In this document: positions 1-64,000 of the stretch, one piece after another
Position numbering within the stretch: position 1 is the stretch's first letter
Layout of the letters: each line of letters starts with the position of its first letter
Assembly: GCA_001023575.1 (NCBI GenBank)
Contig: CP011489.1
Span: forward strand, 2,045,001-2,109,000
DNA from: Actinobacteria bacterium IMCC26256
GTDB taxonomy: Bacteria > Actinomycetota > Acidimicrobiia > IMCC26256
DNA length: 64,000 bases
Direction: 5' to 3'
Translations under genes and position numbers: made by a program
The notes under the pieces: generated by a model
What the model was told of the DNA's origin: nothing
Databases searched by the model: none
Seen by the model: only the letters and a program-made list of their open reading frames with translations

Positions 1-1
1 T

Positions 2-607
2 CAAGCAAAAGCAGAGGGCTGGCTCGTACCGACTGTCTCGTGGGGCTACTTCCCCGTCAACAGTGAGGGCGGAGATTTAATCATCTGGACTGATGACACA
101 CGTCGCACAGAGCGCATGCGAATGAGCTTTCCACGACAGCGACGAGCACCCTTCCACTGCATCTCAGATTTCTTCCGCTCAACTGAGTCTGGAGATGCCG
201 ATTACGCGGCCTTCCACGTCGTAACGGTAGGAGAGGAGGCCTCGATCAAGGAGCGAGAACTCTTTGCAGATGATCGCTATGCCGATTACCTACGCTGCCA
301 CGGACTCAGCGTTGAGATGACAGAGGCCCTCGCAGAGTTATGGCATCGTCGCATTCGCGAAGATTGGGGTTTCGCCGATCAGGACGGACCAAACCTTGCC
401 GGTCTATTTAGGCAGCAATACCGAGGGTCAAGATACTCATGGGGTTACCCGGCATGCCCCGACTTAGAAGAGCAAGGAAAGTTGAATGAACTGCTTGACC
501 TTGGCTCAATCGGAGTACAGATCACTGAGGAGTTCCAGCTCACTCCCGAGCAGAGCACCTCTGCCATCATCCTCCCCCACCCTGAGGCTAAGTACTTCGT
601 AGTCTGA
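2..607 (+). CDS. metH: Methionine synthase (cobalamin-dependent), C-terminal fragment
   Basis: The frame is open from base 2, so the gene begins before the window; 201 residues are visible. They match the reactivation (AdoMet-binding) domain at the C-terminus of MetH, which methylates homocysteine using methylcobalamin and uses AdoMet to rescue oxidised cobalamin. Diagnostic stretches are AEGWLVPTVSWGYFPVN near the left edge, FPRQ followed by CISDFFR, the AdoMet-binding segment RGSRYSWGYPACPD, and the C-terminal TEEFQLTPEQSTSAI ending in PHPEAKYF. The stop at 605-607 is where the family normally ends. The catalytic, folate and cobalamin domains lie outside the window. The next gene is convergent, 44 bp away, with no obvious terminator between them. 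Confidence 0.95.
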   Translation, partial: QAKAEGWLVPTVSWGYFPVNSEGGDLIIWTDDTRRTERMRMSFPRQRRAPFHCISDFFRSTESGDADYAAFHVVTVGEEASIKERELFADDRYADYLRCHGLSVEMTEALAELWHRRIREDWGFADQDGPNLAGLFRQQYRGSRYSWGYPACPDLEEQGKLNELLDLGSIGVQITEEFQLTPEQSTSAIILPHPEAKYFVV

Positions 608-651
608 TCGCGCATCTTGCTGAGTTGAGATGAGCAGCGAGAGTTCGCGCG

Positions 652-2997
652 TTAAATACTTCGACAGCCGAGCAACGGGTTTGCTCCGCCGCCGATGTCG
701 ATTGCGTAGACACAGACCTGGCTACCTCCGCCAGAGAGTGTGGTGTCGAAACCATGAAGCGCTCCGTACGAGGAGAAGACGGCTCCGACATCTGGGCGCG
801 AGAGGTTTGCGGTAGTTGCAGCCCTAAATACGCCGTCAACATAAATATGGAGCGTAACTGGGTTCGCACTATCCGGGTCTATTACCCATCCCGTTACACG
901 AATTCCACTAGGAGTTCGACTGACGCTATCGATGCTGCCGAATGGCTGCGTGTTAACTGTGACGCTTCTGCACCCAATCAGGGGATTCACTCCGACGCCA
1001 ACATTGATCGCATAGACACAGTACGTAGTTGCACCAGTCGTTGTTGGAGGAATTATCGAGTCGAATCCGTGGTTAGATCCCCATGCTGGAAAGACCGAAC
1101 CAACATCGGCTCGAGGAGTATTTGCGCTAATCGCAGATACAAGTTGACCGTTTGCGTATACATGGAGAGTCACAGGGCCCGCAGTATCGGCATCTAAGGC
1201 CCAACCGCTCAGCCTCACACCACCCGCTACACGTCCAACTACCTCAAGACTCCCGAGAGGCGTTCCACCAAGAACAGTCGTGCAGGTACCGAGTCGCGGA
1301 TTGGTTACACCATCTACGATGTTTATTGCATAGAGACATACCTCGCCGCCTTGCAGAGGCACAAATGCATCAAAGCTGTGGGAATCGCCGTAACCTGGGA
1401 AGTAGTTCGAGAAACCCGGTCGGGAGAGGTTGGCTGAGATCGCAGCCCCCACTCCGCCGGCGTATACATGAACCGAGACTGGATCTGCAGAGTCTGGGTC
1501 AAGCGCCCAGCCAACAACTCGAACTCCACCGGGGACGCGCGAGACAGACTCAACGTTCCCAATCGGCGTAGGCCCTATCAAAGTGCTGCAACCAAGTTGT
1601 CGCACCGCTACGCCCGGGCCAACATTTACAACGTAGACACAGAGGTTTCCTCCAGAGACTGGAGCCACCGCATCAAAACCATGATTAGCGCCATAGGGAG
1701 GGTACGCGGCGCCAATGTCCGGGCGAGCAACCCCCGCAGGAATCGCAGCGGCCAGCGAACCGTCTCGCGTCACCAGAATTGTTGCCGCTGTACCAAGATC
1801 GGGGTCAAGCCCCCAACCGCGTATCAGCACGCCACCCGGCGCGCGACTTATTGAGTCGAGCGCTCCAACGGGATCCGGGCCAGCGATTACTCCGCAGCCG
1901 AGGGGCGTGTCTCTAGAGCCGGTCCCTACATTGACTCCGTATACGCATACGGTGCCGCCGGTTGTGACTGGCAGCACGCCATCGAAGCCATGGTTCGCTC
2001 CAAAATTAAATACCGCTGCAACATCGGGTCGATATCCATTCGCAAGAATCGTGCCGATCGGATTGTCGTTTAGCGTCACGCGAACTGATATTGCATCCGG
2101 GGTTGAGACATCAAAACTCCACCCTCCAACATGCACTCCGCCCGGTACACGCTCGACTATGTCCGTGCGCCCAGCAGGGTCAGCTCCGGCAGCGGCGAGC
2201 GCAGGGATACCGTTCCATACCAATACCCTTTGATACAAGGAGATAATGGTTGCTGCATAAGTCGTTGAGCTAGCCCAGTTGCCATTACCCATTTGATTCC
2301 AGGTAGCTGCACGACCTTTTGCAAAGAATGTATCGAAGTTATAAATCGCTAGCGCAGGGTCGTATGTGTAGACGCCGTTTACAGTGCGGCGTCCGTACCA
2401 CTCGACAACCGGGGCGTTGCGTAGGCCGCTTGCACGCGAGGTGATATCCGCGTAATTCTTTAGGTGCTGAATCTGGGCGCGTACCCCAGTTCGAGCGTTA
2501 GGGAACGGCCTACCTGAGTTACAGGTATCGCAGGCACCCATCCCTGCGAAGTTGTAATCGGTTGGTTTGACCATGCTGCCAACAAAACCGAAGTAGCCGG
2601 TCTCAACAATGGATTGGATAAATGCGATGTCGCCTCGCAGATTCTCTGATACCCCCTCATCGACGAAATACGCCGCCATCGAATCAATATTCTCTCCGGG
2701 GACATTGAGGGTTCGCCCCGTGGAGCGATACCAAGCAGCTAGTTGAGCGGAGTTGAGGACCGGCGGACCGATTACTGGAACGGTGATCGCATCCGCAGAG
2801 GCCGGAGCAGCGTTAACGGCGAGCGATACCAGCCCGGCAGATACAAAACCAACAGCAAGAAGAGCAAACGCACTGACGATCGCTATGCAGCGCTCGAGCA
2901 CCGGAACCCGACGCGCGCTCTCTCGCGATGTCACGGAGATACTTGAGGAATACTCGTCTGGATTCATATTTAGATTCTTCTGTAAGGGGGCACGCAT
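652..2997 (-). CDS. Secreted glucosaminidase-domain protein with five C-terminal repeats
   Basis: A 781-residue exported protein. Residues about 34-69 form a hydrophobic signal or anchor ending in APASADA. Residues about 80-265 resemble the glucosaminidase (peptidoglycan N-acetylglucosaminidase) family: FIQSIVETGYFG carries the putative catalytic Glu, followed by NFAGMGACDTC and a Tyr/Trp-rich half. The remaining ~500 residues are five repeats of about 95-100 residues, each with a PGGVRVxGWALDPD core, an RPDVG segment, a YGxNHGFD segment and a Cys-containing CVYAINVG strand. They look like beta-sandwich modules for wall or glycan attachment (inference). An alternative ATG lies 10 codons in (2967); no strong ribosome site settles the choice. 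It likely remodels peptidoglycan outside the membrane. The gene faces away from the rml operon, sharing its upstream spacer. Confidence 0.8.
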   Translation of the reverse strand: MRAPLQKNLNMNPDEYSSSISVTSRESARRVPVLERCIAIVSAFALLAVGFVSAGLVSLAVNAAPASADAITVPVIGPPVLNSAQLAAWYRSTGRTLNVPGENIDSMAAYFVDEGVSENLRGDIAFIQSIVETGYFGFVGSMVKPTDYNFAGMGACDTCNSGRPFPNARTGVRAQIQHLKNYADITSRASGLRNAPVVEWYGRRTVNGVYTYDPALAIYNFDTFFAKGRAATWNQMGNGNWASSTTYAATIISLYQRVLVWNGIPALAAAGADPAGRTDIVERVPGGVHVGGWSFDVSTPDAISVRVTLNDNPIGTILANGYRPDVAAVFNFGANHGFDGVLPVTTGGTVCVYGVNVGTGSRDTPLGCGVIAGPDPVGALDSISRAPGGVLIRGWGLDPDLGTAATILVTRDGSLAAAIPAGVARPDIGAAYPPYGANHGFDAVAPVSGGNLCVYVVNVGPGVAVRQLGCSTLIGPTPIGNVESVSRVPGGVRVVGWALDPDSADPVSVHVYAGGVGAAISANLSRPGFSNYFPGYGDSHSFDAFVPLQGGEVCLYAINIVDGVTNPRLGTCTTVLGGTPLGSLEVVGRVAGGVRLSGWALDADTAGPVTLHVYANGQLVSAISANTPRADVGSVFPAWGSNHGFDSIIPPTTTGATTYCVYAINVGVGVNPLIGCRSVTVNTQPFGSIDSVSRTPSGIRVTGWVIDPDSANPVTLHIYVDGVFRAATTANLSRPDVGAVFSSYGALHGFDTTLSGGGSQVCVYAIDIGGGANPLLGCRSI
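655..2160 (-). repeat. Five ~300-bp in-frame repeats encoding the wall protein modules
   Basis: The 3' two thirds of the glucosaminidase gene consist of five diverged copies of a roughly 290-300 bp unit. Each translates to a module with GWALDPDS-like, RPDVG-like, NHGFD-like and CVYAINVG-like segments. Divergence is much greater at DNA than at protein level, so the copies are old and selected. Boundaries are approximate because they were taken from the protein repeat. Confidence 0.8.
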
Positions 2998-3292
2998 AGT
3001 GCCAATGTTGCTTATGTCAACTTATGTTGCCAGTGTTATAGATGATCTGATAGTTGAGGCTAGGGCCCCGCGACTCCAAATGCATGCCAATCTGGTCTCC
3101 GTCCGATGATTATCGGCTGTTTATCGGCAGCAATGGGCAATTCCTCAACCTGAGGCCACTCCTTTATTACCGTGATTATTACTCTGATTTTTGGGAAAAA
3201 AACTCGCGGGCTACCCCAAATAGGGCGAAAAAATTGACCTATCCTCCATTTATGGGCCTCACACATCGAGACGTCGCCTAGCCTGCTGCGTG
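2998..3292. other. Divergent intergenic spacer with three short tandem pairs
   Basis: A 295-bp spacer separates the wall glucosaminidase (minus) from rmlA (plus) and must hold both promoters. It is AT-richer than the flanking genes. Three imperfect tandem pairs are visible: CTTATGTCAA/CTTATGTTGC at 3011-3030, TTATCGGCTGT/TTATCGGCAGC at 3110-3131 and TTATTACCGTGA/TTATTACTCTGA at 3164-3187. A TTGACC hexamer near 3235 could be a -35 element for rmlA, but no convincing -10 follows at the right spacing. I see no gene in it: open frames here lack ribosome sites and protein-like composition. Confidence 0.5.
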
Positions 3293-4378
3293 ATGAAGGG
3301 CCTAATTCTCTCCGGGGGCGCTGGTACACGCCTGCGCCCCATAACCCATACGAGCGCTAAGCAATTGGTACCAATTGCCAATAAGCCAATCCTCTTCTAT
3401 GGGATCGAGGACATGGCCGCCGCTGGCATCAAAGAGATAGGCATCATTGTTGGGGATACTGCCCCCGAGATTGAGGCTGCAGTAGGTGACGGCTCGCGCT
3501 GGGGAGTGAGGGTTACCTATATTCCTCAGGACGCCCCGCTCGGACTCGCTCACTGCGTGCTTATTGCCTCCGATTACCTAGGCGACGACGACTTTGTCAT
3601 GTACCTAGGCGACAACATGCTTGAGCAGAACCTCACAGATTTTGTTACCAACTTCACCACCGCACGCAAAGCTGGGGCTGCCGATGCCCCTACAGCACAG
3701 ATTCTGCTGGCGCACGTCGATGACCCACGCCAATTTGGGGTTGCTGATGTAGGCCCTGACGGAGATATTCGCGCACTCGTCGAGAAGCCAGAGAATCCCC
3801 CATCCGATCTTGCGCTTGTCGGTATTTATCTCTTTGACAAGACCATTCATAAGGCAGTTCGCTCAATTAAGCCATCGGAGCGCGGTGAACTCGAGATTAC
3901 TGATGCAATCCAGTGGCTTCTTGAGCAGGGCCTGCGCGTTAGCCATGAGGTTCTCAAAGGTTGGTGGATTGATACGGGCAAGAAAGACCCGCTACTTGAG
4001 TGCAACCGCCTCGTGCTTGAGACTCTTGTTACCTCAATCGTTGGAACCGTCGATACCGACTCCACTATTGAGGGCAGGGTCGTGGTCGAAGCGGGCGCAG
4101 TGATTATTAACTCAAGAGTTAGAGGTCCAGCAATTATCGGTGCAGGCACGCGGGTCGTTAACTCCTATATCGGACCCTTCTCCTCTGTATCATCGAATTG
4201 TCAGATAATCGACTCAGAGCTTGACCACTCCGTAGTGCTCGAATCTGCTCAAATTGTAGGTATTCATCGAATGACTGACTCCTTAATCGGGCGTGACGTA
4301 CAGGTGCTGCACTCCGATACAAAACCTCGCGCACTCCGTCTAATGCTTGGCGACGACTCGAAAGTAGAGCTTGACTGA
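3293..4378 (+). CDS. rmlA: Glucose-1-phosphate thymidylyltransferase, long form
   Basis: Makes dTDP-glucose from dTTP and glucose-1-phosphate, the first step toward dTDP-L-rhamnose. The 361-residue protein has the nucleotidyltransferase signature LSGGAGTRLRP at residues 6-16, the KQLVPIANKP loop, the metal-binding LGDN, and VEKP/GIYLFD substrate-pocket segments. A C-terminal stretch (about 245-345) of hexapeptide-like valine and isoleucine repeats marks the long RmlA type found in many actinobacteria and archaea. A GTG three bases upstream (3290) is an equally possible start. It opens an rml operon: the next gene starts one base after its stop. The long form can be less regulated by dTDP-rhamnose than the short form; that is family knowledge, not visible here. 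Confidence 0.93.
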   Translation: MKGLILSGGAGTRLRPITHTSAKQLVPIANKPILFYGIEDMAAAGIKEIGIIVGDTAPEIEAAVGDGSRWGVRVTYIPQDAPLGLAHCVLIASDYLGDDDFVMYLGDNMLEQNLTDFVTNFTTARKAGAADAPTAQILLAHVDDPRQFGVADVGPDGDIRALVEKPENPPSDLALVGIYLFDKTIHKAVRSIKPSERGELEITDAIQWLLEQGLRVSHEVLKGWWIDTGKKDPLLECNRLVLETLVTSIVGTVDTDSTIEGRVVVEAGAVIINSRVRGPAIIGAGTRVVNSYIGPFSSVSSNCQIIDSELDHSVVLESAQIVGIHRMTDSLIGRDVQVLHSDTKPRALRLMLGDDSKVELD

Positions 4379-4379
4379 A

Positions 4380-4946
4380 ATGGCAACTGTTACTGAATCT
4401 GATGTAATCGCAGGGGTATATCTCGTAGACCCCGCGATCCACGGCGACGAGCGCGGTTACTTCATTGAGACCTACCGTCGACAGTGGTTCCCCCAAGGTC
4501 GCGAGATGATCCAAGGAAACCGCGGCGATCGTCAAGAGGGTTGCATAGTCGGACTGCACTACCACTTACATCAAGCCGATTACTGGTACATCCCGTATGG
4601 CAGAGCACGAGTAGTTCTCCACGATCTACGCGTTGGTGGCCCAACCGATGGCGCAACTCTCTGCCTGGATTTGGGAAGGCGCGAAGATGGAACGCATAAC
4701 CACGGAGGGATCTTTATTCCACCTGGCATTGCTCATGGATTCGCATCGCTAACGGATATGACGATTACCTACCTCGTCGATGGTTATTACAACGCCCAAG
4801 ACGAATTGGGTGTCGCCTGGGATGACCCCGAAATTGCAGCGGATTGGGGGCTCGCTAACCCCATCCTCTCTGAGCGCGACGCAACCAACCCTCTTCGTAG
4901 CGAGATTGAACCCCGTGTGCGCCCAGCTTGGGCAATGCGCACCTGA
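4380..4946 (+). CDS. rmlC: RmlC-like dTDP-4-dehydrorhamnose 3,5-epimerase (divergent)
   Basis: A 188-residue cupin of the RmlC family, placed between rmlA and rmlB, so probably the epimerase acting on dTDP-4-keto-6-deoxyglucose. Visible family marks are HGDERGYFIETY near the N-terminus, GLHYH with the catalytic His, IPPGIAHGF, YLVDGYYN with the active-site Tyr, and VAWDDPEI near the end. It is atypical: the usual Arg just before GLH is Val, and the usual QxKLVRV segment reads ADYWYIPYG, so basic residues that normally hold the substrate phosphates are missing. It may be a diverged epimerase or act on a variant substrate. The ATG at 4380 is preferred over an in-frame TTG at 4371 that overlaps rmlA. 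Confidence 0.82.
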   Translation: MATVTESDVIAGVYLVDPAIHGDERGYFIETYRRQWFPQGREMIQGNRGDRQEGCIVGLHYHLHQADYWYIPYGRARVVLHDLRVGGPTDGATLCLDLGRREDGTHNHGGIFIPPGIAHGFASLTDMTITYLVDGYYNAQDELGVAWDDPEIAADWGLANPILSERDATNPLRSEIEPRVRPAWAMRT

Positions 4947-4959
4947 GATAAGGAAACCA

Positions 4960-5922
4960 ATGCGCCTCTTTGTTACTGGCGGTGCCGGATTTATCGGCTC
5001 CAATTATGTTCGATATGTATTAGAAAACACCGACGACACAGTGACGGTCTTCGATGCACTCACTTACGCAGGAAATCTAAATAATTTCAAGGGTCTTGAA
5101 GATAACCCTCGTTTCTCCTTTGTAAAAGGCGACATTACGGATCGAGAGTCAGTAAGTGCCGCCATGCCCGGGCACGATGCTGTAGTTCACTTTGCTGCCG
5201 AGAGCCACGTAGACAGATCAATTGTTGACCCTGACGCCTTTGTTAAGACCAACTGCGACGGAACAAATGTGATGTGCGATGTAGCTAGAAGGGTCGAGGT
5301 TGATCGCTTCCTGCATATCTCGACGGATGAGGTCTACGGATCAATTGAAGAGGGGTCATTCTTCGAGACCGATCCCCTCGGTCCTCGCTCTCCGTACTCC
5401 GCATCCAAAGCCGGATCAGATCTCATAGCTCTTGCTTACCAAGAGACCTACGGACTCCCTGTTGTAGTAACACGATCCTCGAATAACTTTGGGCCTTACC
5501 AATTCCCAGAGAAAGTTATTCCGCTCTTCGTCACCAATCTGCTTGATGGCAATAAGGTGCCGCTTTACGGCGACGGCCTCAATGTTCGCGACTGGTGCTA
5601 CGTAGAGGACAACTGCAGTGGTGTTGATGCGGTGCTACGAAATGGCGTAATTGGCGAGATCTACAACATAGGTGCAGGTAATGAGGAGCCCAACAGGTTC
5701 CTCACGGACAGCATCCTTGAGATTCTCGGTTTCGACGACTCCATGATCGAGTATGTCGAGGATCGCCTTGGCCACGACCGTAGGTACTCGATCGACACAA
5801 CTAAAGCTCGCTCTCTCGGATGGGCCCCAAAACGCGATTTCCGTGAAGCCCTAGAGGCGACTGTCGCTTGGTACAGCGATAACCGCTGGTGGTGGGAGCC
5901 GCTCCGAACGAAGCAGGGTTAA
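4960..5922 (+). CDS. rmlB: dTDP-glucose 4,6-dehydratase
   Basis: An extended SDR of 320 residues that converts dTDP-glucose to dTDP-4-keto-6-deoxyglucose with NAD. It shows the nucleotide-binding GGAGFIGSN at the N-terminus, HFAAESHVDRSI, the catalytic STDEVYGS segment with Thr-Asp-Glu, the YSASK catalytic Tyr/Lys pair, and RSSNNFGPYQFPEK, all diagnostic for RmlB. The ATG at 4960 is chosen because an AAGGA ribosome site lies just upstream (near 4950) and because family members begin exactly here; the frame is open further upstream through rmlC. The gene follows rmlC by 13 bp and its stop overlaps the rmlD start (TAATG). Confidence 0.95.
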   Translation: MRLFVTGGAGFIGSNYVRYVLENTDDTVTVFDALTYAGNLNNFKGLEDNPRFSFVKGDITDRESVSAAMPGHDAVVHFAAESHVDRSIVDPDAFVKTNCDGTNVMCDVARRVEVDRFLHISTDEVYGSIEEGSFFETDPLGPRSPYSASKAGSDLIALAYQETYGLPVVVTRSSNNFGPYQFPEKVIPLFVTNLLDGNKVPLYGDGLNVRDWCYVEDNCSGVDAVLRNGVIGEIYNIGAGNEEPNRFLTDSILEILGFDDSMIEYVEDRLGHDRRYSIDTTKARSLGWAPKRDFREALEATVAWYSDNRWWWEPLRTKQG

Positions 5923-6764
5923 TGCGCGTTCTTATTACCGGCGCAGCCGGGATGCTCGGGAACGAATTGGTATCCGCCTTCTCGGATCATGAAGTTACTG
6001 GGCTCGCTCATCGCGACCTTGACGTCTCGGAGAGAGATGCAGTTCTCGATGCCGTTAGCACCATTAGGCCTGAATTAATCCTTCATGCCGCAGCTTGGAC
6101 TGCAGTAGACGCATGTGAATCAGACCCAGATAGGGCTTTTGCTATCAACTCTCTCGGCCCTCAGTACATTGCCGAGGCAGCAGAGAAGTGCTCCGCACGG
6201 GTGGTTACATACTCGACTGATTATGTTTTCGATGGCGCACTCAGTCGCCCTTACTCGGAGATGGACTCTCCATCGCCTCAGTCGGTCTACGGGGAATCCA
6301 AGCTGCGCGGAGAAGAAGCCTTCAACGACGAAGCTGTAATAATGCGGGTCTCATGGGTCTCTGGATTTCACGGAGCCAACATGGTCAAGACGATTCTGCG
6401 AATAGCGGAGGAGAACCCAGTTCTCAGATTTGTTGATGATCAAATTGGGTACCCAACCTTCGCAGCCGATGCAGCGGCGATGACCCGCCTACTTGTAGAT
6501 CAAGAACGATCAGGCCTATATCACGTTACAAATCAGGGCGAGGTTTCGTGGTTTGGTTTTGTTAGAGAAGTACTAATCGCTGCAGGCCTTGACCCAGAAC
6601 GCGTAGAGCCGATTACAACTGCAAGCCTTACCCCTCCACGCCCTGCGAAGCGTCCGGCAAACTCCAGGCTCGAGAATGCAGCCCTAAAGCGAGACGGTAT
6701 TGAGCTACTCCCCGACTTCAGAGAGTCTCTCTCGGTCTTAGTTGCACGCCTACTAGGCGAGTGA
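5922..6764 (+). CDS. rmlD: dTDP-4-dehydrorhamnose reductase
   Basis: The last step of dTDP-L-rhamnose synthesis, an NADPH-dependent reduction. The 280-residue SDR has GAAGMLGNEL at the N-terminus, HAAAWTAVDACE, the YSTDYVFDG segment, and the YGESKLRGE catalytic Tyr/Lys pair, the classic RmlD pattern. Its ATG overlaps the last base of the rmlB stop codon, so the two are translationally coupled; an upstream in-frame ATG inside rmlB is rejected on family length. The glycosyltransferase at 6777 follows after 12 bp and is probably in the same transcript. With RmlA, the RmlC-like protein and RmlB it completes a four-gene rhamnose-donor operon. Confidence 0.95.
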   Translation: MRVLITGAAGMLGNELVSAFSDHEVTGLAHRDLDVSERDAVLDAVSTIRPELILHAAAWTAVDACESDPDRAFAINSLGPQYIAEAAEKCSARVVTYSTDYVFDGALSRPYSEMDSPSPQSVYGESKLRGEEAFNDEAVIMRVSWVSGFHGANMVKTILRIAEENPVLRFVDDQIGYPTFAADAAAMTRLLVDQERSGLYHVTNQGEVSWFGFVREVLIAAGLDPERVEPITTASLTPPRPAKRPANSRLENAALKRDGIELLPDFRESLSVLVARLLGE

Positions 6765-6776
6765 CGAGGGGCGCCG

Positions 6777-8090
6777 ATGAGCAAGGGGCTCGATAGCGCA
6801 ATACAGTCGCAGGGAGCGAAGCCACTTGTTCGGGTCGTCGTTGTTGACTACGACGGCGGGGAGACAACACTTGCATGCCTGAGATCTTTAACAGCCACAA
6901 GATGGCCAGAGGATTCTCTTGAGATAGTCCTAGTTGACAACGCCTCACAGAAACCTGTGACAGGTTTAGTTCGAAGCGAACTCCCAAGGATTCGAGTCAT
7001 CGAGAGCAGTGAGAATCTCGGTTTCGGTGGTGGATGCAACCTAGGCATTGGGGATCTCACTGGAGTTGATTATGTTGCGCTCATCAACAATGACATGACT
7101 GTCGAGCCTGAGTGGCTTTCACCTCTGGTTGATGCAGTTAATAAAGGCCCTCGGATCGGGGCATCCTCGCCAAAAATTATCCTGGCGTCGAGATACCGAA
7201 AAATCCGACTCCGATCGGATGTATCGACTCACGGAAGAGGAGACAAGCGCACTTTAGGGATCCGCATCGACGCAGCGCGTGTCGGCGGGGTGGATGTAAC
7301 AAGCGATATTCGTTACATCAGCGGAACCTGGGGGCCTGAGCTTCAGAGTGACGGATCATTGAGCGTGTGGACCAATGGATTAGCCGAGCTTCTGATCCCA
7401 TTCTCAGAGGAGGACACGGAGGAGTGCGAGTTGCTCCTATCTTCCTTGGGGCCAGTTGAGGTATTCGTCGATGAGGCGGGTGCGGAGACAAATAGCGCAA
7501 TCACGAAGATCACTTCTCAACCGCAGTGGGTATCGATTCAAGCTACGCGCCCGACGATCGAGGTAATCCAAAATACCGGCACTGAGATCATCTCTGATGG
7601 GTTTGGGGTCGACCGCGGCTACCTCCAGATTGATAATGGTCTCCACGATTTACCCGGAGAGATAACCGCGTGGTGCGGCGGAGCGGTACTACTCAAATCC
7701 GAGTACCTGCGAACATCTGGAAGATTCGACTCCTCCCTCTTTCTTTACTACGAAGACGTAGACCTCTCACTGCGCGGGAGCACGCTTGGCTGGCGATATG
7801 TATACGAACCCGCTTCGGTGGTGCACCACATTCATGCTGCTACCGCATCTCGCAACTGGAGCAGGAGCGAGCAACTCAAAGAACGCAATCGCCTCGTGGT
7901 GCTCCGGAGACACTCGGGTCTCGTAGCCGCTACAAAAGCCTGGATCAATACGGCGAGTGCGACTGCGGGCTTTGCAAAGCGCGACATCGTCTCGCCTCTT
8001 CTTCATGGGGATAAGCCCAGACCGGCTTATGTCGCCGCTCGGCTGCGCGCACTCTCAAGTGCAGCAGCATCCTTCTTATCTGGTCGCTGA
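6777..8090 (+). CDS. GT2 glycosyltransferase with an inserted domain (rhamnosyltransferase-like)
   Basis: A GT-A-fold family 2 glycosyltransferase of 437 residues. The N-terminal part has VVVDYDGG, LVDNAS (about 52-57) and NNDMT with the metal-binding Asp (104-108); the acceptor half resumes with GVDRGYLQID, AWCGGAVLL and the catalytic YYEDVDLSLR (about 324-333), close to WbbL/RfbF-type rhamnosyltransferases. Between residues about 140 and 272 lies an insertion of some 130 residues, rich in beta-prone and acidic segments, that I do not recognise. The position directly behind rmlD suggests that dTDP-rhamnose is the donor. Its last 15 bp overlap the tail of the convergent gene at 8076. No membrane segments are visible. 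Confidence 0.85.
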   Translation: MSKGLDSAIQSQGAKPLVRVVVVDYDGGETTLACLRSLTATRWPEDSLEIVLVDNASQKPVTGLVRSELPRIRVIESSENLGFGGGCNLGIGDLTGVDYVALINNDMTVEPEWLSPLVDAVNKGPRIGASSPKIILASRYRKIRLRSDVSTHGRGDKRTLGIRIDAARVGGVDVTSDIRYISGTWGPELQSDGSLSVWTNGLAELLIPFSEEDTEECELLLSSLGPVEVFVDEAGAETNSAITKITSQPQWVSIQATRPTIEVIQNTGTEIISDGFGVDRGYLQIDNGLHDLPGEITAWCGGAVLLKSEYLRTSGRFDSSLFLYYEDVDLSLRGSTLGWRYVYEPASVVHHIHAATASRNWSRSEQLKERNRLVVLRRHSGLVAATKAWINTASATAGFAKRDIVSPLLHGDKPRPAYVAARLRALSSAAASFLSGR

Positions 8091-9404
8091 TTTACCCTTA
8101 TTTCGCAGGCCCATTCTGCGCGCCAATGACCCAATGGATCTGCGCAGAGCACTCGGGTTCTTTGGAGCGAGCATCACTCCACTTACAAGGTCAGGGGCTC
8201 TACGCGCAGTACGGCACCACTCGACCAGGGGCGCCAAAGCGACCTCCCATGTATGCCCCTTGGCCTGAGCTAGCGCACAAGATGAGAAACGTTCACGAGT
8301 CGATTCATCTAATAGAACTCTAAGTGCATTCGCGAAACCATCGACGTCGCCAGGGGCAATCGCAATTCCAGCACCAGCTGCAGCGATTGAGGACATAAGG
8401 TCATCGCCGCCAGTAGCGACTGTCGGGCGCCCAGCCCATAATCCGTCTAGAAGGCGCGTGCGGTATGAGTAGCGCGTCTCAACATGGTCTCGGTGAGCGC
8501 TCACCATCACATCTGCCTCGAGCAGATAACCGCCAAGGTCTGCAAACGGCACCCAATCTAGGAATGTAACAATCTCATTCAGAGCGTTTTCATTGACAAA
8601 ATCTCGCGCTGCGCGAGCTGCCGGGGTCTCTCCTACGTCGGGGTTCGGGTGGCGAGAGCCTGCGAAGACCAGATGCACGGGATGGCCCTCAGCTGCTAGA
8701 GAGGCTGTTGCGCTAATCACAGTCTCAGGGTCGAACCAAGGGTAGATACCACCGCCCCACCAAAGAATTATGTCCTTTCTGCCAACACCCTCGCGCAGAC
8801 CTCTAAGTACTTCGCTAGTAGCGGGTTCAGGGGCCTGCGCATTTAACCCAAAAGGAACCGTGAGCATTAAGCGCGAGAGGTCTGGAGAATCGCCATACGT
8901 AAACTCATTTACTCTCCCTGCGGAGGCAAGCGCTCCGGTCCAGAGATCGCGTTGGCGCCCGCCAACATCCAAGAACAGATCACCGCGCTCCAACAAGGAT
9001 CCGATGGCTGATACCGATGCAGCGATAGTCGCCCTACGTCGCTCCGGCGCTAGCGATGCGCTCTGCTCGAGTACCTCAAGGTGATACGGGTCGTATAGGT
9101 CTGCAATAACGCAGGCATCAGATGTCGCTAGTGCCGGGTACCGATCGAGGAGATCGCCCTGCACGATAATGATCTCGGAATGTGAAGCGGCCTCGGCAGT
9201 CTCATTCGAGAGCATGCCTAAGCGGAACGCTCCATTGGAGACTTGCTCCACTACTCCATCATCCACTGATGCCGCTAGAAGGATTACCTCGTGCTGAGAG
9301 CCTGGGTCATTCGCAAGGGCCCTGGCCATTGCAATAGCTCTAATCGCAGGCCCTGCTAATCGCTCGCCGATAACCTCACCGGTGAGAATCGCAATGATGC
9401 TCAC
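8076..9404 (-). CDS. GT4-like glycosyltransferase
   Basis: A 442-residue GT-B-type glycosyltransferase. It begins with the typical N-terminal strand and a AGPAIRAIAMARALA segment seen in actinobacterial surface-glycan enzymes; the C-terminal half has ILWWGGGIYPWFDP, VHLVFAGSRHPNP, a VMVSAHRDHVETRYSYRTRLLDGLWAGRP region where the donor-sugar Glu would lie, and the usual C-terminal helices. Donor and acceptor cannot be read from sequence. It starts with GTG overlapping the stop of the Wzt gene (GTGA), so it is the third gene of the wzm-wzt operon and probably builds the glycan that the transporter exports. Confidence 0.8.
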   Translation of the reverse strand: MSIIAILTGEVIGERLAGPAIRAIAMARALANDPGSQHEVILLAASVDDGVVEQVSNGAFRLGMLSNETAEAASHSEIIIVQGDLLDRYPALATSDACVIADLYDPYHLEVLEQSASLAPERRRATIAASVSAIGSLLERGDLFLDVGGRQRDLWTGALASAGRVNEFTYGDSPDLSRLMLTVPFGLNAQAPEPATSEVLRGLREGVGRKDIILWWGGGIYPWFDPETVISATASLAAEGHPVHLVFAGSRHPNPDVGETPAARAARDFVNENALNEIVTFLDWVPFADLGGYLLEADVMVSAHRDHVETRYSYRTRLLDGLWAGRPTVATGGDDLMSSIAAAGAGIAIAPGDVDGFANALRVLLDESTRERFSSCALAQAKGHTWEVALAPLVEWCRTARRAPDLVSGVMLAPKNPSALRRSIGSLARRMGLRNKGKSATR

Positions 9405-10585
9405 GCCCCGGCGCGCCAGACTCCACCGAGGGAGGTAATCCCTGAGGTCCGAAGAGCGCCCTCTACCACCTCAAAAGTGTGCAGATTCCCAACCTCGTGA
9501 ATCGGAGTCTTCTGGGTGGAGTCATAGATGGTCCCCGTGACGTGATAGCGCCCTTTAGCAACGAGTAACCGCGGCACCACGAGGTCTACATATCCACGCC
9601 CGGGAGAAACCTTGGTTGAGAGACCCTGCTCCTTAGAGTTCGTGCCGGTGACAAGGGTGCCTTCGCTGCTCGTCAGCGACATTCCAAAAACAGGGCTTTC
9701 CACAGATTCTTTGACATCGTAATGAAAACGGAAAGTAACAGTTTCACCCAACTCGACAACGTCTGGGGCACCCCCATTTATCGAAAGCAACTCAACCCCT
9801 TGCAACTTGATCTCTCCAGTCGAGCGTCGCGCGATACCGAGAGTCGCTGGGTCTACGGAGAGGATCTCAGATAAGTAGTGATCAATCGTCTCTGCAGCGG
9901 GACCGACCTTAACTAGGTGACCATGCTCTATAAGCGCAGCCTCATCGCAGAGATCCCCCACCGACGAGAGCGAATGCGAGACGACGACGATCGTTCGCCC
10001 TTCGCTACGAAACTGATTTATTTTATCGGTGCACTTATTCTGGAACTCCTGATCACCTACTGCCAGGACCTCATCAATAAGAAGGACGGCAGGGTCAACA
10101 TTGATTGCCACAGCGAATCCAAGGCGCACATACATGCCCGATGAGTAATTCTTGACCGGCGCATCGATGAACTGCTCGATACCCGAAAAATCGACAATCT
10201 CATCAAAGAGCGCATCAATCTCGCGCCTTGAGAGGCCAAGGATTGCTCCGTTTAGGTAGACGTTCTCGCGCCCAGATAATTCGGGGTGAAAGCCCGCACC
10301 TAGTTCAAGTAGGGCTGAGACTTTGCCTCGCGTGGTGATACTCCCGCCGTCGGGGCGGAGGATACGGGCCATGCATTTAAGCATCGTCGATTTACCCGAT
10401 CCATTCTCACCGATGAGCCCAAACGTCGTTCCTTCTTTAATCTCAAACGAAACGTCATCAAGCGCCATGAAGTCCTCGTAGCGTGCCCGCCTGCCGCGAA
10501 GCAGCGAAGCCTTCAAGGATTGGTTGCGCTCATGATAAAGGCGATAACGCTTAGAAACATGGTCAACTATCACAGCAGCGGTCAT
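9401..10585 (-). CDS. wzt: Wzt-like ABC transporter ATPase with C-terminal sugar-binding domain
   Basis: The ATPase subunit of a polysaccharide ABC exporter, 394 residues. Residues 1-245 are a nucleotide-binding domain: GENGSGKST (Walker A), the NYSSGMYVRLGFA signature-like segment typical of Wzt/TagH, VLLIDEVLAVGD (Walker B) and VSHSL (H-loop). Residues about 250-394 form a Wzt-type beta-sandwich that in the family recognises the terminal group of the finished glycan. The start ATG follows the TAG stop of the permease gene directly. Wzt domains are matched to a specific polymer, so this one reports on the chemistry of the surface glycan made nearby. Confidence 0.9.
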   Translation of the reverse strand: MTAAVIVDHVSKRYRLYHERNQSLKASLLRGRRARYEDFMALDDVSFEIKEGTTFGLIGENGSGKSTMLKCMARILRPDGGSITTRGKVSALLELGAGFHPELSGRENVYLNGAILGLSRREIDALFDEIVDFSGIEQFIDAPVKNYSSGMYVRLGFAVAINVDPAVLLIDEVLAVGDQEFQNKCTDKINQFRSEGRTIVVVSHSLSSVGDLCDEAALIEHGHLVKVGPAAETIDHYLSEILSVDPATLGIARRSTGEIKLQGVELLSINGGAPDVVELGETVTFRFHYDVKESVESPVFGMSLTSSEGTLVTGTNSKEQGLSTKVSPGRGYVDLVVPRLLVAKGRYHVTGTIYDSTQKTPIHEVGNLHTFEVVEGALRTSGITSLGGVWRAGA

Positions 10586-11410
10586 CTATACCTCCTCGGC
10601 TAGGCGATGGTCGAGGCGATTAAATACGAACTGCCCTACTAGTACGAGCCCGATAGACCAAACCGCTATATATGCGAGGCTACCTATCGACGGGAACGTC
10701 AGGTCATAAAGCAGCGCCCGATATGCACTAACCAACTGCACTAACGGATTCATCTCATAGATGCTTCGAAGCGGGATTGATCGCCCCGCAACCTGCCAAT
10801 TAACTGGCACATAGCTAATCGGATACACAACAGGGGTGGAGTAGAAAAGCATCGGCATTAATAGATTCACAAAGTGGCGGACATCGCGGAAATAAACATT
10901 TGCACCGCTAAGTAAGAGCCCAATACCAAGTACTAGCAGCGTCTGCAAGATGACTAGCAGCACAACAATCGGGAGCCAAGGAAGAACCATGTTGCCTGCG
11001 ATCAGGAGGACTGTGATCACAACGCCGAGCTCGATCAAGAAGGTAACTAGCAGGCCTCCAATGGTTGAGGCGACTAAGAGCTCCCTTGGGAAGTAAACCT
11101 TGCGGATTAGTCCAGCATTGACGACAAGACTCTCAATTGATTGTGTAACTCCGTTGGAGAAGAAGTTCCATGGGATTAGAGCACATAGCAAGAAAAGGAC
11201 AAAGTTTCCCTGGCCGCTTGGATCGCCGATGGGCGCCTTAACTTTTAGAAATACGCCAAAGACAACCCAATAAATAAGTACTGAGGAGAGTGGGTTGAGG
11301 AGTGACCAAGTCCACCCAAGGGCTGAGCGCTTATAACGACTCCTAAGTTCCCTCAGGACCAAGTTTGAGAGCAGCTCACGCCGTTCGTAATATTCGCGCA
11401 GCTGGTTCAT
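10586..11410 (-). CDS. wzm: Wzm-like ABC-2 transporter permease for polysaccharide export
   Basis: A 274-residue inner-membrane permease with about six hydrophobic segments and the ABC-2 layout: a cytosolic N-terminus containing LVLRELRSRYKRSALGWTWS, conserved in Wzm/TagG/RfbA permeases, then paired helices and a PxxYP-like motif (TPVVYPISYV) before the last helices. It forms the channel for an undecaprenyl-linked glycan with the ATPase encoded immediately downstream. It is the first gene of this minus-strand operon; 43 bp separate it from the end of the membrane-protein gene at 11454, so read-through from the lipoate operon is possible. Confidence 0.9.
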   Translation of the reverse strand: MNQLREYYERRELLSNLVLRELRSRYKRSALGWTWSLLNPLSSVLIYWVVFGVFLKVKAPIGDPSGQGNFVLFLLCALIPWNFFSNGVTQSIESLVVNAGLIRKVYFPRELLVASTIGGLLVTFLIELGVVITVLLIAGNMVLPWLPIVVLLVILQTLLVLGIGLLLSGANVYFRDVRHFVNLLMPMLFYSTPVVYPISYVPVNWQVAGRSIPLRSIYEMNPLVQLVSAYRALLYDLTFPSIGSLAYIAVWSIGLVLVGQFVFNRLDHRLAEEV

Positions 11411-11453
11411 CGGTTTGTCAGGTTAGCGACCGGAGCGAGCAGAGTGGTGCGTC

Positions 11454-12347
11454 TCATGAACCGAGTAAAGCCCGAGCGAGGACATCCGTGCCGAAGCCCG
11501 TAAGGATGGCGAGATATAGGAGCCCGGTAGCGGCCATAACCGCTGAATACGACCTCTCGCGAAGGGCTAACCATGTAACACCAATCAATACACCGGTTGA
11601 GGCTGCCGAGAGTGCCCACATCCACGCGAGTATTCCGCCATACCCATCATCGACCGATCCCGAGAGAACGGAGACCATCCCAATGGGCCAGAGCAGCCCG
11701 ATTACTTCTAGCACCCAAATAGGGGCGCTTATTTTGACTAGCTCCTCAATAGGGGCGCGCGGTAAGCCGGGCTGTGTGAGATACCAATGCCCGAGAAGCA
11801 TCGCATCAGTTAGTGCGCCTAGGAATGCTGCCCCCATAACGAGTCGATAAGCGCTCTGTATCGCTGGCCCCCCGAGAGTCACCGACTCAGAAACCAGGGC
11901 AATCAATCCAAATGCAGGTGCGATCAAATCCAATAACGGATTGAACTCTCGCGCCTCCTTTAGTCCGGTTGCTTCTGGGCCCTCAGCACCGGATGCTCGG
12001 GCAACCTTCCGGCTCTCTCCAAGCATTGCGTCTACCCGCTCAGTTTTAGCAACCTTGCGCTCTTTTGCAACGCTAACCCCAGCTGCGCGATGAGCGATGC
12101 TCGACGCGAGTGCATAGAGCGCAGCAAGCATCGCTAGAGCCGATGCGGAGAGGGCGATTATGCGCGCTGTACCGGACCCGCCACTAGCGATACTGGCCCA
12201 GATCGCTCCACCAAGCATTGCTGCACCGAGGCTACGCAGTAACCATCCGTACCCAAGGCTCACGAGACGCCCTCGCGTGGTTATCCATAAAAGGGCGAGG
12301 ATTCCAATCCCCCACTCCATAAGGACACTCGCCAAATCAAGTTTCAC
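11454..12347 (-). CDS. Multi-pass membrane protein of unknown function
   Basis: A 297-residue integral membrane protein with seven or eight predicted hydrophobic segments and one charged cytosolic loop (about residues 88-135, rich in Lys, Arg and Glu, containing KERKVAKTERVD). A GHWYLTQPGLP segment in the second half is the most motif-like stretch. I do not recognise the family. It overlaps the LipB-LipA gene by 4 bp (ATGA), so it is cotranslated with lipoate synthesis, but no catalytic residues point to a role there. It closes the minus-strand operon that begins at 16832. Confidence 0.7.
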   Translation of the reverse strand: MKLDLASVLMEWGIGILALLWITTRGRLVSLGYGWLLRSLGAAMLGGAIWASIASGGSGTARIIALSASALAMLAALYALASSIAHRAAGVSVAKERKVAKTERVDAMLGESRKVARASGAEGPEATGLKEAREFNPLLDLIAPAFGLIALVSESVTLGGPAIQSAYRLVMGAAFLGALTDAMLLGHWYLTQPGLPRAPIEELVKISAPIWVLEVIGLLWPIGMVSVLSGSVDDGYGGILAWMWALSAASTGVLIGVTWLALRERSYSAVMAATGLLYLAILTGFGTDVLARALLGS

Positions 12348-14053
12348 CTAGTTAGACCCGTCTCCAACAATGCGGGAGATGCTGCCGCCTCAGCTGAACT
12401 ACGCGCGTGATACGAAGAACGCACAAGTGGCCCAGACTCAACATGGTTTATCCCTGCTGCCTCGCCTATACGAGCAACCTCTGCGAACTCCTCGGGGCTC
12501 CACCAGCGCACAACGGGTAGGTGCTGCTCCGAGGGCCGAAGATACTGCCCAACCGTAACAATCTTCACGCCGACGGCAGCAAGATCAGTGAGGGCACCGC
12601 TTACCTCGTCGAGCGTCTCACCGAGACCGAGCATTATCCCCGACTTTGTAACGTGCCCGGCCGCGTTCGCGCGGGCAAGCAACGCTAACGAGCGTGCATA
12701 ACCCGCGGATGGCCTAACGGCGCGCTGCAGTCGCGCAACGGTCTCAATGTTGTGATTCACAACATCGGGGTTCTCATTCAAAATCAAATCTAAAGAATCC
12801 AAATCGCCCCGCAGATCGCTTATTAGTACCTCAGTACGCGTCTCTGGCGAGGCTGAGCGAATTGCATTGACAGTTGCTGCAACATGTGCAGCGCCGCCAT
12901 CATCGAGATCGTCTCGTGCAACCATGGTCAAGACAGCATGTTTGAGACCCATACGCACCACTGCACTAGCGACTCGCTCTGGCTCATCGGCCTCCGGGGC
13001 GCTCGGGAGCCGAGTATCTATGAGACAGAAACCGCAGGCACGTGTACAGCGTTCGCCGAGAACCATGAAGGTCGCTGTTCCATCGGCCCAGCACTCATAA
13101 ATATTCGGGCAGCCGGCGCTCTCGCAGACAGTATGTAGATCAAGTTCACGCACCAAGCGTTTCAAGCCTCGATACTCGGCACCTAGATCTGCTTTTACTC
13201 TCATCCACTCTGGGCGCCTAAAAGTTGGATCCGCCACTGGTACCTCTACAGATGCAGCCTGGAGGCGACTAACTAATCGAACCGGGACCCCTGCCTCAGC
13301 CGACTGCTCCTCAATGCTCCTTCGACGTTCATCGCTCTGCAATACCAACGGCTCGCGCCAAGCCACGCTCTGGTCATCGACTTCATACACATCAAACTCT
13401 TGAGTAAACGAAGATACAAATGCCTCGGCGACAATCTCCATAAGACTCTTAGTGCTCTCGGTGCTACCTGAAGTAGCTCCAGCAGGGCCATCGAGATCGG
13501 AGAGAACTTTGGATAGTGACGTCACCCCGCGATCTGTAATTCCACACGGGACTATGTGGTCAAACATCGAGAGGTCTGTATCGACATTAATGGCGACTCC
13601 GTGGCGAGTACGTCGGCCCTCGACCTTGACCCCCACTGCGCATACCTTCGCTCCGCCGATCCAAACGCCAGGGTATTCAGGGTCTGTATAAGCATCAAAG
13701 CCGATAGAAGCAAGCGAATCCAGAACTACTTGCTCTAGTTGACGAACGTATGCCACCGAATCAACAAGCCCACCTCGCCAAATCGGGAGGTCGATAATTG
13801 GGTAGATGACTAACTGCCCTGGTCCGTGATAGGTCACATCACCACCACGGTCGACGCTGCGAAGCACAGCACCTACCGATTCAGGCTCCACCAGAACATT
13901 CTGGTCATCTCCACGGCGGCCAAGAGTGTAGGTATGGGGATGCTCTAACAGTAGGAGGTAGTTGCCTGATCGAGAGTGAAGCGAACGTGCTAGTGCATCC
14001 GCCTCGTCATAAGAGACTCGCCCTAACCAACGCACATTGAGGCGTTCAATCAT
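12344..14053 (-). CDS. lipBA: Octanoyltransferase-lipoyl synthase fusion (LipB-LipA)
   Basis: One 569-residue frame carries both enzymes of de novo lipoate synthesis. Residues 1-220 are LipB: HPHTYTLGRRG, DRGGDVTYHGPGQLV, GGAK with catalytic Lys136 and PCGITDRGVTSL with catalytic Cys170; it moves octanoate from ACP to a lipoyl domain. Residues about 265-569 are LipA, a radical-SAM enzyme inserting two sulfurs: auxiliary cluster Cys310, Cys315, Cys321 (CESAGCPNIYEC), SAM cluster Cys336, Cys340, Cys343 (CTRACGFC), and C-terminal RSSYHA with the Ser cluster ligand. A linker (about 220-265) joins them. No stop or restart lies between, so this is a true fusion unless the assembly has an error. It overlaps the E2 gene, its likely substrate, by 4 bp. 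Confidence 0.95.
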   Translation of the reverse strand: MIERLNVRWLGRVSYDEADALARSLHSRSGNYLLLLEHPHTYTLGRRGDDQNVLVEPESVGAVLRSVDRGGDVTYHGPGQLVIYPIIDLPIWRGGLVDSVAYVRQLEQVVLDSLASIGFDAYTDPEYPGVWIGGAKVCAVGVKVEGRRTRHGVAINVDTDLSMFDHIVPCGITDRGVTSLSKVLSDLDGPAGATSGSTESTKSLMEIVAEAFVSSFTQEFDVYEVDDQSVAWREPLVLQSDERRRSIEEQSAEAGVPVRLVSRLQAASVEVPVADPTFRRPEWMRVKADLGAEYRGLKRLVRELDLHTVCESAGCPNIYECWADGTATFMVLGERCTRACGFCLIDTRLPSAPEADEPERVASAVVRMGLKHAVLTMVARDDLDDGGAAHVAATVNAIRSASPETRTEVLISDLRGDLDSLDLILNENPDVVNHNIETVARLQRAVRPSAGYARSLALLARANAAGHVTKSGIMLGLGETLDEVSGALTDLAAVGVKIVTVGQYLRPSEQHLPVVRWWSPEEFAEVARIGEAAGINHVESGPLVRSSYHARSSAEAAASPALLETGLTR

Positions 14054-15258
14054 GCGAGTTCAGGATCCCAGTCGCGCGTCTCGATATTGGTACGTACCGC
14101 ATGGAGAAACGCAGCAGCGTACGCACCATCAAATGCCCTGTGATCCCAGGTCAATGCGAGAATTCCCACATGGTGAATCGCTATTGCGTCACCGCCATCT
14201 GAATCTGTGACAACAACTGGCCGTTTACGAATGCCATCGGTAGCAAGAATTGCGACCTGAGGCTGGTTGATTATGGGGAGAGTCATATAAGTCTCGAATG
14301 GACCCATATTCGTAATTGTGAATGTTCCTCCAACAAGCTCATCTGGATTGAGACGCTTAGAGCGAGCGCGCGAACCCAAGTCGCGAATCTCGCGAGCTAG
14401 TTGCGTGAGTCGTTTGCCATCGGCATCCCTCACAACCGGCGCTACTAGCCCCGCGAAATCTAAATCCACAGCAACGGATAAATGTAAGGCGTGATGAACA
14501 ACCATCTGCTCAGCATCAAGGGAAGAGTTGACTATTGGAAATTCATGGAGCGCATCTGCAACTGCACGAACGATGAAAGGAAGATAGGTAAGGCTAAAAC
14601 CCTCTTGCTCTCTAAACTCCGCGCCGTGGGCTTTGCGCGTGCGCTCTACCTGCTCGAAGTCAACCTCAACACTTGTGTACACATGTGCACTAGTTGCTTT
14701 CGATCGAGTCGTGTGCTCCGCGGTAATCCGGCGAACATTTGAGAGAGCGATTACTTCATCTCCGCGCTCCATTCGCGGCTTAGGCTCGGTCACTGCCTTC
14801 TTAGGGGCTGGTGATGCGGCCTCAACATCGTGCCTAGTAATTCGGCCACCCTCACCCGTTCCGAGTATTTCGCTCACTTCTAGACCGCGCTGTGTAATTA
14901 AGCGACGCACTACCGGAGACGTGACAAGCCCTCGCACTGGAGTGGGGGCTTCTATCGAGCCTTCGTCATTTGTGGCGCTATCAGCACTCGGCTGCGCAGC
15001 ACCTTTAGTTGCAGCGGTGGCGACGGCCTCTTCTGTGACCACAGCGAGCCGTTCTCCAACGGGGACTGTTAATCCCTCAACAACGAGAATCTCGGTAACG
15101 ACTCCTGCAATCGGGGATGGGACCTCTGTATCTACTTTGTCCGTTGTGACTTCATATAAAGGCTCGTCAGCCCTCACATGCTCGCCGACTGCCTTAAGCC
15201 AACGCGTGATCGTTGCAGAGGTAACAGTCTCGCCGAGTTGGGGCATTGTGATGTCCAC
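14050..15258 (-). CDS. 2-oxo-acid dehydrogenase E2 component (dihydrolipoyl acyltransferase)
   Basis: A 402-residue E2 enzyme. Residues 1-78 are a lipoyl domain with the lipoylated Lys41 in EVTTDKVDTE. An Ala/Pro/Glu-rich linker follows, then a peripheral-subunit binding domain (about 110-145, SPVVRRLITQRGLEVSEI) and the catalytic acyltransferase core ending in DHRAFDGAYAAAFL with the active-site His373. It could serve a 2-oxoglutarate, pyruvate or branched-chain complex; no E1 gene is nearby to decide. It starts with GTG, 9 bp after lpd, and overlaps the LipB-LipA gene, so substrate and lipoylating enzymes are made together. Confidence 0.9.
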   Translation of the reverse strand: MDITMPQLGETVTSATITRWLKAVGEHVRADEPLYEVTTDKVDTEVPSPIAGVVTEILVVEGLTVPVGERLAVVTEEAVATAATKGAAQPSADSATNDEGSIEAPTPVRGLVTSPVVRRLITQRGLEVSEILGTGEGGRITRHDVEAASPAPKKAVTEPKPRMERGDEVIALSNVRRITAEHTTRSKATSAHVYTSVEVDFEQVERTRKAHGAEFREQEGFSLTYLPFIVRAVADALHEFPIVNSSLDAEQMVVHHALHLSVAVDLDFAGLVAPVVRDADGKRLTQLAREIRDLGSRARSKRLNPDELVGGTFTITNMGPFETYMTLPIINQPQVAILATDGIRKRPVVVTDSDGGDAIAIHHVGILALTWDHRAFDGAYAAAFLHAVRTNIETRDWDPELA

Positions 15259-15267
15259 TAAATCTCC

Positions 15268-16668
15268 TCAAGCATGAAGGGATCGACCGGTCAGAGCAAG
15301 AACACTCTCTCCAAATAGTTCTCCGAGCGTTGGATGAGGCTGGATGAGAATTGAGAGATCATCAACAGTCGCCTCCCAGTTAACCGCCAAATAACCAGGC
15401 CCAAGGAGCTCAGTAGCCATTGGCCCAACTATGTGTACCCCAAGAATCACGCCATCGGTATTCGCAATTACTTTCACAAGACCATCTGCCTGATCCATGA
15501 TCTGTGCCCGAGCATTACCTGCAAAACGATGAACGCTTACCACTACATCTTGACCGGCTGCGCGCGCCGCAGCCTCGGTGGGTCCGCAGAACGCGACCTC
15601 TGGATGGCAGTAGATCCCCCACGGAACTCGGCTGTAGTCAATTGGGCGCGGGCTCTCTCCAAGAATCGACTTTATGGCAACGATGGCCTCTGCAAAAGCA
15701 ACGTGGGCAAGCTGCGGAGTCGCCACAACATCCCCAACCGCATAGACCCCTGCAACAGTGGACTGCATCGCTGCGTCGACCTGAATATATCCCTGAGGGT
15801 TGATCTCGATTCCTGAATTTTCGAGTCCACAGCTAGCAGTATTAGGGGTTCTGCCGATGCTCACAACAACTACATCTGCCTCGAGAGCAACTTGAGCATT
15901 GTCTTGTGCGAGGCGAACTGATACTGAGTCGATCCCGACCTCTGCCCCCTCGACTGTGACGCCAGTGCGCACTGTTATTCGCCTGCGTTTGAACATCCGA
16001 CCGACAATCTCCGCAACCTCTGTATCGACTCCCGGGAGGATCGAGGGCATCGACTCGAGCACCGTTACCAAGCTTCCAACGTCAGCGAGATAAGAAGCAA
16101 ACTCGCAACCAATAGCCCCGCCACCGATGATGGCGGTTCTGGCAGGCACTGTTGTGAGTGCAAGCACATGGTCAGATGAAAGAACCTTCACTCCATCGAA
16201 TGGAATTCCGGGGAACTCACGCGGCGATGACCCCGTTGCAATTATCAGGGATCCGCCCTCTAGGAGCGTTCCATCATCAACTCGCACCGTATGCGCTCCT
16301 GCATCTAGAACCTCGCCTCTCCCCGAGAAGACATTGACCGATCTCCCGCTAAGAAGTGTCTCGAGCCCCTTGGTAAGTCGGTCGACAATCTTCTGCTGGC
16401 GCTCAATACTCACCTTGAGATCGAGTGTTGGAGACTCGACACCGGCAGCGATACCGATACCGAATGCCTTAGCCCCCTTTACCGTCCTGAGCACCTCAGC
16501 GGTCTGAAGAAGTTCTTTGGCTGGAATACAGCCTCGGTGCAGACAGGTTCCCCCTACGCGCTGCTCCTCGACTAGTGCGACAGATAGCCCAGCCGCTGCT
16601 CCATAGAGTGCTGAGGCATACCCACCGGGGCCTCCCCCCAAAATCACAAGATCAAATCGGGTTGTCAC
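15268..16668 (-). CDS. lpdA: Dihydrolipoyl dehydrogenase (E3)
   Basis: A 466-residue flavoprotein disulfide reductase that reoxidises the lipoyl arm of E2 with NAD. It shows the FAD-binding GGGPGGYASA near the N-terminus, redox-active Cys42 and Cys47 in GGTCLHRGCIPAK, the NAD-binding IIGGGAIGCEFAS, the second FAD segment YAVGDV, and catalytic His445/Glu450 in HPTLGE. It starts with GTG inside a GTGA overlap with the small membrane protein gene at 16665-16832, and is followed 9 bp later by the E2 gene. Confidence 0.95.
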   Translation of the reverse strand: MTTRFDLVILGGGPGGYASALYGAAAGLSVALVEEQRVGGTCLHRGCIPAKELLQTAEVLRTVKGAKAFGIGIAAGVESPTLDLKVSIERQQKIVDRLTKGLETLLSGRSVNVFSGRGEVLDAGAHTVRVDDGTLLEGGSLIIATGSSPREFPGIPFDGVKVLSSDHVLALTTVPARTAIIGGGAIGCEFASYLADVGSLVTVLESMPSILPGVDTEVAEIVGRMFKRRRITVRTGVTVEGAEVGIDSVSVRLAQDNAQVALEADVVVVSIGRTPNTASCGLENSGIEINPQGYIQVDAAMQSTVAGVYAVGDVVATPQLAHVAFAEAIVAIKSILGESPRPIDYSRVPWGIYCHPEVAFCGPTEAAARAAGQDVVVSVHRFAGNARAQIMDQADGLVKVIANTDGVILGVHIVGPMATELLGPGYLAVNWEATVDDLSILIQPHPTLGELFGESVLALTGRSLHA

Positions 16669-16832
16669 GACGATCCTGCCTGCATGATCTGCAGAGCACC
16701 GGCAATCAAGATCGCCAGCCCAGTAATAACAGCAAGGATTAGGAGGGTGCGCGTCTTCACCCCCCTATCATCCCCCGAATTGGTGCTCCGCGACGACCCG
16801 CGAACAACGCTTCCGAGTAATCCCCCGGCCAC
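16665..16832 (-). CDS. Small single-pass membrane protein heading the lpd operon
   Basis: A 55-residue frame from a GTG at 16832, ending in a TGA that overlaps the GTG of lpdA (GTGA). It has a glycine-rich start (AGGLLGSVVRG), a polar Ser/Asn/Asp linker, and one transmembrane segment (about residues 30-48, LLILAVITGLAILIAGAL). The frame stays open upstream to about 16880, so a TTG four codons earlier is also possible. The exact stop-start overlap and clear membrane segment support a real gene; the small size and lack of a recognised family keep confidence moderate. Confidence 0.5.
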   Translation of the reverse strand: MAGGLLGSVVRGSSRSTNSGDDRGVKTRTLLILAVITGLAILIAGALQIMQAGSS

Positions 16833-16916
16833 TATGCTCAAAAGGTCGCCCGGAGCCCCAAATGCCCGGGCCCGAAATTAGGGGCTAGGCGCGTGGTTGA
16901 TCAACCGAGAGGCAGG

Positions 16917-18299
16917 ATGAGCCCTGAGGAGAGCAGCGCCCGTCTCGGGGTAGAGGCCGCCCCTATTGGGATTGTCGCCAGAATCAAGGAGGCCCTCCCC
17001 GAGGGGACTTTCGCAGTTGGGGCAGGGCTCATAGTCGCTGCGATTACTGCATACCTCTTCGTCATCGTAACGCTAAATGCACTCAATGCGAAACAGAAAT
17101 CCGGATTCAGCGCCTTCTGGGCACTTGTATTTGTTGCCGGAGTGGGATTTTTTCTCCCTATCGAGCAAGAGGTCAGCAGGGCAATTGCAGCGCGTAGGGC
17201 TCAGGGCCTTGGAGCAGGGCCGCTTGTAAAGCGCGCCGCTGGCCTCGCCTTTGGTCTTCTTGTCCTGCTCTTGGTCACAATTACAAGCGTTGAACTACTC
17301 GGAAATCACATCATTAGCGATGAGTTTTTCCATGGCAATCAAGGTCTTGTCTGGGGGCTAGAGCTCTCCTTGGTTGGGTTCTTCTGCATGCACCTAACCC
17401 GTGGAGTGCTCTCCGGGAATGGCAGATTCAGGCCGTACGGCGAGATGATGGGCGCAGAGGGAGTATTCCGGCTCGCCGGAGCGATTGTCTTAGCCATAAT
17501 CGGGGTAAAGGTCGCAGGCCTGTTCGGACTCTGCCTCGCAATCTCGCCGTTCCTCGCCGTAGCTGTAGCAATGCGTTCCCAACGGGGCCTTTTAACAGAC
17601 GGCCCGCCAGCGCCGTATAGCGAACTCTCAACAGCGCTCGGCTGGCTATTAATGGGCTCTGTTTTCATGCAAGTGCTTGGTTACACGCCACTTCTTGGAG
17701 TAAGCCTCCTCGGCACTGGCGACCCGAAAAAAGACATTGCCATCAGAGCAACTTTCGCCTCCGCTTTCTTCATCGCGCGCATCCCCGTATTGCTGTTCCA
17801 AGCGGTCCAGGGAACCTTGCTACCAAAACTCGCTGGCCTTGCAGGGGCAGGCAAGTCCCAAGATTTTCGCGATGGCCTCATGCGGCTACTCGCAGTAGTA
17901 AGCGGCATCGCTGCGCTCGGAACACTCGCAGCGTTTACCGTTGGCCCGATCGCAGGGCGCATCCTGTTCAAAGACTTTGACATGAGCGCTCTCAACTTGG
18001 GGCTACTCGCTGCCGGCTCCGGAGCATTCATCATTGCGCTGACAATTGCGCAGGCCTTGATTGCACTCAACGCATACGCGAGAGTCGCGTTCTCCTGGGT
18101 TGCCGGCGTCGCAGGATTTGCTGTGGTCTGCTCTCTATTTACCGATATTTTCCTGCGAGTCGAGCTCGGTTTTCTTGCAGGCGCTGTTGTTGCCTGCGCC
18201 TTAATGCTTCTGCAGTTACAACGCGTAATGCACACAGGCCTAGCTATCTCGGCCCAGTCGTTACTTGAAGCAATCGAACACGAGCCCCTAGAGCTCTGA
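16917..18299 (+). CDS. Polysaccharide flippase-like membrane protein (MOP superfamily)
   Basis: A 460-residue protein with about 12 hydrophobic segments, arranged like oligosaccharide flippases of the Wzx/MurJ (MOP) type: it begins with a paired-helix unit, has a central cytosolic loop near MRSQRGLLTDGPPAPYS, and a second six-helix half. It probably flips lipid-linked sugar units for the glycosyltransferases that follow. I prefer ATG 16917, which has an AGAGG ribosome site about 9 bases upstream; a GTG at 16893 is in frame. Assignment rests on topology and context, since MOP sequences are poorly conserved. The next gene starts 1 bp after its stop. Confidence 0.75.
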   Translation: MSPEESSARLGVEAAPIGIVARIKEALPEGTFAVGAGLIVAAITAYLFVIVTLNALNAKQKSGFSAFWALVFVAGVGFFLPIEQEVSRAIAARRAQGLGAGPLVKRAAGLAFGLLVLLLVTITSVELLGNHIISDEFFHGNQGLVWGLELSLVGFFCMHLTRGVLSGNGRFRPYGEMMGAEGVFRLAGAIVLAIIGVKVAGLFGLCLAISPFLAVAVAMRSQRGLLTDGPPAPYSELSTALGWLLMGSVFMQVLGYTPLLGVSLLGTGDPKKDIAIRATFASAFFIARIPVLLFQAVQGTLLPKLAGLAGAGKSQDFRDGLMRLLAVVSGIAALGTLAAFTVGPIAGRILFKDFDMSALNLGLLAAGSGAFIIALTIAQALIALNAYARVAFSWVAGVAGFAVVCSLFTDIFLRVELGFLAGAVVACALMLLQLQRVMHTGLAISAQSLLEAIEHEPLEL

Positions 18300-18300
18300 G

Positions 18301-19431
18301 GTGCCAGCAAGCGAAGAAGCGAACCGAAACGAAATTCGAGTCGCTCTAGACGCCACTCCTCTATTAGGAGACCGAACCGGCATCGGAGAGGTCGTAGGCG
18401 GAATTATTCAGGAGCTCGCCTCGCGAGAGGGAGTGGCAATCAGTGCTTACGCTCTCACGTTGCGCGGAAGACGCGACTTGCAGGCAGCTCTCCCGAACGA
18501 CGTGGAGTCTGCAACACGGCCCATTCCAGCTCGATGGGTTAGGAGACGGTGGCTACGCAGTGACTCGCCAAGCATCGAGCGATGGACTGGACCTATTGAC
18601 GTAGTACACGCAACCAATTATGTAGCGCCACCAGCAAAGGCCCCTGTAATTGTCTCGGTATACGACCTAACAGTCCTACGTTTTCCAGAACTCTGCAGAC
18701 CAGACACGCTTCAATATCCGGCGCTACTTAAGCGCGCACTTCAGCGCGGAGCAATTCTCCACGCACCGAGTCACGCAATCGCTGAGGAGCTCATGAGCGA
18801 ACTGGGAGCTCCCGCTGATCGCGTCGTCACAATTCCACTTGGACTACCTCATGTTTACGGTGGTGATTTGGATGCAGGGCGCGTAGTCGCTCGAGCGGAG
18901 CGCTACGTCCTGACGCTCGGGAGCATTGACCCGCGCAAGAATCTTCCAGGCTTGGTAGATGCGTTCAATATCCTCGCGTCTAATGACGCGAGCGTTTACC
19001 TTGTACACGCAGGGCCCTCAGGCTGGGATGACGGCGCATTTGAATCATCTATTCGCAACTCCCCTTGCAGAGATCGCATCCGCGTTCTTGGTTATGTAGA
19101 CGCCGATACTCGCGCCGACCTCCTAGCGGGGGCGAGCGTCTTCGCCTATCCATCCCTATACGAAGGCTTCGGGTTTCCGCCCTTAGAGGCCATGGCTACT
19201 GGGGTTCCAGTCGTCGCCACTTCAGTAGGTTCACTCCCCGAGGTACTAGGCGACGGCGCTTTTTTTGTAGAGGCAGACGACCCTGAAGCGCTCGCGAGCG
19301 CGCTCGCTCAGCTCCTCTCCGACAGCGCGATGAGGGAGCGTTTAATACAGCGAGGCTTAGCTATTTCCGAAGGCTATTCATGGCCAAAAACCGCTGATGC
19401 CCTGATTAGCCTCTATCGTTCGCTCGCATGA
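18301..19431 (+). CDS. GT4 glycosyltransferase
   Basis: A 376-residue GT-B glycosyltransferase of family 4. The C-terminal domain shows YVLTLGSIDPRKNLPGLVDAF, a GPSGWDD segment, and YPSLYEGFGFPPLEAMATG with the donor-phosphate Glu, then VPVVATSVGSLPEV. It is the first of three related GT4 genes in a row, all with the same EGFG-PxLEA core, indicating ancient duplication and stepwise assembly of one glycan. GTG start at 18301, 1 bp after the flippase stop; it overlaps the next gene by 4 bp (ATGA). Confidence 0.88.
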   Translation: MPASEEANRNEIRVALDATPLLGDRTGIGEVVGGIIQELASREGVAISAYALTLRGRRDLQAALPNDVESATRPIPARWVRRRWLRSDSPSIERWTGPIDVVHATNYVAPPAKAPVIVSVYDLTVLRFPELCRPDTLQYPALLKRALQRGAILHAPSHAIAEELMSELGAPADRVVTIPLGLPHVYGGDLDAGRVVARAERYVLTLGSIDPRKNLPGLVDAFNILASNDASVYLVHAGPSGWDDGAFESSIRNSPCRDRIRVLGYVDADTRADLLAGASVFAYPSLYEGFGFPPLEAMATGVPVVATSVGSLPEVLGDGAFFVEADDPEALASALAQLLSDSAMRERLIQRGLAISEGYSWPKTADALISLYRSLA

Positions 19432-20537
19432 GAGTCGCTCTTCACGTTGGCCAGTTGCGCCAAAGAGTTCCAGGCGGGATAGGGCGTTATACAGAGGCGT
19501 TATGCAGGGAGATACCTGAGTTTGGTGTTGACCTTCTAACTTTTGCCGCCGGTTCAGTTCCAGCGCGCGAGGGAGTGACCCTTCCAGGGCTCACAGATCT
19601 TGGCCAACCGCATGACGGTGCAAGGTATGAACTTTGGCACCGCCTGCGTAGGCCGCGCCTTCCATTCGCGGCTGATGTGCTTCATGCTCCAAGCCTTGCA
19701 GTACCACCGCGATCAGATTCAGCGCTCGTTGTCACGGTCCATGATGTCGCATTCCTAAATCACCCAGAACTCTTCACACGACGCGGCGTCTCTTTTCACA
19801 AAGCCGGACTCGCAATAGCGGAGAGAGAGGCGGATGCGATTATCACTGCCTCATCTTTTGTAGCGCGGCAACTAATTAACCTTGGGTTCGATGAGAAGAG
19901 CATCAACGTAATCCCCCATGGAGTCACTCTCTCCCCGTCTGCCGACCAGAGCGAGGCGGAGAGGCGGATAGATGCTCTTGGAATCTCTCAACCATTCGTT
20001 CTTCAGGTCGGGACAGTTGAGCCGCGTAAAGGCGTTGAGACGCTCATCGCTGCGCTACAACGCGCCCGACGCGAGATCCCGAACCTGACCCTGGTTCTGG
20101 CTGGCCCAGTGGGTTGGGGCGAGGTCGCAGGCCTCAACGCACCGGGGGTGAGATCGCTCGGACTCGTCGACGACTCGCTCCTTGAGGCCCTTTACAGCAC
20201 CGCATCGGTAACTACCGTTGCATCGAGATCGGAGGGCTTCGGGCTCCCAGCACTCGAGGCACTCGCACATGGATCGCCACTTATAGCGTCAGATGCAACG
20301 AGCCTCCCCGAGGTCGTAGGGGATGCCGGGATTCTTGTGCCACCGGATTACCCAGCGGCTTGGAGTAAAGCAATACTTGATGTCCTGACCGATAACACGT
20401 TTAGCGACGATCTCCGTGCACGGGGACCAAAGCGAGCGGCGATGTTCTCTTGGGAGGCATCGGCCTTAGGGCACTTCAAGGCTTATCAACATGCCATAGA
20501 GATGCACTCGGATCGCCGACGCGGCCTGCTCCCGTAG
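19428..20537 (+). CDS. GT4 glycosyltransferase
   Basis: A 369-residue GT4 enzyme, second of the tandem trio. The N-terminal acceptor domain contains GGIGRYTEAL and VHDVAFLNHPE; the donor domain has LQVGTVEPRKGVETLIAAL, LVLAGPVGWGE and SRSEGFGLPALEALAHG followed by SPLIASDATSLPEV. It resembles actinobacterial mannosyl- or rhamnosyltransferases such as WbdA/PimB relatives, but the sugar cannot be read. ATG overlaps the previous stop by 4 bp. Confidence 0.88.
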   Translation: MRVALHVGQLRQRVPGGIGRYTEALCREIPEFGVDLLTFAAGSVPAREGVTLPGLTDLGQPHDGARYELWHRLRRPRLPFAADVLHAPSLAVPPRSDSALVVTVHDVAFLNHPELFTRRGVSFHKAGLAIAEREADAIITASSFVARQLINLGFDEKSINVIPHGVTLSPSADQSEAERRIDALGISQPFVLQVGTVEPRKGVETLIAALQRARREIPNLTLVLAGPVGWGEVAGLNAPGVRSLGLVDDSLLEALYSTASVTTVASRSEGFGLPALEALAHGSPLIASDATSLPEVVGDAGILVPPDYPAAWSKAILDVLTDNTFSDDLRARGPKRAAMFSWEASALGHFKAYQHAIEMHSDRRRGLLP

Positions 20538-20547
20538 ACTCAAGAAT

Positions 20548-21708
20548 GTGAGAGTGCTACTAGATGTATCCGCTGTTCCTAGCAGGCCTGTCGGCGCGGG
20601 TGTCTATACGATTCAGATAGCGCGAGCGCTAGATGCACACCCCGAGGTTGATCTTCTGTTGGCTGCGCGCAGCGACGATGAGCAGCGTTGGAGCGTCATC
20701 GCCCCGCACTCCGCGGTAGCGGCGGAGGTACCCGCGCGCAGGCCTCAACGTATTCTTTGGGAGCAGACTAAAGCTCCAAAGCTTGCGAAGCGTATGAACG
20801 CAGATCTATGGCATGGGCCGCATTACACGATGCCGGCACGCCTTCATATTCCATCGGTAGTAACGATTCATGATCTGACATTCTTCGATCACCCCGAGTG
20901 GCACGAGAAGTCGAAGGTCTTATTTTTTCGACGAATGATCCGAAGCTCGGCGAGAAATGCATCTGCACTTATCTGCGTGAGTCATCACACGAAGGACCGC
21001 CTAACTGCGGTACTGGATCCAAGTACTCCTATCTATGTCGCTTCACATGGCGTAGACCACGCACGGTTTCAACCACTTACCCGCCCCGAGGAGATTGAGG
21101 CCGATCTCAATCTCCTCTCACATAACGGCATTAGTCCCCCTTACTTAGCATTTGTCGGAACTATTGAGCCGCGTAAAGACATACCCTCCCTAGTAAAAGC
21201 CTTCGCAGAGATTGCCGATGAACGGCCGAGCCTGCAGTTAGTTATTGCGGGGGCCGACGGGTGGGGGGTTACCGAAGTGCGGGACTGCGTCGCGAGCAGT
21301 GGATACACAACAAGGATTCTTAGGCCCGGATATCTCCCTGCAGAGGTACTTGCGCCGTTTCTACGCAGAGCATCGGTGGTCGCCTACCCATCATTGGAGG
21401 AGGGATTTGGATTACCTGCCCTCGAGGCACTCGCATGCGGCGCTCCAGTTGTAACAACTAGTGGCACGGCGATGGCAGAGGTATGCGGGGAGGCTGCGCT
21501 CTTGACTCCACCAGCGGCACCATCCGAATTAGCAGCCGCAATTGCAGGGTTAATAGACGACGAATCAGCGGCAGACCACCTTCGCGTAGCAGGCCCGGCG
21601 CGCGCCTCAACATTTACTTGGGATCGGGCGACTACCAACCACATCCTGGCCTACCGTGACGCGATGGATCAGGCCCCTAAGCGAGTAAGGAAAGAGGCGG
21701 GGAAATAG
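20548..21708 (+). CDS. GT4 glycosyltransferase
   Basis: A 386-residue GT4 enzyme, third of the trio. It has PVGAGVYTIQIARAL at the N-terminus, VTIHDLTFFDHPEW, LAFVGTIEPRKDIPSLVKAF, and YPSLEEGFGLPALEALACG with the donor-binding Glu. The protein ends in a basic tail (about residues 374-386). It starts with GTG 10 bp after its neighbour and its stop lies 2 bp before the sugar-nucleotide reductase ATG, so all four are one transcription unit with the flippase. Confidence 0.88.
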   Translation: MRVLLDVSAVPSRPVGAGVYTIQIARALDAHPEVDLLLAARSDDEQRWSVIAPHSAVAAEVPARRPQRILWEQTKAPKLAKRMNADLWHGPHYTMPARLHIPSVVTIHDLTFFDHPEWHEKSKVLFFRRMIRSSARNASALICVSHHTKDRLTAVLDPSTPIYVASHGVDHARFQPLTRPEEIEADLNLLSHNGISPPYLAFVGTIEPRKDIPSLVKAFAEIADERPSLQLVIAGADGWGVTEVRDCVASSGYTTRILRPGYLPAEVLAPFLRRASVVAYPSLEEGFGLPALEALACGAPVVTTSGTAMAEVCGEAALLTPPAAPSELAAAIAGLIDDESAADHLRVAGPARASTFTWDRATTNHILAYRDAMDQAPKRVRKEAGK

Positions 21709-21710
21709 GT

Positions 21711-22616
21711 ATGAAGGTATTAGTAACTGGATCACTCGGCTTTGTAGGCCCTTACCTGACATCTCACCTTGCGTCATCAGGTGATGAAGTAATCGGTCTT
21801 GATAGAGCGGGCCCAGAGGCATTCGATATCACTGACGCTGCAATGGTGAGCGAGCACTTCATGAGCGCGTCACCTGAAATCGTCTACCACTTAGCTGCAC
21901 TTAGCCATGTCGGAGAATCTTGGTCAGCGCCAGAGGTGCAGTTCCGTGTCAACGCTGAGGGCACCCTCAACGTTCTCGCCGCATGCGCGTCACTTGGGGT
22001 GCGCAGAGTTGTTGTCATTGGCTCCTCGGAGGAGTACGGAACTGTTGATGCGTCGACCCAGCTCACAGATGAATCCACCCCGCTTAGACCGGTAACCCCT
22101 TACGGCGCAGCTAAGGCTGCAGCAGAGATACTGGCGCTGCAGATGGAGCGAGCAACCGATCTCGAGGTTGTCTGCGTGCGTCCATTCCCCCATACCGGGC
22201 CTGGCCAAACTGAGCGATTCTTAGTACCAGCGCTCGCCGCTCGCATAGCGCAGGCCGAACGCGATGGAGGCACTGAGGTCGTTATGGGCTCGCGTCATCC
22301 GATGCGCGACCTCTCCGATGTGCGTGATGTTGTACGCGCTTACCGACTGCTCGGGCTCAGAGGAGAGAGTGGGCGCGCATATAACGTCTGCTCAGGGTTA
22401 AGCACCTCAGTGGGCTCCATTGCAGACATGCTCGCCGCTGCGTCGACGAGCGAAATCACTTTCGTTACCGACCCGGCACTCGTGCGCGCGATCGAACCTC
22501 CACCGCTTATTGGTGACTCTCAGTTGCTTCAAGAGCACACCGGATGGGAGCCCGAGTTCACCCTCTCAGAGACTCTTAGTGATGTTCTCGCTACAAAAAG
22601 GTCTGCTGCTCTGTAA
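21711..22616 (+). CDS. SDR-family sugar-nucleotide dehydratase/reductase (RMD-like)
   Basis: An extended short-chain dehydrogenase of 301 residues. It shows GSLGFVGPYL at the N-terminus, HLAALSHVGESW, the catalytic Ser region GSSEEYG, the YGAAK Tyr/Lys pair and RPFPHTGPGQ, the last close to GDP-6-deoxy-D-mannose reductases (RMD) that make GDP-D-rhamnose. GDP-mannose 4,6-dehydratase is the main alternative; the shorter length and HTGPGQ favour RMD. Product identity is an inference. It ends the flippase-glycosyltransferase operon, and its 3' end overlaps the convergent hydrolase gene by 26 bp. Confidence 0.8.
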   Translation: MKVLVTGSLGFVGPYLTSHLASSGDEVIGLDRAGPEAFDITDAAMVSEHFMSASPEIVYHLAALSHVGESWSAPEVQFRVNAEGTLNVLAACASLGVRRVVVIGSSEEYGTVDASTQLTDESTPLRPVTPYGAAKAAAEILALQMERATDLEVVCVRPFPHTGPGQTERFLVPALAARIAQAERDGGTEVVMGSRHPMRDLSDVRDVVRAYRLLGLRGESGRAYNVCSGLSTSVGSIADMLAAASTSEITFVTDPALVRAIEPPPLIGDSQLLQEHTGWEPEFTLSETLSDVLATKRSAAL

Positions 22617-23418
22617 CTAGTTCCGAGGGTTCGATCGGAGCCGCTTCTAAGAGTGGACCTCCTTGACGATCAAGCCAACCGAGCAGGGTTGCCACTGCCC
22701 GAGGATCATGGCGGAGTCTGTGCCCAGCATGAAAGACAAACCGAATATCAGCCGAGCCATGCGCCTCAGAGAGTTCAATAGCATCGGTAGGGGCCACGAC
22801 AGTGTCATCAGATCCATGAAGGATCAACAGTGGCCGGTCTCCAAGTTTTGAGGCCGCTGCCAACGGTGCGAACTCTTTGATCTCTCTCGTCCAACTCGCT
22901 ACATCACTCGGGGCATCTGCGCTTCGGAAAACACCCATACGGCGTGCGTGAGTAAGGAAGCGTGCTGGATCGCGTAGCCAGTCGTTCAGATTTGAGTGCG
23001 CCGCAATAGTCGCGACTCCACGCACACGCGAATCATCTGCCGCGCAGCAGATGGAGATGGACCCCCCAAACCCTGCACCAATTAGCCATATCTCGCTCAC
23101 GTCTGGGCGCGCTGCTACTTGATCTATTGCAGCGCGCAAGTCGGCCATCCAGCCAGAGATAGAAAAATCTCCATCCGAGCCTCCAGTTCCACGAAAATTA
23201 AAGGTCAATACGTGGCAGCCCACTTCCTTTGCAATCCGATCCGCGAGACCAGGGAATGTCAATCCCGACGCGATACGACCGCGTGGTGGTTGTGGAAATC
23301 CGTGTGACAAAACGATTCCTGGGACTCGTCGCGCTCCGGCAGGGTGAGCCCAATGAGCGGCAAGACGAATTGTCTCTGCAGCGCTATCGCCATTCGTGAC
23401 CTCTATATGGTCGTCCAC
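22591..23418 (-). CDS. Alpha/beta hydrolase-fold protein lacking the nucleophile serine
   Basis: A 275-residue alpha/beta-hydrolase fold. Visible are the oxyanion segment LSHGFPQPPRG, FNFRGTGGSDG, the nucleophile elbow, LILHGSDDTVV with the acid residue, and FHAGHRLRHDP with the His. The elbow reads GAGFGG (residues 114-119), so the normal GxSxG serine is Gly116; the codon is GGG, two changes from any serine codon. Acid and base are kept. It may be a non-catalytic or unusual member. It lies 78 bp downstream of two small genes on the same strand. Substrate unknown. Confidence 0.75.
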   Translation of the reverse strand: MDDHIEVTNGDSAAETIRLAAHWAHPAGARRVPGIVLSHGFPQPPRGRIASGLTFPGLADRIAKEVGCHVLTFNFRGTGGSDGDFSISGWMADLRAAIDQVAARPDVSEIWLIGAGFGGSISICCAADDSRVRGVATIAAHSNLNDWLRDPARFLTHARRMGVFRSADAPSDVASWTREIKEFAPLAAASKLGDRPLLILHGSDDTVVAPTDAIELSEAHGSADIRFVFHAGHRLRHDPRAVATLLGWLDRQGGPLLEAAPIEPSELVTEQQTFL

Positions 23419-23496
23419 TCAATCGGCCCCTTCAGCATACTTAATTCGTATCGCTTAGCACCACGACCAACAGCCCTTGGTCGTGCCTATGAGAAG

Positions 23497-23721
23497 TTAG
23501 GCGTTCTCTGCGTCTTGGGATTCGCGAATACTTTTATGCGGCTTGTACCCACGGTTGCGCGCTTCGTTGAGGGTATCGGGACCAAAGCAAATGAATTTCT
23601 CTGACTCCATCAGCTCATCGATGATTTCTTTATCAAGGCTAGGGAGATCAAGGTCATAAACAATCTGGGAACGCTTATCTCCAACAAACTGATTCTCTTC
23701 AAAACGTATTGGTCGGCTCAT
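23497..23721 (-). CDS. Small protein of unknown function
   Basis: A 74-residue acidic protein (begins MSRPIRFEENQFVGDKRSQ; contains YDLDLPSLDKEIIDELMES). I do not recognise it. Protein-like composition, lack of membrane segments and its place 51 bp behind the gene at 23773 in the same direction argue that it is real. A GTG at 23772, immediately after the upstream stop, would add 17 residues (MQGESRLALLLSLGFYA); the ATG at 23721 is preferred because the added stretch looks like translated spacer. Confidence 0.6.
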   Translation of the reverse strand: MSRPIRFEENQFVGDKRSQIVYDLDLPSLDKEIIDELMESEKFICFGPDTLNEARNRGYKPHKSIRESQDAENA

Positions 23722-23772
23722 GGCATAGAACCCTAGCGAGAGGAGCAGCGCAAGGCGCGACTCGCCCTGCAC

Positions 23773-24291
23773 TTAGGCGCCGGTCGTTGTTTCGTCATCG
23801 GTCGCCGGGCGCCCGACAGCACCGACCCTGCTCATATACGCGGTTAGGAGATCTAAGACTGCCTCGACCTGCTCGCTGAGAAACGCCTCTACTGACTCGG
23901 CTCCTAAAGCGTCTTCTCCGTTCTCGCTACCTTCATCGCTTGTATCTTCGCTCCGAGTTGAACTCGGCGCCGCGATTGAGGTCTTGGCAAGCACGAAGTC
24001 AAGAGCGTCTACAACGAGCGGATCGCTGCTCTCCCCCGACGGCGTAGAACGAGCCACACCAACGGAGACGAGATACTCGAGAGCTGCATCAAGGATGATT
24101 CGCACATCGTCATGGGTGAGCGTAGCGGCGACTATCGAGTCGAGGTTCGCTACTACATACTCATAGGCATCATCGGGGTCGATTACTGCGAGCGGAGGCA
24201 ACTCTTGCATCCGCTGGGCCTCGCGAAAAATTAAGACCGCAGCGATTAAAAGAATTACACCGAGGATCAGAACGGCTATGAGGAGTGCCAT
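23773..24291 (-). CDS. Membrane-anchored acidic protein of unknown function
   Basis: A 172-residue protein with one N-terminal transmembrane segment (residues 2-22, LLIAVLILGVILLIAAVLIF), a folded-looking helical part (about 38-85, VIDPDDAYEYVVANLDSIV onward), a Ser/Glu-rich spacer (about 107-130) and a final helix. The orientation suggests a short outside N-terminus and a cytosolic body. No family recognised. It is first in a short minus-strand set with the 74-aa protein and the degenerate hydrolase; the acyl-CoA dehydrogenase upstream ends 50 bp away. Confidence 0.65.
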   Translation of the reverse strand: MALLIAVLILGVILLIAAVLIFREAQRMQELPPLAVIDPDDAYEYVVANLDSIVAATLTHDDVRIILDAALEYLVSVGVARSTPSGESSDPLVVDALDFVLAKTSIAAPSSTRSEDTSDEGSENGEDALGAESVEAFLSEQVEAVLDLLTAYMSRVGAVGRPATDDETTTGA

Positions 24292-24341
24292 ATCGGCTGC
24301 GAGCGTCGAGGTTCGCTAGGTGCAGACCTCGACGCCCCGAC

Positions 24342-25472
24342 TCAGATTCCGATTCGCTGTGCTAGGAGCTCGCGGTGGTAGGTCGCGTCACCGAGGAGAA
24401 TCTCGCTGCTCTTCGCACGCTTGAAGTAAAGGTGCGCAGGGTGCTCCCATGTGAATCCAATTCCACCGTGGATCTGGATGTTCTCAGCGGTTGCGTGGAA
24501 ATACGCGTCTGAGCAGTAAGCCTTCGAGAGGCTCGCGACTACGGGCAACTCTTCGTTGTCCTCGCCGGCTGCCCATGCGGAGTAATACGCAGCGCTCTTG
24601 GCCGACTCGACCTCGAGGAGCATGTCCGCACATTTGTGCTTGATGGCCTGGAAGGACCCAATCGGGCGCCCGAACTGAACTCGTACCTTCGCGTACTCAA
24701 CGGACATGTCGAGGACGAACTGAGCGCCACCAGCCATCTCGTTGCTAAGGCATACCGCAGCCTGGTCGAGTGTCTTGGAGAGTGCAGACCATCCCTGGCC
24801 GGCAGCACCGAGTGGAGTCGCTTTTACGCCAGCAAACTCAAGCTTGGACTGCTTACGCGTCTGGTCCATTGTCGCAAGAGCAGTACGGGTGAGGCCTTGA
24901 GCATCACCTGCAACTGTAAAGAACGAGATGCCGGCCTCGCCGCTAGTACCGGCGGTACGAGCAGCAACAACTATGAGGTCTGCGTTGTTTCCGTCGATGA
25001 CGAACATCTTCGTGCCATCAAGAACCCAACCGCCGCCATCTTCGCGTGCGACCATCGTGATGCCGTCAGCATCCCAACGACCATTTGGCTCGGTAAATGC
25101 AAGCGTAGCGATGGTCTCACCAGAAGCGATACCAGGTAGAAGGGCTGCCTTCTCGTCCGTTGTACCCGCGTTGAGGATCGCGTTTGTGGCGAGAGCAACA
25201 GTCGCAAAGTAAGGAGAGCAGAGTAGGCGTCGGCCTTGCTCCTCAAAGACAATGGCAAGCTCCACGAAAGAGAAACCCTGTCCACCAAACTCCTCAGGGA
25301 TGTGAAGACTCTGAAGCCCAAGCTCATTGGCCATCTGCGCCCATACATTGGGGTCGTATCCAACCTCAGTGTCCATGAGGCGACGTACCTCTTCCTCTGA
25401 GCTCTTCTCCTCCACGAATCGACGTACTACGTCGCGGAGTTGGTCCTGCTCCTCTGAGAATGCAAAGTTCAT
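24342..25472 (-). CDS. Acyl-CoA dehydrogenase, shorter subunit type
   Basis: A 376-residue FAD enzyme of the acyl-CoA dehydrogenase fold: N-terminal helical domain (FSEEQDQLRDVVRRFVEE), ALAFTEPNGRWDADG in the middle sheet, YAKVRVQFGRPIGSFQAIKH at the C-terminal helix bundle and IQIHGGIGFTWEHPAHLYFKRAK near the end. It resembles the smaller partner of mycobacterial heteromeric FadE pairs (for example ChsE4-ChsE5), where one subunit lacks the catalytic Glu. The adjacent 395-aa gene upstream supplies a likely partner; the two are 15 bp apart. Probable substrates are CoA thioesters of a sterol side chain, branched acid or aromatic-derived acid, but sequence alone does not decide. Confidence 0.88.
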   Translation of the reverse strand: MNFAFSEEQDQLRDVVRRFVEEKSSEEEVRRLMDTEVGYDPNVWAQMANELGLQSLHIPEEFGGQGFSFVELAIVFEEQGRRLLCSPYFATVALATNAILNAGTTDEKAALLPGIASGETIATLAFTEPNGRWDADGITMVAREDGGGWVLDGTKMFVIDGNNADLIVVAARTAGTSGEAGISFFTVAGDAQGLTRTALATMDQTRKQSKLEFAGVKATPLGAAGQGWSALSKTLDQAAVCLSNEMAGGAQFVLDMSVEYAKVRVQFGRPIGSFQAIKHKCADMLLEVESAKSAAYYSAWAAGEDNEELPVVASLSKAYCSDAYFHATAENIQIHGGIGFTWEHPAHLYFKRAKSSEILLGDATYHRELLAQRIGI

Positions 25473-25487
25473 TTGGTATTTCCTCTC

Positions 25488-26675
25488 TTAGCGGGGTTCG
25501 CGCGGGAGCCCAAGCACCCGCTCGCCGATGATATTTCTTTGGATCTCACTCGCGCCTGCGTAGATTGTCTCTGCGCGACTCGACATGAATATTTGGTGGA
25601 AATCTTCTAGTTCATACTCGCCATTTCCCTCGCTGGCGACGAGGAGTGCATCTGTTCCTAAGACATCCATTGCACGCTCGCCAAGTGTGCGATGCCAGTT
25701 GCTCCAGAAAAGTTTGCCGATACTGCTTGAGGGGCCGATAACTCCTCGAGCCACAAGATCAGTAAGCATACGCATTCCGTTGTACTTCATGACCTGAACC
25801 CCAATATAGGAGTCTGCAAGATCCTGACGAGTAGTCGCTTCCTTACTGCGGCCGTTGCCCTGAGCCACCTCGATGACCTCACGCAACTCTCGCTGAAAGG
25901 CGAGCTGCTGGCTCATAAACGCAGTACCACGCTCGAATCCAAGGGTCGCCATTGCCACAGCCCAACCATCCCCAACCTCACCGAGTACAAGGTCTGCGGA
26001 GGTTCGGGCATCGCTGAAATAAACCTCGTTGAACTCAGCCGAACCCGTCATCTGGCGAAGGGGTCGAATCTCAACACCAGGCTGATCCATCGGCACGAGT
26101 AAATATGAGAGACCCTTATGGCCCGTCGATCCAGCCTCAGTACGTGCAACTACGAAGCACCACTGCGCGCGATGAGCAAGAGTCGTCCAGACTTTCTGCC
26201 CATTGATTACCCACTCATCACCATCGCGCACTGCTCGTGTTGCAACGTTTGAGAGGTCCGAGCCAGCATCGGGCTCTGAGTACCCCTGGCACCACAGTTC
26301 ATCGACGCTCTGAATCTTCGGGAGAAACCGGCTCTTCTGCTCGTGGGTTCCATATGCAATCAACGTGGGTGCAAAAAGACCCTCGCCGAAGAATGAGATA
26401 CGCGCCGGCGCGTTTGCTTTCGCGTACTCCTCGTTGAAGATGACCTGCTGGGAGAAATTGAGATTGCGCCCGCCGTACTCCTCTGGCCACGACATTCCAA
26501 CCCATCGGTCGCGCCCTAGAGTGCGCTCCCATTCAATGCGGGTGTCCCAACCTCTTTCATCTGCCGGGCCTCCACGCCCACCGAGCGCTGCGAACTCGCC
26601 GACGAGGTTCTCGGAGAGCCATGCCCGAATCTCATCACGAAATGCTGCCTCAGCCGAGGTGTCACGGAAGTCCAC
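25488..26675 (-). CDS. Acyl-CoA dehydrogenase, larger subunit type
   Basis: A 395-residue acyl-CoA dehydrogenase: IRAWLSENL and WVGMSWPEEYGG in the N-terminal domain, WCQGYSEPDAGSDLS binding flavin and substrate, VINGQKVWTTLAH, a LGFERGT segment that holds a candidate catalytic Glu, and C-terminal FMSSRAETIYAGASEIQRN followed by IIGERVLGLPR. The last motif is characteristic of the FadE26/FadE17 type. With the following gene it may form an alpha2-beta2 enzyme. It is first in its operon and diverges from the MBL-fold gene, with 116 bp between the two starts. Confidence 0.88.
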   Translation of the reverse strand: MDFRDTSAEAAFRDEIRAWLSENLVGEFAALGGRGGPADERGWDTRIEWERTLGRDRWVGMSWPEEYGGRNLNFSQQVIFNEEYAKANAPARISFFGEGLFAPTLIAYGTHEQKSRFLPKIQSVDELWCQGYSEPDAGSDLSNVATRAVRDGDEWVINGQKVWTTLAHRAQWCFVVARTEAGSTGHKGLSYLLVPMDQPGVEIRPLRQMTGSAEFNEVYFSDARTSADLVLGEVGDGWAVAMATLGFERGTAFMSQQLAFQRELREVIEVAQGNGRSKEATTRQDLADSYIGVQVMKYNGMRMLTDLVARGVIGPSSSIGKLFWSNWHRTLGERAMDVLGTDALLVASEGNGEYELEDFHQIFMSSRAETIYAGASEIQRNIIGERVLGLPREPR

Positions 26676-26791
26676 GGGGGCGACGCTACCGGACTAAGCC
26701 ATCGCCATTCCAACGCGGCGGGGTCCGCTAAATGGAGACTCCAAACTCCGGCTTCCGGCGCCGTTCGCCGATCGCCATTACCCTTTGCGGC

Positions 26792-27427
26792 ATGCCAGAG
26801 CCTAAGGACTACACACCCACCGGACCTGCCCACTATGAGGACACCTTGGTACGGGTTGACCGATTTGTAGTGGGGCCCGTTGAGAACAATGTCTTCATTA
26901 TCCGAGACAAGGGCTCAGGCGAGGCGATCCTCATTGATGCAGCCAACGAGCACGATCTCCTAGTGCCCCTCTGCAAGGCCACCGGTGTCAGGCGAGTGCT
27001 CACAACTCACGGGCATTGGGACCATATTCAGGCTGTAACCGCAGTAAGGGATGCTGGGATCGATGTAGGGGTCGCCGCTGAGGACGCCGCTGAGCTCTCG
27101 GGCTACGACTTCATCATTCATGACGGAGATATCTGCCAAGTAGGGGCGCTTCGCTTCAAGGCGATGCACACGCCTGGCCATTCCCCTGGATCTACCTCGT
27201 TTCTCCTTGAGGGGACGCGCCTTCTATTCACTGGGGACACGCTATTCCCCGGCGGGCCAGGCAATACATCGTTCCCTGATGCCTCATTTGAGACCATCAT
27301 CGACTCCATTGAGGGGCGAATCTTCACACTCCCGGCTGAGACCATTGTCCTGCCCGGGCACGGGCTCGATACGACAGTGGGGGCCGAGCGCCCCAGCATT
27401 GGAGATTGGGTCGAACGCGGTTGGTAG
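26792..27427 (+). CDS. Metallo-beta-lactamase-fold hydrolase (glyoxalase II-like)
   Basis: A 211-residue MBL-fold enzyme. Metal ligands are plain: THGHWDH (HxHxDH), HTPGHSPGS, FTGDTLF with the bridging Asp, and a C-terminal LPGHG. This pattern matches small YcbL/glyoxalase II-like hydrolases that cleave thioesters such as S-lactoylglutathione or mycothiol analogues; the exact substrate is unknown. ATG 26792 is chosen on family length; an in-frame ATG 60 bases upstream would add an Arg-rich stretch unlike the family. It lies 43 bp before sufC1 and may share its transcript. Confidence 0.85.
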   Translation: MPEPKDYTPTGPAHYEDTLVRVDRFVVGPVENNVFIIRDKGSGEAILIDAANEHDLLVPLCKATGVRRVLTTHGHWDHIQAVTAVRDAGIDVGVAAEDAAELSGYDFIIHDGDICQVGALRFKAMHTPGHSPGSTSFLLEGTRLLFTGDTLFPGGPGNTSFPDASFETIIDSIEGRIFTLPAETIVLPGHGLDTTVGAERPSIGDWVERGW

Positions 27428-27432
27428 CCATA

Positions 27433-27451
27433 ATTTCCACTACGCGCATAG
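27433..27451 (+). promoter_or_regulatory. Shared 19-bp element upstream of sufC1
   Basis: ATTTCCACTACGCGCATAG ends 19 bp before the sufC1 ATG. A copy with 17 of 19 identical bases lies upstream of the other suf operon at 35601-35619. No other shared similarity exists between the two spacers. It is a candidate operator for an iron-sulfur regulator (SufR- or Rrf2-type); neither regulator is encoded in the window. Confidence 0.5.
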
Positions 27452-27470
27452 GGGTATTACTGTGGCCCCT

Positions 27471-28286
27471 ATGAACTCCTCTACTGAATCCCCAAATAGC
27501 CCCCTCCAGGATGAAGCCGCCGAGGTTCGCACTGCCCCGGTCCTATTGATCGAGGACCTCCATGTTGAGGCCGATGGATCCGAGATACTGCGGGGGGTAA
27601 GCCTCTCTATCGGCGCCGGTGAGATTCATACCCTCATGGGCCCCAATGGCTCCGGAAAGTCCACCCTCGCGAATGCACTGCTCGCCAACCCCGCGTACAC
27701 GATTACCAAGGGGCGCATCTTGTTCAAGGGCGAGGACATAACGCAGCTCCCAACCGATGAGCGTGCAGCTCGAGGCCTCTTCCTCGGCTTCCAACACCCA
27801 GAGGAGATTCCAGGCGTCAGCGTCTTGAACTTCCTGCGACAGTCGATGGCCGTTCGAAAAGGAATCAACGACCTATCCGTTCTTGAGGTTCGTATGGCAC
27901 TAATTGAGTGGACCAAGCGACTCGGTATGGATCAACGCTTTACACAGCGCTACTTAAACGAGGGTTTCTCTGGTGGCGAGCGTAAGCGTAACGAGATTCT
28001 TCAGATGGCACTCATGGATCCAGACCTTGCGATTCTCGATGAGACCGACTCAGGTCTAGACATAGATGCACTGCGCGACGTCGCCAATGGAATCATTGAG
28101 GTACGCAATTCTCGCCCCGATCTTGGGGTGCTAATCATCACTCACTATCAACGCATACTTGAGCACCTCACTCCAGATCGCGTGCACGTTCTTCTCGACG
28201 GAAAAATCGTGAGCACCGGCGGCCCAGAGATCGCACTACGTATTGAGGCCGAGGGCTTCGAGTCATTCCGAGACGAAGCAGCCTGA
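27471..28286 (+). CDS. sufC: Fe-S cluster assembly ATPase SufC, first copy
   Basis: A 271-residue ABC-type ATPase without a membrane domain. It has MGPNGSGKSTLANALL (Walker A), the Q-loop LGFQHPEEIPGV, NEGFSGGERKRNEILQM (signature, canonical for SufC), LAILDETDSGLDIDALRDV (Walker B and D-loop) and ITHYQRIL. About 30 residues precede the usual SufC start; an in-frame GTG at 27462 is also possible. SufC drives the SufB-SufD scaffold, but here it sits with sufS and sufU (next gene starts after 1 bp), while a second sufC lies with sufB and sufD at 31708. Confidence 0.92.
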   Translation: MNSSTESPNSPLQDEAAEVRTAPVLLIEDLHVEADGSEILRGVSLSIGAGEIHTLMGPNGSGKSTLANALLANPAYTITKGRILFKGEDITQLPTDERAARGLFLGFQHPEEIPGVSVLNFLRQSMAVRKGINDLSVLEVRMALIEWTKRLGMDQRFTQRYLNEGFSGGERKRNEILQMALMDPDLAILDETDSGLDIDALRDVANGIIEVRNSRPDLGVLIITHYQRILEHLTPDRVHVLLDGKIVSTGGPEIALRIEAEGFESFRDEAA

Positions 28287-28287
28287 A

Positions 28288-29520
28288 GTGTCAATAGACC
28301 TAGCGGCAATTCGAGCAGAGTTTCCTCTCCTTAAGCGCAAAATAAACGGCAAAAGGCTTGTTTATGTCGATAGCGCCGCCACCTCACAGAAACCGCAGTC
28401 GGTTCTCGATGCGATGGATAACTACTACACGACGCAGAACGCAAATGTGCATCGTGGGGTTTATACCCTCGCCGAAGAAGCGACATCTGCATTTGAGTCA
28501 GCACGCGCACGCACCGCAAAGTTCATAGGCGCACAAGATCCTCACGAACTCGTATTCACACGGAACGCAACTGAGTCAATCAATCTCGTGGCACGCACTT
28601 GGGGCTATCAAAATCTTCGCGATGGAGATGTTGTAGTCCTAACCGAGATGGAGCACCATGCAAATATTGTTCCGTGGCAGATGCTCAGCGCTGAGCGCGG
28701 CATCATCATCCGATGGATTCCAATCACTTCTGACTACCGACTCGACCTAAGCGATATCGATGCGCTCCTCGATGGTGCATCGCTACTCGCAGTTACATCG
28801 ATGTCGAACGTGCTTGGCACAGTAAATGACCTTGAGAAACTCGTTGCAGCAGCGCGTAGTGCAGGTGCAAAGGTATTGGTCGACGCATGTCAATCAATCC
28901 CTCACGACCCAGTTGATGTAGTTGCATGGGGTGCAGATTTTGTTGCCTTTTCAGGGCACAAGATGATGGGGCCAACAGGCATAGGCGCACTCTGGGCGCG
29001 GCGTGAACTACTTGAGGAGATGCCCCCCTTCCTCGGTGGTGGCGAGATGATTCGCGATGTTCGCAAAGACGGCTTCACCATGAATGACGTCCCCTGGAAG
29101 TTTGAGGCAGGCACGCCGGCAATTGCAGAGGCAATCGGCCTCGGCGCAGCGGTTGATTGGCTAAGCGCTGTGGGCATGGAGAACATCGCCGAGCACGAGC
29201 GAGCACTCACCGAATATGCCCTCGAGCAGCTCACCTCAGCGTTCGGCGACGAGATCACGATCTATGGCCCCCAGACAGCGGAGGGGCGCGGGAGTGCAGT
29301 CTCGTTCCTATTCAATGAGATCCATGCGCATGACATCTCTCAGGTTCTAGATGAGGATGGGGTCTGCGTTAGGGCTGGCCACCACTGCGCCAAGCCCCTG
29401 ATGAGGGTTCTCGGGGTCCCCGCTACTAGCCGGGCCTCATTCGCCATCTACAACACATTTGAAGACGTAGACGCCCTTGTGGAGGCCCTCCATAAAGCAA
29501 AAACATTCTTTGCCCGCTGA
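28288..29520 (+). CDS. sufS: Cysteine desulfurase SufS
   Basis: A 410-residue PLP enzyme that takes sulfur from cysteine for cluster assembly. Landmarks are VYVDSAATSQKPQ, HRGVYTLAEEAT, TRNATESINLVA, EHHANIVPW, AFSGHKMMGPTGIG with the PLP lysine, and RAGHHCAKPLM with the persulfide cysteine. It is the group II (SufS) type. The GTG at 28288 is one base after the sufC1 stop; upstream in-frame codons overlap sufC1 and are rejected. SufU follows 18 bp later and is its sulfur acceptor. Confidence 0.95.
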   Translation: MSIDLAAIRAEFPLLKRKINGKRLVYVDSAATSQKPQSVLDAMDNYYTTQNANVHRGVYTLAEEATSAFESARARTAKFIGAQDPHELVFTRNATESINLVARTWGYQNLRDGDVVVLTEMEHHANIVPWQMLSAERGIIIRWIPITSDYRLDLSDIDALLDGASLLAVTSMSNVLGTVNDLEKLVAAARSAGAKVLVDACQSIPHDPVDVVAWGADFVAFSGHKMMGPTGIGALWARRELLEEMPPFLGGGEMIRDVRKDGFTMNDVPWKFEAGTPAIAEAIGLGAAVDWLSAVGMENIAEHERALTEYALEQLTSAFGDEITIYGPQTAEGRGSAVSFLFNEIHAHDISQVLDEDGVCVRAGHHCAKPLMRVLGVPATSRASFAIYNTFEDVDALVEALHKAKTFFAR

Positions 29521-29538
29521 GAACGTAGGATTGCAGAC

Positions 29539-30021
29539 GTGCCCGGACTCGAAGACCTCTATCGCGAGATAATTCTTGATCACTATCGCTCACCACGTAA
29601 CCGCGGCGAGTTACCAACGCCACCCGCTCTAAGCGCCGAGGGGTTCAATCCTCTCTGTGGAGACGAGGTTGTGCTGTACCTAAATGTTGATGCCGAGGGC
29701 AATGTCACAGATATAAAGACCGGTGGGCAGGGCTGCTCCATTAGTCAGGCCTCGACCTCAATGATGGGCGCCGCAGTAAAGGGTAAATCCATCGCAGAGG
29801 CACGACAATTAATCACGGCCTTCAAAGCGTTGATGTCTATCCACGAATCCAAGCTCGAGGGCGGCGACGCTACTGCCGCCACAGAAGAGGCAATCGCAGG
29901 GGTTCGACTAGGCGACCTTGAGGCACTCCAGGGGGTAGTTAAGTTCCCTGTGCGGATTAAATGCGCCACCCTTGCATGGAACACGCTGACTCAAATCCTT
30001 GATGAGTCAGACTCGGCTTAA
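29539..30021 (+). CDS. sufU: Sulfurtransferase / Fe-S assembly protein SufU
   Basis: A 160-residue IscU-like protein. The zinc/sulfur ligands are Cys40 and Asp42 in NPLCGD, Cys66 in GGQGCSIS, and Cys142 in RIKCATLAW. An insertion of about 20 residues between the second and third ligand regions marks it as SufU and not IscU. SufU takes persulfide from SufS and passes sulfur to SufBCD. GTG start at 29539, 18 bp after sufS. It ends the plus-strand suf operon. Confidence 0.93.
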   Translation: MPGLEDLYREIILDHYRSPRNRGELPTPPALSAEGFNPLCGDEVVLYLNVDAEGNVTDIKTGGQGCSISQASTSMMGAAVKGKSIAEARQLITAFKALMSIHESKLEGGDATAATEEAIAGVRLGDLEALQGVVKFPVRIKCATLAWNTLTQILDESDSA

Positions 30022-30046
30022 CTCCATATCCATAAAGCGAGAAGAA

Positions 30047-30068
30047 GCTCAGAACAAGCCCAGAACAA
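30047..30068. repeat. 11-bp tandem pair downstream of sufU
   Basis: GCTCAGAACAA is followed immediately by GCCCAGAACAA (10 of 11 identical). It lies in the 189-bp spacer between sufU and the 59-aa gene. It is one of several such duplications in the window. Confidence 0.7.
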
Positions 30069-30210
30069 ATGAGACTTTCGACCAGTAAAAAAGGCACCTA
30101 GGACTCCCACGAAGTAATAAGATTATGCGAGTCGGGAATGAATAGTTCTCGGAGTACGTTAGAGACCAAGAAGCACTACCCCCTTATAAGAGCAAGACCG
30201 AGAGGAGCAA

Positions 30211-30390
30211 ATGGTGAACACCGAGATGGTGCAACTCATCGACGCCGGCTTAACAAGATTCGGCACACGCGACCTCGTCTCAGGTACTGAAGTCATGGAC
30301 TTCCTACTTGACCTGCGTCTCTCAATCCTCAACCTGCCAGACCCACTGGCCCAGCTCCTCGAAGAAGAGTCTCAGCCACTAGTCGGCTAA
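30211..30390 (+). CDS. Small protein of unknown function, 59 residues
   Basis: ATG at 30211 with an AGAGGAG ribosome site about 8 bases upstream, and TAA at 30388-30390. The product (begins MVNTEMVQLIDAGL; contains SGTEVMDFLLDLRLSI) looks like two amphipathic helices joined by a turn, without membrane segment or cysteines. A factor-independent terminator 45 bp downstream makes it a complete small transcription unit. I recall similar short proteins with a DLLLDLR-like helix in actinobacteria but cannot name a function. The location between sufU and the L,D-transpeptidase gives no clear clue. Confidence 0.75.
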   Translation: MVNTEMVQLIDAGLTRFGTRDLVSGTEVMDFLLDLRLSILNLPDPLAQLLEEESQPLVG

Positions 30391-30434
30391 GGATTTATGC
30401 GGCGCATAGCGTCGCAGTAATGAGGCCATCAATC

Positions 30435-30463
30435 TTCTGCCAATAGTTACGGCAGAATTTTTT
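30435..30463 (+). terminator. Factor-independent terminator after the 59-aa gene
   Basis: TTCTGCC (30435-30441), loop of 9, GGCAGAA (30451-30457), then six T (30458-30463). This is a textbook stem with U-tract, 44 bp past the stop at 30390. It would isolate the small gene, and perhaps sufCSU, from the transpeptidase gene downstream. Confidence 0.85.
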
Positions 30464-30501
30464 GCGAGAGCGTCAATGCTCAGGTTCCGACGCGTGGCAG
30501 A

Positions 30502-31656
30502 ATCAGGTTTATCGACGATCTAATCCCCGACCCATCGCTTCAACCTGCTCCGTCAAGGCGCGAACGTCGCCACGCTCGGAACTCCAAGGGCCCTCGCTCC
30601 CGTGTCCTCCTCATCGGGATCGCAGCAATAATTGCAGTCGGGGCGATAGGAGCAACCGCGTTTGCTCTTACCTCTCAACCTGATTCCCGCCCCACTGCCG
30701 GCGCCTCTGTTGCCTCCTCCACGACAACAACAACCACTATTGCGCCGACGACTACCACGACAATTCCAGTCTTCGCACAGCCCGCAGCTATCGATCTCCC
30801 TGCAGTACCGGCCGGCGAGGTATCTGAGGGTTCTACTGGCACAGAGGTTGCTGCATACCAAGCCCGCCTCGCATCACTGCACTTTGATCCGGGCACACAG
30901 AGCGGAACCTTTACAAGCGACACCACATATGCGATACACGCTCTCCAGAAGATGATGGGCGTGCCCGTTAGCGGTCGTCTCGGCGAGCCGGAGCGCCTTG
31001 CGCTTATGAACTTTCAATACCCAGCACCGCTAAAGCCTGATGCTGAGCCAAACCGCACAGAGATTGACGTTACGAAGCAAGTGATGACTCTCTACATAGA
31101 CCGACAGGTTCGCCTCATCACAACAATCTCAACAGGCTCCGGGAAGAACTACTGCTACACGCCTTTCTATAAGACGGTTCGCGTCTGTGAGGACGCGAAT
31201 ACCCCTGAGGGTCGATTTGCTTATACGTATTTCGTAAACGCATGGCACAGGTCCCCGCTTGGGCAGCTCTATAAACCCTTCTACTTCAATGGCGGAATCG
31301 CAGTCCACGGCTACCCAGATGTACCAGTCCGCCCTGCATCTCATGGCTGCACGCGAGTTCCAATGCGAATAGCTGATTACTGGAGCACGCTTGTCACCAA
31401 GGGCGACGCCGTATATGTGATTGGGAAGACAGCAACCACCGTCTCTGCCCCGAATGTCATAAACCCTAAGCAGAGTGCATTGCCAGGGACGCGCACTATT
31501 GGTGGAGTACCGAGCGTCGCTGGTCAGACGACTACTACTACCGGCGCTCCAACTCTTGGGCCGGTTGAGTCAACCTCTACAAGCACGCCGACAGAGTCTT
31601 CGAGCACCTCAACTACCACGAGCACTACAGAGCCACCGCCGCCGCCACCGCTCTAA
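30502..31656 (+). CDS. L,D-transpeptidase with peptidoglycan-binding domain (start codon unresolved)
   Basis: A membrane-anchored wall enzyme making 3-3 peptidoglycan crosslinks. Reading from 30502: a basic cytosolic tail, one transmembrane segment (about residues 35-56), a Thr-rich linker (60-95), a peptidoglycan-binding-like domain (about 105-165, YQARLASLHFDPGT), the YkuD domain with HGYPD and SHGCTRVP carrying the catalytic His and Cys, and a Ser/Thr/Pro tail. The first in-frame ATG is 30952, which would cut off the anchor and most of the binding domain. The frame is open back to 30424 with no ATG, GTG or TTG. A GTG at 30494 lies one frame off. Either a rare start codon or a one-base frameshift near 30495-30515 is likely. 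Confidence 0.8.
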   Translation: MRFIDDLIPDPSLQPAPSRRERRHARNSKGPRSRVLLIGIAAIIAVGAIGATAFALTSQPDSRPTAGASVASSTTTTTTIAPTTTTTIPVFAQPAAIDLPAVPAGEVSEGSTGTEVAAYQARLASLHFDPGTQSGTFTSDTTYAIHALQKMMGVPVSGRLGEPERLALMNFQYPAPLKPDAEPNRTEIDVTKQVMTLYIDRQVRLITTISTGSGKNYCYTPFYKTVRVCEDANTPEGRFAYTYFVNAWHRSPLGQLYKPFYFNGGIAVHGYPDVPVRPASHGCTRVPMRIADYWSTLVTKGDAVYVIGKTATTVSAPNVINPKQSALPGTRTIGGVPSVAGQTTTTTGAPTLGPVESTSTSTPTESSSTSTTTSTTEPPPPPPL

Positions 31657-31676
31657 ATCTTCCCTATAAGCCTTCG

Positions 31677-31693
31677 CCGCTCCTGTGGAGCGG
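31677..31693. terminator. Inverted repeat between convergent genes, possible bidirectional terminator
   Basis: CCGCTCC-TGT-GGAGCGG, a perfect 7-bp stem with 3-base loop, lies in the 51 bp between the L,D-transpeptidase (plus) and sufC2 (minus). There is no T-tract on either side, so termination efficiency is uncertain. Confidence 0.45.
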
Positions 31694-31707
31694 GGGTAGT
31701 TACGGGA

Positions 31708-32508
31708 TTAAAAAGTTCGGTGCGAGAAGGGATCTGCTCGGTTGAACTCAACCGGCTCGGGGATCTCAATCCCTAAGCGCGCAGCTAGACCGTCGTAGCC
31801 CTCAACCTCTAACTCATCAGCGAGTTCTGGTCCACCACTTGTAACGATGCGACCGCCCATGAAGACATGCACGACATCTGGGTTGAGTTCAGTGAGGAGC
31901 CGAGAGTAGTGAGTAATAGCGAGAACGCCGAGACCGTCCTCTTGAGTCATCGCCTTAACCCTTCGCGCTACATCCCTAAGCGCATCTACATCTAAGCCAG
32001 AGTCGATCTCATCCAAGACTGCGAAACTAGGGGCAAGCATCGCCAACTGAAGAGTCTCAGCACGTTTCTGCTCTCCACCAGAGAACTCAACGTTTACCCC
32101 TCTGGTAAGGAACTCATCGCGCACGGCTAGGCGCTGTGCCTCTGAGATAAGCCGGTCATTGAGCCCATCAACCTGAGATCCTCGGGCGCGCATCGCTGCC
32201 TCAAGCAGATCCTCAACACGTACCCCTGGTACCTCAACGGGGTACTGCATCGCTAGGAATAAACCTGCTGCTGCGCGCTGCCATGTCTCGAGTCCAAGCA
32301 ACTCGACGCCGTTGACCGTTACAGACCCTGCAGTTGATTCATAACCTTCGCGCCCCATTAGAACGTGAGAGAGGGTCGACTTACCCGAGCCGTTAGGCCC
32401 CATAAGCGCATGGACCTCGCCGGGGAGAATCTCGAGGTCGACACCGGTGAGTATCTCCCCTCCAGCTACACCTCCACGCAGGCCCTTGATGACGAATGAA
32501 TTACTCAT
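31708..32508 (-). CDS. sufC: Fe-S cluster assembly ATPase SufC, second copy
   Basis: A 266-residue SufC paralog. It has MGPNGSGKSTLSHVLMG, the Q-loop LAMQYPVEVPGV, EFSGGEQKRAETLQL as signature, FAVLDEIDSGLDVDALRDV and ITHYSRLL. It differs from the first copy in the residues after the Q-loop and in the signature region, so it is an old duplication or a separate acquisition, not a recent copy. It ends the sufB-sufD-Rieske operon and overlaps the Rieske gene by 4 bp, so it is the likely partner of SufB and SufD. The C-terminal 20 residues (EIPEPVEFNRADPF) extend beyond the usual end. Confidence 0.92.
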   Translation of the reverse strand: MSNSFVIKGLRGGVAGGEILTGVDLEILPGEVHALMGPNGSGKSTLSHVLMGREGYESTAGSVTVNGVELLGLETWQRAAAGLFLAMQYPVEVPGVRVEDLLEAAMRARGSQVDGLNDRLISEAQRLAVRDEFLTRGVNVEFSGGEQKRAETLQLAMLAPSFAVLDEIDSGLDVDALRDVARRVKAMTQEDGLGVLAITHYSRLLTELNPDVVHVFMGGRIVTSGGPELADELEVEGYDGLAARLGIEIPEPVEFNRADPFSHRTF

Positions 32509-32819
32509 GGAACCACCACCAATACATCGTCCCCATCAACGCGCACTCCATATGTTGGTACCGGGCGCGTAGCGGGGAGAGAGGCTGGCTCTCCGCTGAC
32601 AAGCGAGAACATTGCACCGTGCTTGGGGCACTCAATCGCACATGCTTCGCTATCAATTTGGCCCTCGGAGAGAGAAGCCTCTGCATGCGAGCAGCGATCG
32701 CCTAAGGCGTACCAGTTATCCCCGATGTGAACGACAACTACACGCATCCCATCGACATCGACGCGTAGGGATGCTCCGTCTGCAATCTCGCTAATTGAGG
32801 AGACTCGAATCTCAGGCAT
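32505..32819 (-). CDS. Rieske-type [2Fe-2S] ferredoxin of the suf operon
   Basis: A 104-residue soluble Rieske protein. The cluster ligands are CSH (Cys-x-His) and CPKH (Cys-x2-His), spaced as in BphF/NirD-type ferredoxins. Such a gene sits between sufD and sufC in many actinobacterial suf operons and may supply electrons to cluster assembly; that role is inferred. The ATG at 32819 overlaps the end of sufD by 8 bp, and an upstream in-frame ATG within sufD is rejected because it would add non-homologous sequence. It overlaps sufC2 by 4 bp. Confidence 0.92.
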   Translation of the reverse strand: MPEIRVSSISEIADGASLRVDVDGMRVVVVHIGDNWYALGDRCSHAEASLSEGQIDSEACAIECPKHGAMFSLVSGEPASLPATRPVPTYGVRVDGDDVLVVVP

Positions 32820-34119
32820 GGGCGAGACCTGCATGCAAGTTGCCGATTTTGTCTTGTACTGAGCGGCGCAGAGGAGCGACAAGCGCAGGCACCGGAAGCC
32901 TCTCGAATACATCCTCGAAGAACCCGAGAACAATTAGGCGCTCTGCCTCTTCGGGTGGGACTCCACGTGTTGCGAGGTAATAACGCTGGTCTTCGTCGAT
33001 CGGCCCAACAGCAGAGGCGTGAGCACAGCGCACGTCATCGGCCTCAATCACGAGGTTTGGGATCGACTCTGCGCCGGCACCCTCTGTTAGAACAAGGTTT
33101 CTATTGCTCTGTACCGCACGCGACTTCTGCGCCTCTGGTCGTATGTGGACCATGCCTGAGTAGACAGAACGCGCAGTATCTTCAACTGCGCCTTTGAACA
33201 GAAGGTTGCTCGTTGTATTCGGTGCAGCGTGATCTTGAAGGGTGCGGAAATCAAGCATCTGATCGTTGTCGCCGTAGTAGACCGCAACCTGCTCCGACTC
33301 AGCACCGACGCCCTCAAGAAGCGACTCGCTTCGAAGACGCGCGTATGAGCCGCCAAGCGCTACCGCTGATGAGTGGAGAACCGCATCGCGCCCAAGGTGC
33401 GCACGCTGAAGCGCAATGCTTGTTGTCTTGTCTCCGTATTCTTGAACAGATTGGTAACGAACATTTGCTCCGTCACCAAGAATTAACTCGACTACTCCGT
33501 CGACTAGATGCACGACGTTTGGGGATCCGAAGCGCTCAAGAACCGAGACTTGGCTTAACTCTTCTGCAATCACAATTGTGTGCGGGAACGAAGCGACTCC
33601 CTCACCGTCACACCAGTGGATCACTACGATCGGCTGCTCTACAACAACGCCACGAGGGACATGAATATACGCGCCTCCGGCTAAAAAGGCGTCATGGAGA
33701 AGCGTAAAAGCATCGGGGGAAGCATCAGATGTCAAGCCAACTCGCCCAACCGCAGTATCAGCATCGAGCATTGCTAGGTCACCGACAACCACACCGCGCG
33801 CCTCTAGAGCAGGGTCAATCTCATGATGAACAACTCGACCATCGCGCACAACTATGAGGGCTGATCGTGCTCCAAGTTCGGCAGCGACAGGCCCACCACC
33901 AGGGACAGCATCGACCCCAGGCTGGCCCAACTCTTCACCAGACATGGGCCGGTATTTAGTGAGATCAAGGTCACCGACACGGCTATAGCGCCAGATCTCT
34001 TCATCGGCTGTTGGCCACTCGAGATCTTTGAGGGATTCAATGGCGCGCAGGCGACGCTGGCTAAGCCACTCTGGGCCGCCAAGATCTAATGATGCTTCGG
34101 GGGTAAAGCGATTACTCAA
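32812..34119 (-). CDS. sufD: Fe-S cluster assembly protein SufD
   Basis: A 435-residue beta-helix scaffold subunit that pairs with SufB. The N-terminal helical part contains LKDLEWPTADEEIWRYS; the core has GAYIHVPRGVVVEQPI, SVLERFGSP, and VQSNRNLVLTEGAGAESIP before RCAHASAVGPIDEDQRYYL, all typical of the SufB/SufD family, with the His at the cluster interface. It begins with a TTG (34119), 18 bp after sufB, with no strong ribosome site. The sequence is complete. Confidence 0.93.
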   Translation of the reverse strand: MSNRFTPEASLDLGGPEWLSQRRLRAIESLKDLEWPTADEEIWRYSRVGDLDLTKYRPMSGEELGQPGVDAVPGGGPVAAELGARSALIVVRDGRVVHHEIDPALEARGVVVGDLAMLDADTAVGRVGLTSDASPDAFTLLHDAFLAGGAYIHVPRGVVVEQPIVVIHWCDGEGVASFPHTIVIAEELSQVSVLERFGSPNVVHLVDGVVELILGDGANVRYQSVQEYGDKTTSIALQRAHLGRDAVLHSSAVALGGSYARLRSESLLEGVGAESEQVAVYYGDNDQMLDFRTLQDHAAPNTTSNLLFKGAVEDTARSVYSGMVHIRPEAQKSRAVQSNRNLVLTEGAGAESIPNLVIEADDVRCAHASAVGPIDEDQRYYLATRGVPPEEAERLIVLGFFEDVFERLPVPALVAPLRRSVQDKIGNLHAGLAHA

Positions 34120-34137
34120 TGTTTTTGCTGGCGACTA

Positions 34138-35538
34138 CTAGCCGACCGAGCCCTCCATGTTGAGCTCAATAAGGCGAGAGAGCTCTACTGCGTACTCCAT
34201 CGGGAGAGTCTTGGTAATCGGCTCTATGAAACCATTGACGATCATTGCAGTGGCTTGCTGCTCCGAGAGTCCGCGGCTCATTAGATAGAAGACCTGGTCG
34301 TCACCGACTTTCGAGACGGTTGCTTCATGCCCAATGCGCGCATCCTTCTCGTCTACCTCCATGTATGGGTAGGTATCCGAGCGGGAGTCTTCATCGAGGA
34401 TAAGCGCATCACAGCGTACGTGGCTCTTAACTCCGTACGCTCCCTCCTCGACCTTTACCAGGCCTCGATAGGTAGTACGCCCGCCATCTTTCGAGATTGA
34501 CTTTGAGTCAATGATTGAGGTGGTCTCCGGTGCGGCGTGGGTCATCTTCGCACCCGCGTCTTGATGCTGACCTGCCCCTGCATAGGCAACAGAGAGAACC
34601 TCGCCGTGCGCCTTGGGCCCGACCAATACAACGGCCGGGTACTTCATTGTCAACTTCGATCCAAGGTTGCCATCAATCCACTCAACGCGTGACTCGGTCT
34701 CAGCGCGTGCACGCTTTGTAACAAGGTTGTATACGTTCGGAGACCAGTTCTGAATTGTTGAGTAACGAATATGCGCGCCCGGCTTCGCAATCAGCTCAAC
34801 TACAGCAGAGTGCAGAGAGTCAGTTGAGTAGACGGGGGCAGAGCAGCCCTCAACGTAGTGAACAGACGAACCCTCGTCAGCGATAATTAGAGTTCGCTCA
34901 AATTGCCCGGAGTTCTCAGCGTTGATCCTGAAATAAGCCTGTAAAGGCATATCTACATGTACTCCAGGTGGGACATAAATAAATGAGCCACCGCTCCATA
35001 CTGCAGAGTTAAGAGCAGCAAATTTATTGTCTCCAGGAGGGATAACCGTAGCGAAGTACTCGCGAAGCAACTCTGGGTACTCGCGCAGCGCGGTATCCAT
35101 GTCAGTAAAGATGACACCGAGTTCTTCTAGGTCTTCGCGATTCTTGTGGTACACGACCTCGGACTCATACTGCGCAGTTACTCCGGCGAGGAACTTTCCC
35201 TCCGCCTCAGGAATTCCTAAGCGCTCGTAGGTTGTCTGCATCTCTTTCGGGAGCATGTCCCACTCGGAGACTTGTTTCTCGATGGGCTTGATGTAATAGA
35301 AAATGTCGTTGAAGTCGATATCTGGCATGTTCTCGGCGAACCAAGGAAGCATCGGCTTCTTCTCGAAGCGCTCAAGAGCTGCAAGGCGAAAATTGGTCAT
35401 CCACTCGGGCTCGCTCTTGTGCCACGAAATCTCGCGCACGATGTCAGCGTTAATACCCTTCTTGGGCTTGAATACGTACTGCTCGGTATCGTGCCATCCG
35501 AGTTTGTAGCTACCAAGATCAACCTCTTCGACTGACAT
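34138..35538 (-). CDS. sufB: Fe-S cluster assembly scaffold SufB
   Basis: A 466-residue scaffold on which the cluster is built. It has [73 protein letters not shown] and [17 protein letters not shown], with the conserved Cys and Glu that hold the nascent cluster. It is first in a four-gene operon sufB-sufD-Rieske-sufC2. The ATG at 35538 has a GGAGGTGG ribosome site about 9 bases upstream. No SufR or Rrf2 regulator precedes it, unlike most actinobacterial suf operons; a 19-bp element shared with sufC1 lies 62 bp upstream. Confidence 0.95.
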
Positions 35539-35600
35539 CTGGCGCCACCTCCAATCTGGTCAGGAGAACCCCCAATAGCCCCTCATGGGGAGTTGGAGGC

Positions 35601-35619
35601 ATTTCCACTACGCAGATAG
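35601..35619 (+). promoter_or_regulatory. Shared 19-bp element upstream of sufB
   Basis: ATTTCCACTACGCAGATAG matches the element before sufC1 at 17 of 19 positions. It lies 62 bp upstream of sufB, on the strand opposite to the gene, whereas the sufC1 copy is on the sense strand. Orientation-independent operators behave this way. It is a candidate binding site for an iron-sulfur-responsive repressor. Confidence 0.5.
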
Positions 35620-35683
35620 TAACAATTGCCAGAGCCCGCTACCACACTGAGCAGAGGGATCCTCTTGGGGCCCGATATATCTC

Positions 35684-35783
35684 CTAATACCTAGGGCTAT
35701 ACCTAGGGCTATACCGAGGGCTAATACCTAGCCTTTACCTATCCCTAATACCTCTGCCTCATACCTCTGCCTAATACCTATGG
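35684..35783. repeat. Degenerate 11-13-bp tandem array, eight units
   Basis: Eight head-to-tail units with the consensus CTAATACCTAGGG, drifting to CTATACCGAGGG, CTTTACCTATCC and CTAATACCTCTGC, fill the 3' end of the spacer upstream of sufB and run through the stop codon of the UPF0182 gene (35778-35780). Unit length varies from 11 to 13 bp. The CTAATACC core recurs in a two-unit array at 50105-50136. The rest of the 239-bp spacer holds a CCCCTCATGGGG palindrome at about 35576-35589 and the 19-bp element, but no gene. Confidence 0.75.
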
Positions 35784-38726
35784 CTTTAGGGCTGAGCCCG
35801 CCGCCTTCTTCTTCGTGGTAGAGGTCGTAGTCGGGCCAGTAGGAGAGGGTGTAGATGGAGCCGACTTGGGCGCAGCCTCAGGTGTGCCTGCAGCTGTCGT
35901 GGCCTCCTTTAGGAGGACCCCGATCTCATCCGTTAAGCGCTGATAGAGCCCGAGGTCGCCGGCCTTAAGTGCAGCCTGAGCCTTGTCATATTTATCTGAG
36001 GCCTGAGCAAGAATCTCGGAGACCGTGGCGCCAGGATCAGAACCACCAGACCCACCAGTTCCGCCAGTTGTTCCAGGGGATTTACCCTCAAAGAGTTGAG
36101 CAAGAGCCCCCTGCAACGAGGTATCGATTACTGCCCTACCTGCGTAGAAGACGACTACGAATCGGAACGAAGGCAACTGCTGTCCAGTATCCGCCTGAAC
36201 ATAAACAGGGCGGATATAGAGGATTGAGTCCCCGATTGGCAGCAACTGCAAGGAGCCTTGGATAACGCGCGATCCCGTTCGCCCAAGTAGCGAGTACTGC
36301 TCAGAGATCTGCTGCGTAGTGTTAATCGTGCTGTCCACCTGCTGCGGCCCGTAGACAGAACGACCATCTGGCATTACAAAGGACCGGAGTCGTCCATAGG
36401 AGCCAAGATCAGAGTCTGCTGCCATGAACGAGACCAAGTTGGTAAGTGCATTGCCGCTTGAGACGGGAACGAACGGGCGGAGGAGTTGGAAGCGCACCTC
36501 ATCTTGTTCGGGTAGGCGAATCAACAAGTAGATCGGATCGATTCGTCGCCCACTAGACGCTGCAGCCTTCGGGGCTGCACCTAGGAAGGTTGTGTCGGGC
36601 GTGTTTAACGCAGTTGCATCCCCCACTACCCCAGACCCAGGGTCAGGAGAGACAGCCCACGTATCAGTGCGATTGTAGAAAGTAGTCGGATCGGTCATGT
36701 GGTAGATGCGATAGACATCCGTCTGAGCCTTGAATAGATCCTGTGGGTACCGAAGGTGCGATCGAAGCGCCTCCGGCATTGAGGATATGGGCTCAAAAAG
36801 GTCTGGAAAAGCAGATTGCCATGATTGAATCACCGGGTCTGACTTATCGATGATGTAGTAGTGAATTTTACCTGTATACGCATCAACGGTGGCTTTAACA
36901 GGGTTGCGCACGTAGTTAAAAGATCCGCTTAGCGCTCCCTCTCCAGAGAACGGCTGTGAGTACGGGTAGTACTGGCTTGTCGTATAGCCATCGAGCATCC
37001 AAATAATTCTTCCATCGACAATTACCGGGTATGGGTCGGCATCGAAGGTGAGGAACGGTGCAGCCTGCTCAACGCGCGAACGAATATCTCGATTAAATAC
37101 CATCTGCGTTCTGGGGGTCACCTGCCCCGAGATCATCAAGTTGTAATCATTGAACCTGACTGCAAACGCCAGACGCTTTGAGAAGCTAGAGAGGGGCACT
37201 CCGCCCCCGCCCTTGTACTGGTTATACGCATCCTTCTGGCCCTGAAGTGGGTAATCAAACTCATCCGTCTTTGCATTTACTAAGACATAGCCGCCCGTGC
37301 TCTCACCAAAGTAAACGCGCGGCTGCTTGAGCTCGATGTCTCCTGTCGGCGGGATATTTCGCAGCAGGTATTGAGGGGTTCCATCAGAGGTGGCCTTATT
37401 CGCGGCTGAAGCAACTGCACCAAAACCATGCGTGTATACAAGTTGGCGGTTCACCCAAGACTGGCTTGGAAGGTCAGTGCGGTTGAGTTCTCTTGCCGAG
37501 AGCATTACTTGAGTCAACTTGCCGCCAACTTCATAGCGGTCAACATCTACGTCGTTGAAGTTGTAGAAGGTCTGAAGACTCTGGAAAGACTGAAAGTTGC
37601 GTAGGGCTTCGTACGGGTCCCAGAGTCGAGCATTCTCAATTGTGTTGGCGTTCGCCACGATCTTTGCGGTATCGAGATTCTCCTGATATGGGAATGGCTG
37701 AACATCAACCTTTGATACCCCAAAGGCGTCGCGCGTTGCCTTGATGTTGCGCTCGATGTAGGGCTTCTCACTCTGTAACTCATTTGGATTGACACGAAGC
37801 GATTGGTAAATAGCCGGAAAAATAGTACCGACAACGACCGCTACAAATGCCCATAGGCCAACGGCAATGACCGGCAGAACCCATCCTTTGCGGCGAATAT
37901 TCCAGATGAATAAACCTGCAGCGACTACGGAGATCACCACAAGGAGATTCAAGGCCGGTAGCTGTGCGGCTATATCGGTCTTGCTTGCCCCTGCGACAAC
38001 TCCTCTCTGTGAGAAATTCAGGTTAAAGCGGGCGAACCAGTACTGGCCGGTCTTTATAAGCGCCATGACTCCAAGAATCACTGACACGTGGGCCTTGACG
38101 TGCGGGCTTACGCGCGCGCCATCGCCCTGGACTCGGATTCCACCGTTTAAATAATGCAGTGCGATGGTGCAGACAAGCACAACCAGCAGCGCTACAAAAA
38201 GCCAGTTAAAAAAGAAGTTGATAAATGGAAGTTGAAAGACAAAGAATCCGATGTCTTTACCGAACTGAGGATCATTGCGCCCGAAGTCGACTCGATGGGT
38301 GAAGAGCACCCACTGCTTCCATTCGCTGCTAACGCTTGTTCCAATTACAAATGCTAGGAACCCTGAAACGAGGAGCCGGATCCGTCCTCCATAACGCACC
38401 GCAACATCTTGATAGCGCGCAGCGAGGTCGTCACTTGGCTTTAATTGTTTTACCTTCGGAGCTAAGCGGTCAGCAATTGAGAGGCTCGTGATCATCAAGA
38501 CAAAGAAAACAAGCGTGAATACAGCCGCTAGGCCGACCTTGGCTGAGAGCAGGGCTCTCCATGTCCCGGAGAAATTAACCGACCTAAACCACAGGTAATC
38601 CGTGTAGAACACCGCAATGCCGCGGAAACTTATGAAGAGCACAACTAAGAGGACGGCTGCAACTATTGCAAGGGTCCTTCCGCGTCGCGAACGTGGGGGA
38701 CGGGGACCTGTTGAGACTGGGCGCAC
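35778..38726 (-). CDS. UPF0182 family membrane protein
   Basis: A 982-residue protein of the UPF0182 family, near-universal in actinobacteria and of unknown function. The first ~330 residues hold seven transmembrane segments (the first begins AIVAAVLLVVLFISF; FRGIAVFYTDYLWF follows). A large extracytosolic part (about 340-880) carries family blocks such as NIKATRDAFGV, WDPYEALRNFQSFQ, PRVYFGESTGGYVLVN, LDGYTTSQYYPYSQPF and YVRNPVKATVDAYTG. The tail is Pro/Thr/Ser/Lys rich. GTG start at 38726. In mycobacteria this gene lies next to a PDZ-Lon protease and a DUF2342 gene; both occur further along here, at 41188 and 48792, with other genes interleaved. Confidence 0.93.
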   Translation of the reverse strand: MRPVSTGPRPPRSRRGRTLAIVAAVLLVVLFISFRGIAVFYTDYLWFRSVNFSGTWRALLSAKVGLAAVFTLVFFVLMITSLSIADRLAPKVKQLKPSDDLAARYQDVAVRYGGRIRLLVSGFLAFVIGTSVSSEWKQWVLFTHRVDFGRNDPQFGKDIGFFVFQLPFINFFFNWLFVALLVVLVCTIALHYLNGGIRVQGDGARVSPHVKAHVSVILGVMALIKTGQYWFARFNLNFSQRGVVAGASKTDIAAQLPALNLLVVISVVAAGLFIWNIRRKGWVLPVIAVGLWAFVAVVVGTIFPAIYQSLRVNPNELQSEKPYIERNIKATRDAFGVSKVDVQPFPYQENLDTAKIVANANTIENARLWDPYEALRNFQSFQSLQTFYNFNDVDVDRYEVGGKLTQVMLSARELNRTDLPSQSWVNRQLVYTHGFGAVASAANKATSDGTPQYLLRNIPPTGDIELKQPRVYFGESTGGYVLVNAKTDEFDYPLQGQKDAYNQYKGGGGVPLSSFSKRLAFAVRFNDYNLMISGQVTPRTQMVFNRDIRSRVEQAAPFLTFDADPYPVIVDGRIIWMLDGYTTSQYYPYSQPFSGEGALSGSFNYVRNPVKATVDAYTGKIHYYIIDKSDPVIQSWQSAFPDLFEPISSMPEALRSHLRYPQDLFKAQTDVYRIYHMTDPTTFYNRTDTWAVSPDPGSGVVGDATALNTPDTTFLGAAPKAAASSGRRIDPIYLLIRLPEQDEVRFQLLRPFVPVSSGNALTNLVSFMAADSDLGSYGRLRSFVMPDGRSVYGPQQVDSTINTTQQISEQYSLLGRTGSRVIQGSLQLLPIGDSILYIRPVYVQADTGQQLPSFRFVVVFYAGRAVIDTSLQGALAQLFEGKSPGTTGGTGGSGGSDPGATVSEILAQASDKYDKAQAALKAGDLGLYQRLTDEIGVLLKEATTAAGTPEAAPKSAPSTPSPTGPTTTSTTKKKAAGSALKP

Positions 38727-38925
38727 AATTTGCAGCCTAGAGGGCGCAACGCGCTCGCGCCCCTCGGGGCGATGACAAGATTATTGCGAGCCCTTGGTCA
38801 CATCCCCCAATAAAGAGATCGACTGCTCGTCTCTATGTTGGAGGGGAGTTGATGAAGATGCGTTGCATTATCTCCGCTAGATGGTTCTCCAGATAACGCG
38901 CTGGATAATTGGTTGGTTTGGCGAA

Positions 38926-41034
38926 TCAACCGAGGCTTGCATCAGGCGTTATTAAGCACCGGCATCCAGGGTGAGCTGGGGGGTAGGCCTGCCCTGTTGG
39001 AAAATTTTGCCCTCTAGGCGTGGGCTCTAGAGCATTGTCGTCGCAGTCAGAGCATCTCCCCGCCTCAATCGGCACCCACCTGAGCAGAGTTCCAGTTGCT
39101 ACTGCTTCGTAAACGCCCCTAGACCACGCAGCGCTGAGAGCATCCCCGAGAGCAGCCTCCAACCCCTGACCTCTCGCATCACGGAAGCACGAACCAACCG
39201 CCCTTGATATCGAGTCATCTGAGTCAGGCGAGTCATTCGCAGCAATCACTGCACTGAGACGCGACCTGAGCCCACCAACTATCTCTTCCACCGGCCCTGA
39301 TGTGAGTTCCTCGGGGACCTTTGGAGCGGGCTCAGTGGTGAGTCCTGTATGCGCACCGATAAATGCCTTGCCAAGTGGCTCTGAGAGAAGCGCTACCCAG
39401 GTCGCGGTCTGCTCCGCTCCATCGCCAAGGATTGCCTCTAAATCGATGCGGCCTTTCTGAGTTCGGAGACGCTCGAGTAATGCATTTTGATCATCCTGCA
39501 GAGCCCGCTTGGCGCGCTTGATCGCGTCTCTTCTTAGCGGAAGCAAGACTGCTTCACACATACTGCGCTCGTCATCGGCACTATCGACGAGTTCAGTCTC
39601 AGGGGCAGAGTCGATGCCACCAGAGTCTGGGTCGACTTTGAGAGCAATTGGCTCCTCTTTCTCACTACCCAACGCTGACCCTGCTCCATCGGCACGAAGC
39701 CTTGCAAAAATAGACTCGACCTCTGGAGCGTCCACAACCGAATCCTGGGTCGCATCCTTGGCTGCACTGCCGACCTCGTCAAGAGTCGTTTCGTCACGAA
39801 TTGTTACTTCGCGAATATTGAGAGTCTCTGTGACACTTACTTCTTGCATAGTGACTTCTTGGACTCCATCATCGACCACGACAACAGTCACAGACTCAGT
39901 CACAGATTTAGCGAGCTTCTCAGTTTTCTCCTCTGCCGCGCGAGCGCCCTTTGCGGGTTTGGAGTCCTCTGCTATTCCGAGACTCTCACGCACCCTCCTG
40001 CGAATACCGCGCCCCGAGGCTGGAGAGCTCGGAGCATTGTTGTCTGTTGATTCAGATTCTCCCTGCGGAGTCGATGCTTGAGCAGTGTTAATTACCAACG
40101 GATCTGTATTCGGGCGATCCGTTATAGATGCTTCTAAAGAAGGCTCCTCTGCTGAATCTGCAGTGGTGAGGCTCAAATTTTCTTCTGTGTGATCGTCGAT
40201 ACCGAGGTCTACAAGTGGGGCGGATGTAGCCAACGCACTGGCCCCTCGAGAATCAACCTGCCCAAGTGCTGAAGTGGCATCGGAGAGGGTCTGCTTGACT
40301 ACGCGATAAGCCTCGAGCAATCGGTCGCGCCCTACACGCAGCTCCTCGATCTGTGACGTTAAGAGTTCGCGACGTCGCGCAAGGTCAGCGAGGACTCGTT
40401 CACGCACAGCCTTTGCCTCTGCAAGCATCTCTCGCCCAGTTTGGCGCGCTTGTTCTATCTCGCCCTCACTCTCGATGCGCGCGCGCTCGCGTACCTCGGC
40501 TGCATCGCGTTCAGCAGTCTCGAGAGTTGCACCAGCCGCAGCCGAGGCCTCAGAATGAATCGAGACAGAAGCTTCCTCTGCCGCAGCTATGAGAGCACTT
40601 GAGATCTCGTTAGCGGAATTTATTTGAGTGGTTGCGGCCTCCTCGGCTGCATCGCGCAAGGTAGCTGATTGCTCATCGGCATCTTTGAGTATCGAGGCTG
40701 CGCGCTCCTCAGAGCGTGTACGAATATCCTCAGCCGCGCTCTGAGCTGAGCGCAGAACTCGCGCAGTCTCCTCCCCTAACGCTGTGAGAAGCTCCTGATC
40801 CGTGGGGGCCTTTGGGCTGCGCAGTTGCTCCTCTAAGGAATCGATTCGAGACTTCAGAGCCTCCTCGCGCTGCGCGATTACAGCCACCTCTTCAGCGACG
40901 CGGCTGAGGAACGAACGCACCTCTGCCTCAGAGACTCCTCGCACGGCCTTTGCGAATGAGCGCGACGCGATCTCATCGGGGGTCAATTTTGGACTGCTCG
41001 ACACTGCGAGCCGGCGAACATCACCGCCTGCCAC
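38926..41034 (-). CDS. DivIVA-domain coiled-coil protein with MuF-like cysteine C-terminus
   Basis: A 702-residue protein with an unusual build. Residues about 15-60 (KLTPDEIASRSFAKAVRG then SEAEVRSFLSRVAEEV) match the DivIVA N-terminal domain that targets curved membranes or poles. Residues about 45-270 are a long Ala/Glu/Arg coiled coil. Residues about 275-485 are acidic, Ser/Thr/Val rich and low complexity. The last ~210 residues are helical and end in a zinc-knuckle-like set: Cys661, Cys664, His688, Cys691, Cys693 in CSDCDD and YPPAHPGCRCLI. That ending is very like phage Mu gpF/SPP1 gp7 minor head proteins. It could link cell-pole geometry to an unknown partner. It lies between the UPF0182 and YlbL-like genes. 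The fused function is not known. Confidence 0.8.
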   Translation of the reverse strand: MAGGDVRRLAVSSSPKLTPDEIASRSFAKAVRGVSEAEVRSFLSRVAEEVAVIAQREEALKSRIDSLEEQLRSPKAPTDQELLTALGEETARVLRSAQSAAEDIRTRSEERAASILKDADEQSATLRDAAEEAATTQINSANEISSALIAAAEEASVSIHSEASAAAGATLETAERDAAEVRERARIESEGEIEQARQTGREMLAEAKAVRERVLADLARRRELLTSQIEELRVGRDRLLEAYRVVKQTLSDATSALGQVDSRGASALATSAPLVDLGIDDHTEENLSLTTADSAEEPSLEASITDRPNTDPLVINTAQASTPQGESESTDNNAPSSPASGRGIRRRVRESLGIAEDSKPAKGARAAEEKTEKLAKSVTESVTVVVVDDGVQEVTMQEVSVTETLNIREVTIRDETTLDEVGSAAKDATQDSVVDAPEVESIFARLRADGAGSALGSEKEEPIALKVDPDSGGIDSAPETELVDSADDERSMCEAVLLPLRRDAIKRAKRALQDDQNALLERLRTQKGRIDLEAILGDGAEQTATWVALLSEPLGKAFIGAHTGLTTEPAPKVPEELTSGPVEEIVGGLRSRLSAVIAANDSPDSDDSISRAVGSCFRDARGQGLEAALGDALSAAWSRGVYEAVATGTLLRWVPIEAGRCSDCDDNALEPTPRGQNFPTGQAYPPAHPGCRCLITPDASLG

Positions 41035-41187
41035 TACACACCTCCACTTTGTACGTATTTCCGAGAGCTTCTTCTGAGACCAGAGTGGCTAATGTTACGG
41101 GTGTTAGGACCCCAATGCGAGTGACCATTCCGGAATTAGGAGCATAAATTCTCGCCTTACCCGGGGAGCACGCCCAAACCAATAAAG

Positions 41188-42408
41188 CTAGAGGGCCGGA
41201 TCCAAGACTGCTCTAGGCGGAATGCTCCCCCCGCCGTTATGCGAGAGAACAATCAGTGCGTCCTCAAGGCTCTCTACCCCAAGAATTCGCATTCCCTTGC
41301 ACTTGAGGCCGCTCGCCTCCCTCTCCTCGCCTGCCGGAACCATCATCAGGTGAGCACCTGCGGAGCAAGCCGCCACACTCTTCTGGCGCACTCCGCCCAC
41401 AGCCCCAACCACACCATCGGCCGAGATTGTGCCCGTTACAGCGACGTCTCGCCTGCCTGGTAGGGAACCTGGGGTCATCTTGTCGAGAATTGCCAAAGCA
41501 AATGAAAGCCCTGCGCTTGGTCCGCTCACTGGGCCTGGATCTATCGAGATATCGACTGGAAACTCGTATTTAAGATTCTTTGTAGCTGGAGCGATCCCAA
41601 TGAACGGCTTGCCCTTTAGTTCGCCCTTTTTCGCTAGGCGAGACTCCACCTTTACCTCAATCTCCCTTGTGGCTGAAGTAGCGCTCCCTTTATTAATCCT
41701 GCGTGTTACCTGAAAAACAAACTCCGTTCCGGCAGGGAGTGCCCGAACCGCCTCTCCAACCTCTTCGGCGCGCTGAATCGGCGTTGAGTTGATCCGAGTA
41801 ATCAAGTCTCCGACGCGCAGGTTGCCTTCGGATGGGCTCCCAGGTGTAACCGCAGCGACAATTGCACCACTTCCTGTTACCGGCACTACGTAACCGAGGT
41901 AACGAAGAGCTGCAGCCTTTGCATCCTCCTGCGACTCGGTCATCAACATCTGGTTAACCGCTAAATCCTGCTTAGGGGTGCTCCCCCCTAAGTATTTGAC
42001 CTCCTCAACCACTGTGTTCTCAGAGGAGAGCGATGCCTGTATATATCTCCAGATGTTTGGGCGTTGATTTGAGACAGAGACGGTTAAGAAGAGCAGATCA
42101 GATCGAGTCGGGAATGTACGTGCACCCTTAATCTCCACAATCGGGGCAACCGGCGTTGCACTGCCTGGCGAGAAGATCACATACGGGAGCCGGATAACTG
42201 TCCCAAGGAATAGAACCACCAAAGTGAGTGGGATTAAAAGGAATCCACAAATAGCCAATACGCGAGCCGCCTTGCGGCGAGGCCTAGGCGCTATCGAATA
42301 CTCCCGATTCGGCGGTAGTGGCCAGGAATCATCGATCTCGGGAGCGCTTATCGACCCCGCTACCGGGGTGGCATCGCTCTCTGCAGGTATTTCGCTTGGG
42401 GGCTCCAT
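41188..42408 (-). CDS. PDZ and Lon-type serine protease (YlbL-like)
   Basis: A 406-residue membrane-anchored protease. After a Pro/Glu-rich cytosolic start comes one transmembrane segment (about residues 50-72, VLAICGFLLIPLTLVVLFLG), then a PDZ-like domain (about 190-265, GAIVAAVTPGSPSEGNLRVGD) and a Lon proteolytic domain with the catalytic Ser in GPSAGLSFAL and Lys in VGGVRQKSVAA. Homologues (YlbL) degrade membrane-associated cell-division regulators. ATG 42408 is chosen because the in-frame stretch upstream is made of the tandem repeat at 42482. It neighbours the DivIVA protein and, two genes on, MreB, so a role at the division or elongation machinery is a reasonable inference. Confidence 0.9.
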   Translation of the reverse strand: MEPPSEIPAESDATPVAGSISAPEIDDSWPLPPNREYSIAPRPRRKAARVLAICGFLLIPLTLVVLFLGTVIRLPYVIFSPGSATPVAPIVEIKGARTFPTRSDLLFLTVSVSNQRPNIWRYIQASLSSENTVVEEVKYLGGSTPKQDLAVNQMLMTESQEDAKAAALRYLGYVVPVTGSGAIVAAVTPGSPSEGNLRVGDLITRINSTPIQRAEEVGEAVRALPAGTEFVFQVTRRINKGSATSATREIEVKVESRLAKKGELKGKPFIGIAPATKNLKYEFPVDISIDPGPVSGPSAGLSFALAILDKMTPGSLPGRRDVAVTGTISADGVVGAVGGVRQKSVAACSAGAHLMMVPAGEEREASGLKCKGMRILGVESLEDALIVLSHNGGGSIPPRAVLDPAL

Positions 42409-42481
42409 GAGTTTGCAAATCATCGCACGAAAATTAAAGCCAAGCATGCCGCAGCACAGCGAATATTTAAAAGGCCGAATA

Positions 42482-42535
42482 TTTGAATTAAGACCGTTTG
42501 AATTAAGACCTATTTGAATTAAGACCGTTTGAATG
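42482..42535. repeat. 15/16-bp tandem array, three and a half units
   Basis: TTTGAATTAAGACCG, TTTGAATTAAGACCTA, TTTGAATTAAGACCG, then TTTGAATG. The units are identical over their first 14 bases, so the array is recent. It sits in the 170-bp spacer between the divergent protease and HEAT-repeat genes, 44-97 bp upstream of the latter. Confidence 0.85.
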
Positions 42536-42578
42536 AGAGAGCGTCCATTTAACCTGCTGGGCTGGCAAATAAGGTGAG

Positions 42579-43400
42579 GTGCGCAGGGAGTACGAATATC
42601 AGATACCGAACTACCCAGGAGACGTAATCCAAGACAACGCGGAAGGCCAATCGATTTCAAGCGATACCGCATCGATCGTCGATCGCCGTCTCAAGGTGAC
42701 TCGCCTTGAGGTGACGCGCCTTGGATTCAACGCCTCGCTCTCATCAGAGCAGCGCGCACTGTTGCTCACTGCAATGGGTGACCCTGATGATCGGGTGCGT
42801 GCCGGGGCCCTTGGGGCATTAGTTCGCCTCTCGAGCAATGAGGCAGCGCAAGCAGTCATTGAACCAGCAGAGGTTCAGGAAGCGTGGCGTAGTGCACAGG
42901 TTGATCAGAGCCCCAACGTGCGCAGGCGCGCAGCCGAGCTCGCCCCCAAAGTTCGCGATCTGCCGATAGTGCTTGTTATTGAGCTTGTCGCCGATTCTGA
43001 TGTCACTGTCGCCGAGGCGGCCGCGTGGGCACTCGGCGAGATGACCGGCGAGGATTATCCAAAAGAAGAGGCAGGGCTAGCAGATGCGACACTAGAGAAG
43101 TTCGCCCTAGGCCATAAAGATGCACTTGTTCGAGAAGCATGCGTTGCAGCCCTAGGCGCCCGCGGAGTAGGGCTCGCCACCATTCTTGCTGCGTGTAGTG
43201 ATAAGCCTGCGGTTAGGCGCCGAGCCGTATTGGCGCTCTCTCCATTTGAGGGTCCCGAGGTTAATGAAGCCTTAGAGAATGCACTCACAGACCGCGACTG
43301 GCAGGTTCGACAAGCCGCAGAGGATCTTCTCGGGATTGATGCAGGGCAGCAAGACGACCCAGATGCCGGCGAGGATGAAGCCGGACAACTCGGCTGCTAG
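42579..43400 (+). CDS. HEAT-repeat protein
   Basis: A 273-residue helical-repeat protein. From residue about 62 on it consists of HEAT-like pairs: MGDPDDRVRAGALGALVRL, SPNVRRRAAELAPKV, SDVTVAEAAAWALGEM, DALVREACVAALGA, PAVRRRAVLALSPF and RDWQVRQAAEDLL, with the D/P-x-VRxxAxxAL pattern repeated about six times. The tail is acidic. The N-terminus is variable and contains a 15-bp in-frame tandem duplication giving VTRLEVTRLG. GTG start. HEAT proteins of this size are scaffolds or act on phycobilin- or lipid-binding enzymes; no specific role can be assigned. It converges on the mreB gene, 14 bp away. Confidence 0.8.
   Translation: MRREYEYQIPNYPGDVIQDNAEGQSISSDTASIVDRRLKVTRLEVTRLGFNASLSSEQRALLLTAMGDPDDRVRAGALGALVRLSSNEAAQAVIEPAEVQEAWRSAQVDQSPNVRRRAAELAPKVRDLPIVLVIELVADSDVTVAEAAAWALGEMTGEDYPKEEAGLADATLEKFALGHKDALVREACVAALGARGVGLATILAACSDKPAVRRRAVLALSPFEGPEVNEALENALTDRDWQVRQAAEDLLGIDAGQQDDPDAGEDEAGQLGC
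42696..42725 (+). repeat. 15-bp in-frame tandem duplication in the HEAT-repeat gene
   Basis: GTGACTCGCCTTGAG followed by GTGACGCGCCTTGGA (12 of 15 identical) encodes VTRLE-VTRLG. It keeps the frame. Confidence 0.7.
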
Positions 43401-43414
43401 CGGTTCTTAGCGAA

Positions 43415-44422
43415 TCAGGTTCGCGCGTTCCCCATAAACATGTCCTTCAGAAGGTCGAAGGACTCCAGGCATCTCCCCGCTCCCTCCACGACACACTCAA
43501 GCGGAGCCTCGACTAAACGCACTGGAAGAGATGTCTCCTTCGCAATACGCAGATCGAGCCCACGGAGCATTCCTCCCCCACCGACCAGATTGATGCCGTT
43601 CAAAATTAAGTCTTGCGCCAATTCAGGCGGCGTCTGCCCTAGGGCGGAGATAACCGCATCGCAGATAGCACGCACCTGCTCCTCAATCGCCTCGCGTACC
43701 TCCTCGGGGGTAAGCACAATCGTCTTTGGCAATCCAGAGGCAAGGTCGCGTCCACGAACTTCAGCGCGGAACTCATTCGGGGTTGGGAATGCGGAACCAA
43801 TCGCCAACTTGATCTCTTCAGCGGTTCGCTCGCCGATTGCAATTCCATACTCGCGTCTTACAAACGCTTGGATCGCAGCATCGATATCGAACGAGCCAAC
43901 TCGCACTGCTTCTAGAGCGACAATTCCACCAAGCGAAATTACTGCAACCTCAGTGGTTCCTCCACCAACGTCAATAACCATGTTGCCAAGGGGCTCGTGA
44001 ATCTGAAGCCCTGCACCTATAGCGGCTGCCATCGGCTGCTCAATGAGATATGTCGCGGCCGCCCCAGCACGTCGCGCTGCCTCTAGAACTGCGCGCTGTT
44101 CCACGTGGGTAATCGCTGAAGGAACACATATAAGAACACGCGCTCTGTAAATACGCGAGACTCCTGCACGCTGGAATAACAGGCGAATCATTCGTTGAGT
44201 AATATCGAAATCAGTAATAGCACCCCCCCGCAGAGGCCTCACAGCGACTATGTACCCAGGGGTTCGACCAATCATCTGCCACGCGTCGTGCCCCATCGCA
44301 AGCACATCTTGGGTGCGCGAGTTGAGTGCGATCACTGTTGGCTCGTTGAGGATAATTCCTTGACCGCGCGCGTAAACAAGCGTGTTGGCAGTCCCAAGAT
44401 CAATCGCTAGGTCTCGTGCCAT
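43415..44422 (-). CDS. mreB: MreB-like actin homologue
   Basis: A 335-residue bacterial actin. ATP-binding marks are DLAIDLGTANTLVYARGQG (phosphate 1), VIDVGGGTTEVAVISLGG (phosphate 2) and GGGGMLRGLD (adenosine); the connecting PSAITHVEQRAVLEAARRAG and ERTAEEIKLAIGSA are MreB-typical. MreB guides lateral wall synthesis in rods. No mreC or mreD genes flank it; its neighbours on the same strand are a 57-aa membrane protein and MoaE, so it is isolated from the normal operon. Stand-alone MreB-like proteins also occur in actinobacteria. It is the last gene of a minus-strand set starting at 45109. Confidence 0.92.
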   Translation of the reverse strand: MARDLAIDLGTANTLVYARGQGIILNEPTVIALNSRTQDVLAMGHDAWQMIGRTPGYIVAVRPLRGGAITDFDITQRMIRLLFQRAGVSRIYRARVLICVPSAITHVEQRAVLEAARRAGAAATYLIEQPMAAAIGAGLQIHEPLGNMVIDVGGGTTEVAVISLGGIVALEAVRVGSFDIDAAIQAFVRREYGIAIGERTAEEIKLAIGSAFPTPNEFRAEVRGRDLASGLPKTIVLTPEEVREAIEEQVRAICDAVISALGQTPPELAQDLILNGINLVGGGGMLRGLDLRIAKETSLPVRLVEAPLECVVEGAGRCLESFDLLKDMFMGNART

Positions 44423-44423
44423 C

Positions 44424-44597
44424 TCACTTGTCCTTGTGGTGTCTGAACAATGAAGTCTTAGGACGAGGAGCGAGAGCCTCGCGACGCTTCTCGAAGTCGT
44501 TTATGCCATGGTGCAGACCGCTAGGCCCACGGTGACGGATCACAACAATTGTTACCCCAACAATGATCGCAACTGCGATGAAGACTAAATAGATCAT
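44424..44597 (-). CDS. Small membrane-anchored protein, 57 residues
   Basis: ATG at 44597 overlaps the MoaE stop (ATGA), and TGA at 44424-44426 lies just before the mreB ATG. The product has one N-terminal transmembrane segment (about residues 2-20, IYLVFIAVAIIVGVTIVV) followed by a basic cytosolic tail (RHRGPSGLHHGINDFEKRRE onward) ending in HHKDK. Stop-start overlaps on both sides and a clear membrane segment make it very likely real. The tail resembles the short juxtamembrane arms of divisome or elongasome adaptors, and the placement next to mreB fits, but function is unknown. Confidence 0.75.
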   Translation of the reverse strand: MIYLVFIAVAIIVGVTIVVIRHRGPSGLHHGINDFEKRREALAPRPKTSLFRHHKDK

Positions 44598-45109
44598 GAG
44601 GCTACGTTCTGAACGCTCTTTGTCTCATCAGGACTTCTTAAATTACTGCTCTGGATGGCTTCAGCGTCTAGGCCCCAGTCAGATCCTCCGCTCCAGTCTT
44701 CACGCTTCCAGATCGGTGCGGTTGCTTTGAGTGTGTCTATTAAGAATCGTGCTGCCTCGAAGGCTGCATCTCGGTGCGGTGAACTGACAACTACGACGAC
44801 AGCCGTATCCCCGACAGCGAGAACCCCGACGCGGTGGAGAATTGCTACGCGGTTTATCTCCACCCAACGGATACGCGCCTCGCTAGTTAATTCGGAGAAG
44901 ACTCTCAGAACCTGATCCTCATAGGCCTCGTACTCGAGCGAAGTTACGCCATCACGATCGATTGAGTGATCTCGCGCTACCCCGAGAAAACTCACGACTG
45001 CACCGCTAGCTGGCGTAGTTGCCCATGCGGTTGCAGTCTCGCTTGGGATGGGGTCGCCCGAGATTGCGAGCCATTCATCTCGGTTAGTTGGGGGCTGCAC
45101 ACTCGACAT
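44594..45109 (-). CDS. moaE: Molybdopterin synthase catalytic subunit MoaE-like
   Basis: A 171-residue protein with the MoaE pattern: GAVVSFLGVARDHS, LEYEAYEDQVLRVFSEL, ILHRVGVLAVGDTAVVVVVS, SPHRDAAFEAARFLID and LKATAPIWKREDW with the active-site lysines. MoaE inserts sulfur into precursor Z with MoaD. No moaD or other moa gene is in the window. The C-terminus carries about 20 extra residues. The gene is divergent from the PDZ protein at 45166, 56 bp away. Confidence 0.9.
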   Translation of the reverse strand: MSSVQPPTNRDEWLAISGDPIPSETATAWATTPASGAVVSFLGVARDHSIDRDGVTSLEYEAYEDQVLRVFSELTSEARIRWVEINRVAILHRVGVLAVGDTAVVVVVSSPHRDAAFEAARFLIDTLKATAPIWKREDWSGGSDWGLDAEAIQSSNLRSPDETKSVQNVAS

Positions 45110-45165
45110 TGTAGGGAGTCGGGGCGCGACCGCACGTGGGCAGAGCCTCGGTACACTTTTGCGTC

Positions 45166-46464
45166 ATGCCTCGGAAGACACCAAAATCAAGCTCCTATGG
45201 GGCAAACGGCGAGAATCCTGAGCCTGCAGGCGGGGAATCTGACCCTACGAGAGGTTGGATTCATCCCTCCGAGCTCGGCTCACGTTTCGATGCAGTGGAC
45301 GCCAAAGATCGCGCTGTTGAGACGCCGCAGAGTTCGCCATCCACTAGCGACGATAAGCGCACTCGAGAATCTCGCGGCAGGTTGCTGCGGCGATCTGTGA
45401 TTAGTTGCGCTGCACTGAGCATCGCATTCGGAGGTATCGCACTCTGGAGATATGCGTCGGTGCAGTCCGATGGGGGCTCAGCAGGAGGTGGGAGCTCAGA
45501 GGCTCTAGCGCGAACTACCGGCAAGCCTAAAGGCGCCTTAGGAGGCGTCAACGCCTCAGTAACAAGTTCAATAGCAGCGGTCCATCTCCATCAAGGTGCA
45601 GAGGTCTCCACAATCTCTGGAATATGCGTCAAAGGAGGGATCGTCACTGCGTCAGGCCCCGTCTCTCGAGATGGGTTTCAATTCACTGGGGTCCAAATAA
45701 CGGGGGTCCAAATAACTGTCGCCCTTGAGTCTCTTCAGGAAGGTGCTCAAACTGCTACTGAGCATGCCGTCTCCGTAAGTTCAGTCGATGAAGTATCCGG
45801 ACTCGCCTACCTCACTGGATACCAATGCCCAGAGTCTCAACTCTCCATGGAGCAGGCGCGGCGGTGGCGCTCCGGCGAGTCGTTAGTCATCGCTGCTCGG
45901 CCAACAAGACAACCTCCTTTGACTCAGGCGCGCGCGCAAGTATTTAGTGAAGGCGGAGTCGTAGCGAAAACACAATTTGGGAGAACAGGTGATGCAGTTC
46001 TGCTCCCAATTTTGGAGGGCGGCTCCAAGCAACCCACTAAATCTGTTACCGACTCGAGCGCAATCGGTACCGCACTTGTTAATTCGAGCGGAGAATTCAT
46101 GGGCGTCGTGATCGCCGAGGTAATGGGTTCATACTTAGCGATCCCATCGTCGATGGCGCGCAGAGTGATCTTCCAATTCATAAACGGCGAGAGAGTAGAG
46201 GCCGGGTGGCTCGGGCTTGAACTAGATACCGACTCCAAGATTCTCGCTGTCTCAGCTGGATCACCAGCCGAGGGCGCGGGGATTCTTGTCGGTGAACAGA
46301 TCTACGCCACCGATGGCGCACGCACCGCCGGAGTCGAGACCCTATTGGCGTACCTGCAGGCCCAGGCACCTGGTGATCGGGTCTCACTCACAATGGAGAA
46401 TCAAGGGCGAACCCGTGAGGTCATCGTGATTCTTGGGTATCGCCCCGCAGACGAGGGCTCCTAG
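45166..46464 (+). CDS. HtrA-like PDZ protein with a degenerate protease domain
   Basis: A 432-residue protein: polar cytosolic start, one transmembrane segment (about residues 78-98, SVISCAALSIAFGGIALW), a trypsin-like beta-barrel domain (about 125-335) and a PDZ domain (about 340-425, GWLGLELDTDSKILAV then AGSPAEGAGILVGEQIYATDG). Where HtrA has the catalytic GNSGG, this protein reads DSSAIGTALVN, so the nucleophile is lost; the His and Asp contexts are not recognisable either. It is probably a pseudoprotease that binds peptides through PDZ. A 15-bp in-frame duplication (GVQIT twice) lies at 45685-45714. The ATG at 45166 fits the family and follows a spacer divergent from moaE. Confidence 0.75.
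   Translation: MPRKTPKSSSYGANGENPEPAGGESDPTRGWIHPSELGSRFDAVDAKDRAVETPQSSPSTSDDKRTRESRGRLLRRSVISCAALSIAFGGIALWRYASVQSDGGSAGGGSSEALARTTGKPKGALGGVNASVTSSIAAVHLHQGAEVSTISGICVKGGIVTASGPVSRDGFQFTGVQITGVQITVALESLQEGAQTATEHAVSVSSVDEVSGLAYLTGYQCPESQLSMEQARRWRSGESLVIAARPTRQPPLTQARAQVFSEGGVVAKTQFGRTGDAVLLPILEGGSKQPTKSVTDSSAIGTALVNSSGEFMGVVIAEVMGSYLAIPSSMARRVIFQFINGERVEAGWLGLELDTDSKILAVSAGSPAEGAGILVGEQIYATDGARTAGVETLLAYLQAQAPGDRVSLTMENQGRTREVIVILGYRPADEGS
45685..45714 (+). repeat. 15-bp in-frame tandem duplication in the PDZ protein gene
   Basis: ACTGGGGTCCAAATA then ACGGGGGTCCAAATA (14 of 15 identical), encoding GVQIT-GVQIT. It is near-perfect, so recent. Confidence 0.85.
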
Positions 46465-46584
46465 CTCTCGAATCAATCCAGCCAGTCAAGCAAGAAGCGA
46501 CTCTGCACACTTGACGGGCTCCACGATTTTAAGTTCATTGCCCCTGAGGCGGCATTTAGAGCCGCGCGGTGGGAGGATGTTCGC

Positions 46585-47697
46585 ATGGAGAATCAATCAA
46601 GCCCTGCAGCAGAGTCCCCGCGAGTAGAGGACTCCGATTCCGCCCCCATCGTGCTTAGCGATTTGGATCGCGACCTATTAAACGCCCTCCAGTGGGATTT
46701 CCCAATAGTGACGAGACCATTCGCCGCCATTGCTGAACGCTTAGGCGTCGAGGAGTCAGTGGTCCTTGAGCGTGTCAACGCAGTAAAAGAGATCGGCGTG
46801 CTCCGCCAGATGTCTGCCATTTTTGATACGCGCGCCCTCGGATACCAGTCAGCGCTCATCGCTGCACGAGTGGCTCCGGAGCACATCGACGCAGCGGCAG
46901 CAATTATTAACGAGCACCCCGGTGTAAGCCATAACTACAAGCGCAATCACTCCTACAACCTTTGGTACACGCTCGCGACTCCTCCTGGTGAGGATTTCGA
47001 CGCCCATGTAGAGACGCTTCATCAAACAAGCGGGTCACTAGTAACACGAAAACTGCCGACACTCGTCCTCTACAAAATCGGCGTCAAGCTCGATATGACG
47101 GGTAAGACCGCCGCAAATGCAAAAGCAGAAGTACTGGCACACGAGAAGCCAGAGCGTCGCGCGGATATGCCGGCCCCTGTTCTCTCAGCTCTCGAGATGA
47201 CTGCAATCTCGGTGGTCCAGGCAGACCTACCAGTTGTTGAGAGGCCATTCGCCGCACAGGCCGAGGTCATCGGCTGCACGGAGGACGAACTCCTAGAACT
47301 TCTTGCCTCATTCTTAGAGCGCAAATTGATGCGGAGATTTGCTGCGGTCATGAATCACAGATCAGCAGGTTTCAAGGCCAATGCAATGGGTGTATGGGCT
47401 GTGCCAGAGGACCGTCTTGAAGAGATCGGGCCACAGATGGCGGGATTTGCAGCAGTTAGTCATTGCTACCGCCGCCCTACATATGAAGACTGGCCATACA
47501 CGGTATTCACAATGGTGCATGGTCGCAACGCTCGAGACTGTGAAGCCACCATTGAGGCAATCCGCGATGAGACCGGCGTCGATGAGCACGCTCTTCTCTG
47601 GTCAATCAAGGAATACAAGAAAGTCCGAATTAAATACTTCACTGACGACTGGTCCGACTGGACAGCGAAGAACCTCTCCACCTCAAACAAAAGCTGA
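46585..47697 (+). CDS. Fused two-domain siroheme decarboxylase-like protein (AhbA/AhbB, NirDL type)
   Basis: A 370-residue protein made of two Lrp/AsnC-like halves. Residues about 23-185 match AhbA: LSDLDRDLLNALQWDFPIV, RPFAAIAERLGVEESVVLER, GYQSALIAARV and GVSHNYKRNHSYNLWYTL. Residues about 200-355 match AhbB: ERPFAAQAEVIGCTEDEL, RRFAAVMNHRSAGFKANAM, GVWAVPEDRL and VSHCYRRPTYEDWPYTVFTM. In the family this pair decarboxylates siroheme to didecarboxysiroheme for the alternative heme pathway or heme d1. ATG with a GGGAGGA ribosome site 7 bases upstream. No ahbC, ahbD or nir gene is in the window, and the neighbours do not explain it. It could instead be an Lrp-like regulator, but the Tyr/His blocks argue for the enzyme. 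Confidence 0.82.
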   Translation: MENQSSPAAESPRVEDSDSAPIVLSDLDRDLLNALQWDFPIVTRPFAAIAERLGVEESVVLERVNAVKEIGVLRQMSAIFDTRALGYQSALIAARVAPEHIDAAAAIINEHPGVSHNYKRNHSYNLWYTLATPPGEDFDAHVETLHQTSGSLVTRKLPTLVLYKIGVKLDMTGKTAANAKAEVLAHEKPERRADMPAPVLSALEMTAISVVQADLPVVERPFAAQAEVIGCTEDELLELLASFLERKLMRRFAAVMNHRSAGFKANAMGVWAVPEDRLEEIGPQMAGFAAVSHCYRRPTYEDWPYTVFTMVHGRNARDCEATIEAIRDETGVDEHALLWSIKEYKKVRIKYFTDDWSDWTAKNLSTSNKS

Positions 47698-47702
47698 GGG
47701 GT

Positions 47703-48791
47703 TTACTTCTTCTTTCTCAAACTCGAGATTAGAAGAGAACTAATGGTGAGTACACCGAGCGCGATGCCAGCGCGTCTCAACAAACTAGGGGCAGGTAGCG
47801 AATCGATCCCCTCTAACACTCCACCCGCGACTGCATCCTTCAATGCATCCTTACTGCTATACCTCGGTATCCACCCTGCATCTAAGAGTTTCTTGTTGGA
47901 GATAAATACGGGATATTGAAGATATGGAACAACCTCGGCAGGGATTTCTCCAATCCTAAGTCGCGAAGCTCTAATGAGCAGCCGCTCTAGAAGTTCTGCA
48001 GGCAAAGCGGGTACCCATGATCTCCCTAGTAATTCGTCGAATGACTCCTGCGTTATTACACCACTCGCACAGAGGTTGTAGGCCCCGTCCAAACCATTCA
48101 CTATTGCAAACGAGATTGCACTCGCTACATCCTCAGGGTGAACAAATTGGAGTGCAATCTCAGTTCCACGCACCCGAAGTCGCCTCGGGCCAGCGAGCAC
48201 TCGAGACCACATGTGATCTGCACCGCGGCCTATAACTGGGGCGCTGCGCAGTGTGACAACGCGTATTTCTGGGTGCTCGAAGCGCCAATCAAGCAGACGC
48301 CTCTCAACCTCTGCTGCGTAAACCGCCGGAAGAAAACCCGGTACGGGGCGAATGGCGGAGTCCTCTGTAATTTCGTCGGGGTTAGTCGGCCATGCTCCAT
48401 AGATCGTTGTCGGTATGACCCGCACAATGGTTGTGACGCCAGCAGAGGCACAAGCATCGAGTAGCCGCTGCGCCCCATCTACATTGGTTATGGCCGCGAG
48501 TGAGCCTCTACTTGGAGCATCCACTACCCCAGCCAGGTGCACAACCGTGTCAGCTCCGGCTAGAAGATTCTCAAGCCCAGGGGCAAGCACATCGGCACGA
48601 GTGTGGGTGGAGTCACTGACCTCCCCATCTGATTCGAGGATATCGATGCTGCGCAGGCTGGTTATTGAAATATCGCTAGAGAGCCGCTTGAGCAATGCTG
48701 TTCCGATAAATCCTGCACTTCCAGTCACAACGACGTTATGGCTCCGCGGGGCGACCGGTAATCCATCCCCACTCTTATCTACACTGACCAT
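47703..48791 (-). CDS. Atypical SDR (NAD-dependent epimerase-like) with C-terminal membrane anchor
   Basis: A 362-residue extended-SDR relative. It has VVVTGSAGFIGTALLKRL at the N-terminus, the HLAGVVDAPSRG segment, and a VYAAEVERRLL segment where the Tyr is kept but the Lys of YxxxK is Val, so catalysis is doubtful. RSAPVIGRGADHMWSRVLAG and FVHPEDVASAISFAI complete the fold. The last 25 residues form a transmembrane segment (LLRRAGIALGVLTISSLLISSL) with a basic RKKK end. It may bind NAD at the membrane without dehydrogenase activity. A GGAAGG ribosome site precedes the ATG; the start abuts that of the next gene on the other strand with no spacer. Confidence 0.8.
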   Translation of the reverse strand: MVSVDKSGDGLPVAPRSHNVVVTGSAGFIGTALLKRLSSDISITSLRSIDILESDGEVSDSTHTRADVLAPGLENLLAGADTVVHLAGVVDAPSRGSLAAITNVDGAQRLLDACASAGVTTIVRVIPTTIYGAWPTNPDEITEDSAIRPVPGFLPAVYAAEVERRLLDWRFEHPEIRVVTLRSAPVIGRGADHMWSRVLAGPRRLRVRGTEIALQFVHPEDVASAISFAIVNGLDGAYNLCASGVITQESFDELLGRSWVPALPAELLERLLIRASRLRIGEIPAEVVPYLQYPVFISNKKLLDAGWIPRYSSKDALKDAVAGGVLEGIDSLPAPSLLRRAGIALGVLTISSLLISSLRKKK

Positions 48792-50108
48792 GTGAGCGAC
48801 CTTCCATTCCCGATTGACCCAGACGATAACCCGAGCGACTCAGACTCGACCTTCGATCCATTTGGAATGCTCGGTATTCCTGGCTTCGACCCGACGCAGA
48901 TGAATCTCGCGGATTTAATGCGCTTACTCCAATCCGATGGACCTGTGAACTGGGAGATTGCAAAACAGACAGCAGAGTATGTAGCTCTCGACGGATCCGA
49001 TGACCCAAGCATCCCATCTACCACTATCTCCGAACTAACTGAACTAGCCCGAATCGCAAGTGATTATGTAGCGAACGAGACGGGAGTTACTGAGGTGTTA
49101 TCAGCGCCGGTCAGAGTTATCGGCGCTCCAGAGTGGGCCAGAATGCACCTCGGATCACTACGACTACTCCTCGAGACCTTTGCGACAACATTGAGTGGAT
49201 CACTTGAGGCTGCTCAGGAAAGCGACTCCGAGCATGGCCTTGCGTTTGACCCAACACTGCTCCCGCCCGAACTCGCAGGGCCGCTAAGTGCACTTGGGCT
49301 CAGCATGGGGGGTGCCGATCCGTTTGGAGGAATCATGAAAATGATCGCTCCTATCCTCCTTGGTACCCAAGCAGGGTCGATGATCGGATCACTCGCTCGT
49401 AATGCACTCGGACGATACGACCTACCTCTGCCGACATCCGATGTACCGGGGCCAACCTTTGTTCTTGCGAACCTCTTGGAATTTGAGAGCGAGTGGTCAA
49501 TTGAGCCTCAGGACCTACGCCTCTATGTTGCACTCCACGAGGCAGTCCATACATCGATTCGATGCAGGCCTTGGGTTCAGAGCGCTCTTGCTCGAATCGC
49601 TAACGAATATGTATCGGGGTTCGATATTGATGTCGCTCGCCTAGAGGAGCAATTTGGTGGGCTAGACCCCACGAACCCTGAATCCATCGCAGCAGCGGCT
49701 GAGCAACCAGACGCAATTCTTGGTGCGATGCGCAGCCCACGCCAGGAACCAGCCGCTCGCTCATTGCGTTGCTTGGTAATTGCGATGGTTGGTTATGGCG
49801 ACTGCGTTCTAGAGCACTTAGGCGGACCGCTGCTTCCAGAGTTTGGAAAGATCCATGAAGCAGTGCGCAGGCATCGAGTCGATCAAGGCGACTCGGGGCG
49901 CTTTGTTGAGAATCTTCTCGGAATACGCCTCGATCGTGATGCAGTCTTGCTTGGGCAGAGTTTCTGTTCCGGGATAGTTGAGAGGGTCGGATACTCCGGG
50001 CTCCACCGACTCTGGGAATCAGAGAGCATGCTCCCAACGCCTAGCGAACTCGAGGCCCCAGGACTCTGGCTCGCTCGTATTGAGTTGCCAGAGACTCCCT
50101 CGAACTAA
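48792..50108 (+). CDS. DUF2342-type zinc-dependent metalloprotease
   Basis: A 438-residue protein of the family once listed as F420-associated (DUF2342). After an Asp/Pro/Ser-rich start comes the family block LMRLLQSDGPVNWEIAKQTA, then EWARMHLGSLRLLLETF, SMGGADPFGGIMKMIAP and LLGTQAGSMIGSLARNALGRYDLPLP, and the zinc site ALHEAVHTSI (HExxH). A conserved C-terminal NLLGIRLDRDAVLLGQSFC follows. Natural substrate unknown. The GTG at 48792 has no ribosome site and directly abuts the divergent ATG at 48791, so the mRNA may be leaderless. In mycobacteria this gene lies beside UPF0182 and the PDZ-Lon gene. Confidence 0.88.
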   Translation: MSDLPFPIDPDDNPSDSDSTFDPFGMLGIPGFDPTQMNLADLMRLLQSDGPVNWEIAKQTAEYVALDGSDDPSIPSTTISELTELARIASDYVANETGVTEVLSAPVRVIGAPEWARMHLGSLRLLLETFATTLSGSLEAAQESDSEHGLAFDPTLLPPELAGPLSALGLSMGGADPFGGIMKMIAPILLGTQAGSMIGSLARNALGRYDLPLPTSDVPGPTFVLANLLEFESEWSIEPQDLRLYVALHEAVHTSIRCRPWVQSALARIANEYVSGFDIDVARLEEQFGGLDPTNPESIAAAAEQPDAILGAMRSPRQEPAARSLRCLVIAMVGYGDCVLEHLGGPLLPEFGKIHEAVRRHRVDQGDSGRFVENLLGIRLDRDAVLLGQSFCSGIVERVGYSGLHRLWESESMLPTPSELEAPGLWLARIELPETPSN

Positions 50109-50136
50109 TACCAGCACCTCCTAATACCAGCACTTC
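50105..50136. repeat. 16-bp tandem pair at the end of the DUF2342 gene
   Basis: CTAATACCAGCACCTC followed by CTAATACCAGCACTTC (15 of 16 identical). The first unit contains the TAA stop of the DUF2342 gene. The CTAATACC core is the same as in the array at 35684-35783, which also runs into a stop codon. Confidence 0.8.
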
Positions 50137-50148
50137 ACGGGAGACGCT

Positions 50149-50706
50149 TTAGAGCAGAGCCTCAACCTCTTGTACCCCGCGCAGAACTGCACCATTCAAC
50201 AAGTATGAAGGGGTACCGGTGATGCCGAGCATCATCGCTTCCTCCAAAGCATCAACAATCGCATCTAAGTATCGCTGCTCAGTCATCTCGTTTAAAACTG
50301 TTACGGGGTCGAGCCCAACGTCGCTGATCAAGGTGCGGAGAACATCGCTGCGCCCTAGATCTAGCCCCTCTTCCCATGCGGCGGAGAAGAAGCGCTCGTG
50401 TATCTCCGCGTGTTTTCCGTGAGCCCTAGCAACCTCTGCGGCCAAGAGTGAGGGGCGCGAGGTCCAGACTCGATCAGAGGCTCGGAGTGTTAAGCCATCC
50501 TCTGAGGCAAGCGCTTTTAAGAATCCATGCTTACCGCGTGGGCGCTCGAGACCGCCGGCAGGGATCTCCGGGTGGAGCTCATAAGCCCTCCATGCGACCT
50601 GATTACTCTCGCTACTCTCATCGCCGGGCGGGCGAGCCTTTAGCAGTCTCTTAAAACCAATGTAGGCAAACGGACACGCGTAGTCGGACCAAGAAATAAT
50701 TTTCAT
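50149..50706 (-). CDS. DsbA-family (FrnE-like) thioredoxin-fold protein
   Basis: A 185-residue protein with the DsbA/FrnE fold: N-terminal IISWSDYACPFAYIGFKRL, helical insertion, and the cis-Pro region GITGTPSYLLNG. In FrnE relatives the motif is CPWC or CP-x-S; here it is CPFA, so only one cysteine remains and dithiol exchange is not possible in the usual way. It may act as a glutathione/mycothiol transferase-like or isomerase-type protein. The ATG at 50706 overlaps the MFS stop (ATGA); an upstream codon at 50718 is rejected for that reason. Probably cotranslated with the transporter. Confidence 0.82.
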   Translation of the reverse strand: MKIISWSDYACPFAYIGFKRLLKARPPGDESSESNQVAWRAYELHPEIPAGGLERPRGKHGFLKALASEDGLTLRASDRVWTSRPSLLAAEVARAHGKHAEIHERFFSAAWEEGLDLGRSDVLRTLISDVGLDPVTVLNEMTEQRYLDAIVDALEEAMMLGITGTPSYLLNGAVLRGVQEVEALL

Positions 50707-52049
50707 GTTGAAGTCCAAGGCTCGGGTCTCGAGTCGTCCTCATAATCGTCTCTTGACTCTTCGTCGTCATGCAGACTCGGTGCAGTCTCCGCAGAGGGTC
50801 CGTCATTCGCAACGGCTCTCTCTCCACGCCCTCCCCGGCCCGCCCATGCACCATGAGTTCGGAGCGACCCTATATATGTTGCAGCCGCGAACGCGAGGCC
50901 TAATCCGAGTGCAAAATAACCCTCACGTTCGGTTAACAGGTCGAGTAGAGCAACGGGTATCAAAGCCCCAACTACCCACGCCACCTGGAAGCGCGTCTCA
51001 AAACGAGCAAACGCTCTTCCCCGCAAGTGCTCGGGTCCATCGCGCTGCAGAAGACTGTCGAATGCAATCCGCCCACACTGAGCAGAGAGCGCAATAACCA
51101 GTACAAGCAGCAACGTCGAGAAACGCTCTGGGTACCGTGCGGCTATAAGAGCCATAAACGATCCAGCGATCAAGGTGGATGAGAGTATTACCTCTTCTCT
51201 CACTCTGCGTCGGGCAATCGGAGCGAGGATTACACCAACAAATCCGCCTAGCGCGCTCGCCGCCAACACCGCTCCAAAAAACCACTCTGCTTCGTTACTC
51301 GATCGGAGGTGGAATGCCAAGAAGAATGCAAGGAACCCAACAGAGCCGCGCATGATGGTCATGGCGCTACCAGCGAAGATGATGCTCGGAGCGTGTAGCT
51401 CACCAACCTCTTCTTGAGTCTCAGGGGTAGTGGAGACCTTGGCCTTTGGGATTCGAAGCGCCAAAATCCCGCCAACTAGAAACATGATTGCCGCAAAACG
51501 TAGGGACCAAGGCGACCCGACTAACGCGATTATCCCTGCTCCAATAACTCCCCCGGCTGTGCTCGTGACCACACCAATGAATGCAAGACGCGAGTTCGCA
51601 TCGACTAGCGCCTCATCTGATTTGACGACTGCGGGCACCAGCGATGCCTTGGCAACTGTGTGCCCTTTCGCAAGTACCAATGCAACAAATGCCAGTGGGT
51701 AGAGAAAGAGTGTGTCGAGTCGCCCAGCCATCAGGTAGCAGGTAAGAGCGCGGCCGAATAGGCCGATTGCCATCAGCGTTCGCCGCCCGGCCTTTGATCT
51801 GTCGAGTGCTGGCCCAATAATTGGGGCGACTACCGCAAACGGCGCCATCGTAAGGAGCAGGTAGAGCAGCACCTGAGAGCGCGACTTGTAGATGTCCTGA
51901 CTGAAGAATATTGACCCAGCTAGAGAGACCATGAGAAGCGCATCGCCGAATGAGCTAGCACCTTGGGCCACTGCAAGTCGTCCAAAATCATTAAGAGCGT
52001 AGGTTTTTGGGTCACGGTGAAGCACAGTGCCCTCCACGGTAGCCCTCAA
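50703..52049 (-). CDS. MFS transporter
   Basis: A 448-residue major-facilitator protein with about 12 hydrophobic segments. After FGRLAVAQGASSFGDALLM the loop LDRSKAGRRTLMAIG is the cytosolic loop 2-3 motif. The acidic tail (about residues 405-448, DDEESRDDYEDDSRPE) is unusual. It resembles drug or metabolite efflux proteins of the MFS_1/MFS_3 type; substrate unknown. It is divergent from ppk. Confidence 0.85.
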   Translation of the reverse strand: MRATVEGTVLHRDPKTYALNDFGRLAVAQGASSFGDALLMVSLAGSIFFSQDIYKSRSQVLLYLLLTMAPFAVVAPIIGPALDRSKAGRRTLMAIGLFGRALTCYLMAGRLDTLFLYPLAFVALVLAKGHTVAKASLVPAVVKSDEALVDANSRLAFIGVVTSTAGGVIGAGIIALVGSPWSLRFAAIMFLVGGILALRIPKAKVSTTPETQEEVGELHAPSIIFAGSAMTIMRGSVGFLAFFLAFHLRSSNEAEWFFGAVLAASALGGFVGVILAPIARRRVREEVILSSTLIAGSFMALIAARYPERFSTLLLVLVIALSAQCGRIAFDSLLQRDGPEHLRGRAFARFETRFQVAWVVGALIPVALLDLLTEREGYFALGLGLAFAAATYIGSLRTHGAWAGRGGRGERAVANDGPSAETAPSLHDDEESRDDYEDDSRPEPWTST

Positions 52050-52357
52050 CTAGAGCATGGGCAGGTGCCACTTGGCCTCTTGTTCACCTTCTATCCACCG
52101 TAGGGGGCACGTATCGCTGCCAAACCGCAACATGGGTTGTTTAACCTTCTCTTCATGCGCTCGTGTGCCACCTCATTTAGGGTCGGCGACACGCCAGCGC
52201 AGCCCAGCGGAACTTCCCCCCTTCCGCTGGACCGCCTGTCGGCCGGGGCGCCCAAGCCCTCGCGGCTCCCCGGCCCGACTCGCGGGGATACCCATCCAAA
52301 ATGCGACCTCTAGCCCCTCTACGAATGCCCAAATCTCGGGTAGGTAGCATCAAGGAT
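52050..52357. other. 308-bp divergent spacer before ppk with PHO-box-like site and two hairpins
   Basis: The spacer between the MFS gene and ppk holds a candidate PHO box (52082-52099), a weaker GTTTAAC site near 52139, and two GC-rich inverted repeats: CCAGCGGAA/TTCCGCTGG (52204-52230, 9-bp stem) and GGCCGGGG/CCCCGGCC (52241-52275, 8-bp stem). The second half is clearly GC-richer than the first. No gene: the open frames here have no ribosome site. The hairpins lie 83-154 bp before ppk and could structure its leader. Confidence 0.55.
52082..52099 (+). promoter_or_regulatory. Candidate PHO box upstream of ppk
   Basis: GTTCACC at 52082-52088 and ATCCACC at 52093-52099 form a direct repeat with an 11-bp period, the layout of actinobacterial RegX3/PhoP boxes (GTTCACC-N4-GTTCACC); the second half matches 5 of 7. 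Polyphosphate kinase is a classical Pho regulon member. It lies about 260 bp upstream of the ppk ATG, rather far for direct activation unless the transcript is long. Confidence 0.5.
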
Positions 52358-54424
52358 ATGGAGCCTGAGATCAAGCCATCCGCTAATAGCCAACGCCTTC
52401 TCAATCGAGAGCTCTCGTGGCTTGATTTCAACGAACGCGTACTTGCACTCGCCGAGGACTCCACCCGACCATTACTCGAGAGAGCGAAATTTCTCGCGAT
52501 CTTCTCTACCAACCTCGACGAATTTTTTCAGGTTCGCGTATCTGGTCTTCGTGAGCAGATGCAGGCCGGTATACGAACTCGCTCAGCAGATGGAATGGAC
52601 CCACTCGCTCAGTTACAGGCGATAAGACTGCGCGTCAACGAATTGGTTAGCCGCCATTCGAGAGTCTTTACAGGCGAAATAGTTGATGCGCTATCTCGCG
52701 AGCAAATCCTCTTCCCGGAATGGGAGACCCTCGACGAACAAGACCGAGCCGAGTTAGAGGCGCTCTTCCGCATCCGCATTTACCCGGTACTCACTCCATT
52801 GGCAGTCGACCCGGCTCATCCCTTCCCCTTCATCTCGAATCTCTCACTCAACCTTGCGGTTACGGTCCACGATCCAGCGAGCGGAGAGCAGCAGTTCGCT
52901 CGTATTAAAATTCCATCAAACCTTCCAAGATTTATTGGCCTGAAAGATGGTCATAGATTCATACCTATTGAAGAACTCATTTCGCGCAATCTCGCTGAGC
53001 TCTTCTTCGGCATGCAGATCAGTGGCTGCCAAGCATTCCGCGTCACGCGTGATGCCGATTTTGAGCTAGAGGATGAAGCAGCCGATCTAATTGAGGCAAT
53101 AGAGACCGTATTGGTCCAACGCAAGCGATCGGGCGATGTAGTTCGACTCGAGGTAGGCGCAGATATGCCCGCCGATGTGCTCGACATGCTCTGTCGCGAG
53201 CTTGAATTCTCCCTCCATGAGGTGAACATCGTCGATGGGCCGCTCGATCTATCCGGCCTCTCGACGATCTACAAACTTGATCGACCCGAACTGAAGGATG
53301 AGCCTTGGACTCCAATAACGCCTGCGGCGCTATTAAGAGCAGAGGGAACTCCTGACATATTTCGAACTCTCCGCAGTCGAGACATCCTCGTGCACCACCC
53401 CTACGAATCTTTCGCCGGCTCGGTTGAGGCATTCGTTGAGCAGGCAGCGCGTGATCCAAAGGTGCTCGCAATTAAGCAGACTCTTTATCGAGCAGGTGGG
53501 CCGGAGAGCACAATCGTCAACGCATTGGTTCGTGCCGCGGATGCCGGTAAACAAGTAGTTGCACTCGTAGAACTAAAGGCCCGTTTCGACGAACAAACAA
53601 ACGTAGATCGGGCTCGCGACCTAGAGGAGGCCGGCGTTCATGTCGTCTACGGACTCGTCGGCCTAAAGACTCACACCAAGGTGCTCCTCATCGTGCGCGA
53701 AGAGCCGGATGGACTTCGTCGCTACTGCCATATAGGTACCGGCAACTACAACGCTGTCACCGCAGGCCTCTACGAAGACATCGGACTACTCACTGCAGAC
53801 CCAGAGATTGGCGAGGACCTAACGGACCTCTTCAACCACCTAACTGGATATGCGCGCGGGAAGACATACCGCAAGTTGCTTGTTGCTCCTAATTCCCTAC
53901 GCGGCGGAATGATCGAGCGGATTCGCTCTCAGGGATCGCTTGGGGCGAGTGGTTACATCATGATGAAAATGAATAGTCTCGTGGACCCGGAGATCATCGA
54001 TGAGTTGTATGCCGCAGCAACCGCTGGGGCCAAGATCGACTTAATTATACGAGGAATCTGCTGCCTTCGCCCTGGGGTACCTGGCCTCTCAGAGGGTATT
54101 CATGTTCGCTCGATCGTTGGAAGATTCTTGGAGCACTCACGCATCTATAGATTCGGCGCCGACCCGACAAGCGCTGAGTACTTAATCGGATCTGCCGACA
54201 TGATGCCTCGCAACCTTGATCGACGCGTTGAAGCAATCACGCCAATAACTGACCCGCGCCTATGCGCGCGACTAGAAGAAATGCTCACTGTCGAACTCGA
54301 TGATGACACCTTGGCATGGTCGCTTGGCCCAGACGGCGACTGGAGCAAGGTTCCAACCACCCGCGGTGTAGATACCCACGCAACACTCGGTCAAAGAACA
54401 CGACAAAGATCCCTTACGTCATGA
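52358..54424 (+). CDS. ppk1: Polyphosphate kinase 1
   Basis: A 688-residue enzyme that polymerises phosphate from ATP. Conserved blocks: NRELSWLDFNERVLALAED at the N-terminus, IFSTNLDEFFQVRVSGL, VDPAHPFPFISNLSLNLA, AIKQTLYRAGGPESTI, ALVELKARFDEQTNV, GLKTHTKVLLIVR with a phosphate-relay His, and RYCHIGTGNYNA with the second His. The ATG at 52358 leaves 13 residues before the first conserved block; an ATG at 52325 is possible. It is followed by a Nudix gene overlapping by 4 bp. With the pst operon downstream it ties phosphate storage to uptake. Confidence 0.95.
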   Translation: MEPEIKPSANSQRLLNRELSWLDFNERVLALAEDSTRPLLERAKFLAIFSTNLDEFFQVRVSGLREQMQAGIRTRSADGMDPLAQLQAIRLRVNELVSRHSRVFTGEIVDALSREQILFPEWETLDEQDRAELEALFRIRIYPVLTPLAVDPAHPFPFISNLSLNLAVTVHDPASGEQQFARIKIPSNLPRFIGLKDGHRFIPIEELISRNLAELFFGMQISGCQAFRVTRDADFELEDEAADLIEAIETVLVQRKRSGDVVRLEVGADMPADVLDMLCRELEFSLHEVNIVDGPLDLSGLSTIYKLDRPELKDEPWTPITPAALLRAEGTPDIFRTLRSRDILVHHPYESFAGSVEAFVEQAARDPKVLAIKQTLYRAGGPESTIVNALVRAADAGKQVVALVELKARFDEQTNVDRARDLEEAGVHVVYGLVGLKTHTKVLLIVREEPDGLRRYCHIGTGNYNAVTAGLYEDIGLLTADPEIGEDLTDLFNHLTGYARGKTYRKLLVAPNSLRGGMIERIRSQGSLGASGYIMMKMNSLVDPEIIDELYAAATAGAKIDLIIRGICCLRPGVPGLSEGIHVRSIVGRFLEHSRIYRFGADPTSAEYLIGSADMMPRNLDRRVEAITPITDPRLCARLEEMLTVELDDDTLAWSLGPDGDWSKVPTTRGVDTHATLGQRTRQRSLTS

Positions 54425-54825
54425 AACCAACTCTCAACATCGTTAGGGCCGCAGGTGGAGTAGTACTGCGCGAGGTTAACGGAGAGACGCAAGTAGTTGT
54501 GGTGCATCGTCCGCGATATGACGACTGGAGCCTCCCCAAAGGCAAGTCTGAGAAGGGCGAGACTGATGAAGAGACCGCCACCAGAGAGGTAGAAGAAGAG
54601 ACTGGATGGAAGGCCGAGATCGAATCCAAGCTTCCGTCTTTTGAGTACACAGACCAAAAGGGGCGACCCAAGATTGTTATTTGGTTCTTGATGCGCGCGA
54701 CGGTTGAGAGCGGCTTTACTCCAGATGAAGAAGTCGACGAAGTTCGCTGGTTGCCATTCGACGAAGCAGACCAGCTACTGACTTACAGCATGGACCGTGA
54801 TCTGCTGAGTGGGCTTGAGCCATGA
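54421..54825 (+). CDS. Nudix hydrolase (MutT1-like)
   Basis: A 134-residue Nudix protein. The Nudix box runs GKSEKGETDEETATREVEEE then TGW (GX5EX7REUXEEXGU), with the preceding WSLPKGK. In Mycobacterium, ppk is next to mutT1, whose product joins a Nudix domain to a histidine-phosphatase domain; here the two domains are in separate genes in the same order, overlapping by 4 bp. Likely substrates are oxidised nucleotides or diadenosine polyphosphates. The ATG at 54421 overlaps the ppk stop (ATGA); an upstream in-frame ATG within ppk is rejected. Confidence 0.9.
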   Translation: MKPTLNIVRAAGGVVLREVNGETQVVVVHRPRYDDWSLPKGKSEKGETDEETATREVEEETGWKAEIESKLPSFEYTDQKGRPKIVIWFLMRATVESGFTPDEEVDEVRWLPFDEADQLLTYSMDRDLLSGLEP

Positions 54826-55292
54826 GTATTGCTCACACCGTCTACGTGGTGCGCCACGCCCGAGCTGGAAGCAGAAGTTCTTGGGATGGGACCGACGATC
54901 GTCTACGCCCACTAAACGGCCGAGGCCAACGCCAAGCGCTTGCGCTAGCGACAATACTCAGCCCGCTAGTTAAGACCGTCCACTCCAGCCCTTACCTTCG
55001 ATGTGTCGAGACAGTCGCTCCTCTCGCAACGATTATCGGTGCCGATGTAGACATCCTCGACTCTCTCTCCGAGGGAGAGTCCTGGAGAGATGCCCTCTCC
55101 TTGATTGAGGCAACAAGCGGACCAACAGTCTTCTGCACGCATGGTGACGTTCTTGGAGATCTAATAAATGCTCTCGAGGAGCAAGGCGTAACAATCTCCG
55201 GATACGGAGTAGAGAAAGCCTGCACTTGGTCGCTTACTGTCTCCAAAGGCTGCGTTGCTAGTGCCAGATACTCTCCACCACCAGAGGCTTGA
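54822..55292 (+). CDS. sixA: Histidine phosphatase SixA-like
   Basis: A 156-residue histidine phosphatase: RHARAGSRSSW carries the phosphohistidine (RH), DDRLRPLNGRGQRQA follows, then SSPYLRC, and CTHGDVL with the second His. This matches SixA and the C-terminal half of mycobacterial MutT1. It overlaps the Nudix gene by 4 bp and the surE gene by 1 bp, so the pair is tightly coupled. Function is probably dephosphorylation of a product passed from the Nudix enzyme, by analogy with MutT1. Confidence 0.88.
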   Translation: MSIAHTVYVVRHARAGSRSSWDGTDDRLRPLNGRGQRQALALATILSPLVKTVHSSPYLRCVETVAPLATIIGADVDILDSLSEGESWRDALSLIEATSGPTVFCTHGDVLGDLINALEEQGVTISGYGVEKACTWSLTVSKGCVASARYSPPPEA

Positions 55293-56083
55293 TGAAACGC
55301 TCATTAAATATCCTTGTTACAAATGATGATGGAGTCGAGTCCAAGGGGCTTGTTGCTCTTGCGCGTGCCTTATTTGAGGCTGGGCACAGAATTACTGTTG
55401 TCGCGCCAAGTCGCGACTGGAGTGGTGCCGGTGCATCTATCGGCCCCATACATCTGAACGAACCTATTCCGGTTACAAGTCATGTCTGGGAAGAGTTTGA
55501 TGGCGTAGACGTATACGCGATTGATCGCCCACCCGCTACCGGAGTATGGGCCGCTTGCCTTGGGGCCTTTGGAGAGATTCCCGATCTAATCGCATCCGGT
55601 ATTAACCCCGGTGCTAATACCGGCCATCTCACACTCCACTCTGGAACCGTCGGCGCCGCCCTAACAGGCTCCGCTTTTGGAGTGCCGGGAATAGCGCTAA
55701 GCCTTGAGTGGGCAACCACTGGCGAGTACCAGTGGGAGACAGCTGCGCGGTTTGCACCGGCCGCTGCGGAGTGGGCGATGGAGGCAAGCGGAGAGCTCAT
55801 GCCTGCTGTACTCAACGTCAACGTACCGAACCGTCTTTTTGCTGATGTATTAGGAGTACGTGAGGCGCAGTTGGCTCGCTACGGAGAGGTGTGGGTTAAT
55901 AATGCCGATCGCAGCGGAGGGGACCTTCGCCTCACATTCGAGGGAGGCGGGCGCGAACCAGACCCGGAGAGCGACGTTGCTTTAATAGGTGCCGGGTACG
56001 TAGCCGTAACCCCGCTCGTAGGCATTGCGCGTGGCTCCCTCACCGGAGCGGCTGAGAGAGTCTCTAAAACCCTTAGCACTTAG
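55292..56083 (+). CDS. surE: 5'/3'-nucleotidase SurE
   Basis: A 263-residue metal-dependent phosphatase of stationary-phase survival type. It has ILVTNDDGVESKGL with the metal-binding Asp-Asp, VAPSRDWSGAGASI, SGINPGANTG and YSGTVGAAL-like LHSGTVGAALTGS. SurE removes phosphate from nucleoside monophosphates and short polyphosphate, fitting the ppk neighbourhood. The ATG at 55292 overlaps the SixA stop (TGATG); a TTG one codon before is possible. No gene follows on this strand until 56199. Confidence 0.92.
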   Translation: MKRSLNILVTNDDGVESKGLVALARALFEAGHRITVVAPSRDWSGAGASIGPIHLNEPIPVTSHVWEEFDGVDVYAIDRPPATGVWAACLGAFGEIPDLIASGINPGANTGHLTLHSGTVGAALTGSAFGVPGIALSLEWATTGEYQWETAARFAPAAAEWAMEASGELMPAVLNVNVPNRLFADVLGVREAQLARYGEVWVNNADRSGGDLRLTFEGGGREPDPESDVALIGAGYVAVTPLVGIARGSLTGAAERVSKTLST

Positions 56084-56137
56084 CTAACCAAAACTCGCTT
56101 TAATCATGCCGAGTGAGAATTCGGATACCTCCTCGCG

Positions 56138-56166
56138 TATGATTTAGTCATCGAAAGAAACTTTCG
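56138..56166 (+). promoter_or_regulatory. Candidate promoter and palindromic operator of the peroxiredoxin gene
   Basis: TATGAT at 56138-56143 looks like a -10 element, and CGAAAG-AAA-CTTTCG at 56152-56166 is a perfect 6-bp inverted repeat at the expected transcription start, 33 bp before the ATG. No good -35 is visible. The palindrome could bind a redox-responsive repressor or form a 5' hairpin. Confidence 0.4.
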
Positions 56167-56198
56167 TGCTCGCACCTAATCCAAACTGGAGAATATAA

Positions 56199-56660
56199 AT
56201 GTCGCTCGAAGTAGGCCAAGTTGCACCTGATTTCACCCTCAAGGACCAAGCAGGTAATGACGTAAGCCTCAGCGACTACCGCGGCATGCAGCCAGTGGTA
56301 ATCGTCTTCTTCCCGTTTACATTTAGTGGCGTATGCCAAGGAGAACTCTGCGAGATTCGTGACGATCCTTCTACCTTTGAGAATGCTGGCGCTGCAGTAA
56401 TTGCGATCTCCTGCGACACGCGCCATGCGCAAGGCGTATGGGCCGAGCGCGAGGGATTTAGTTTCCCTGTACTCTCAGATTTCTGGCCACACGGCGCGAC
56501 AGCACAGGCTTATGGAGTCTTCAACGAGGTAGTCGGCTGCGCTAACCGTGCATCATTCATCGTAGACAAAGAAGGCAAGATCGCCGCTACCTTCGCTACA
56601 ACAACGCTCTCTACTGCGCGCGCTCACGATGAGTACGGCAAAGCGCTAGCGAACCTGTAG
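56199..56660 (+). CDS. ahpE: AhpE-like 1-Cys peroxiredoxin
   Basis: A 153-residue peroxiredoxin. The peroxidatic motif is PFTFSGVCQGE (PxxxTxxC pattern with Phe/Ser changes), followed by CEIRDD, ISCDTRHAQGVWAE and FPVLSDFWPHGATAQAYGVF. Length and blocks match mycobacterial AhpE, which reduces peroxides and peroxynitrite. Other cysteines (EGCANRAS-like VGCANRAS) may allow resolution by mycothiol or thioredoxin. It is the last gene of the plus set before the convergent regX3. Confidence 0.9.
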   Translation: MSLEVGQVAPDFTLKDQAGNDVSLSDYRGMQPVVIVFFPFTFSGVCQGELCEIRDDPSTFENAGAAVIAISCDTRHAQGVWAEREGFSFPVLSDFWPHGATAQAYGVFNEVVGCANRASFIVDKEGKIAATFATTTLSTARAHDEYGKALANL

Positions 56661-56693
56661 GTTCGAGAGACTCGGGGCCTAGTTCAGCTCCCT

Positions 56694-57410
56694 TTAAATG
56701 AGTGGAGCATGTGCCCGCTCGTAGCGGTATCCGACTCCACGAACGGTAAGAATGCGCTCGGGGGCCGCTGGGTCGTCCTCGATCTTGGATCGGAGTCGCT
56801 TGATGTGTACGTCGAGAGTCTTGGTATCCCCGTAATAGTTGGGTCCCCAGATTCGATCTATAAGCACATCACGAGTCAGCACGCGACCCGCGTTAATAAG
56901 TAGCAGCTCTAGTAGATCAAACTCCTTAAGAGGCAACTGAACCTGCTCCCCGTGCACGGAGACCTCATGTCGAGCCGCATCGAGCCTCACCTCGCCGACC
57001 TCTATTTGATCAGCGCGCTCGCCTTGCTCCTCTAAGTCTCCTGGGAGTCGACGGAGAGCGGCTCTTACCCGCGCAATTAACTCTCTGAGCCTGAAGGGCT
57101 TGGTCACGTAGTCGTCTGCCCCGACCTCAAGCCCAACTACTGCATCAATCTCAGCGTTGCGCGCTGTAACCATGATGATGGGGACCCTCGAGGTCTTGCG
57201 AATCTCGCGGCAGACATCTACCCCAGAGATTCTCGGGAGCATTACATCAAGGAGTATCAACGCCGGGCGAGAGGCAGCGAAACGCTCAAGCGCCTCAACG
57301 CCATCAGCCGCCGTATCGACAGCAAAACCCTCACGCTGGAGCGCCACAGAGAGCGCATCTCTGTACGAGGGCTCGTCATCTACAACAAGAATTAGCTGGG
57401 GGTCAGCCAT
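56694..57410 (-). CDS. regX3: Response regulator, RegX3/PhoP type
   Basis: A 238-residue OmpR-family regulator. The receiver domain (1-118) has VVDDEPSYRDAL, phosphoacceptor Asp in LILLDVMLPRISG, MVTARNAEIDA and DDYVTKPFR; the DNA-binding winged helix (about 135-232) has LPLKEFDLLELLLINAGRV and DTKTLDVHIKRLRSKIE, then VRGVGYRYE. It responds to phosphate shortage. Its ATG overlaps the kinase stop by 8 bp. Candidate targets are the PHO boxes found upstream of pstS and ppk. Confidence 0.93.
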   Translation of the reverse strand: MADPQLILVVDDEPSYRDALSVALQREGFAVDTAADGVEALERFAASRPALILLDVMLPRISGVDVCREIRKTSRVPIIMVTARNAEIDAVVGLEVGADDYVTKPFRLRELIARVRAALRRLPGDLEEQGERADQIEVGEVRLDAARHEVSVHGEQVQLPLKEFDLLELLLINAGRVLTRDVLIDRIWGPNYYGDTKTLDVHIKRLRSKIEDDPAAPERILTVRGVGYRYERAHAPLI

Positions 57411-58503
57411 GGAGGTCTCCTAGGTTTGTTGAGGCTTCTTCGAACATTCGCATCGCACCGGCCGACTCGATTGGGATTCGAAATCTAAACTTCGATCCAA
57501 TCCCCTCTGTCGACTCAACGGCTACCTCGCCACCATGCGCCTGAGCGATGTGGCGGACAATCGACAGCCCCAAACCAGTCCCACCGGTAGAGCGACTGCG
57601 CGCACGATCAACTCGATAAAAGCGCTCAAATATGCGCTCGAGATCTCGTGACGGAATACCGATGCCCTCGTCGCATACAGCAATCTCAACGAGGTTGCTT
57701 GTCGTAGACGTATTGATCTCAACAGTGCTGCCGCGCTCTGAGTACTTCATAGCGTTGTCTATGAGGTTTGTAATCGCCATCACTACCTGGCGACGATCAC
57801 ACCGAGCGGCCAATGTAGCGGAGATCGGCGAACTGACTAACTTGATACCAAGCGCCTCAGCCCCTGGTCGGGAACGTTCGACAGATTGATCGATAATAAG
57901 CGTCAGAGGCACAAGGTCTCGCTCGGGCATTTCCTGAGACTCAATGATGCTTAGGTCAAGGAGGTCGTCAATGATCTTTGCAAGCCGCTCTGCCTCACGC
58001 GCAATCCGATCGGCAAGCTGCATCGTCACCGCTTCATCACCGCCAGCGGAGATCGTGTCCGCGAGGAGGCCTAATGCTCCCACCGGTGTCTTTAGCTCGT
58101 GGCTCACATTGGCGACAAAGTCTCTACGCACTTCGTCAGTGCGCCTCGCATCGGTCATGTCTCGAATTACAACCATCGCTCCGAGAATCTGGCCGGCCTC
58201 GACAAGTGGGTGTGCTGTAATGGAGAGCACTTCGCGAGGGGGGCCGTAGAGTTGGAGTTCTCGTGTTGAAGACTCTCCCCGGCAAGCATCTATAAGCATC
58301 TCTTCTAGAGCAGCCGCTGCGATCGCATCAGTATGGCGAGCCTCAAGAAAGCGATCCGCAGCGATACTGCGCATCACCTCGACGCCTGCATCGTCGACCA
58401 CAACAACGGCGTCTGGGAGGAGCCTTACTGCTGCCACAAGGCGCTGCAGGCCACCATCTACTGGAGGATTAAGTTCGCTCTGTTCAGCCCGGCGAGGTGT
58501 CAT
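57403..58503 (-). CDS. senX3: Sensor histidine kinase, SenX3/PhoR type, without membrane segments
   Basis: A 366-residue kinase: a PAS-like domain (about 25-130, [17 protein letters not shown]), the H-box [21 protein letters not shown]-box [14 protein letters not shown], and G-boxes [15 protein letters not shown] and [20 protein letters not shown]. Unlike mycobacterial SenX3, which has two N-terminal membrane helices, no hydrophobic segment is present, so the kinase should be cytosolic. It begins at an ATG overlapping the pstB stop by 4 bp, so there is no hidden upstream portion. Signal probably reaches it through the Pst transporter and PhoU. Confidence 0.9.
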
Positions 58504-59378
58504 CCGAACCTCCCAGTGATATATCCCTCGGTGCGCGGGTCACCCGGCTGTGTGAAGATCTTCTCAGTTCGGTCGAACTCCACAAGCCTCCCTGATCTAG
58601 CGCCCTCATCATCAACCTCTGTAGTTAAGAAGGCCGTCATGTCTGAGACTCGCGCTGCCTGCTGCATATTGTGGGTCACAATCACGATCGTGTAGTCGCG
58701 TTTGAGTTCAACCATCAGATCTTCGATACGCGCTGTAGCGATTGGGTCAAGGGCAGAGCAGGGCTCGTCCATCAAGATCACATCCGGCTTTACCGCGAGC
58801 GCACGTGCGATACAGAGGCGCTGCTGCTGACCGCCAGAGAGCGCAAAAGCACTCTTCTTCAGTTTGTCCTTTACCTCATCCCAGAGAGCCGCTCGAGTGA
58901 GTGCTTCCTCCACAGTTGCGGCTAGATCGACCTTCATGCGATTAATACGCGGCCCATAAGCAACGTTGTCAAAGATTGATTTAGGGAACGGGTTCGGCTT
59001 TTGAAAGACCATTCCGATACGACGACGAACCTCTGCGGCATCCACTTTCGAGTCGTATAGGTCTTCACCGTGGTAGCGAATTGTGCCGTCTACTCGAGCG
59101 CTCGGTACGAAGTCGTTCATGCGGTTAAAGCAACGCAGAAGTGTGGATTTTCCACAGCCCGACGGCCCGATAATCGCTGTGATGTCCCGCTGCATGATCT
59201 CCATGCTCACTCCGGCAACCGCTAAGTGATCCCCGTAGCTCACGTGCACATCCGAGGCGACAAACACGGCCTCGCGGTGAGCAGCCTCGCTCTCTTTCAT
59301 TGCGTTCTCCACCCTATGGACGCTAGTGGCATGCACCTCAAGGTCGTGGGTGTCAGGGGAATCAGAGATGGTGCTCAT
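58500..59378 (-). CDS. pstB: Phosphate ABC transporter ATPase
   Basis: A 292-residue ATPase of the high-affinity phosphate importer. It has [21 protein letters not shown] (Walker A), the [20 protein letters not shown] block specific to Pst[21 protein letters not shown] (signature), [19 protein letters not shown] (Walker B) and [13 protein letters not shown]. The N-terminus has about 40 extra residues before the domain. It overlaps pstA and the kinase gene by 4 bp each, so pst and senX3-regX3 form one operon. Confidence 0.96.
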
Positions 59379-60298
59379 ACTTGATGTTTCCTAGCAAATA
59401 TGGCCGAGACAGCCCGGGCGATGAGTGTGAAGACGAAAACGATCGATAGAAGCGTTAATGCAGCGCCCCATGCGCGTTCCTGCGGCCCAGGGAAGACTTG
59501 CTGTGCATTCCTGAATATCTGCACCGAAAGAGCGGTATTAGCTCCATGGAAAATATCTGTATTCACGGCATTTACAGTGAGAATCGTAAATAGCAACGGT
59601 GCGGTCTCTCCTGCAGCCCGAGCCACCGCGAGCAGCACGCCGCTCACGATTCCGGGAGCAGCAGCTGGCAGGACTACGCGGAATATGGTTCCGGCTCTTC
59701 TGCCCCCTAGAGCGTAAGCAGATTGTCTCTGGTCAATCGGGACTAGTCGCAGCATCTCCTCTGTGGATCGGATGATCACGGGGAGCATCAGGCAAGCGAG
59801 CGCTAGAGCTCCAGCAAATCCGGAGACACCAAAGGCGAGTACCCAAGTTGTATAGATAAAGAGCCCCATAACGATTGATGGGACACCGGTCATTACTTCA
59901 GCAAGGAATCGAATGGCCTTTGTAATTCTGCGTTTCGCTCCATACTCGTTCAAGTAAATGCCTCCGAGTATCCCGAGAGGCACTGCCATAAGCATTGCGG
60001 CTCCAGTGATTAGGAGTGTTCCGACAATTGCTGGTCCTAAACCGCCCCCAGGAGCGCGAGTAACGATTGGTATGTCATCAGTTAAGAAAGAAACGCTCAT
60101 TACCTTCATGCCGCGGGTAACTACGTATCCAATTACCAGTGCGAGTGGAACCACTATCGATACAAACGCAATTACGAATAGTGCATGCACTAGAAAGTTG
60201 ATCGCCTGTCGTTGGCGGCCGGACCTTGAGCGGGTAATGGAGTAACGAGTCTCTTCGCCTAGGTCCGGCGCTCCGTCCCTCAGATCAATAGTCGTCAT
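59375..60298 (-). CDS. pstA: Phosphate ABC transporter permease PstA
   Basis: A 307-residue membrane permease with six transmembrane segments. The EAA-like cytosolic loop that contacts PstB is [25 protein letters not shown], and the [18 protein letters not shown] and [10 protein letters not shown] segments are PstA-typical. The cytosolic N-terminus is 30 residues. It overlaps pstC by 4 bp. Confidence 0.94.
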
Positions 60299-61287
60299 AC
60301 AGACTCAGCCCCGATACGGCGCTCAGCGCGGGCAATCATCGCGCGAGCGAAGGCTGAGATTACGAGTGTGATTACGAAGAGAAGTACTCCCATACCGATC
60401 AATGCAGCCTGGTAGGTGCCGGTCGACTCGCCGAATTGATTTGCTATTACTGCAGAGAGCGCATCGCCTGAGCTAAAGAGTCGTTGGGTGATCTGTGGTG
60501 AGGATCCGATCACAAGAGCAACGGCGATGGTCTCCCCGATCGCCCGTCCGAACCCGAGCAGTACCCCAGCGACAATCCCGCTGCGACTAAATGGGAGGAC
60601 CGATCCCCGAATCATCTCCCAATTAGTGGCGCCGAGCGCATATGCAGCGTCCTTCTGCGCACGCGGGACTGTTGCAAAAGTCTCTCTGGTGATCGAGGTA
60701 ATAATCGGCGTAATCATTATCGCCAAGATCAACCCCGCAGTGAAGAATGACCTGCCGCTGATAGGTGCGCCACTAAATACTGTTCGAAGAACAGGTACGC
60801 CAGAGAGCGCAGATGAAATATTTGTGTAGACGCCCGTTATCGCTGGGGCCACAACCAGGATTCCCCAAAGCCCAAAAACAACTGATGGCACCGAGGATAA
60901 AAGGTCTATGAGCATCACGACTCCAGCGCGCAGTCGCTTAGGCACCATCTCAGTCACGAAGAGCGCAACCCCGATGCTTACCGGGACCGCTATCAGCAGA
61001 GCAATCGCAGAGATGACAAGCGTGCCGTAGGTAAATGCAAGCGTTCCAAATGCCGCACCTGCAACATCCCAAGTGCTTGAGGTGACGAAGGAGAGCCCCT
61101 CTTCAGCAAATGCTGGCCAGGCGTTACGCGTTGTTGTTACGAGAATGAGGCCAAGTATGAGGAGAACAACTCCAGCGGCCAAGGCCGCCGCGCTCCGGAA
61201 TACCGAATCAGTTCGCCGACCAGGAGGGCTCTCGCCCGCGAGAAGGGAGACTGACCCTGACCTCATCTCGTTATCAACAAGCGTCAC
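60295..61287 (-). CDS. pstC: Phosphate ABC transporter permease PstC
   Basis: A 330-residue membrane permease with six transmembrane segments. It has SVPSVVFGLWGILV, the permease loop ETFATVPRAQKDAAYALGAT and FGRAIGETIAVALVIG, matching PstC. It follows pstS by 20 bp. Confidence 0.94.
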   Translation of the reverse strand: MTLVDNEMRSGSVSLLAGESPPGRRTDSVFRSAAALAAGVVLLILGLILVTTTRNAWPAFAEEGLSFVTSSTWDVAGAAFGTLAFTYGTLVISAIALLIAVPVSIGVALFVTEMVPKRLRAGVVMLIDLLSSVPSVVFGLWGILVVAPAITGVYTNISSALSGVPVLRTVFSGAPISGRSFFTAGLILAIMITPIITSITRETFATVPRAQKDAAYALGATNWEMIRGSVLPFSRSGIVAGVLLGFGRAIGETIAVALVIGSSPQITQRLFSSGDALSAVIANQFGESTGTYQAALIGMGVLLFVITLVISAFARAMIARAERRIGAESV

Positions 61288-61307
61288 TTAGAGCGCCTCA
61301 AGTTTTG

Positions 61308-62405
61308 TTAGCCGACCTTGACCATCTTGAGTTGTGCAATAGCTGCGCTCAAAATCTTGGCGGGCAAACGGGCAAAGCCTGAGTAACCTGCGAGGTCCTG
61401 TCCATCGGTAAGCACGTACTTAACGAATCCCTTTACCGCATTGCCCTTTGCGGTGTCTCCGTAAGTGGTTGAAATGAGCATGTACGTAGGAGCAGTAATC
61501 GCGTATGAAGTTGCACCTTGCGCGTCAAGCGGGTCATAAGTTAGGTCGGCATTCAGAGTTGCCCCTGCAACTGCAGCCGATGCTCCCGAGAGACTTGCCG
61601 CAACAAACTTGCCGTCCTTGTTCTTGATAGCAGCCGACTTGAGACCAGCAAAATCTGCGTCTGAGAAGTCAACATACCCAATGGATCCCTGGGTCGACTC
61701 GATGATCTGGGCGACACCGGCGTTACCGTTTCCGGCCTGCTGACCTGCTGGCCAATTGACTACTTTGTCAGTGCCTAGGGTCCATGAAGTTGGTGCTGCT
61801 TTTGTGAGGTACTTCGTAAAGTTTGCAGTTGTACCCGACCCGTCTGCACGGTGCACTACAACAATGTCAGTTGCGGGGAGTGTGACACCCTTGTTTGTTG
61901 CGGTAATGAGCGGGTCGTTCCACTTAGAGACTGCGCCTCCAAAGATTCCTGCAACCGCGTCCGGAGTAAGCCGGAGACTCTTTACACCACTCAGGTTGAA
62001 TGAAACCGTGATTGGCGCAGCGACTGTTGGGAAATAGAGGAAAGGCGTCTTAAACTTCGCAGCATCCTCAGGCTTCACTGTGCTGTCGGAGCCTGCCCAG
62101 TCGACTAGCCCGGCTGCGAGGTCTGTCTGTCCTTTACCGGAGCCTCCACCTGCGTATGTCACAGTCACATCAGGCTGTACCGTCTGAAACTTCGCGATGG
62201 TTGTCTCGTAGAACGCCTGCGGGAAAGTAGCGCCAGATCCGTTCAGAGTTGCAGCGCTTAACTTTGTGCCTGCGGTGGTGCTTGTGGGTGAGCCTTTATC
62301 GCTGCTACTTCCGCCACATGCGCTGATAGCAAGAACCAAAGCCGCTGCGCTCGCAGTGAGTGCAACCCGGCTAGAAACTCTGCGAGCAATTCTGGATTCA
62401 TTCAT
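61308..62405 (-). CDS. pstS: Phosphate-binding lipoprotein PstS
   Basis: A 365-residue extracellular receptor. The lipobox is LAISAC (about residues 25-30), followed by a Gly/Ser linker. The phosphate-binding residues are in LNGSGATFPQAFYETTIA, GGGSGKGQTDLAAGLVDWAGSD and VVHRADGSGTTANFTKYL. It ends in a normal C-terminal helix. First gene of pstSCAB-senX3-regX3. Two candidate PHO boxes lie 103-120 and 250-267 bp upstream. Confidence 0.95.
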   Translation of the reverse strand: MNESRIARRVSSRVALTASAAALVLAISACGGSSSDKGSPTSTTAGTKLSAATLNGSGATFPQAFYETTIAKFQTVQPDVTVTYAGGGSGKGQTDLAAGLVDWAGSDSTVKPEDAAKFKTPFLYFPTVAAPITVSFNLSGVKSLRLTPDAVAGIFGGAVSKWNDPLITATNKGVTLPATDIVVVHRADGSGTTANFTKYLTKAAPTSWTLGTDKVVNWPAGQQAGNGNAGVAQIIESTQGSIGYVDFSDADFAGLKSAAIKNKDGKFVAASLSGASAAVAGATLNADLTYDPLDAQGATSYAITAPTYMLISTTYGDTAKGNAVKGFVKYVLTDGQDLAGYSGFARLPAKILSAAIAQLKMVKVG

Positions 62406-62507
62406 TTAGACGTAGGCCTCTCGTGATAGTTAAAGGGCACCGAAGGCGATCCCCGGCTCTTGCTGCAGGTACCGTAGATAGCTCGGCTTTCCCATCCGTT
62501 ACTCTTA

Positions 62508-62525
62508 GGTAAACGAAACATGAAC
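62508..62525 (-). promoter_or_regulatory. Candidate PHO box near pstS
   Basis: On the pstS strand the site reads GTTCATG-TTTC-GTTTACC, two heptamers with an 11-bp period. They match the consensus GTTCACC at 5 and 6 of 7. It lies 103 bp upstream of the pstS ATG. Confidence 0.6.
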
Positions 62526-62654
62526 AAAAGGCAAATGCGCGGGGTTGCAGCCCTAAACTCCACACCAATTTCCCTGTCACCTGCACTCTGGAATGGGGAA
62601 AACGGTAGAAACCCCTAAATGAGCCGACTACTGATGGGAGTTCTGTGAGCTCAT

Positions 62655-62672
62655 AATGAACGTAGGGTGAAC
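62655..62672 (-). promoter_or_regulatory. Candidate PHO box, best match
   Basis: On the pstS strand the site reads GTTCACC-CTAC-GTTCATT, two heptamers with an 11-bp period; the first is a perfect match to the actinobacterial consensus and the second matches 5 of 7. It lies 125 bp from the phoU start, so RegX3 bound here could serve either gene. Confidence 0.7.
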
Positions 62673-62751
62673 CCTTAGCGCTGAGAGGCTGAGCGACTCT
62701 AGGTTTAAGGCCATACTCATTTAGTCCAGCCCCCAAAACCCCTCGACTAAG

Positions 62752-62779
62752 ACGCCTCCATCAGAACGCCTCCATCAAA
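62752..62779. repeat. 14-bp tandem pair upstream of phoU
   Basis: ACGCCTCCATCAGA then ACGCCTCCATCAAA (13 of 14 identical), 17 bp before the phoU GTG. Confidence 0.8.
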
Positions 62780-62796
62780 AACCTAGGAGATCCAAC

Positions 62797-63498
62797 GTGA
62801 CCGACAAATTGGCCCCACCTAACAGCGAGTCCGGGGCACGGCGCACCCTCCAGGACGAGCTTGCCGATGTACGAACCGACATCATCCGCATGGCCGCTCT
62901 CACTACCGAGGCGATCACAGCCGGGACTCAGGCCTTCTTAGGAGGAGACCCCTCCGCTGCAGAGATCGTCATCGATGGCGACGACGCAATCGACGACCTT
63001 TACCACCGAATTGATGACCAACTGCTGCTTGTACTCGCGAGACAATCCCCGGTTGCAGCCGACCTACGCGCAGTAATCACCACGATGAGGATTAGTCACG
63101 AACTAGAGCGCACCGCGGATCTCGTTGTGAACGTAGCCAAAGCCACAAGGCGGCTCTACCCGCATACGCTCGACCCTCGAGTGCGCGGAATCATTGACCA
63201 AATGGGGCAGCAGGCCGTGAGTCAGACCCGTGTCGCGATTGACGCCTTCGCAGATCGAGACCCAACATGGGCCGGCGCACTTACCGATATGGATGATGCG
63301 ATGGATGACTTAACTAAGAGCCTTTTCAGGCACATCCTCGCCGACACGACAGGTGACGAGGCCTCGGTGCTTCGGGCTGTTCAGGTTGCTTTAGTAGGTC
63401 GTCACTACGAGCGTATGGCCGACCACGCGGTAACTATCGCGGAGCGGGTTGAGTTCATGGTGACAGGAAACCACCCTGACAAGAACGAGCAGAAGTAG
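62797..63498 (+). CDS. phoU: Phosphate signalling regulator PhoU
   Basis: A 233-residue helical protein made of two PhoU three-helix repeats. The metal-binding motifs are DDAIDDLYHRIDDQLL in the first half and DDAMDDLTKSLFRHIL in the second; RISHELERTADLVVNVAKATRR and RHYERMADHAVTIAERVEF are family hallmarks. PhoU links the Pst transporter to the sensor kinase and keeps the system off when phosphate is plentiful. It is transcribed away from pst, with its GTG and AGGAGA ribosome site next to the tandem pair. Confidence 0.95.
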   Translation: MTDKLAPPNSESGARRTLQDELADVRTDIIRMAALTTEAITAGTQAFLGGDPSAAEIVIDGDDAIDDLYHRIDDQLLLVLARQSPVAADLRAVITTMRISHELERTADLVVNVAKATRRLYPHTLDPRVRGIIDQMGQQAVSQTRVAIDAFADRDPTWAGALTDMDDAMDDLTKSLFRHILADTTGDEASVLRAVQVALVGRHYERMADHAVTIAERVEFMVTGNHPDKNEQK

Positions 63499-63555
63499 CG
63501 ACTCGCACCGCCATAATTACTCTCGAGCACTAATTAGAACTACGAATTAACTCGG

Positions 63556-63581
63556 ACTGGTTCGAGTCTTCGCGAACCAGT
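63556..63581. terminator. Inverted repeat between convergent genes, possible bidirectional terminator
   Basis: ACTGGTTCG-N8-CGAACCAGT, a perfect 9-bp stem, lies between phoU and the convergent gene at 63598. There is no T-tract. The GGTTCGAGTC segment looks like a tRNA T-arm, but no acceptor, D-arm or anticodon arm surrounds it. Confidence 0.5.
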
Positions 63582-63597
63582 GCCACTCGTTAGAGAG

Positions 63598-63867
63598 TTA
63601 GTTCTCCTCGTACCCAAGATCCCACTGAAGGATCAAGCGCTCGCGCTCTGCATCTCGAACAACGCGCTCGCGGTTACGTCTGCACTGGGGGTCGTGTGGG
63701 GGAAGAAGCTGCAGGCGAGCAAGCGCGCGCTGGCGAAACTCGCTGATGGTGCGGCTATCGCCGAAGACCTCAACAACTTCCCAGTGAGGTGCAACTGGTC
63801 CCAAGTAGACGACGCGAACGTGCCCTACCGGTTGAGACTGCTCGACTTGATCCTGATCCATAGCCAT
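63598..63867 (-). CDS. Small soluble protein of unknown function, 89 residues
   Basis: A minus-strand gene whose product (contains GHVRVVYLGPVAPHWEVVE and RQRALARLQLLPPHDPQCRR) reads as a compact alpha/beta domain followed by a basic Arg-rich helix and ends in LILQWDLGYEEN. The composition is protein-like, while the overlapping plus-strand frame is not. No family recognised. It converges on phoU, with an inverted repeat between them. An internal ATG three codons in is less likely. Confidence 0.65.
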   Translation of the reverse strand: MAMDQDQVEQSQPVGHVRVVYLGPVAPHWEVVEVFGDSRTISEFRQRALARLQLLPPHDPQCRRNRERVVRDAERERLILQWDLGYEEN

Positions 63868-64000
63868 ATTCGCTAGCTCCCGCTTTAGTTATCTCTGAGA
63901 CTGGCAACAGCCCACTTCTCCCCTCACCCTATGCGCTCGCAGGGTTGCTCCCCTATGTCGGGCTCGTTCAATAGATGAGTGGGGCACAAAACCAGAGAGA
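63868..64000. other. Right-edge spacer, possible partial gene start
   Basis: No complete gene. An ATG at 63975 opens a frame running to the window end (MSGAQNQR), without a clear ribosome site; too short to judge. Confidence 0.3.

What the first reader, a model, noticed from the sequence alone, without database searches (positions are those of the whole stretch)
38926..41034. DivIVA-type polar scaffold fused to a phage MuF-like cysteine domain
Seen: N-terminal DivIVA-like domain, ~225-residue coiled coil, acidic linker, and a C-terminus with Cys661, Cys664, His688, Cys691, Cys693 in a CxxC ... PPAHPGCRC pattern. Known: that ending typifies Mu gpF / SPP1 gp7 minor head proteins and some toxin fusions. 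No phage genes flank it, so this would be a domesticated head-protein module attached to a cell-pole scaffold. The combination suggests a new membrane-curvature-linked machine or a defence-like or secretion-linked role.
Basis: partly seen in the sequence, partly recalled or inferred. Interest (0 to 1): 0.72.

Follow-up and report, generated by a model that had tools for sequence, protein, structure and literature searches.

The report
Cell-pole scaffold with phage head domain
A gene kept across most of one large bacterial class joins a cell-pole scaffold (DivIVA) to a domain that evidently came from the inside of phage heads (MuF/gp7 type), next to a conserved membrane-protein gene, suggesting that bacteria took over a viral docking part for their own pole or division machinery.

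Summary
The 702-aa ORF lies on the minus strand (41034->38926). It has a DivIVA domain (PF05103, 1.4e-13), a coiled coil, an acidic linker and a 213-residue C-terminal domain holding Cys661, Cys664, His688, Cys691 and Cys693. That domain is a real, divergent MuF/gp7-type phage head domain. A confident AlphaFold model (pLDDT 93.5) finds almost only phage minor-capsid, head-morphogenesis and portal-fused proteins among its best viral hits. A PHROG portal-MuF family matches 24 of 35 relatives (window 1.6e-7). Profile-profile comparison with phage MuF gives 1.5e-20 (controls 0.078 or higher). Pfam's own Mu_F model misses the window protein.

It is no accident or sequencing join. At least 179 of 247 genomes of the class carry it, usually once; 57 of 58 full-length members have DivIVA; all 58 lie beside the membrane gene UPF0182; the C-terminal domain is under strong purifying selection. 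Another DivIVA gene exists elsewhere in the genome. Defence and toxin readings are not supported.

Most likely it is a second, specialised DivIVA that uses a once-phage docking domain to hold UPF0182 (or the Lon-PDZ protein) at pole or septum. Identity is near certain; the partner is inferred (about 0.35).

The parts
38926..41034 (-). DivIVA-MuF protein, 702 aa, GTG start
   Evidence: conserved architecture in 57 of 58 relatives
41041..41045 (-). GGAGG, Shine-Dalgarno-like, 6 nt before the GTG
   Evidence: sequence read
40633..40986 (-). DivIVA domain, residues 17-134
   Evidence: PF05103 1.4e-13, over cut-off; RG motif and EV...FL motif conserved
40240..40929 (-). coiled-coil region, about residues 36-265
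   Evidence: Wag31 model NF050102 aligns to residues 17-265 (below that model's own cut-off); extent is approximate
39568..40239 (-). long acidic linker, residues 266-489
   Evidence: net charge -30
39694..39711 (-). short conserved linker motif IFARLR, residues 442-447
   Evidence: [LIV]FA[RK][LIM][RK] in 26 of 58 members
39088..39567 (-). helical part of the MuF-type domain, residues 490-649
   Evidence: AlphaFold helices with high pLDDT; profile match to phage MuF helical part 1.5e-5
38941..39087 (-). Cys/His knuckle of the MuF-type domain, residues 650-698 (Cys661, Cys664, His688, Cys691, Cys693)
   Evidence: metal binding not tested
35778..38726 (-). UPF0182 membrane protein, invariable downstream neighbour
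   Evidence: PF03699 7.9e-274; adjacent on the same strand in 58 of 58 loci
41188..42672 (-). PDZ plus Lon_C protein, usual upstream neighbour (ORF start probably too far upstream)
   Evidence: Pfam; directly upstream in 44 of 52 loci where found

Best explanation
It is a second DivIVA-family protein of Acidimicrobiia (and some related families) whose C-terminus is a domesticated MuF/gp7-type phage head domain. Shown: domain identities, predicted fold, conservation, synteny, purifying selection, and a cell-side group separate from the phage sequences sampled. Inferred: the DivIVA head binds curved membrane at pole or septum, the coiled coil multimerises it, and the long acidic linker lets the MuF-type domain reach a partner. 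In phages the studied MuF protein docks on the portal ring; here the docking surface has most likely been reused to hold a membrane partner, first choice the cytoplasmic side of the neighbouring UPF0182 protein, second the Lon-PDZ protein or the polar cell-wall machinery. It would work as a localising adaptor, not as an enzyme, toxin or defence protein.
For: DivIVA over cut-offs and in 57 of 58 members, with the conserved F, R and G positions of the DivIVA head in nearly all. MuF: PHROG portal family 1.6e-7 and 24 of 35 relatives; hhalign 1.5e-20 and 5.4e-23 with controls 0.078 or higher; AlphaFold pLDDT 93.5; viral fold hits are almost all head or portal proteins. Core gene: 179 of 247 class genomes. 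Fixed place beside UPF0182 in 58 of 58. C-terminal domain most constrained: dN/dS about 0.05-0.06 against about 0.22-0.27 for the rest. One cell-side group, 99/93. SPP1 gp7 docks on the portal (PMC6316719). The UPF0182 relative Rv3193c is a TnSeq hit in a study of the divisome protein Rv0954 (PMC8093794).
Against: Nothing tests localisation or partner. UPF0182 occurs without this gene in many genomes. Rank correlation of domain identity with UPF0182 identity is only 0.47, lower than with MreB (0.72, a smaller set), so no special co-evolution is seen. The window protein has V where many DivIVA heads have F before the R.
Confidence: 0.5

Rival explanations
1. Pole-chromosome tether: the MuF-type domain keeps a DNA-binding ability and anchors the chromosome or a segregation complex at the pole.
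For: SPP1 gp7 is called a DNA-binding protein in the title of a study cited by PMC5576092; other DivIVA proteins are known to anchor chromosome origins at poles (general knowledge).
Against: The domain is acidic, mean net charge -7, window -6; the constant neighbour is a membrane protein, not a segregation gene. Phage MuF domains are equally acidic, so charge alone does not exclude it.
Confidence: 0.15
2. Defence or anti-phage decoy: the domain mimics a phage head part to interfere with incoming or assembling phages.
For: Phage origin of the domain.
Against: Widespread, usually single-copy gene with fixed synteny and strong purifying selection; the fold match is remote (17% identity or lower to viral proteins); housekeeping neighbours. 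PADLOC was not searched.
Confidence: 0.05
3. MuF-type toxin delivery protein.
For: MuF domains are often fused to toxins in phages (PMC5576092).
Against: The protein ends 9 residues after the CRC motif; no toxin family in Pfam; the extra domain is N-terminal DivIVA.
Confidence: 0.02
4. Not MuF: an unrelated helical domain with a convergent Cys/His knuckle.
For: Pfam PF04233 and TIGR01641 do not reach the window protein at their cut-offs; no solved structure resembles it.
Against: Viral fold hits point to head or portal proteins across the whole domain; profile similarity extends into the helical part with clean controls.
Confidence: 0.04

Closest known systems
DivIVA / Wag31 (PF05103)
   Same: N-terminal membrane-binding head motif and coiled coil
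   Different: Long acidic linker and a C-terminal MuF-type domain; far below the Wag31 equivalog cut-off, 47.9 against 260 bits; the genome has another DivIVA of 316 aa
MuF superfamily (SPP1 gp7, Mu gpF, portal-MuF fusions)
   Same: Same predicted fold and the C..C ... PPAHPGCRC ending
   Different: Cellular, outside prophages, fused behind DivIVA; misses Pfam PF04233; the knuckle is lost in some lineages
Lon-PDZ (YlbL-like) and UPF0182 gene pair of Actinomycetota
   Same: Same two genes in the same order
   Different: Several other families lack the DivIVA-MuF gene between them

Membership tests
DivIVA (PF05103) | Profile score over the curated cut-off | tested here: met
   51.3 against 28 bits; TIGR03544 26.6 against 22
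DivIVA (PF05103) | Localisation at curved membrane (pole or septum) | not testable with these tools
   No imaging possible
Wag31 equivalog (NF050102) | Score over the equivalog cut-off | tested here: not met
   47.9 against 260 bits
MuF superfamily | Profile and fold similarity to phage MuF proteins | tested here: met
Pfam Phage_Mu_F (PF04233) | Score over the curated cut-off | tested here: not met
   No hit in the window protein; 4 of 58 relatives at E 0.01 or better, best 5.7e-5
MuF superfamily | Gene next to a portal or terminase gene in a phage | tested here: not met
   Housekeeping neighbours
MuF superfamily | Binding to a portal-like partner | not testable with these tools
   Needs biochemistry
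MuF polymorphic toxin | Toxin domain C-terminal to MuF | tested here: not met
   Protein ends 9 residues after the CRC motif; no toxin family in Pfam
MuF superfamily | Metal bound by the Cys/His knuckle | not testable with these tools
   Residues conserved in most members, lost in some

The most novel reading that the evidence does not exclude
The MuF domain still works as a ring-docking part: Acidimicrobiia keep a phage-derived polar or septal machine in which DivIVA arrays position a ring-shaped membrane assembly (perhaps UPF0182) by the same contact that phages use at their portal.
Probability: 0.12. Interest if true: 0.88.

Novelty: new variant of a known kind. Interest (0 to 1): 0.62.

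Why it matters
It appears to be an old domestication of a phage head-interior domain into a cell-organising scaffold, kept across much of a bacterial class. No paper in the searched library holds DivIVA together with either MuF or Acidimicrobiia; only open PMC papers were searched. It gives a testable handle on two open questions: what the MuF domain does, and what UPF0182, a conserved membrane family of unknown function with no solved relative, is for.

Tried and rejected
Convergence of the cysteine motif: rejected by fold and profile results. Sequencing fusion of two genes: rejected by conservation of the architecture. Prophage remnant: rejected, housekeeping neighbours. PDB fold and sequence searches for the domain: no meaningful hit. 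UPF0182 model against PDB: no match, so no clue to the partner's activity. The first profile A1 undercounted the family (161 of 247); the broader A4 found 179. hhalign of the helical part with A1 alone was weak (0.013) and became 1.5e-5 with A4. Co-variation of the domain with UPF0182: not stronger than with MreB. Searches failed by a frame error of mine. No consensus promoter or minus-strand terminator in the region. The DNA-binding idea is lowered by the acidic charge.

Full report
Observation. The ORF at 38926-41034 is on the minus strand, 702 aa, with a Shine-Dalgarno-like GGAGG before its GTG. The DivIVA domain is over Pfam and TIGRFAM cut-offs. Neighbours are SufD, SufB and UPF0182 on one side, a PDZ plus Lon_C protein, a HEAT protein, MreB and MoaE on the other; none is of phage type.

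Is the C-terminus MuF? Pfam's Mu_F and TIGRFAM's SPP1_gp7 models miss the window protein at their cut-offs, but PHROGs finds a portal protein family (E 1.6e-7 across nearly all of the domain) and further head families; 24 of 35 relatives hit that portal family. tblastn against annotated phages gives only weak matches, many of those at the knuckle lying on head-morphogenesis, head-maturation-protease and portal genes. Viral contigs gave 43 loci, from which a phage MuF alignment A2 was built. Profile-profile comparison gives 1.5e-20 with A1 and 5.4e-23 with the broader A4; in the second case 159 columns align, including the helix that in phages carries the TE motif. Column-shuffled and reversed controls for A1 stay at 0.078 or higher; the helical part of A4 on its own scores 1.5e-5 against 0.11 or higher for its controls. 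AlphaFold gives a confident model (pLDDT 93.5, pTM 0.88). Against predicted viral structures the best 38 hits (E 0.001 or better) are, where named, almost all minor capsid, head-morphogenesis or portal proteins, a few with toxin domains attached. Nothing in the PDB resembles it. I take MuF superfamily membership as shown, and membership in Pfam's PF04233 as not met.

Family and distribution. With the broader profile 179 of 247 genomes of the class and 49 of 346 genomes sampled from the phylum match. In one other class all eight genomes of two families have it and all sixteen of a third lack it. Of 58 full-length members 57 have DivIVA. All 58 stand beside UPF0182 on the same strand, 56 within a few hundred bases; 44 also directly follow the Lon-PDZ gene. 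In several other families of the phylum Lon-PDZ and UPF0182 are direct neighbours with nothing of this kind between. Family f22 with about 1.1 Mb genomes lacks this gene, and no DivIVA was found in the members tested, while most keep UPF0182. Cell sequences form one side of a branch against phage sequences (99/93), which fits one origin; the tree is unrooted and the phage side was chosen by similarity, so the direction phage to cell rests on the breadth of MuF in tailed phages (PMC5576092).

Selection. Against two close relatives the MuF part has dN 0.006 and 0.028 with dS 0.12 and 0.46, the rest dN 0.13 and 0.18 with dS 0.59 and 0.69. The MuF part is thus the most constrained part of the protein. 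The Cys/His knuckle is kept in most members but is missing in at least six (L204, L216-L218, L220, L221) and altered in others, so the helical bundle looks like the essential core and metal binding like an accessory.

Function. SPP1 gp7, the studied MuF protein, docks on the portal ring, enters the procapsid in few copies and supports the start of infection (PMC6316719). DivIVA proteins localise partners at curved membrane (general knowledge). The most economical reading is that a docking domain was put behind a localising scaffold. The constant neighbour UPF0182 is the best partner candidate: its model shows about seven long helices that could span the membrane followed by a large mostly beta domain with no PDB match, and its mycobacterial relative is listed among TnSeq hits in a paper on a divisome protein (PMC8093794). 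The Lon-PDZ neighbour resembles YlbL, one of two proteases for checkpoint recovery after DNA damage in Bacillus subtilis (PMC6051672; the resemblance is from domain order, not tested). Against the UPF0182 idea, UPF0182 lives without this gene in many genomes and shows no special co-variation with the domain. The partner and mechanism in this paragraph are inference beyond the cited facts.

Observation confirmed; domestication supported; defence or secretion role not supported. The genome has another DivIVA of 316 aa, so this protein is an additional DivIVA.

Limits. Genomes of the survey are unnamed, so the class is named Acidimicrobiia from the titles of matching records. Many relatives are draft MAGs and ORF starts are mechanical. 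The literature search covered open PMC papers only.

Noticed in passing
L204, L216, L217, L218, L220, L221 (DivIVA-MuF ORFs): These relatives end right after the helical part and lack the Cys/His knuckle.
   Followed up: partly
G000:C1:999495-999833 (L051): Another DivIVA-domain protein of the same genome, 316 aa ORF, with an RRRR tail.
   Followed up: partly
family f22, genus g36 (G061, G066, G071 and others, about 1.1 Mb): No DivIVA domain found at all in the genomes tested, and no DivIVA-MuF, though most keep UPF0182 directly after Lon-PDZ.
   Followed up: partly
window 35778-38726: UPF0182 is predicted with confidence (pLDDT 87) as about seven long helices plus a large mostly beta domain, with no match among solved structures.
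   Followed up: partly
window 39694-39711: Short conserved motif IFARLR in the otherwise variable linker, found in 26 of 58 relatives; a possible binding peptide.
   Followed up: no
L073, L101: Two MAG records titled Bifidobacterium breve carry this Acidimicrobiia-type gene; the titles look wrong.
   Followed up: no
L041 7115-9385: The DivIVA-MuF gene of G057 appears frameshifted inside the MuF part (two frames carry its pieces).
   Followed up: no
L043 7222-11625: A very long form of 1468 aa with both DivIVA and MuF-type ends.
   Followed up: no

Follow-up and report, generated by a model that had tools for sequence, protein, structure and literature searches.

Heme is required for respiration, and three routes for its synthesis have been described. 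In the Ahb pathway of archaea and sulfate reducers, siroheme is decarboxylated by AhbAB and coproheme is a later intermediate, as described in PMC3942049. For the step catalyzed by AhbC, it has been proposed that the acetate arms leave as radicals before gaining an electron and a proton (PMC12505453). An aerobic branch occurs in Haloferax volcanii, in which, according to PMC5746218, an Ahb front end including AhbC is combined with a ChdC-type enzyme (PitA/ChdC) that is required in air. Because this archaeon has both, the combination of an Ahb front end with a ChdC ending is already known. The Gram-positive coproporphyrin pathway also ends with ChdC (HemQ). The fusion of AhbA and AhbB is, as such, not new either: the Hydrogenobacter thermophilus NirDL protein (PDB 4ch7) is fused, and fused ahbAB is reported in many archaea (PMC11237513). 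For Desulfovibrio desulfuricans, PMC4145669 names AhbA His115 (an iron ligand) and Arg119, as well as AhbB His98, Tyr100, Arg102 and Lys152; the AhbB R102A variant is inactive and Lys152 lies close to the ring A acetate.

The window analyzed here is a stretch of 64,000 nucleotides from the genome of Actinobacteria bacterium IMCC26256 (contig CP011489.1, positions 2,045,001 to 2,109,000), and it contains one open reading frame (ORF) with both AhbA- and AhbB-like parts:

46585-47697, plus strand: ahbAB fusion, putative siroheme decarboxylase of 370 amino acids, ATG start (NCBIfam and PDB matches)
46666-47097, plus strand: AhbA-like half, residues 28-171, with HTH-like and ligand-binding domains (N half, AhbA 195.4 bits)
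46930-46944, plus strand: HXYXR motif of the A half, H116-N-Y118-K-R120 (alignment to 4czd_A)
47206-47637, plus strand: AhbB-like half, residues 208-351 (C half, AhbB 186.5 bits)
47461-47475, plus strand: HXYXR motif of the B half, H293-C-Y295-R-R297 (alignment to 4czd_B)
47620-47622, plus strand: Lys346, equivalent of AhbB Lys152 (alignment to 4czd_B)

The whole protein scores 260.9 bits with the NCBIfam model of AhbA, which has a cut-off of 140, and 256 bits with that of AhbB, which has one of 125, and it has two stretches each of the Pfam families AsnC_trans_reg2 (171.9 bits) and NirdL-like_HTH (112.7 bits). When the halves were scanned alone, the N half exceeded the cut-off for AhbA (195.4/140) and not that for AhbB (73.2 bits), and the C half that for AhbB (186.5/125) and not that for AhbA (69.5 bits), in agreement with the initial annotation, which had recognized an AhbA- and an AhbB-like block. 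The Hydrogenobacter NirD-like protein (4ch7/4czc) shares the fused architecture and matches end to end, over residues 31-364 (E 1e-77), and the D. desulfuricans AhbA and AhbB chains (4czd/4un1) match residues 2-171 and 201-353. The order, AhbA-like and then AhbB-like, follows from these family scans and PDB matches. Placement of the halves among DNA-binding Lrp proteins, the outcome that the initial annotation had named as speaking against a siroheme decarboxylase, did not occur: the best Lrp regulator model on the N half was LrpA, at 33.9 bits against a cut-off of 250, and none matched the C half at E 0.01. A comparison with the AhbAB structures, also proposed at that stage, located all six residues named in D. 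desulfuricans, as H116, R120, H293, Y295, R297 and K346 (alignments to the 4czd chains). In an alignment of 78 full-length fused proteins (the window protein plus 77 loci; 88 loci were examined, 87 matched and 10 were dropped for low coverage), H116 and R120 are kept in 77 rows, the remaining row being a gap, and H293, Y295, R297 and K346 in all 78. Judged by its sequence, the 370-residue ORF encodes a siroheme decarboxylase in which AhbA and AhbB are fused.

Close copies, with 95% and 98% identity, are present in two metagenome bins, and most of the relatives are bins that carry the label Acidimicrobiia or Actinomycetota. Copies with 68% and 98% identity occur in two bins under the title 'Bifidobacterium breve' (loci L040 and L053), and these titles look wrong. 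A plasmid search with AhbAB returned 25 records, all below 60% identity and, where annotated, named AsnC/Lrp regulators.

The genome of IMCC26256 is a single contig of 2,461,858 bases, 99.93% complete, and was searched for the genes that the initial annotation had pointed to, i.e. hemQ, siroheme synthase, ahbC, ahbD and nirJ. The first two functions are represented: there is a single ChdC (PF06778, 169.4 bits; best NCBIfam model 240.2 bits, below its cut-off of 253), and siroheme synthesis genes are present (cobA, 282.7 bits, cut-off 185; cysG N-terminal domain, i.e. SirC, 112.8 bits, cut-off 62.3). An operon with the order sirC-hemA-hemC-cobA/hemD-hemB-hemL lacks hemE, with Rieske and cytochrome c genes close by, and profile searches of the complete genome found neither HemE nor HemH. 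AhbC, AhbD and NirJ are not among its 11 radical-SAM ORFs (MoaA, HemW, MiaB, RimO, BioB, LipB-LipA, RlmN, FbiC, TIGR03960, CUAEP and TIGR03279-like), the best match of the AhbC model being 36.1 bits, at the place of moaA, against a cut-off of 650 bits. The absence of ahbC and ahbD was the real surprise. Two of these ORFs have features of their own. The LipB-LipA protein is a fusion of 569 amino acids (LipB at residues 3-185, LipA at 274-557) encoded on the minus strand of the window at 12347-14053 (locus L010), and the CUAEP-type protein (L134:11979-13361, plus strand; 543 bits, cut-off 500), which was considered as an AhbC substitute, adjoins an ATP-grasp-like ORF.

Each of 197 genomes of the class was then searched for AhbAB, HemE, HemH and ChdC, with HemE and HemH also searched in named control genomes. 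AhbAB was found in 27 genomes, which span 19 genera and 10 families by their labels: 25 of the 28 members of the order of IMCC26256 (itself counted) and two genomes from other orders. None of the 27 has HemE or HemH, whereas the other 170 have HemE in 128 cases (Fisher p 9e-15) and HemH in 120 (p 3e-13), and ChdC is present in 25 of the 27 as compared with 83 of the 170 (108 in total; p 1e-5); these statistics are uncorrected for kinship, which inflates them, members of a single class not being independent samples. The general statement in the initial annotation that actinobacteria use the coproporphyrin route fails for this clade, which shares with that route the final ChdC and differs from it in lacking HemE and HemH. 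A route that acquires its iron at the siroheme stage and derives coproheme from siroheme fits this pattern, in which HemE and HemH are both lost and ChdC is retained. Within the order of IMCC26256, G035 and G076 lack AhbAB and have both HemE and HemH, and in G094, a fragmented assembly of 660 contigs, neither AhbAB nor HemE was found. No ChdC was found in the AhbAB genomes G023 and G091. Loss of HemE alone is no proof of a siroheme route, since in 42 of the class genomes AhbAB and HemE are both missing, and the presence of ChdC is not specific to AhbAB, since it also occurs in the 83 genomes without it. The HemQ neighborhoods are uninformative, because the downstream neighbors in AhbAB genomes are also found in the HemE-positive G076.

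Five genomes of about 1 Mb from family f14 (G005, G024, G032, G036 and G040) have HemH, with HemE, ChdC and AhbAB not found. Genomes of family f28 such as G071, G110, G144 and G190 have only a lower-score URO-D protein (E ~1e-57) and no HemH, and the protein counted there as HemE may be a different member of the URO-D family.

We ran the AhbC model on 42 genomes, i.e. the 27 AhbAB genomes of the class and 15 from outside it. Full-length AhbC-like proteins occur in G006 (391 bits), G091 (321), G201 (492), G208 (455) and G210 (769), the last being the sole genome of the 42 above the 650-bit cut-off; related radical-SAM proteins score 205 bits in G209 and 219 bits in G211, and the remaining genomes gave weak partial matches (~20 to 62 bits) or none. 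A full-length AhbC is absent from 25 of the 27 AhbAB class genomes (all except G006 and G091) and from ten outside genomes, namely Brevibacillus fulvus, three Thaumarchaeota, five marine genomes and one Rubrobacteraceae. These organisms therefore have the first enzyme of the pathway and no known second one. The clade resembles the archaeal and sulfate-reducer pathway in its AhbAB and departs from it in lacking AhbC in 25 of 27 genomes and, in IMCC26256, AhbD, as well as in its ChdC ending. The Haloferax branch shares the Ahb front end and a ChdC-type last step under oxygen and differs in keeping the radical-SAM AhbC (and AhbD) (PMC5746218).

In G006 and G091, AhbD-like and AhbC-like genes are adjacent (L131:7926-10303 and L132:6735-8983), and the surroundings of the pair in G091 include NirK-like ORFs and ORFs resembling anaerobic ribonucleotide reductase, which suggests an anaerobic variant of the route. 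G091 has neither ChdC nor the aldo/keto reductase described below. Its listed contamination is 6%, and the contig with the AhbC/AhbD-like pair has a G+C content (0.41) similar to that of the AhbAB contig (0.45).

A candidate for the missing step was found outside the window:

C1:1884045-1885049 (= L167:9045-10049), strand not given: aldo/keto reductase of IMCC26256 (homology search)

This gene and DUF1802 (PF08819) were examined in 63 genomes, comprising the 27 with AhbAB, three AhbAB-negative members of the order, 18 further class genomes with HemE, and 15 genomes that do not belong to the class. At E <= 1e-40, the reductase is present in 26 of the 27 AhbAB genomes, IMCC26256 included and G091 being the exception, in all ten AhbC-less genomes outside the class, and in none of 20 HemE-positive controls (20 of the 128 in the class). 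This threshold separates cleanly, as the weakest reductase match has an E-value of 1.7e-58 and the up to 11 candidates that the negatives gave at first look are excluded. The reductase also occurs in the planctomycetes G201 and G208, which carry AhbC-like proteins too, and in the fragmented G094, and it is absent from G209, G210 and G211.

Neighborhood clustering of 62 loci with longest-ORF calls was marred by shadow ORFs at high G+C, and a codon-position score was applied from then on. AhbAB is next to sirC and hemA at three loci from Thaumarchaeota (and to hemB in the two where the locus reaches that far; hemA and hemB were named by eye), close to an operon of overlapping genes in the order ChdC-DUF1802-aldo/keto reductase. 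The gene immediately after the reductase in the Rubrobacteraceae genome is a ChdC (PF06778, 189.3 bits; NCBIfam 147.5 bits, cut-off 235), and this copy of the reductase had no plasmid match at E 1e-50. Neighboring reductase and ChdC genes are therefore found in both an archaeon and a bacterium, in differing arrangements. In Brevibacillus, AhbAB is located within a hemA-X-sirC-C-cobA/hemD-B-L operon (genes named by eye). The reductase of IMCC26256 adjoins alcohol dehydrogenase and TetR genes and is unlinked to heme genes. Trees of AhbAB and of the reductase for 23 genomes (two rows trimmed in the latter) recovered the same main clades, with deeper forks partly unresolved: 14 Acidimicrobiia form one clade (support 100/100 and 97/95), G006 groups with G012 (97/91 and 100/98), and four marine rows group together (100/100 and 100/99). 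At what we take to be the catalytic tetrad positions of the aldo/keto reductase family, Tyr, Lys and His are kept, and the fourth position is Asp, or Glu in Thaumarchaeota. The protein belongs to the same Pfam family as the YdjG-like and IolS-like reductases, whose tetrad it apparently keeps, and is distant from them, with the nearest NCBIfam equivalog at 92.6 bits against a cut-off of 550 and the nearest PDB chain at E 9e-23. Predicted structures of the thaumarchaeal reductase and DUF1802 (three rows each) had mean pLDDT values of 46.5 and 35.4, too poor to use.

DUF1802 was the first candidate for a general AhbC substitute. It was found in 22 of the 27 AhbAB genomes, in nine of the ten AhbC-less outsiders and in G201, and in none of 21 AhbAB-negative class genomes tested. 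This role was ruled out by five AhbAB genomes in which DUF1802 was not found and which all have the reductase (IMCC26256, G003, G027, G064 and G204). In G085, the DUF1802 gene lies between homologs of two window ORFs (22594-23418 and 23500-23772), and the corresponding place in IMCC26256 is empty:

23419-23499, no strand: empty syntenic slot of 81 bases

As only these 81 bases are left, DUF1802 is missing from that place, and its absence from the genome means that it is not essential in IMCC26256. In most relatives it may help the step that replaces AhbC.

With HemE and HemH absent and ChdC in 25 of 27 genomes, the most likely sequence of intermediates is siroheme, didecarboxysiroheme (DDSH), coproheme and heme, ending with ChdC, and it is very probable that heme in the AhbAB clade, a group of actinobacteria from soil and fresh water, is made through siroheme. 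Uroporphyrinogen III would be supplied by HemA, HemL, HemB, HemC and HemD, and converted to sirohydrochlorin by CobA and SirC, with iron insertion giving siroheme. AhbAB would remove the carboxyls from the acetate side chains at C12 and C18, yielding DDSH, a non-radical enzyme, for which the reductase is the candidate, would strip off the acetate side chains at C2 and C7, leaving coproheme, and ChdC would use peroxide to convert coproheme to heme b. The chemistry of the reductase is a guess, in which NADP(H) hydride transfer at C3/C8 would be followed by departure of the acetate arm; on paper, removal of the arms and formation of the porphyrin double bonds need no net oxidant. We know of no aldo/keto reductase that cleaves such C-C bonds. 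We infer the flux through the siroheme route and the activity of each of its enzymes. Co-occurrence and gene order lead us to lean towards the reductase as the replacement for AhbC, the oxygen-sensitive radical enzyme, and we consider it likely that an active fused AhbAB catalyzes the first committed reaction of a heme route that is probably the only one in the cell, with the reductase filling the AhbC step. The chances are also slightly in favor of this reductase subfamily completing an oxygen-tolerant AhbAB-reductase-ChdC pathway in aerobes, i.e. an order of Acidimicrobiia, Brevibacillus, Thaumarchaeota, Rubrobacteraceae and small marine bacteria.

The main competing explanation retains AhbAB and ChdC as proposed and assigns the AhbC step to ChdC itself, DUF1802 or an unseen enzyme, with the reductase in another function linked to the pathway, e.g. 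the control of lactone or ketone by-products. Isobacteriochlorins do form lactones in air, according to PMC3942049 and PMC12505453, and DUF1802 both tracks AhbAB and, in Thaumarchaeota, is the gene that separates ChdC from the reductase. We nevertheless regard this explanation as unlikely, albeit deserving of attention, since the five reductase-bearing genomes without DUF1802 leave it no general role as a substitute, and ChdC, found in 83 genomes without AhbAB, is not specific.

Of the three roles that the initial annotation had offered for the fused protein, an alternative heme route is the one with strong support. A transcription regulator of the AsnC/Lrp kind that senses heme or siroheme, with enzyme activity lost, would account for the HTH-like domain (PF22451, PF13404), and a relative, NirL, is reported to bind DNA (PMC4145669). 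The six residues implicated in substrate binding or catalysis are nevertheless kept across the aligned sequences, the Lrp models score far below cut-off, and a mere sensor would not account for AhbAB tracking the loss of HemE and HemH, which makes such a loss of activity very improbable; regulation as an added role is possible, with residues and replacement pattern favoring an enzyme. Similarly improbable is that AhbAB stands in for HemE on uroporphyrinogen or uroporphyrin, to be followed by the coproporphyrin route. HemE is indeed absent, the genomes do have the ChdC with which that route ends, and the Hydrogenobacter structure is reported to bind iron-uroporphyrin III, but the ferrochelatase that the coproporphyrin route needs is missing from all 27 AhbAB genomes and siroheme already carries iron. 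The third role on offer, synthesis of heme d1 for a cytochrome cd1 nitrite reductase, draws on the nearest solved relative being NirD-like, a protein (4ch7) named for heme d1 synthesis; because none of the 11 radical-SAM ORFs in the complete IMCC26256 genome is NirJ, it can be given almost no credence.

With heme made through siroheme by AhbAB, the reductase and ChdC, an entire order of bacteria that look aerobic would seem to rely on the archaeal and sulfate-reducer route without its two radical-SAM enzymes. If confirmed, the reductase would be, to our knowledge, the first enzyme named for the AhbC step that does not work by radicals. The gap in the heme pathway of these Thaumarchaeota and others would then be filled, and automatic annotation could be seen to mislabel such organisms as incapable of heme synthesis. 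Among titles and abstract openings of the open-access papers searched, we found no paper on an aldo/keto reductase in a siroheme-based heme pathway, on AhbAB-dependent heme synthesis in Acidimicrobiia or on an AhbC-less route, which is weak evidence of novelty. Such a pathway would have been overlooked because each of its parts resembles a regulator or a generic oxidoreductase. As a three-gene system, it would be open to direct testing, and a control genome, Deinobacterium chartae, hints at the same gene set in a named organism, with matches to the AhbAB HTH family (score relative to cut-off not given), ChdC and DUF1802 and no match for HemE or HemH.
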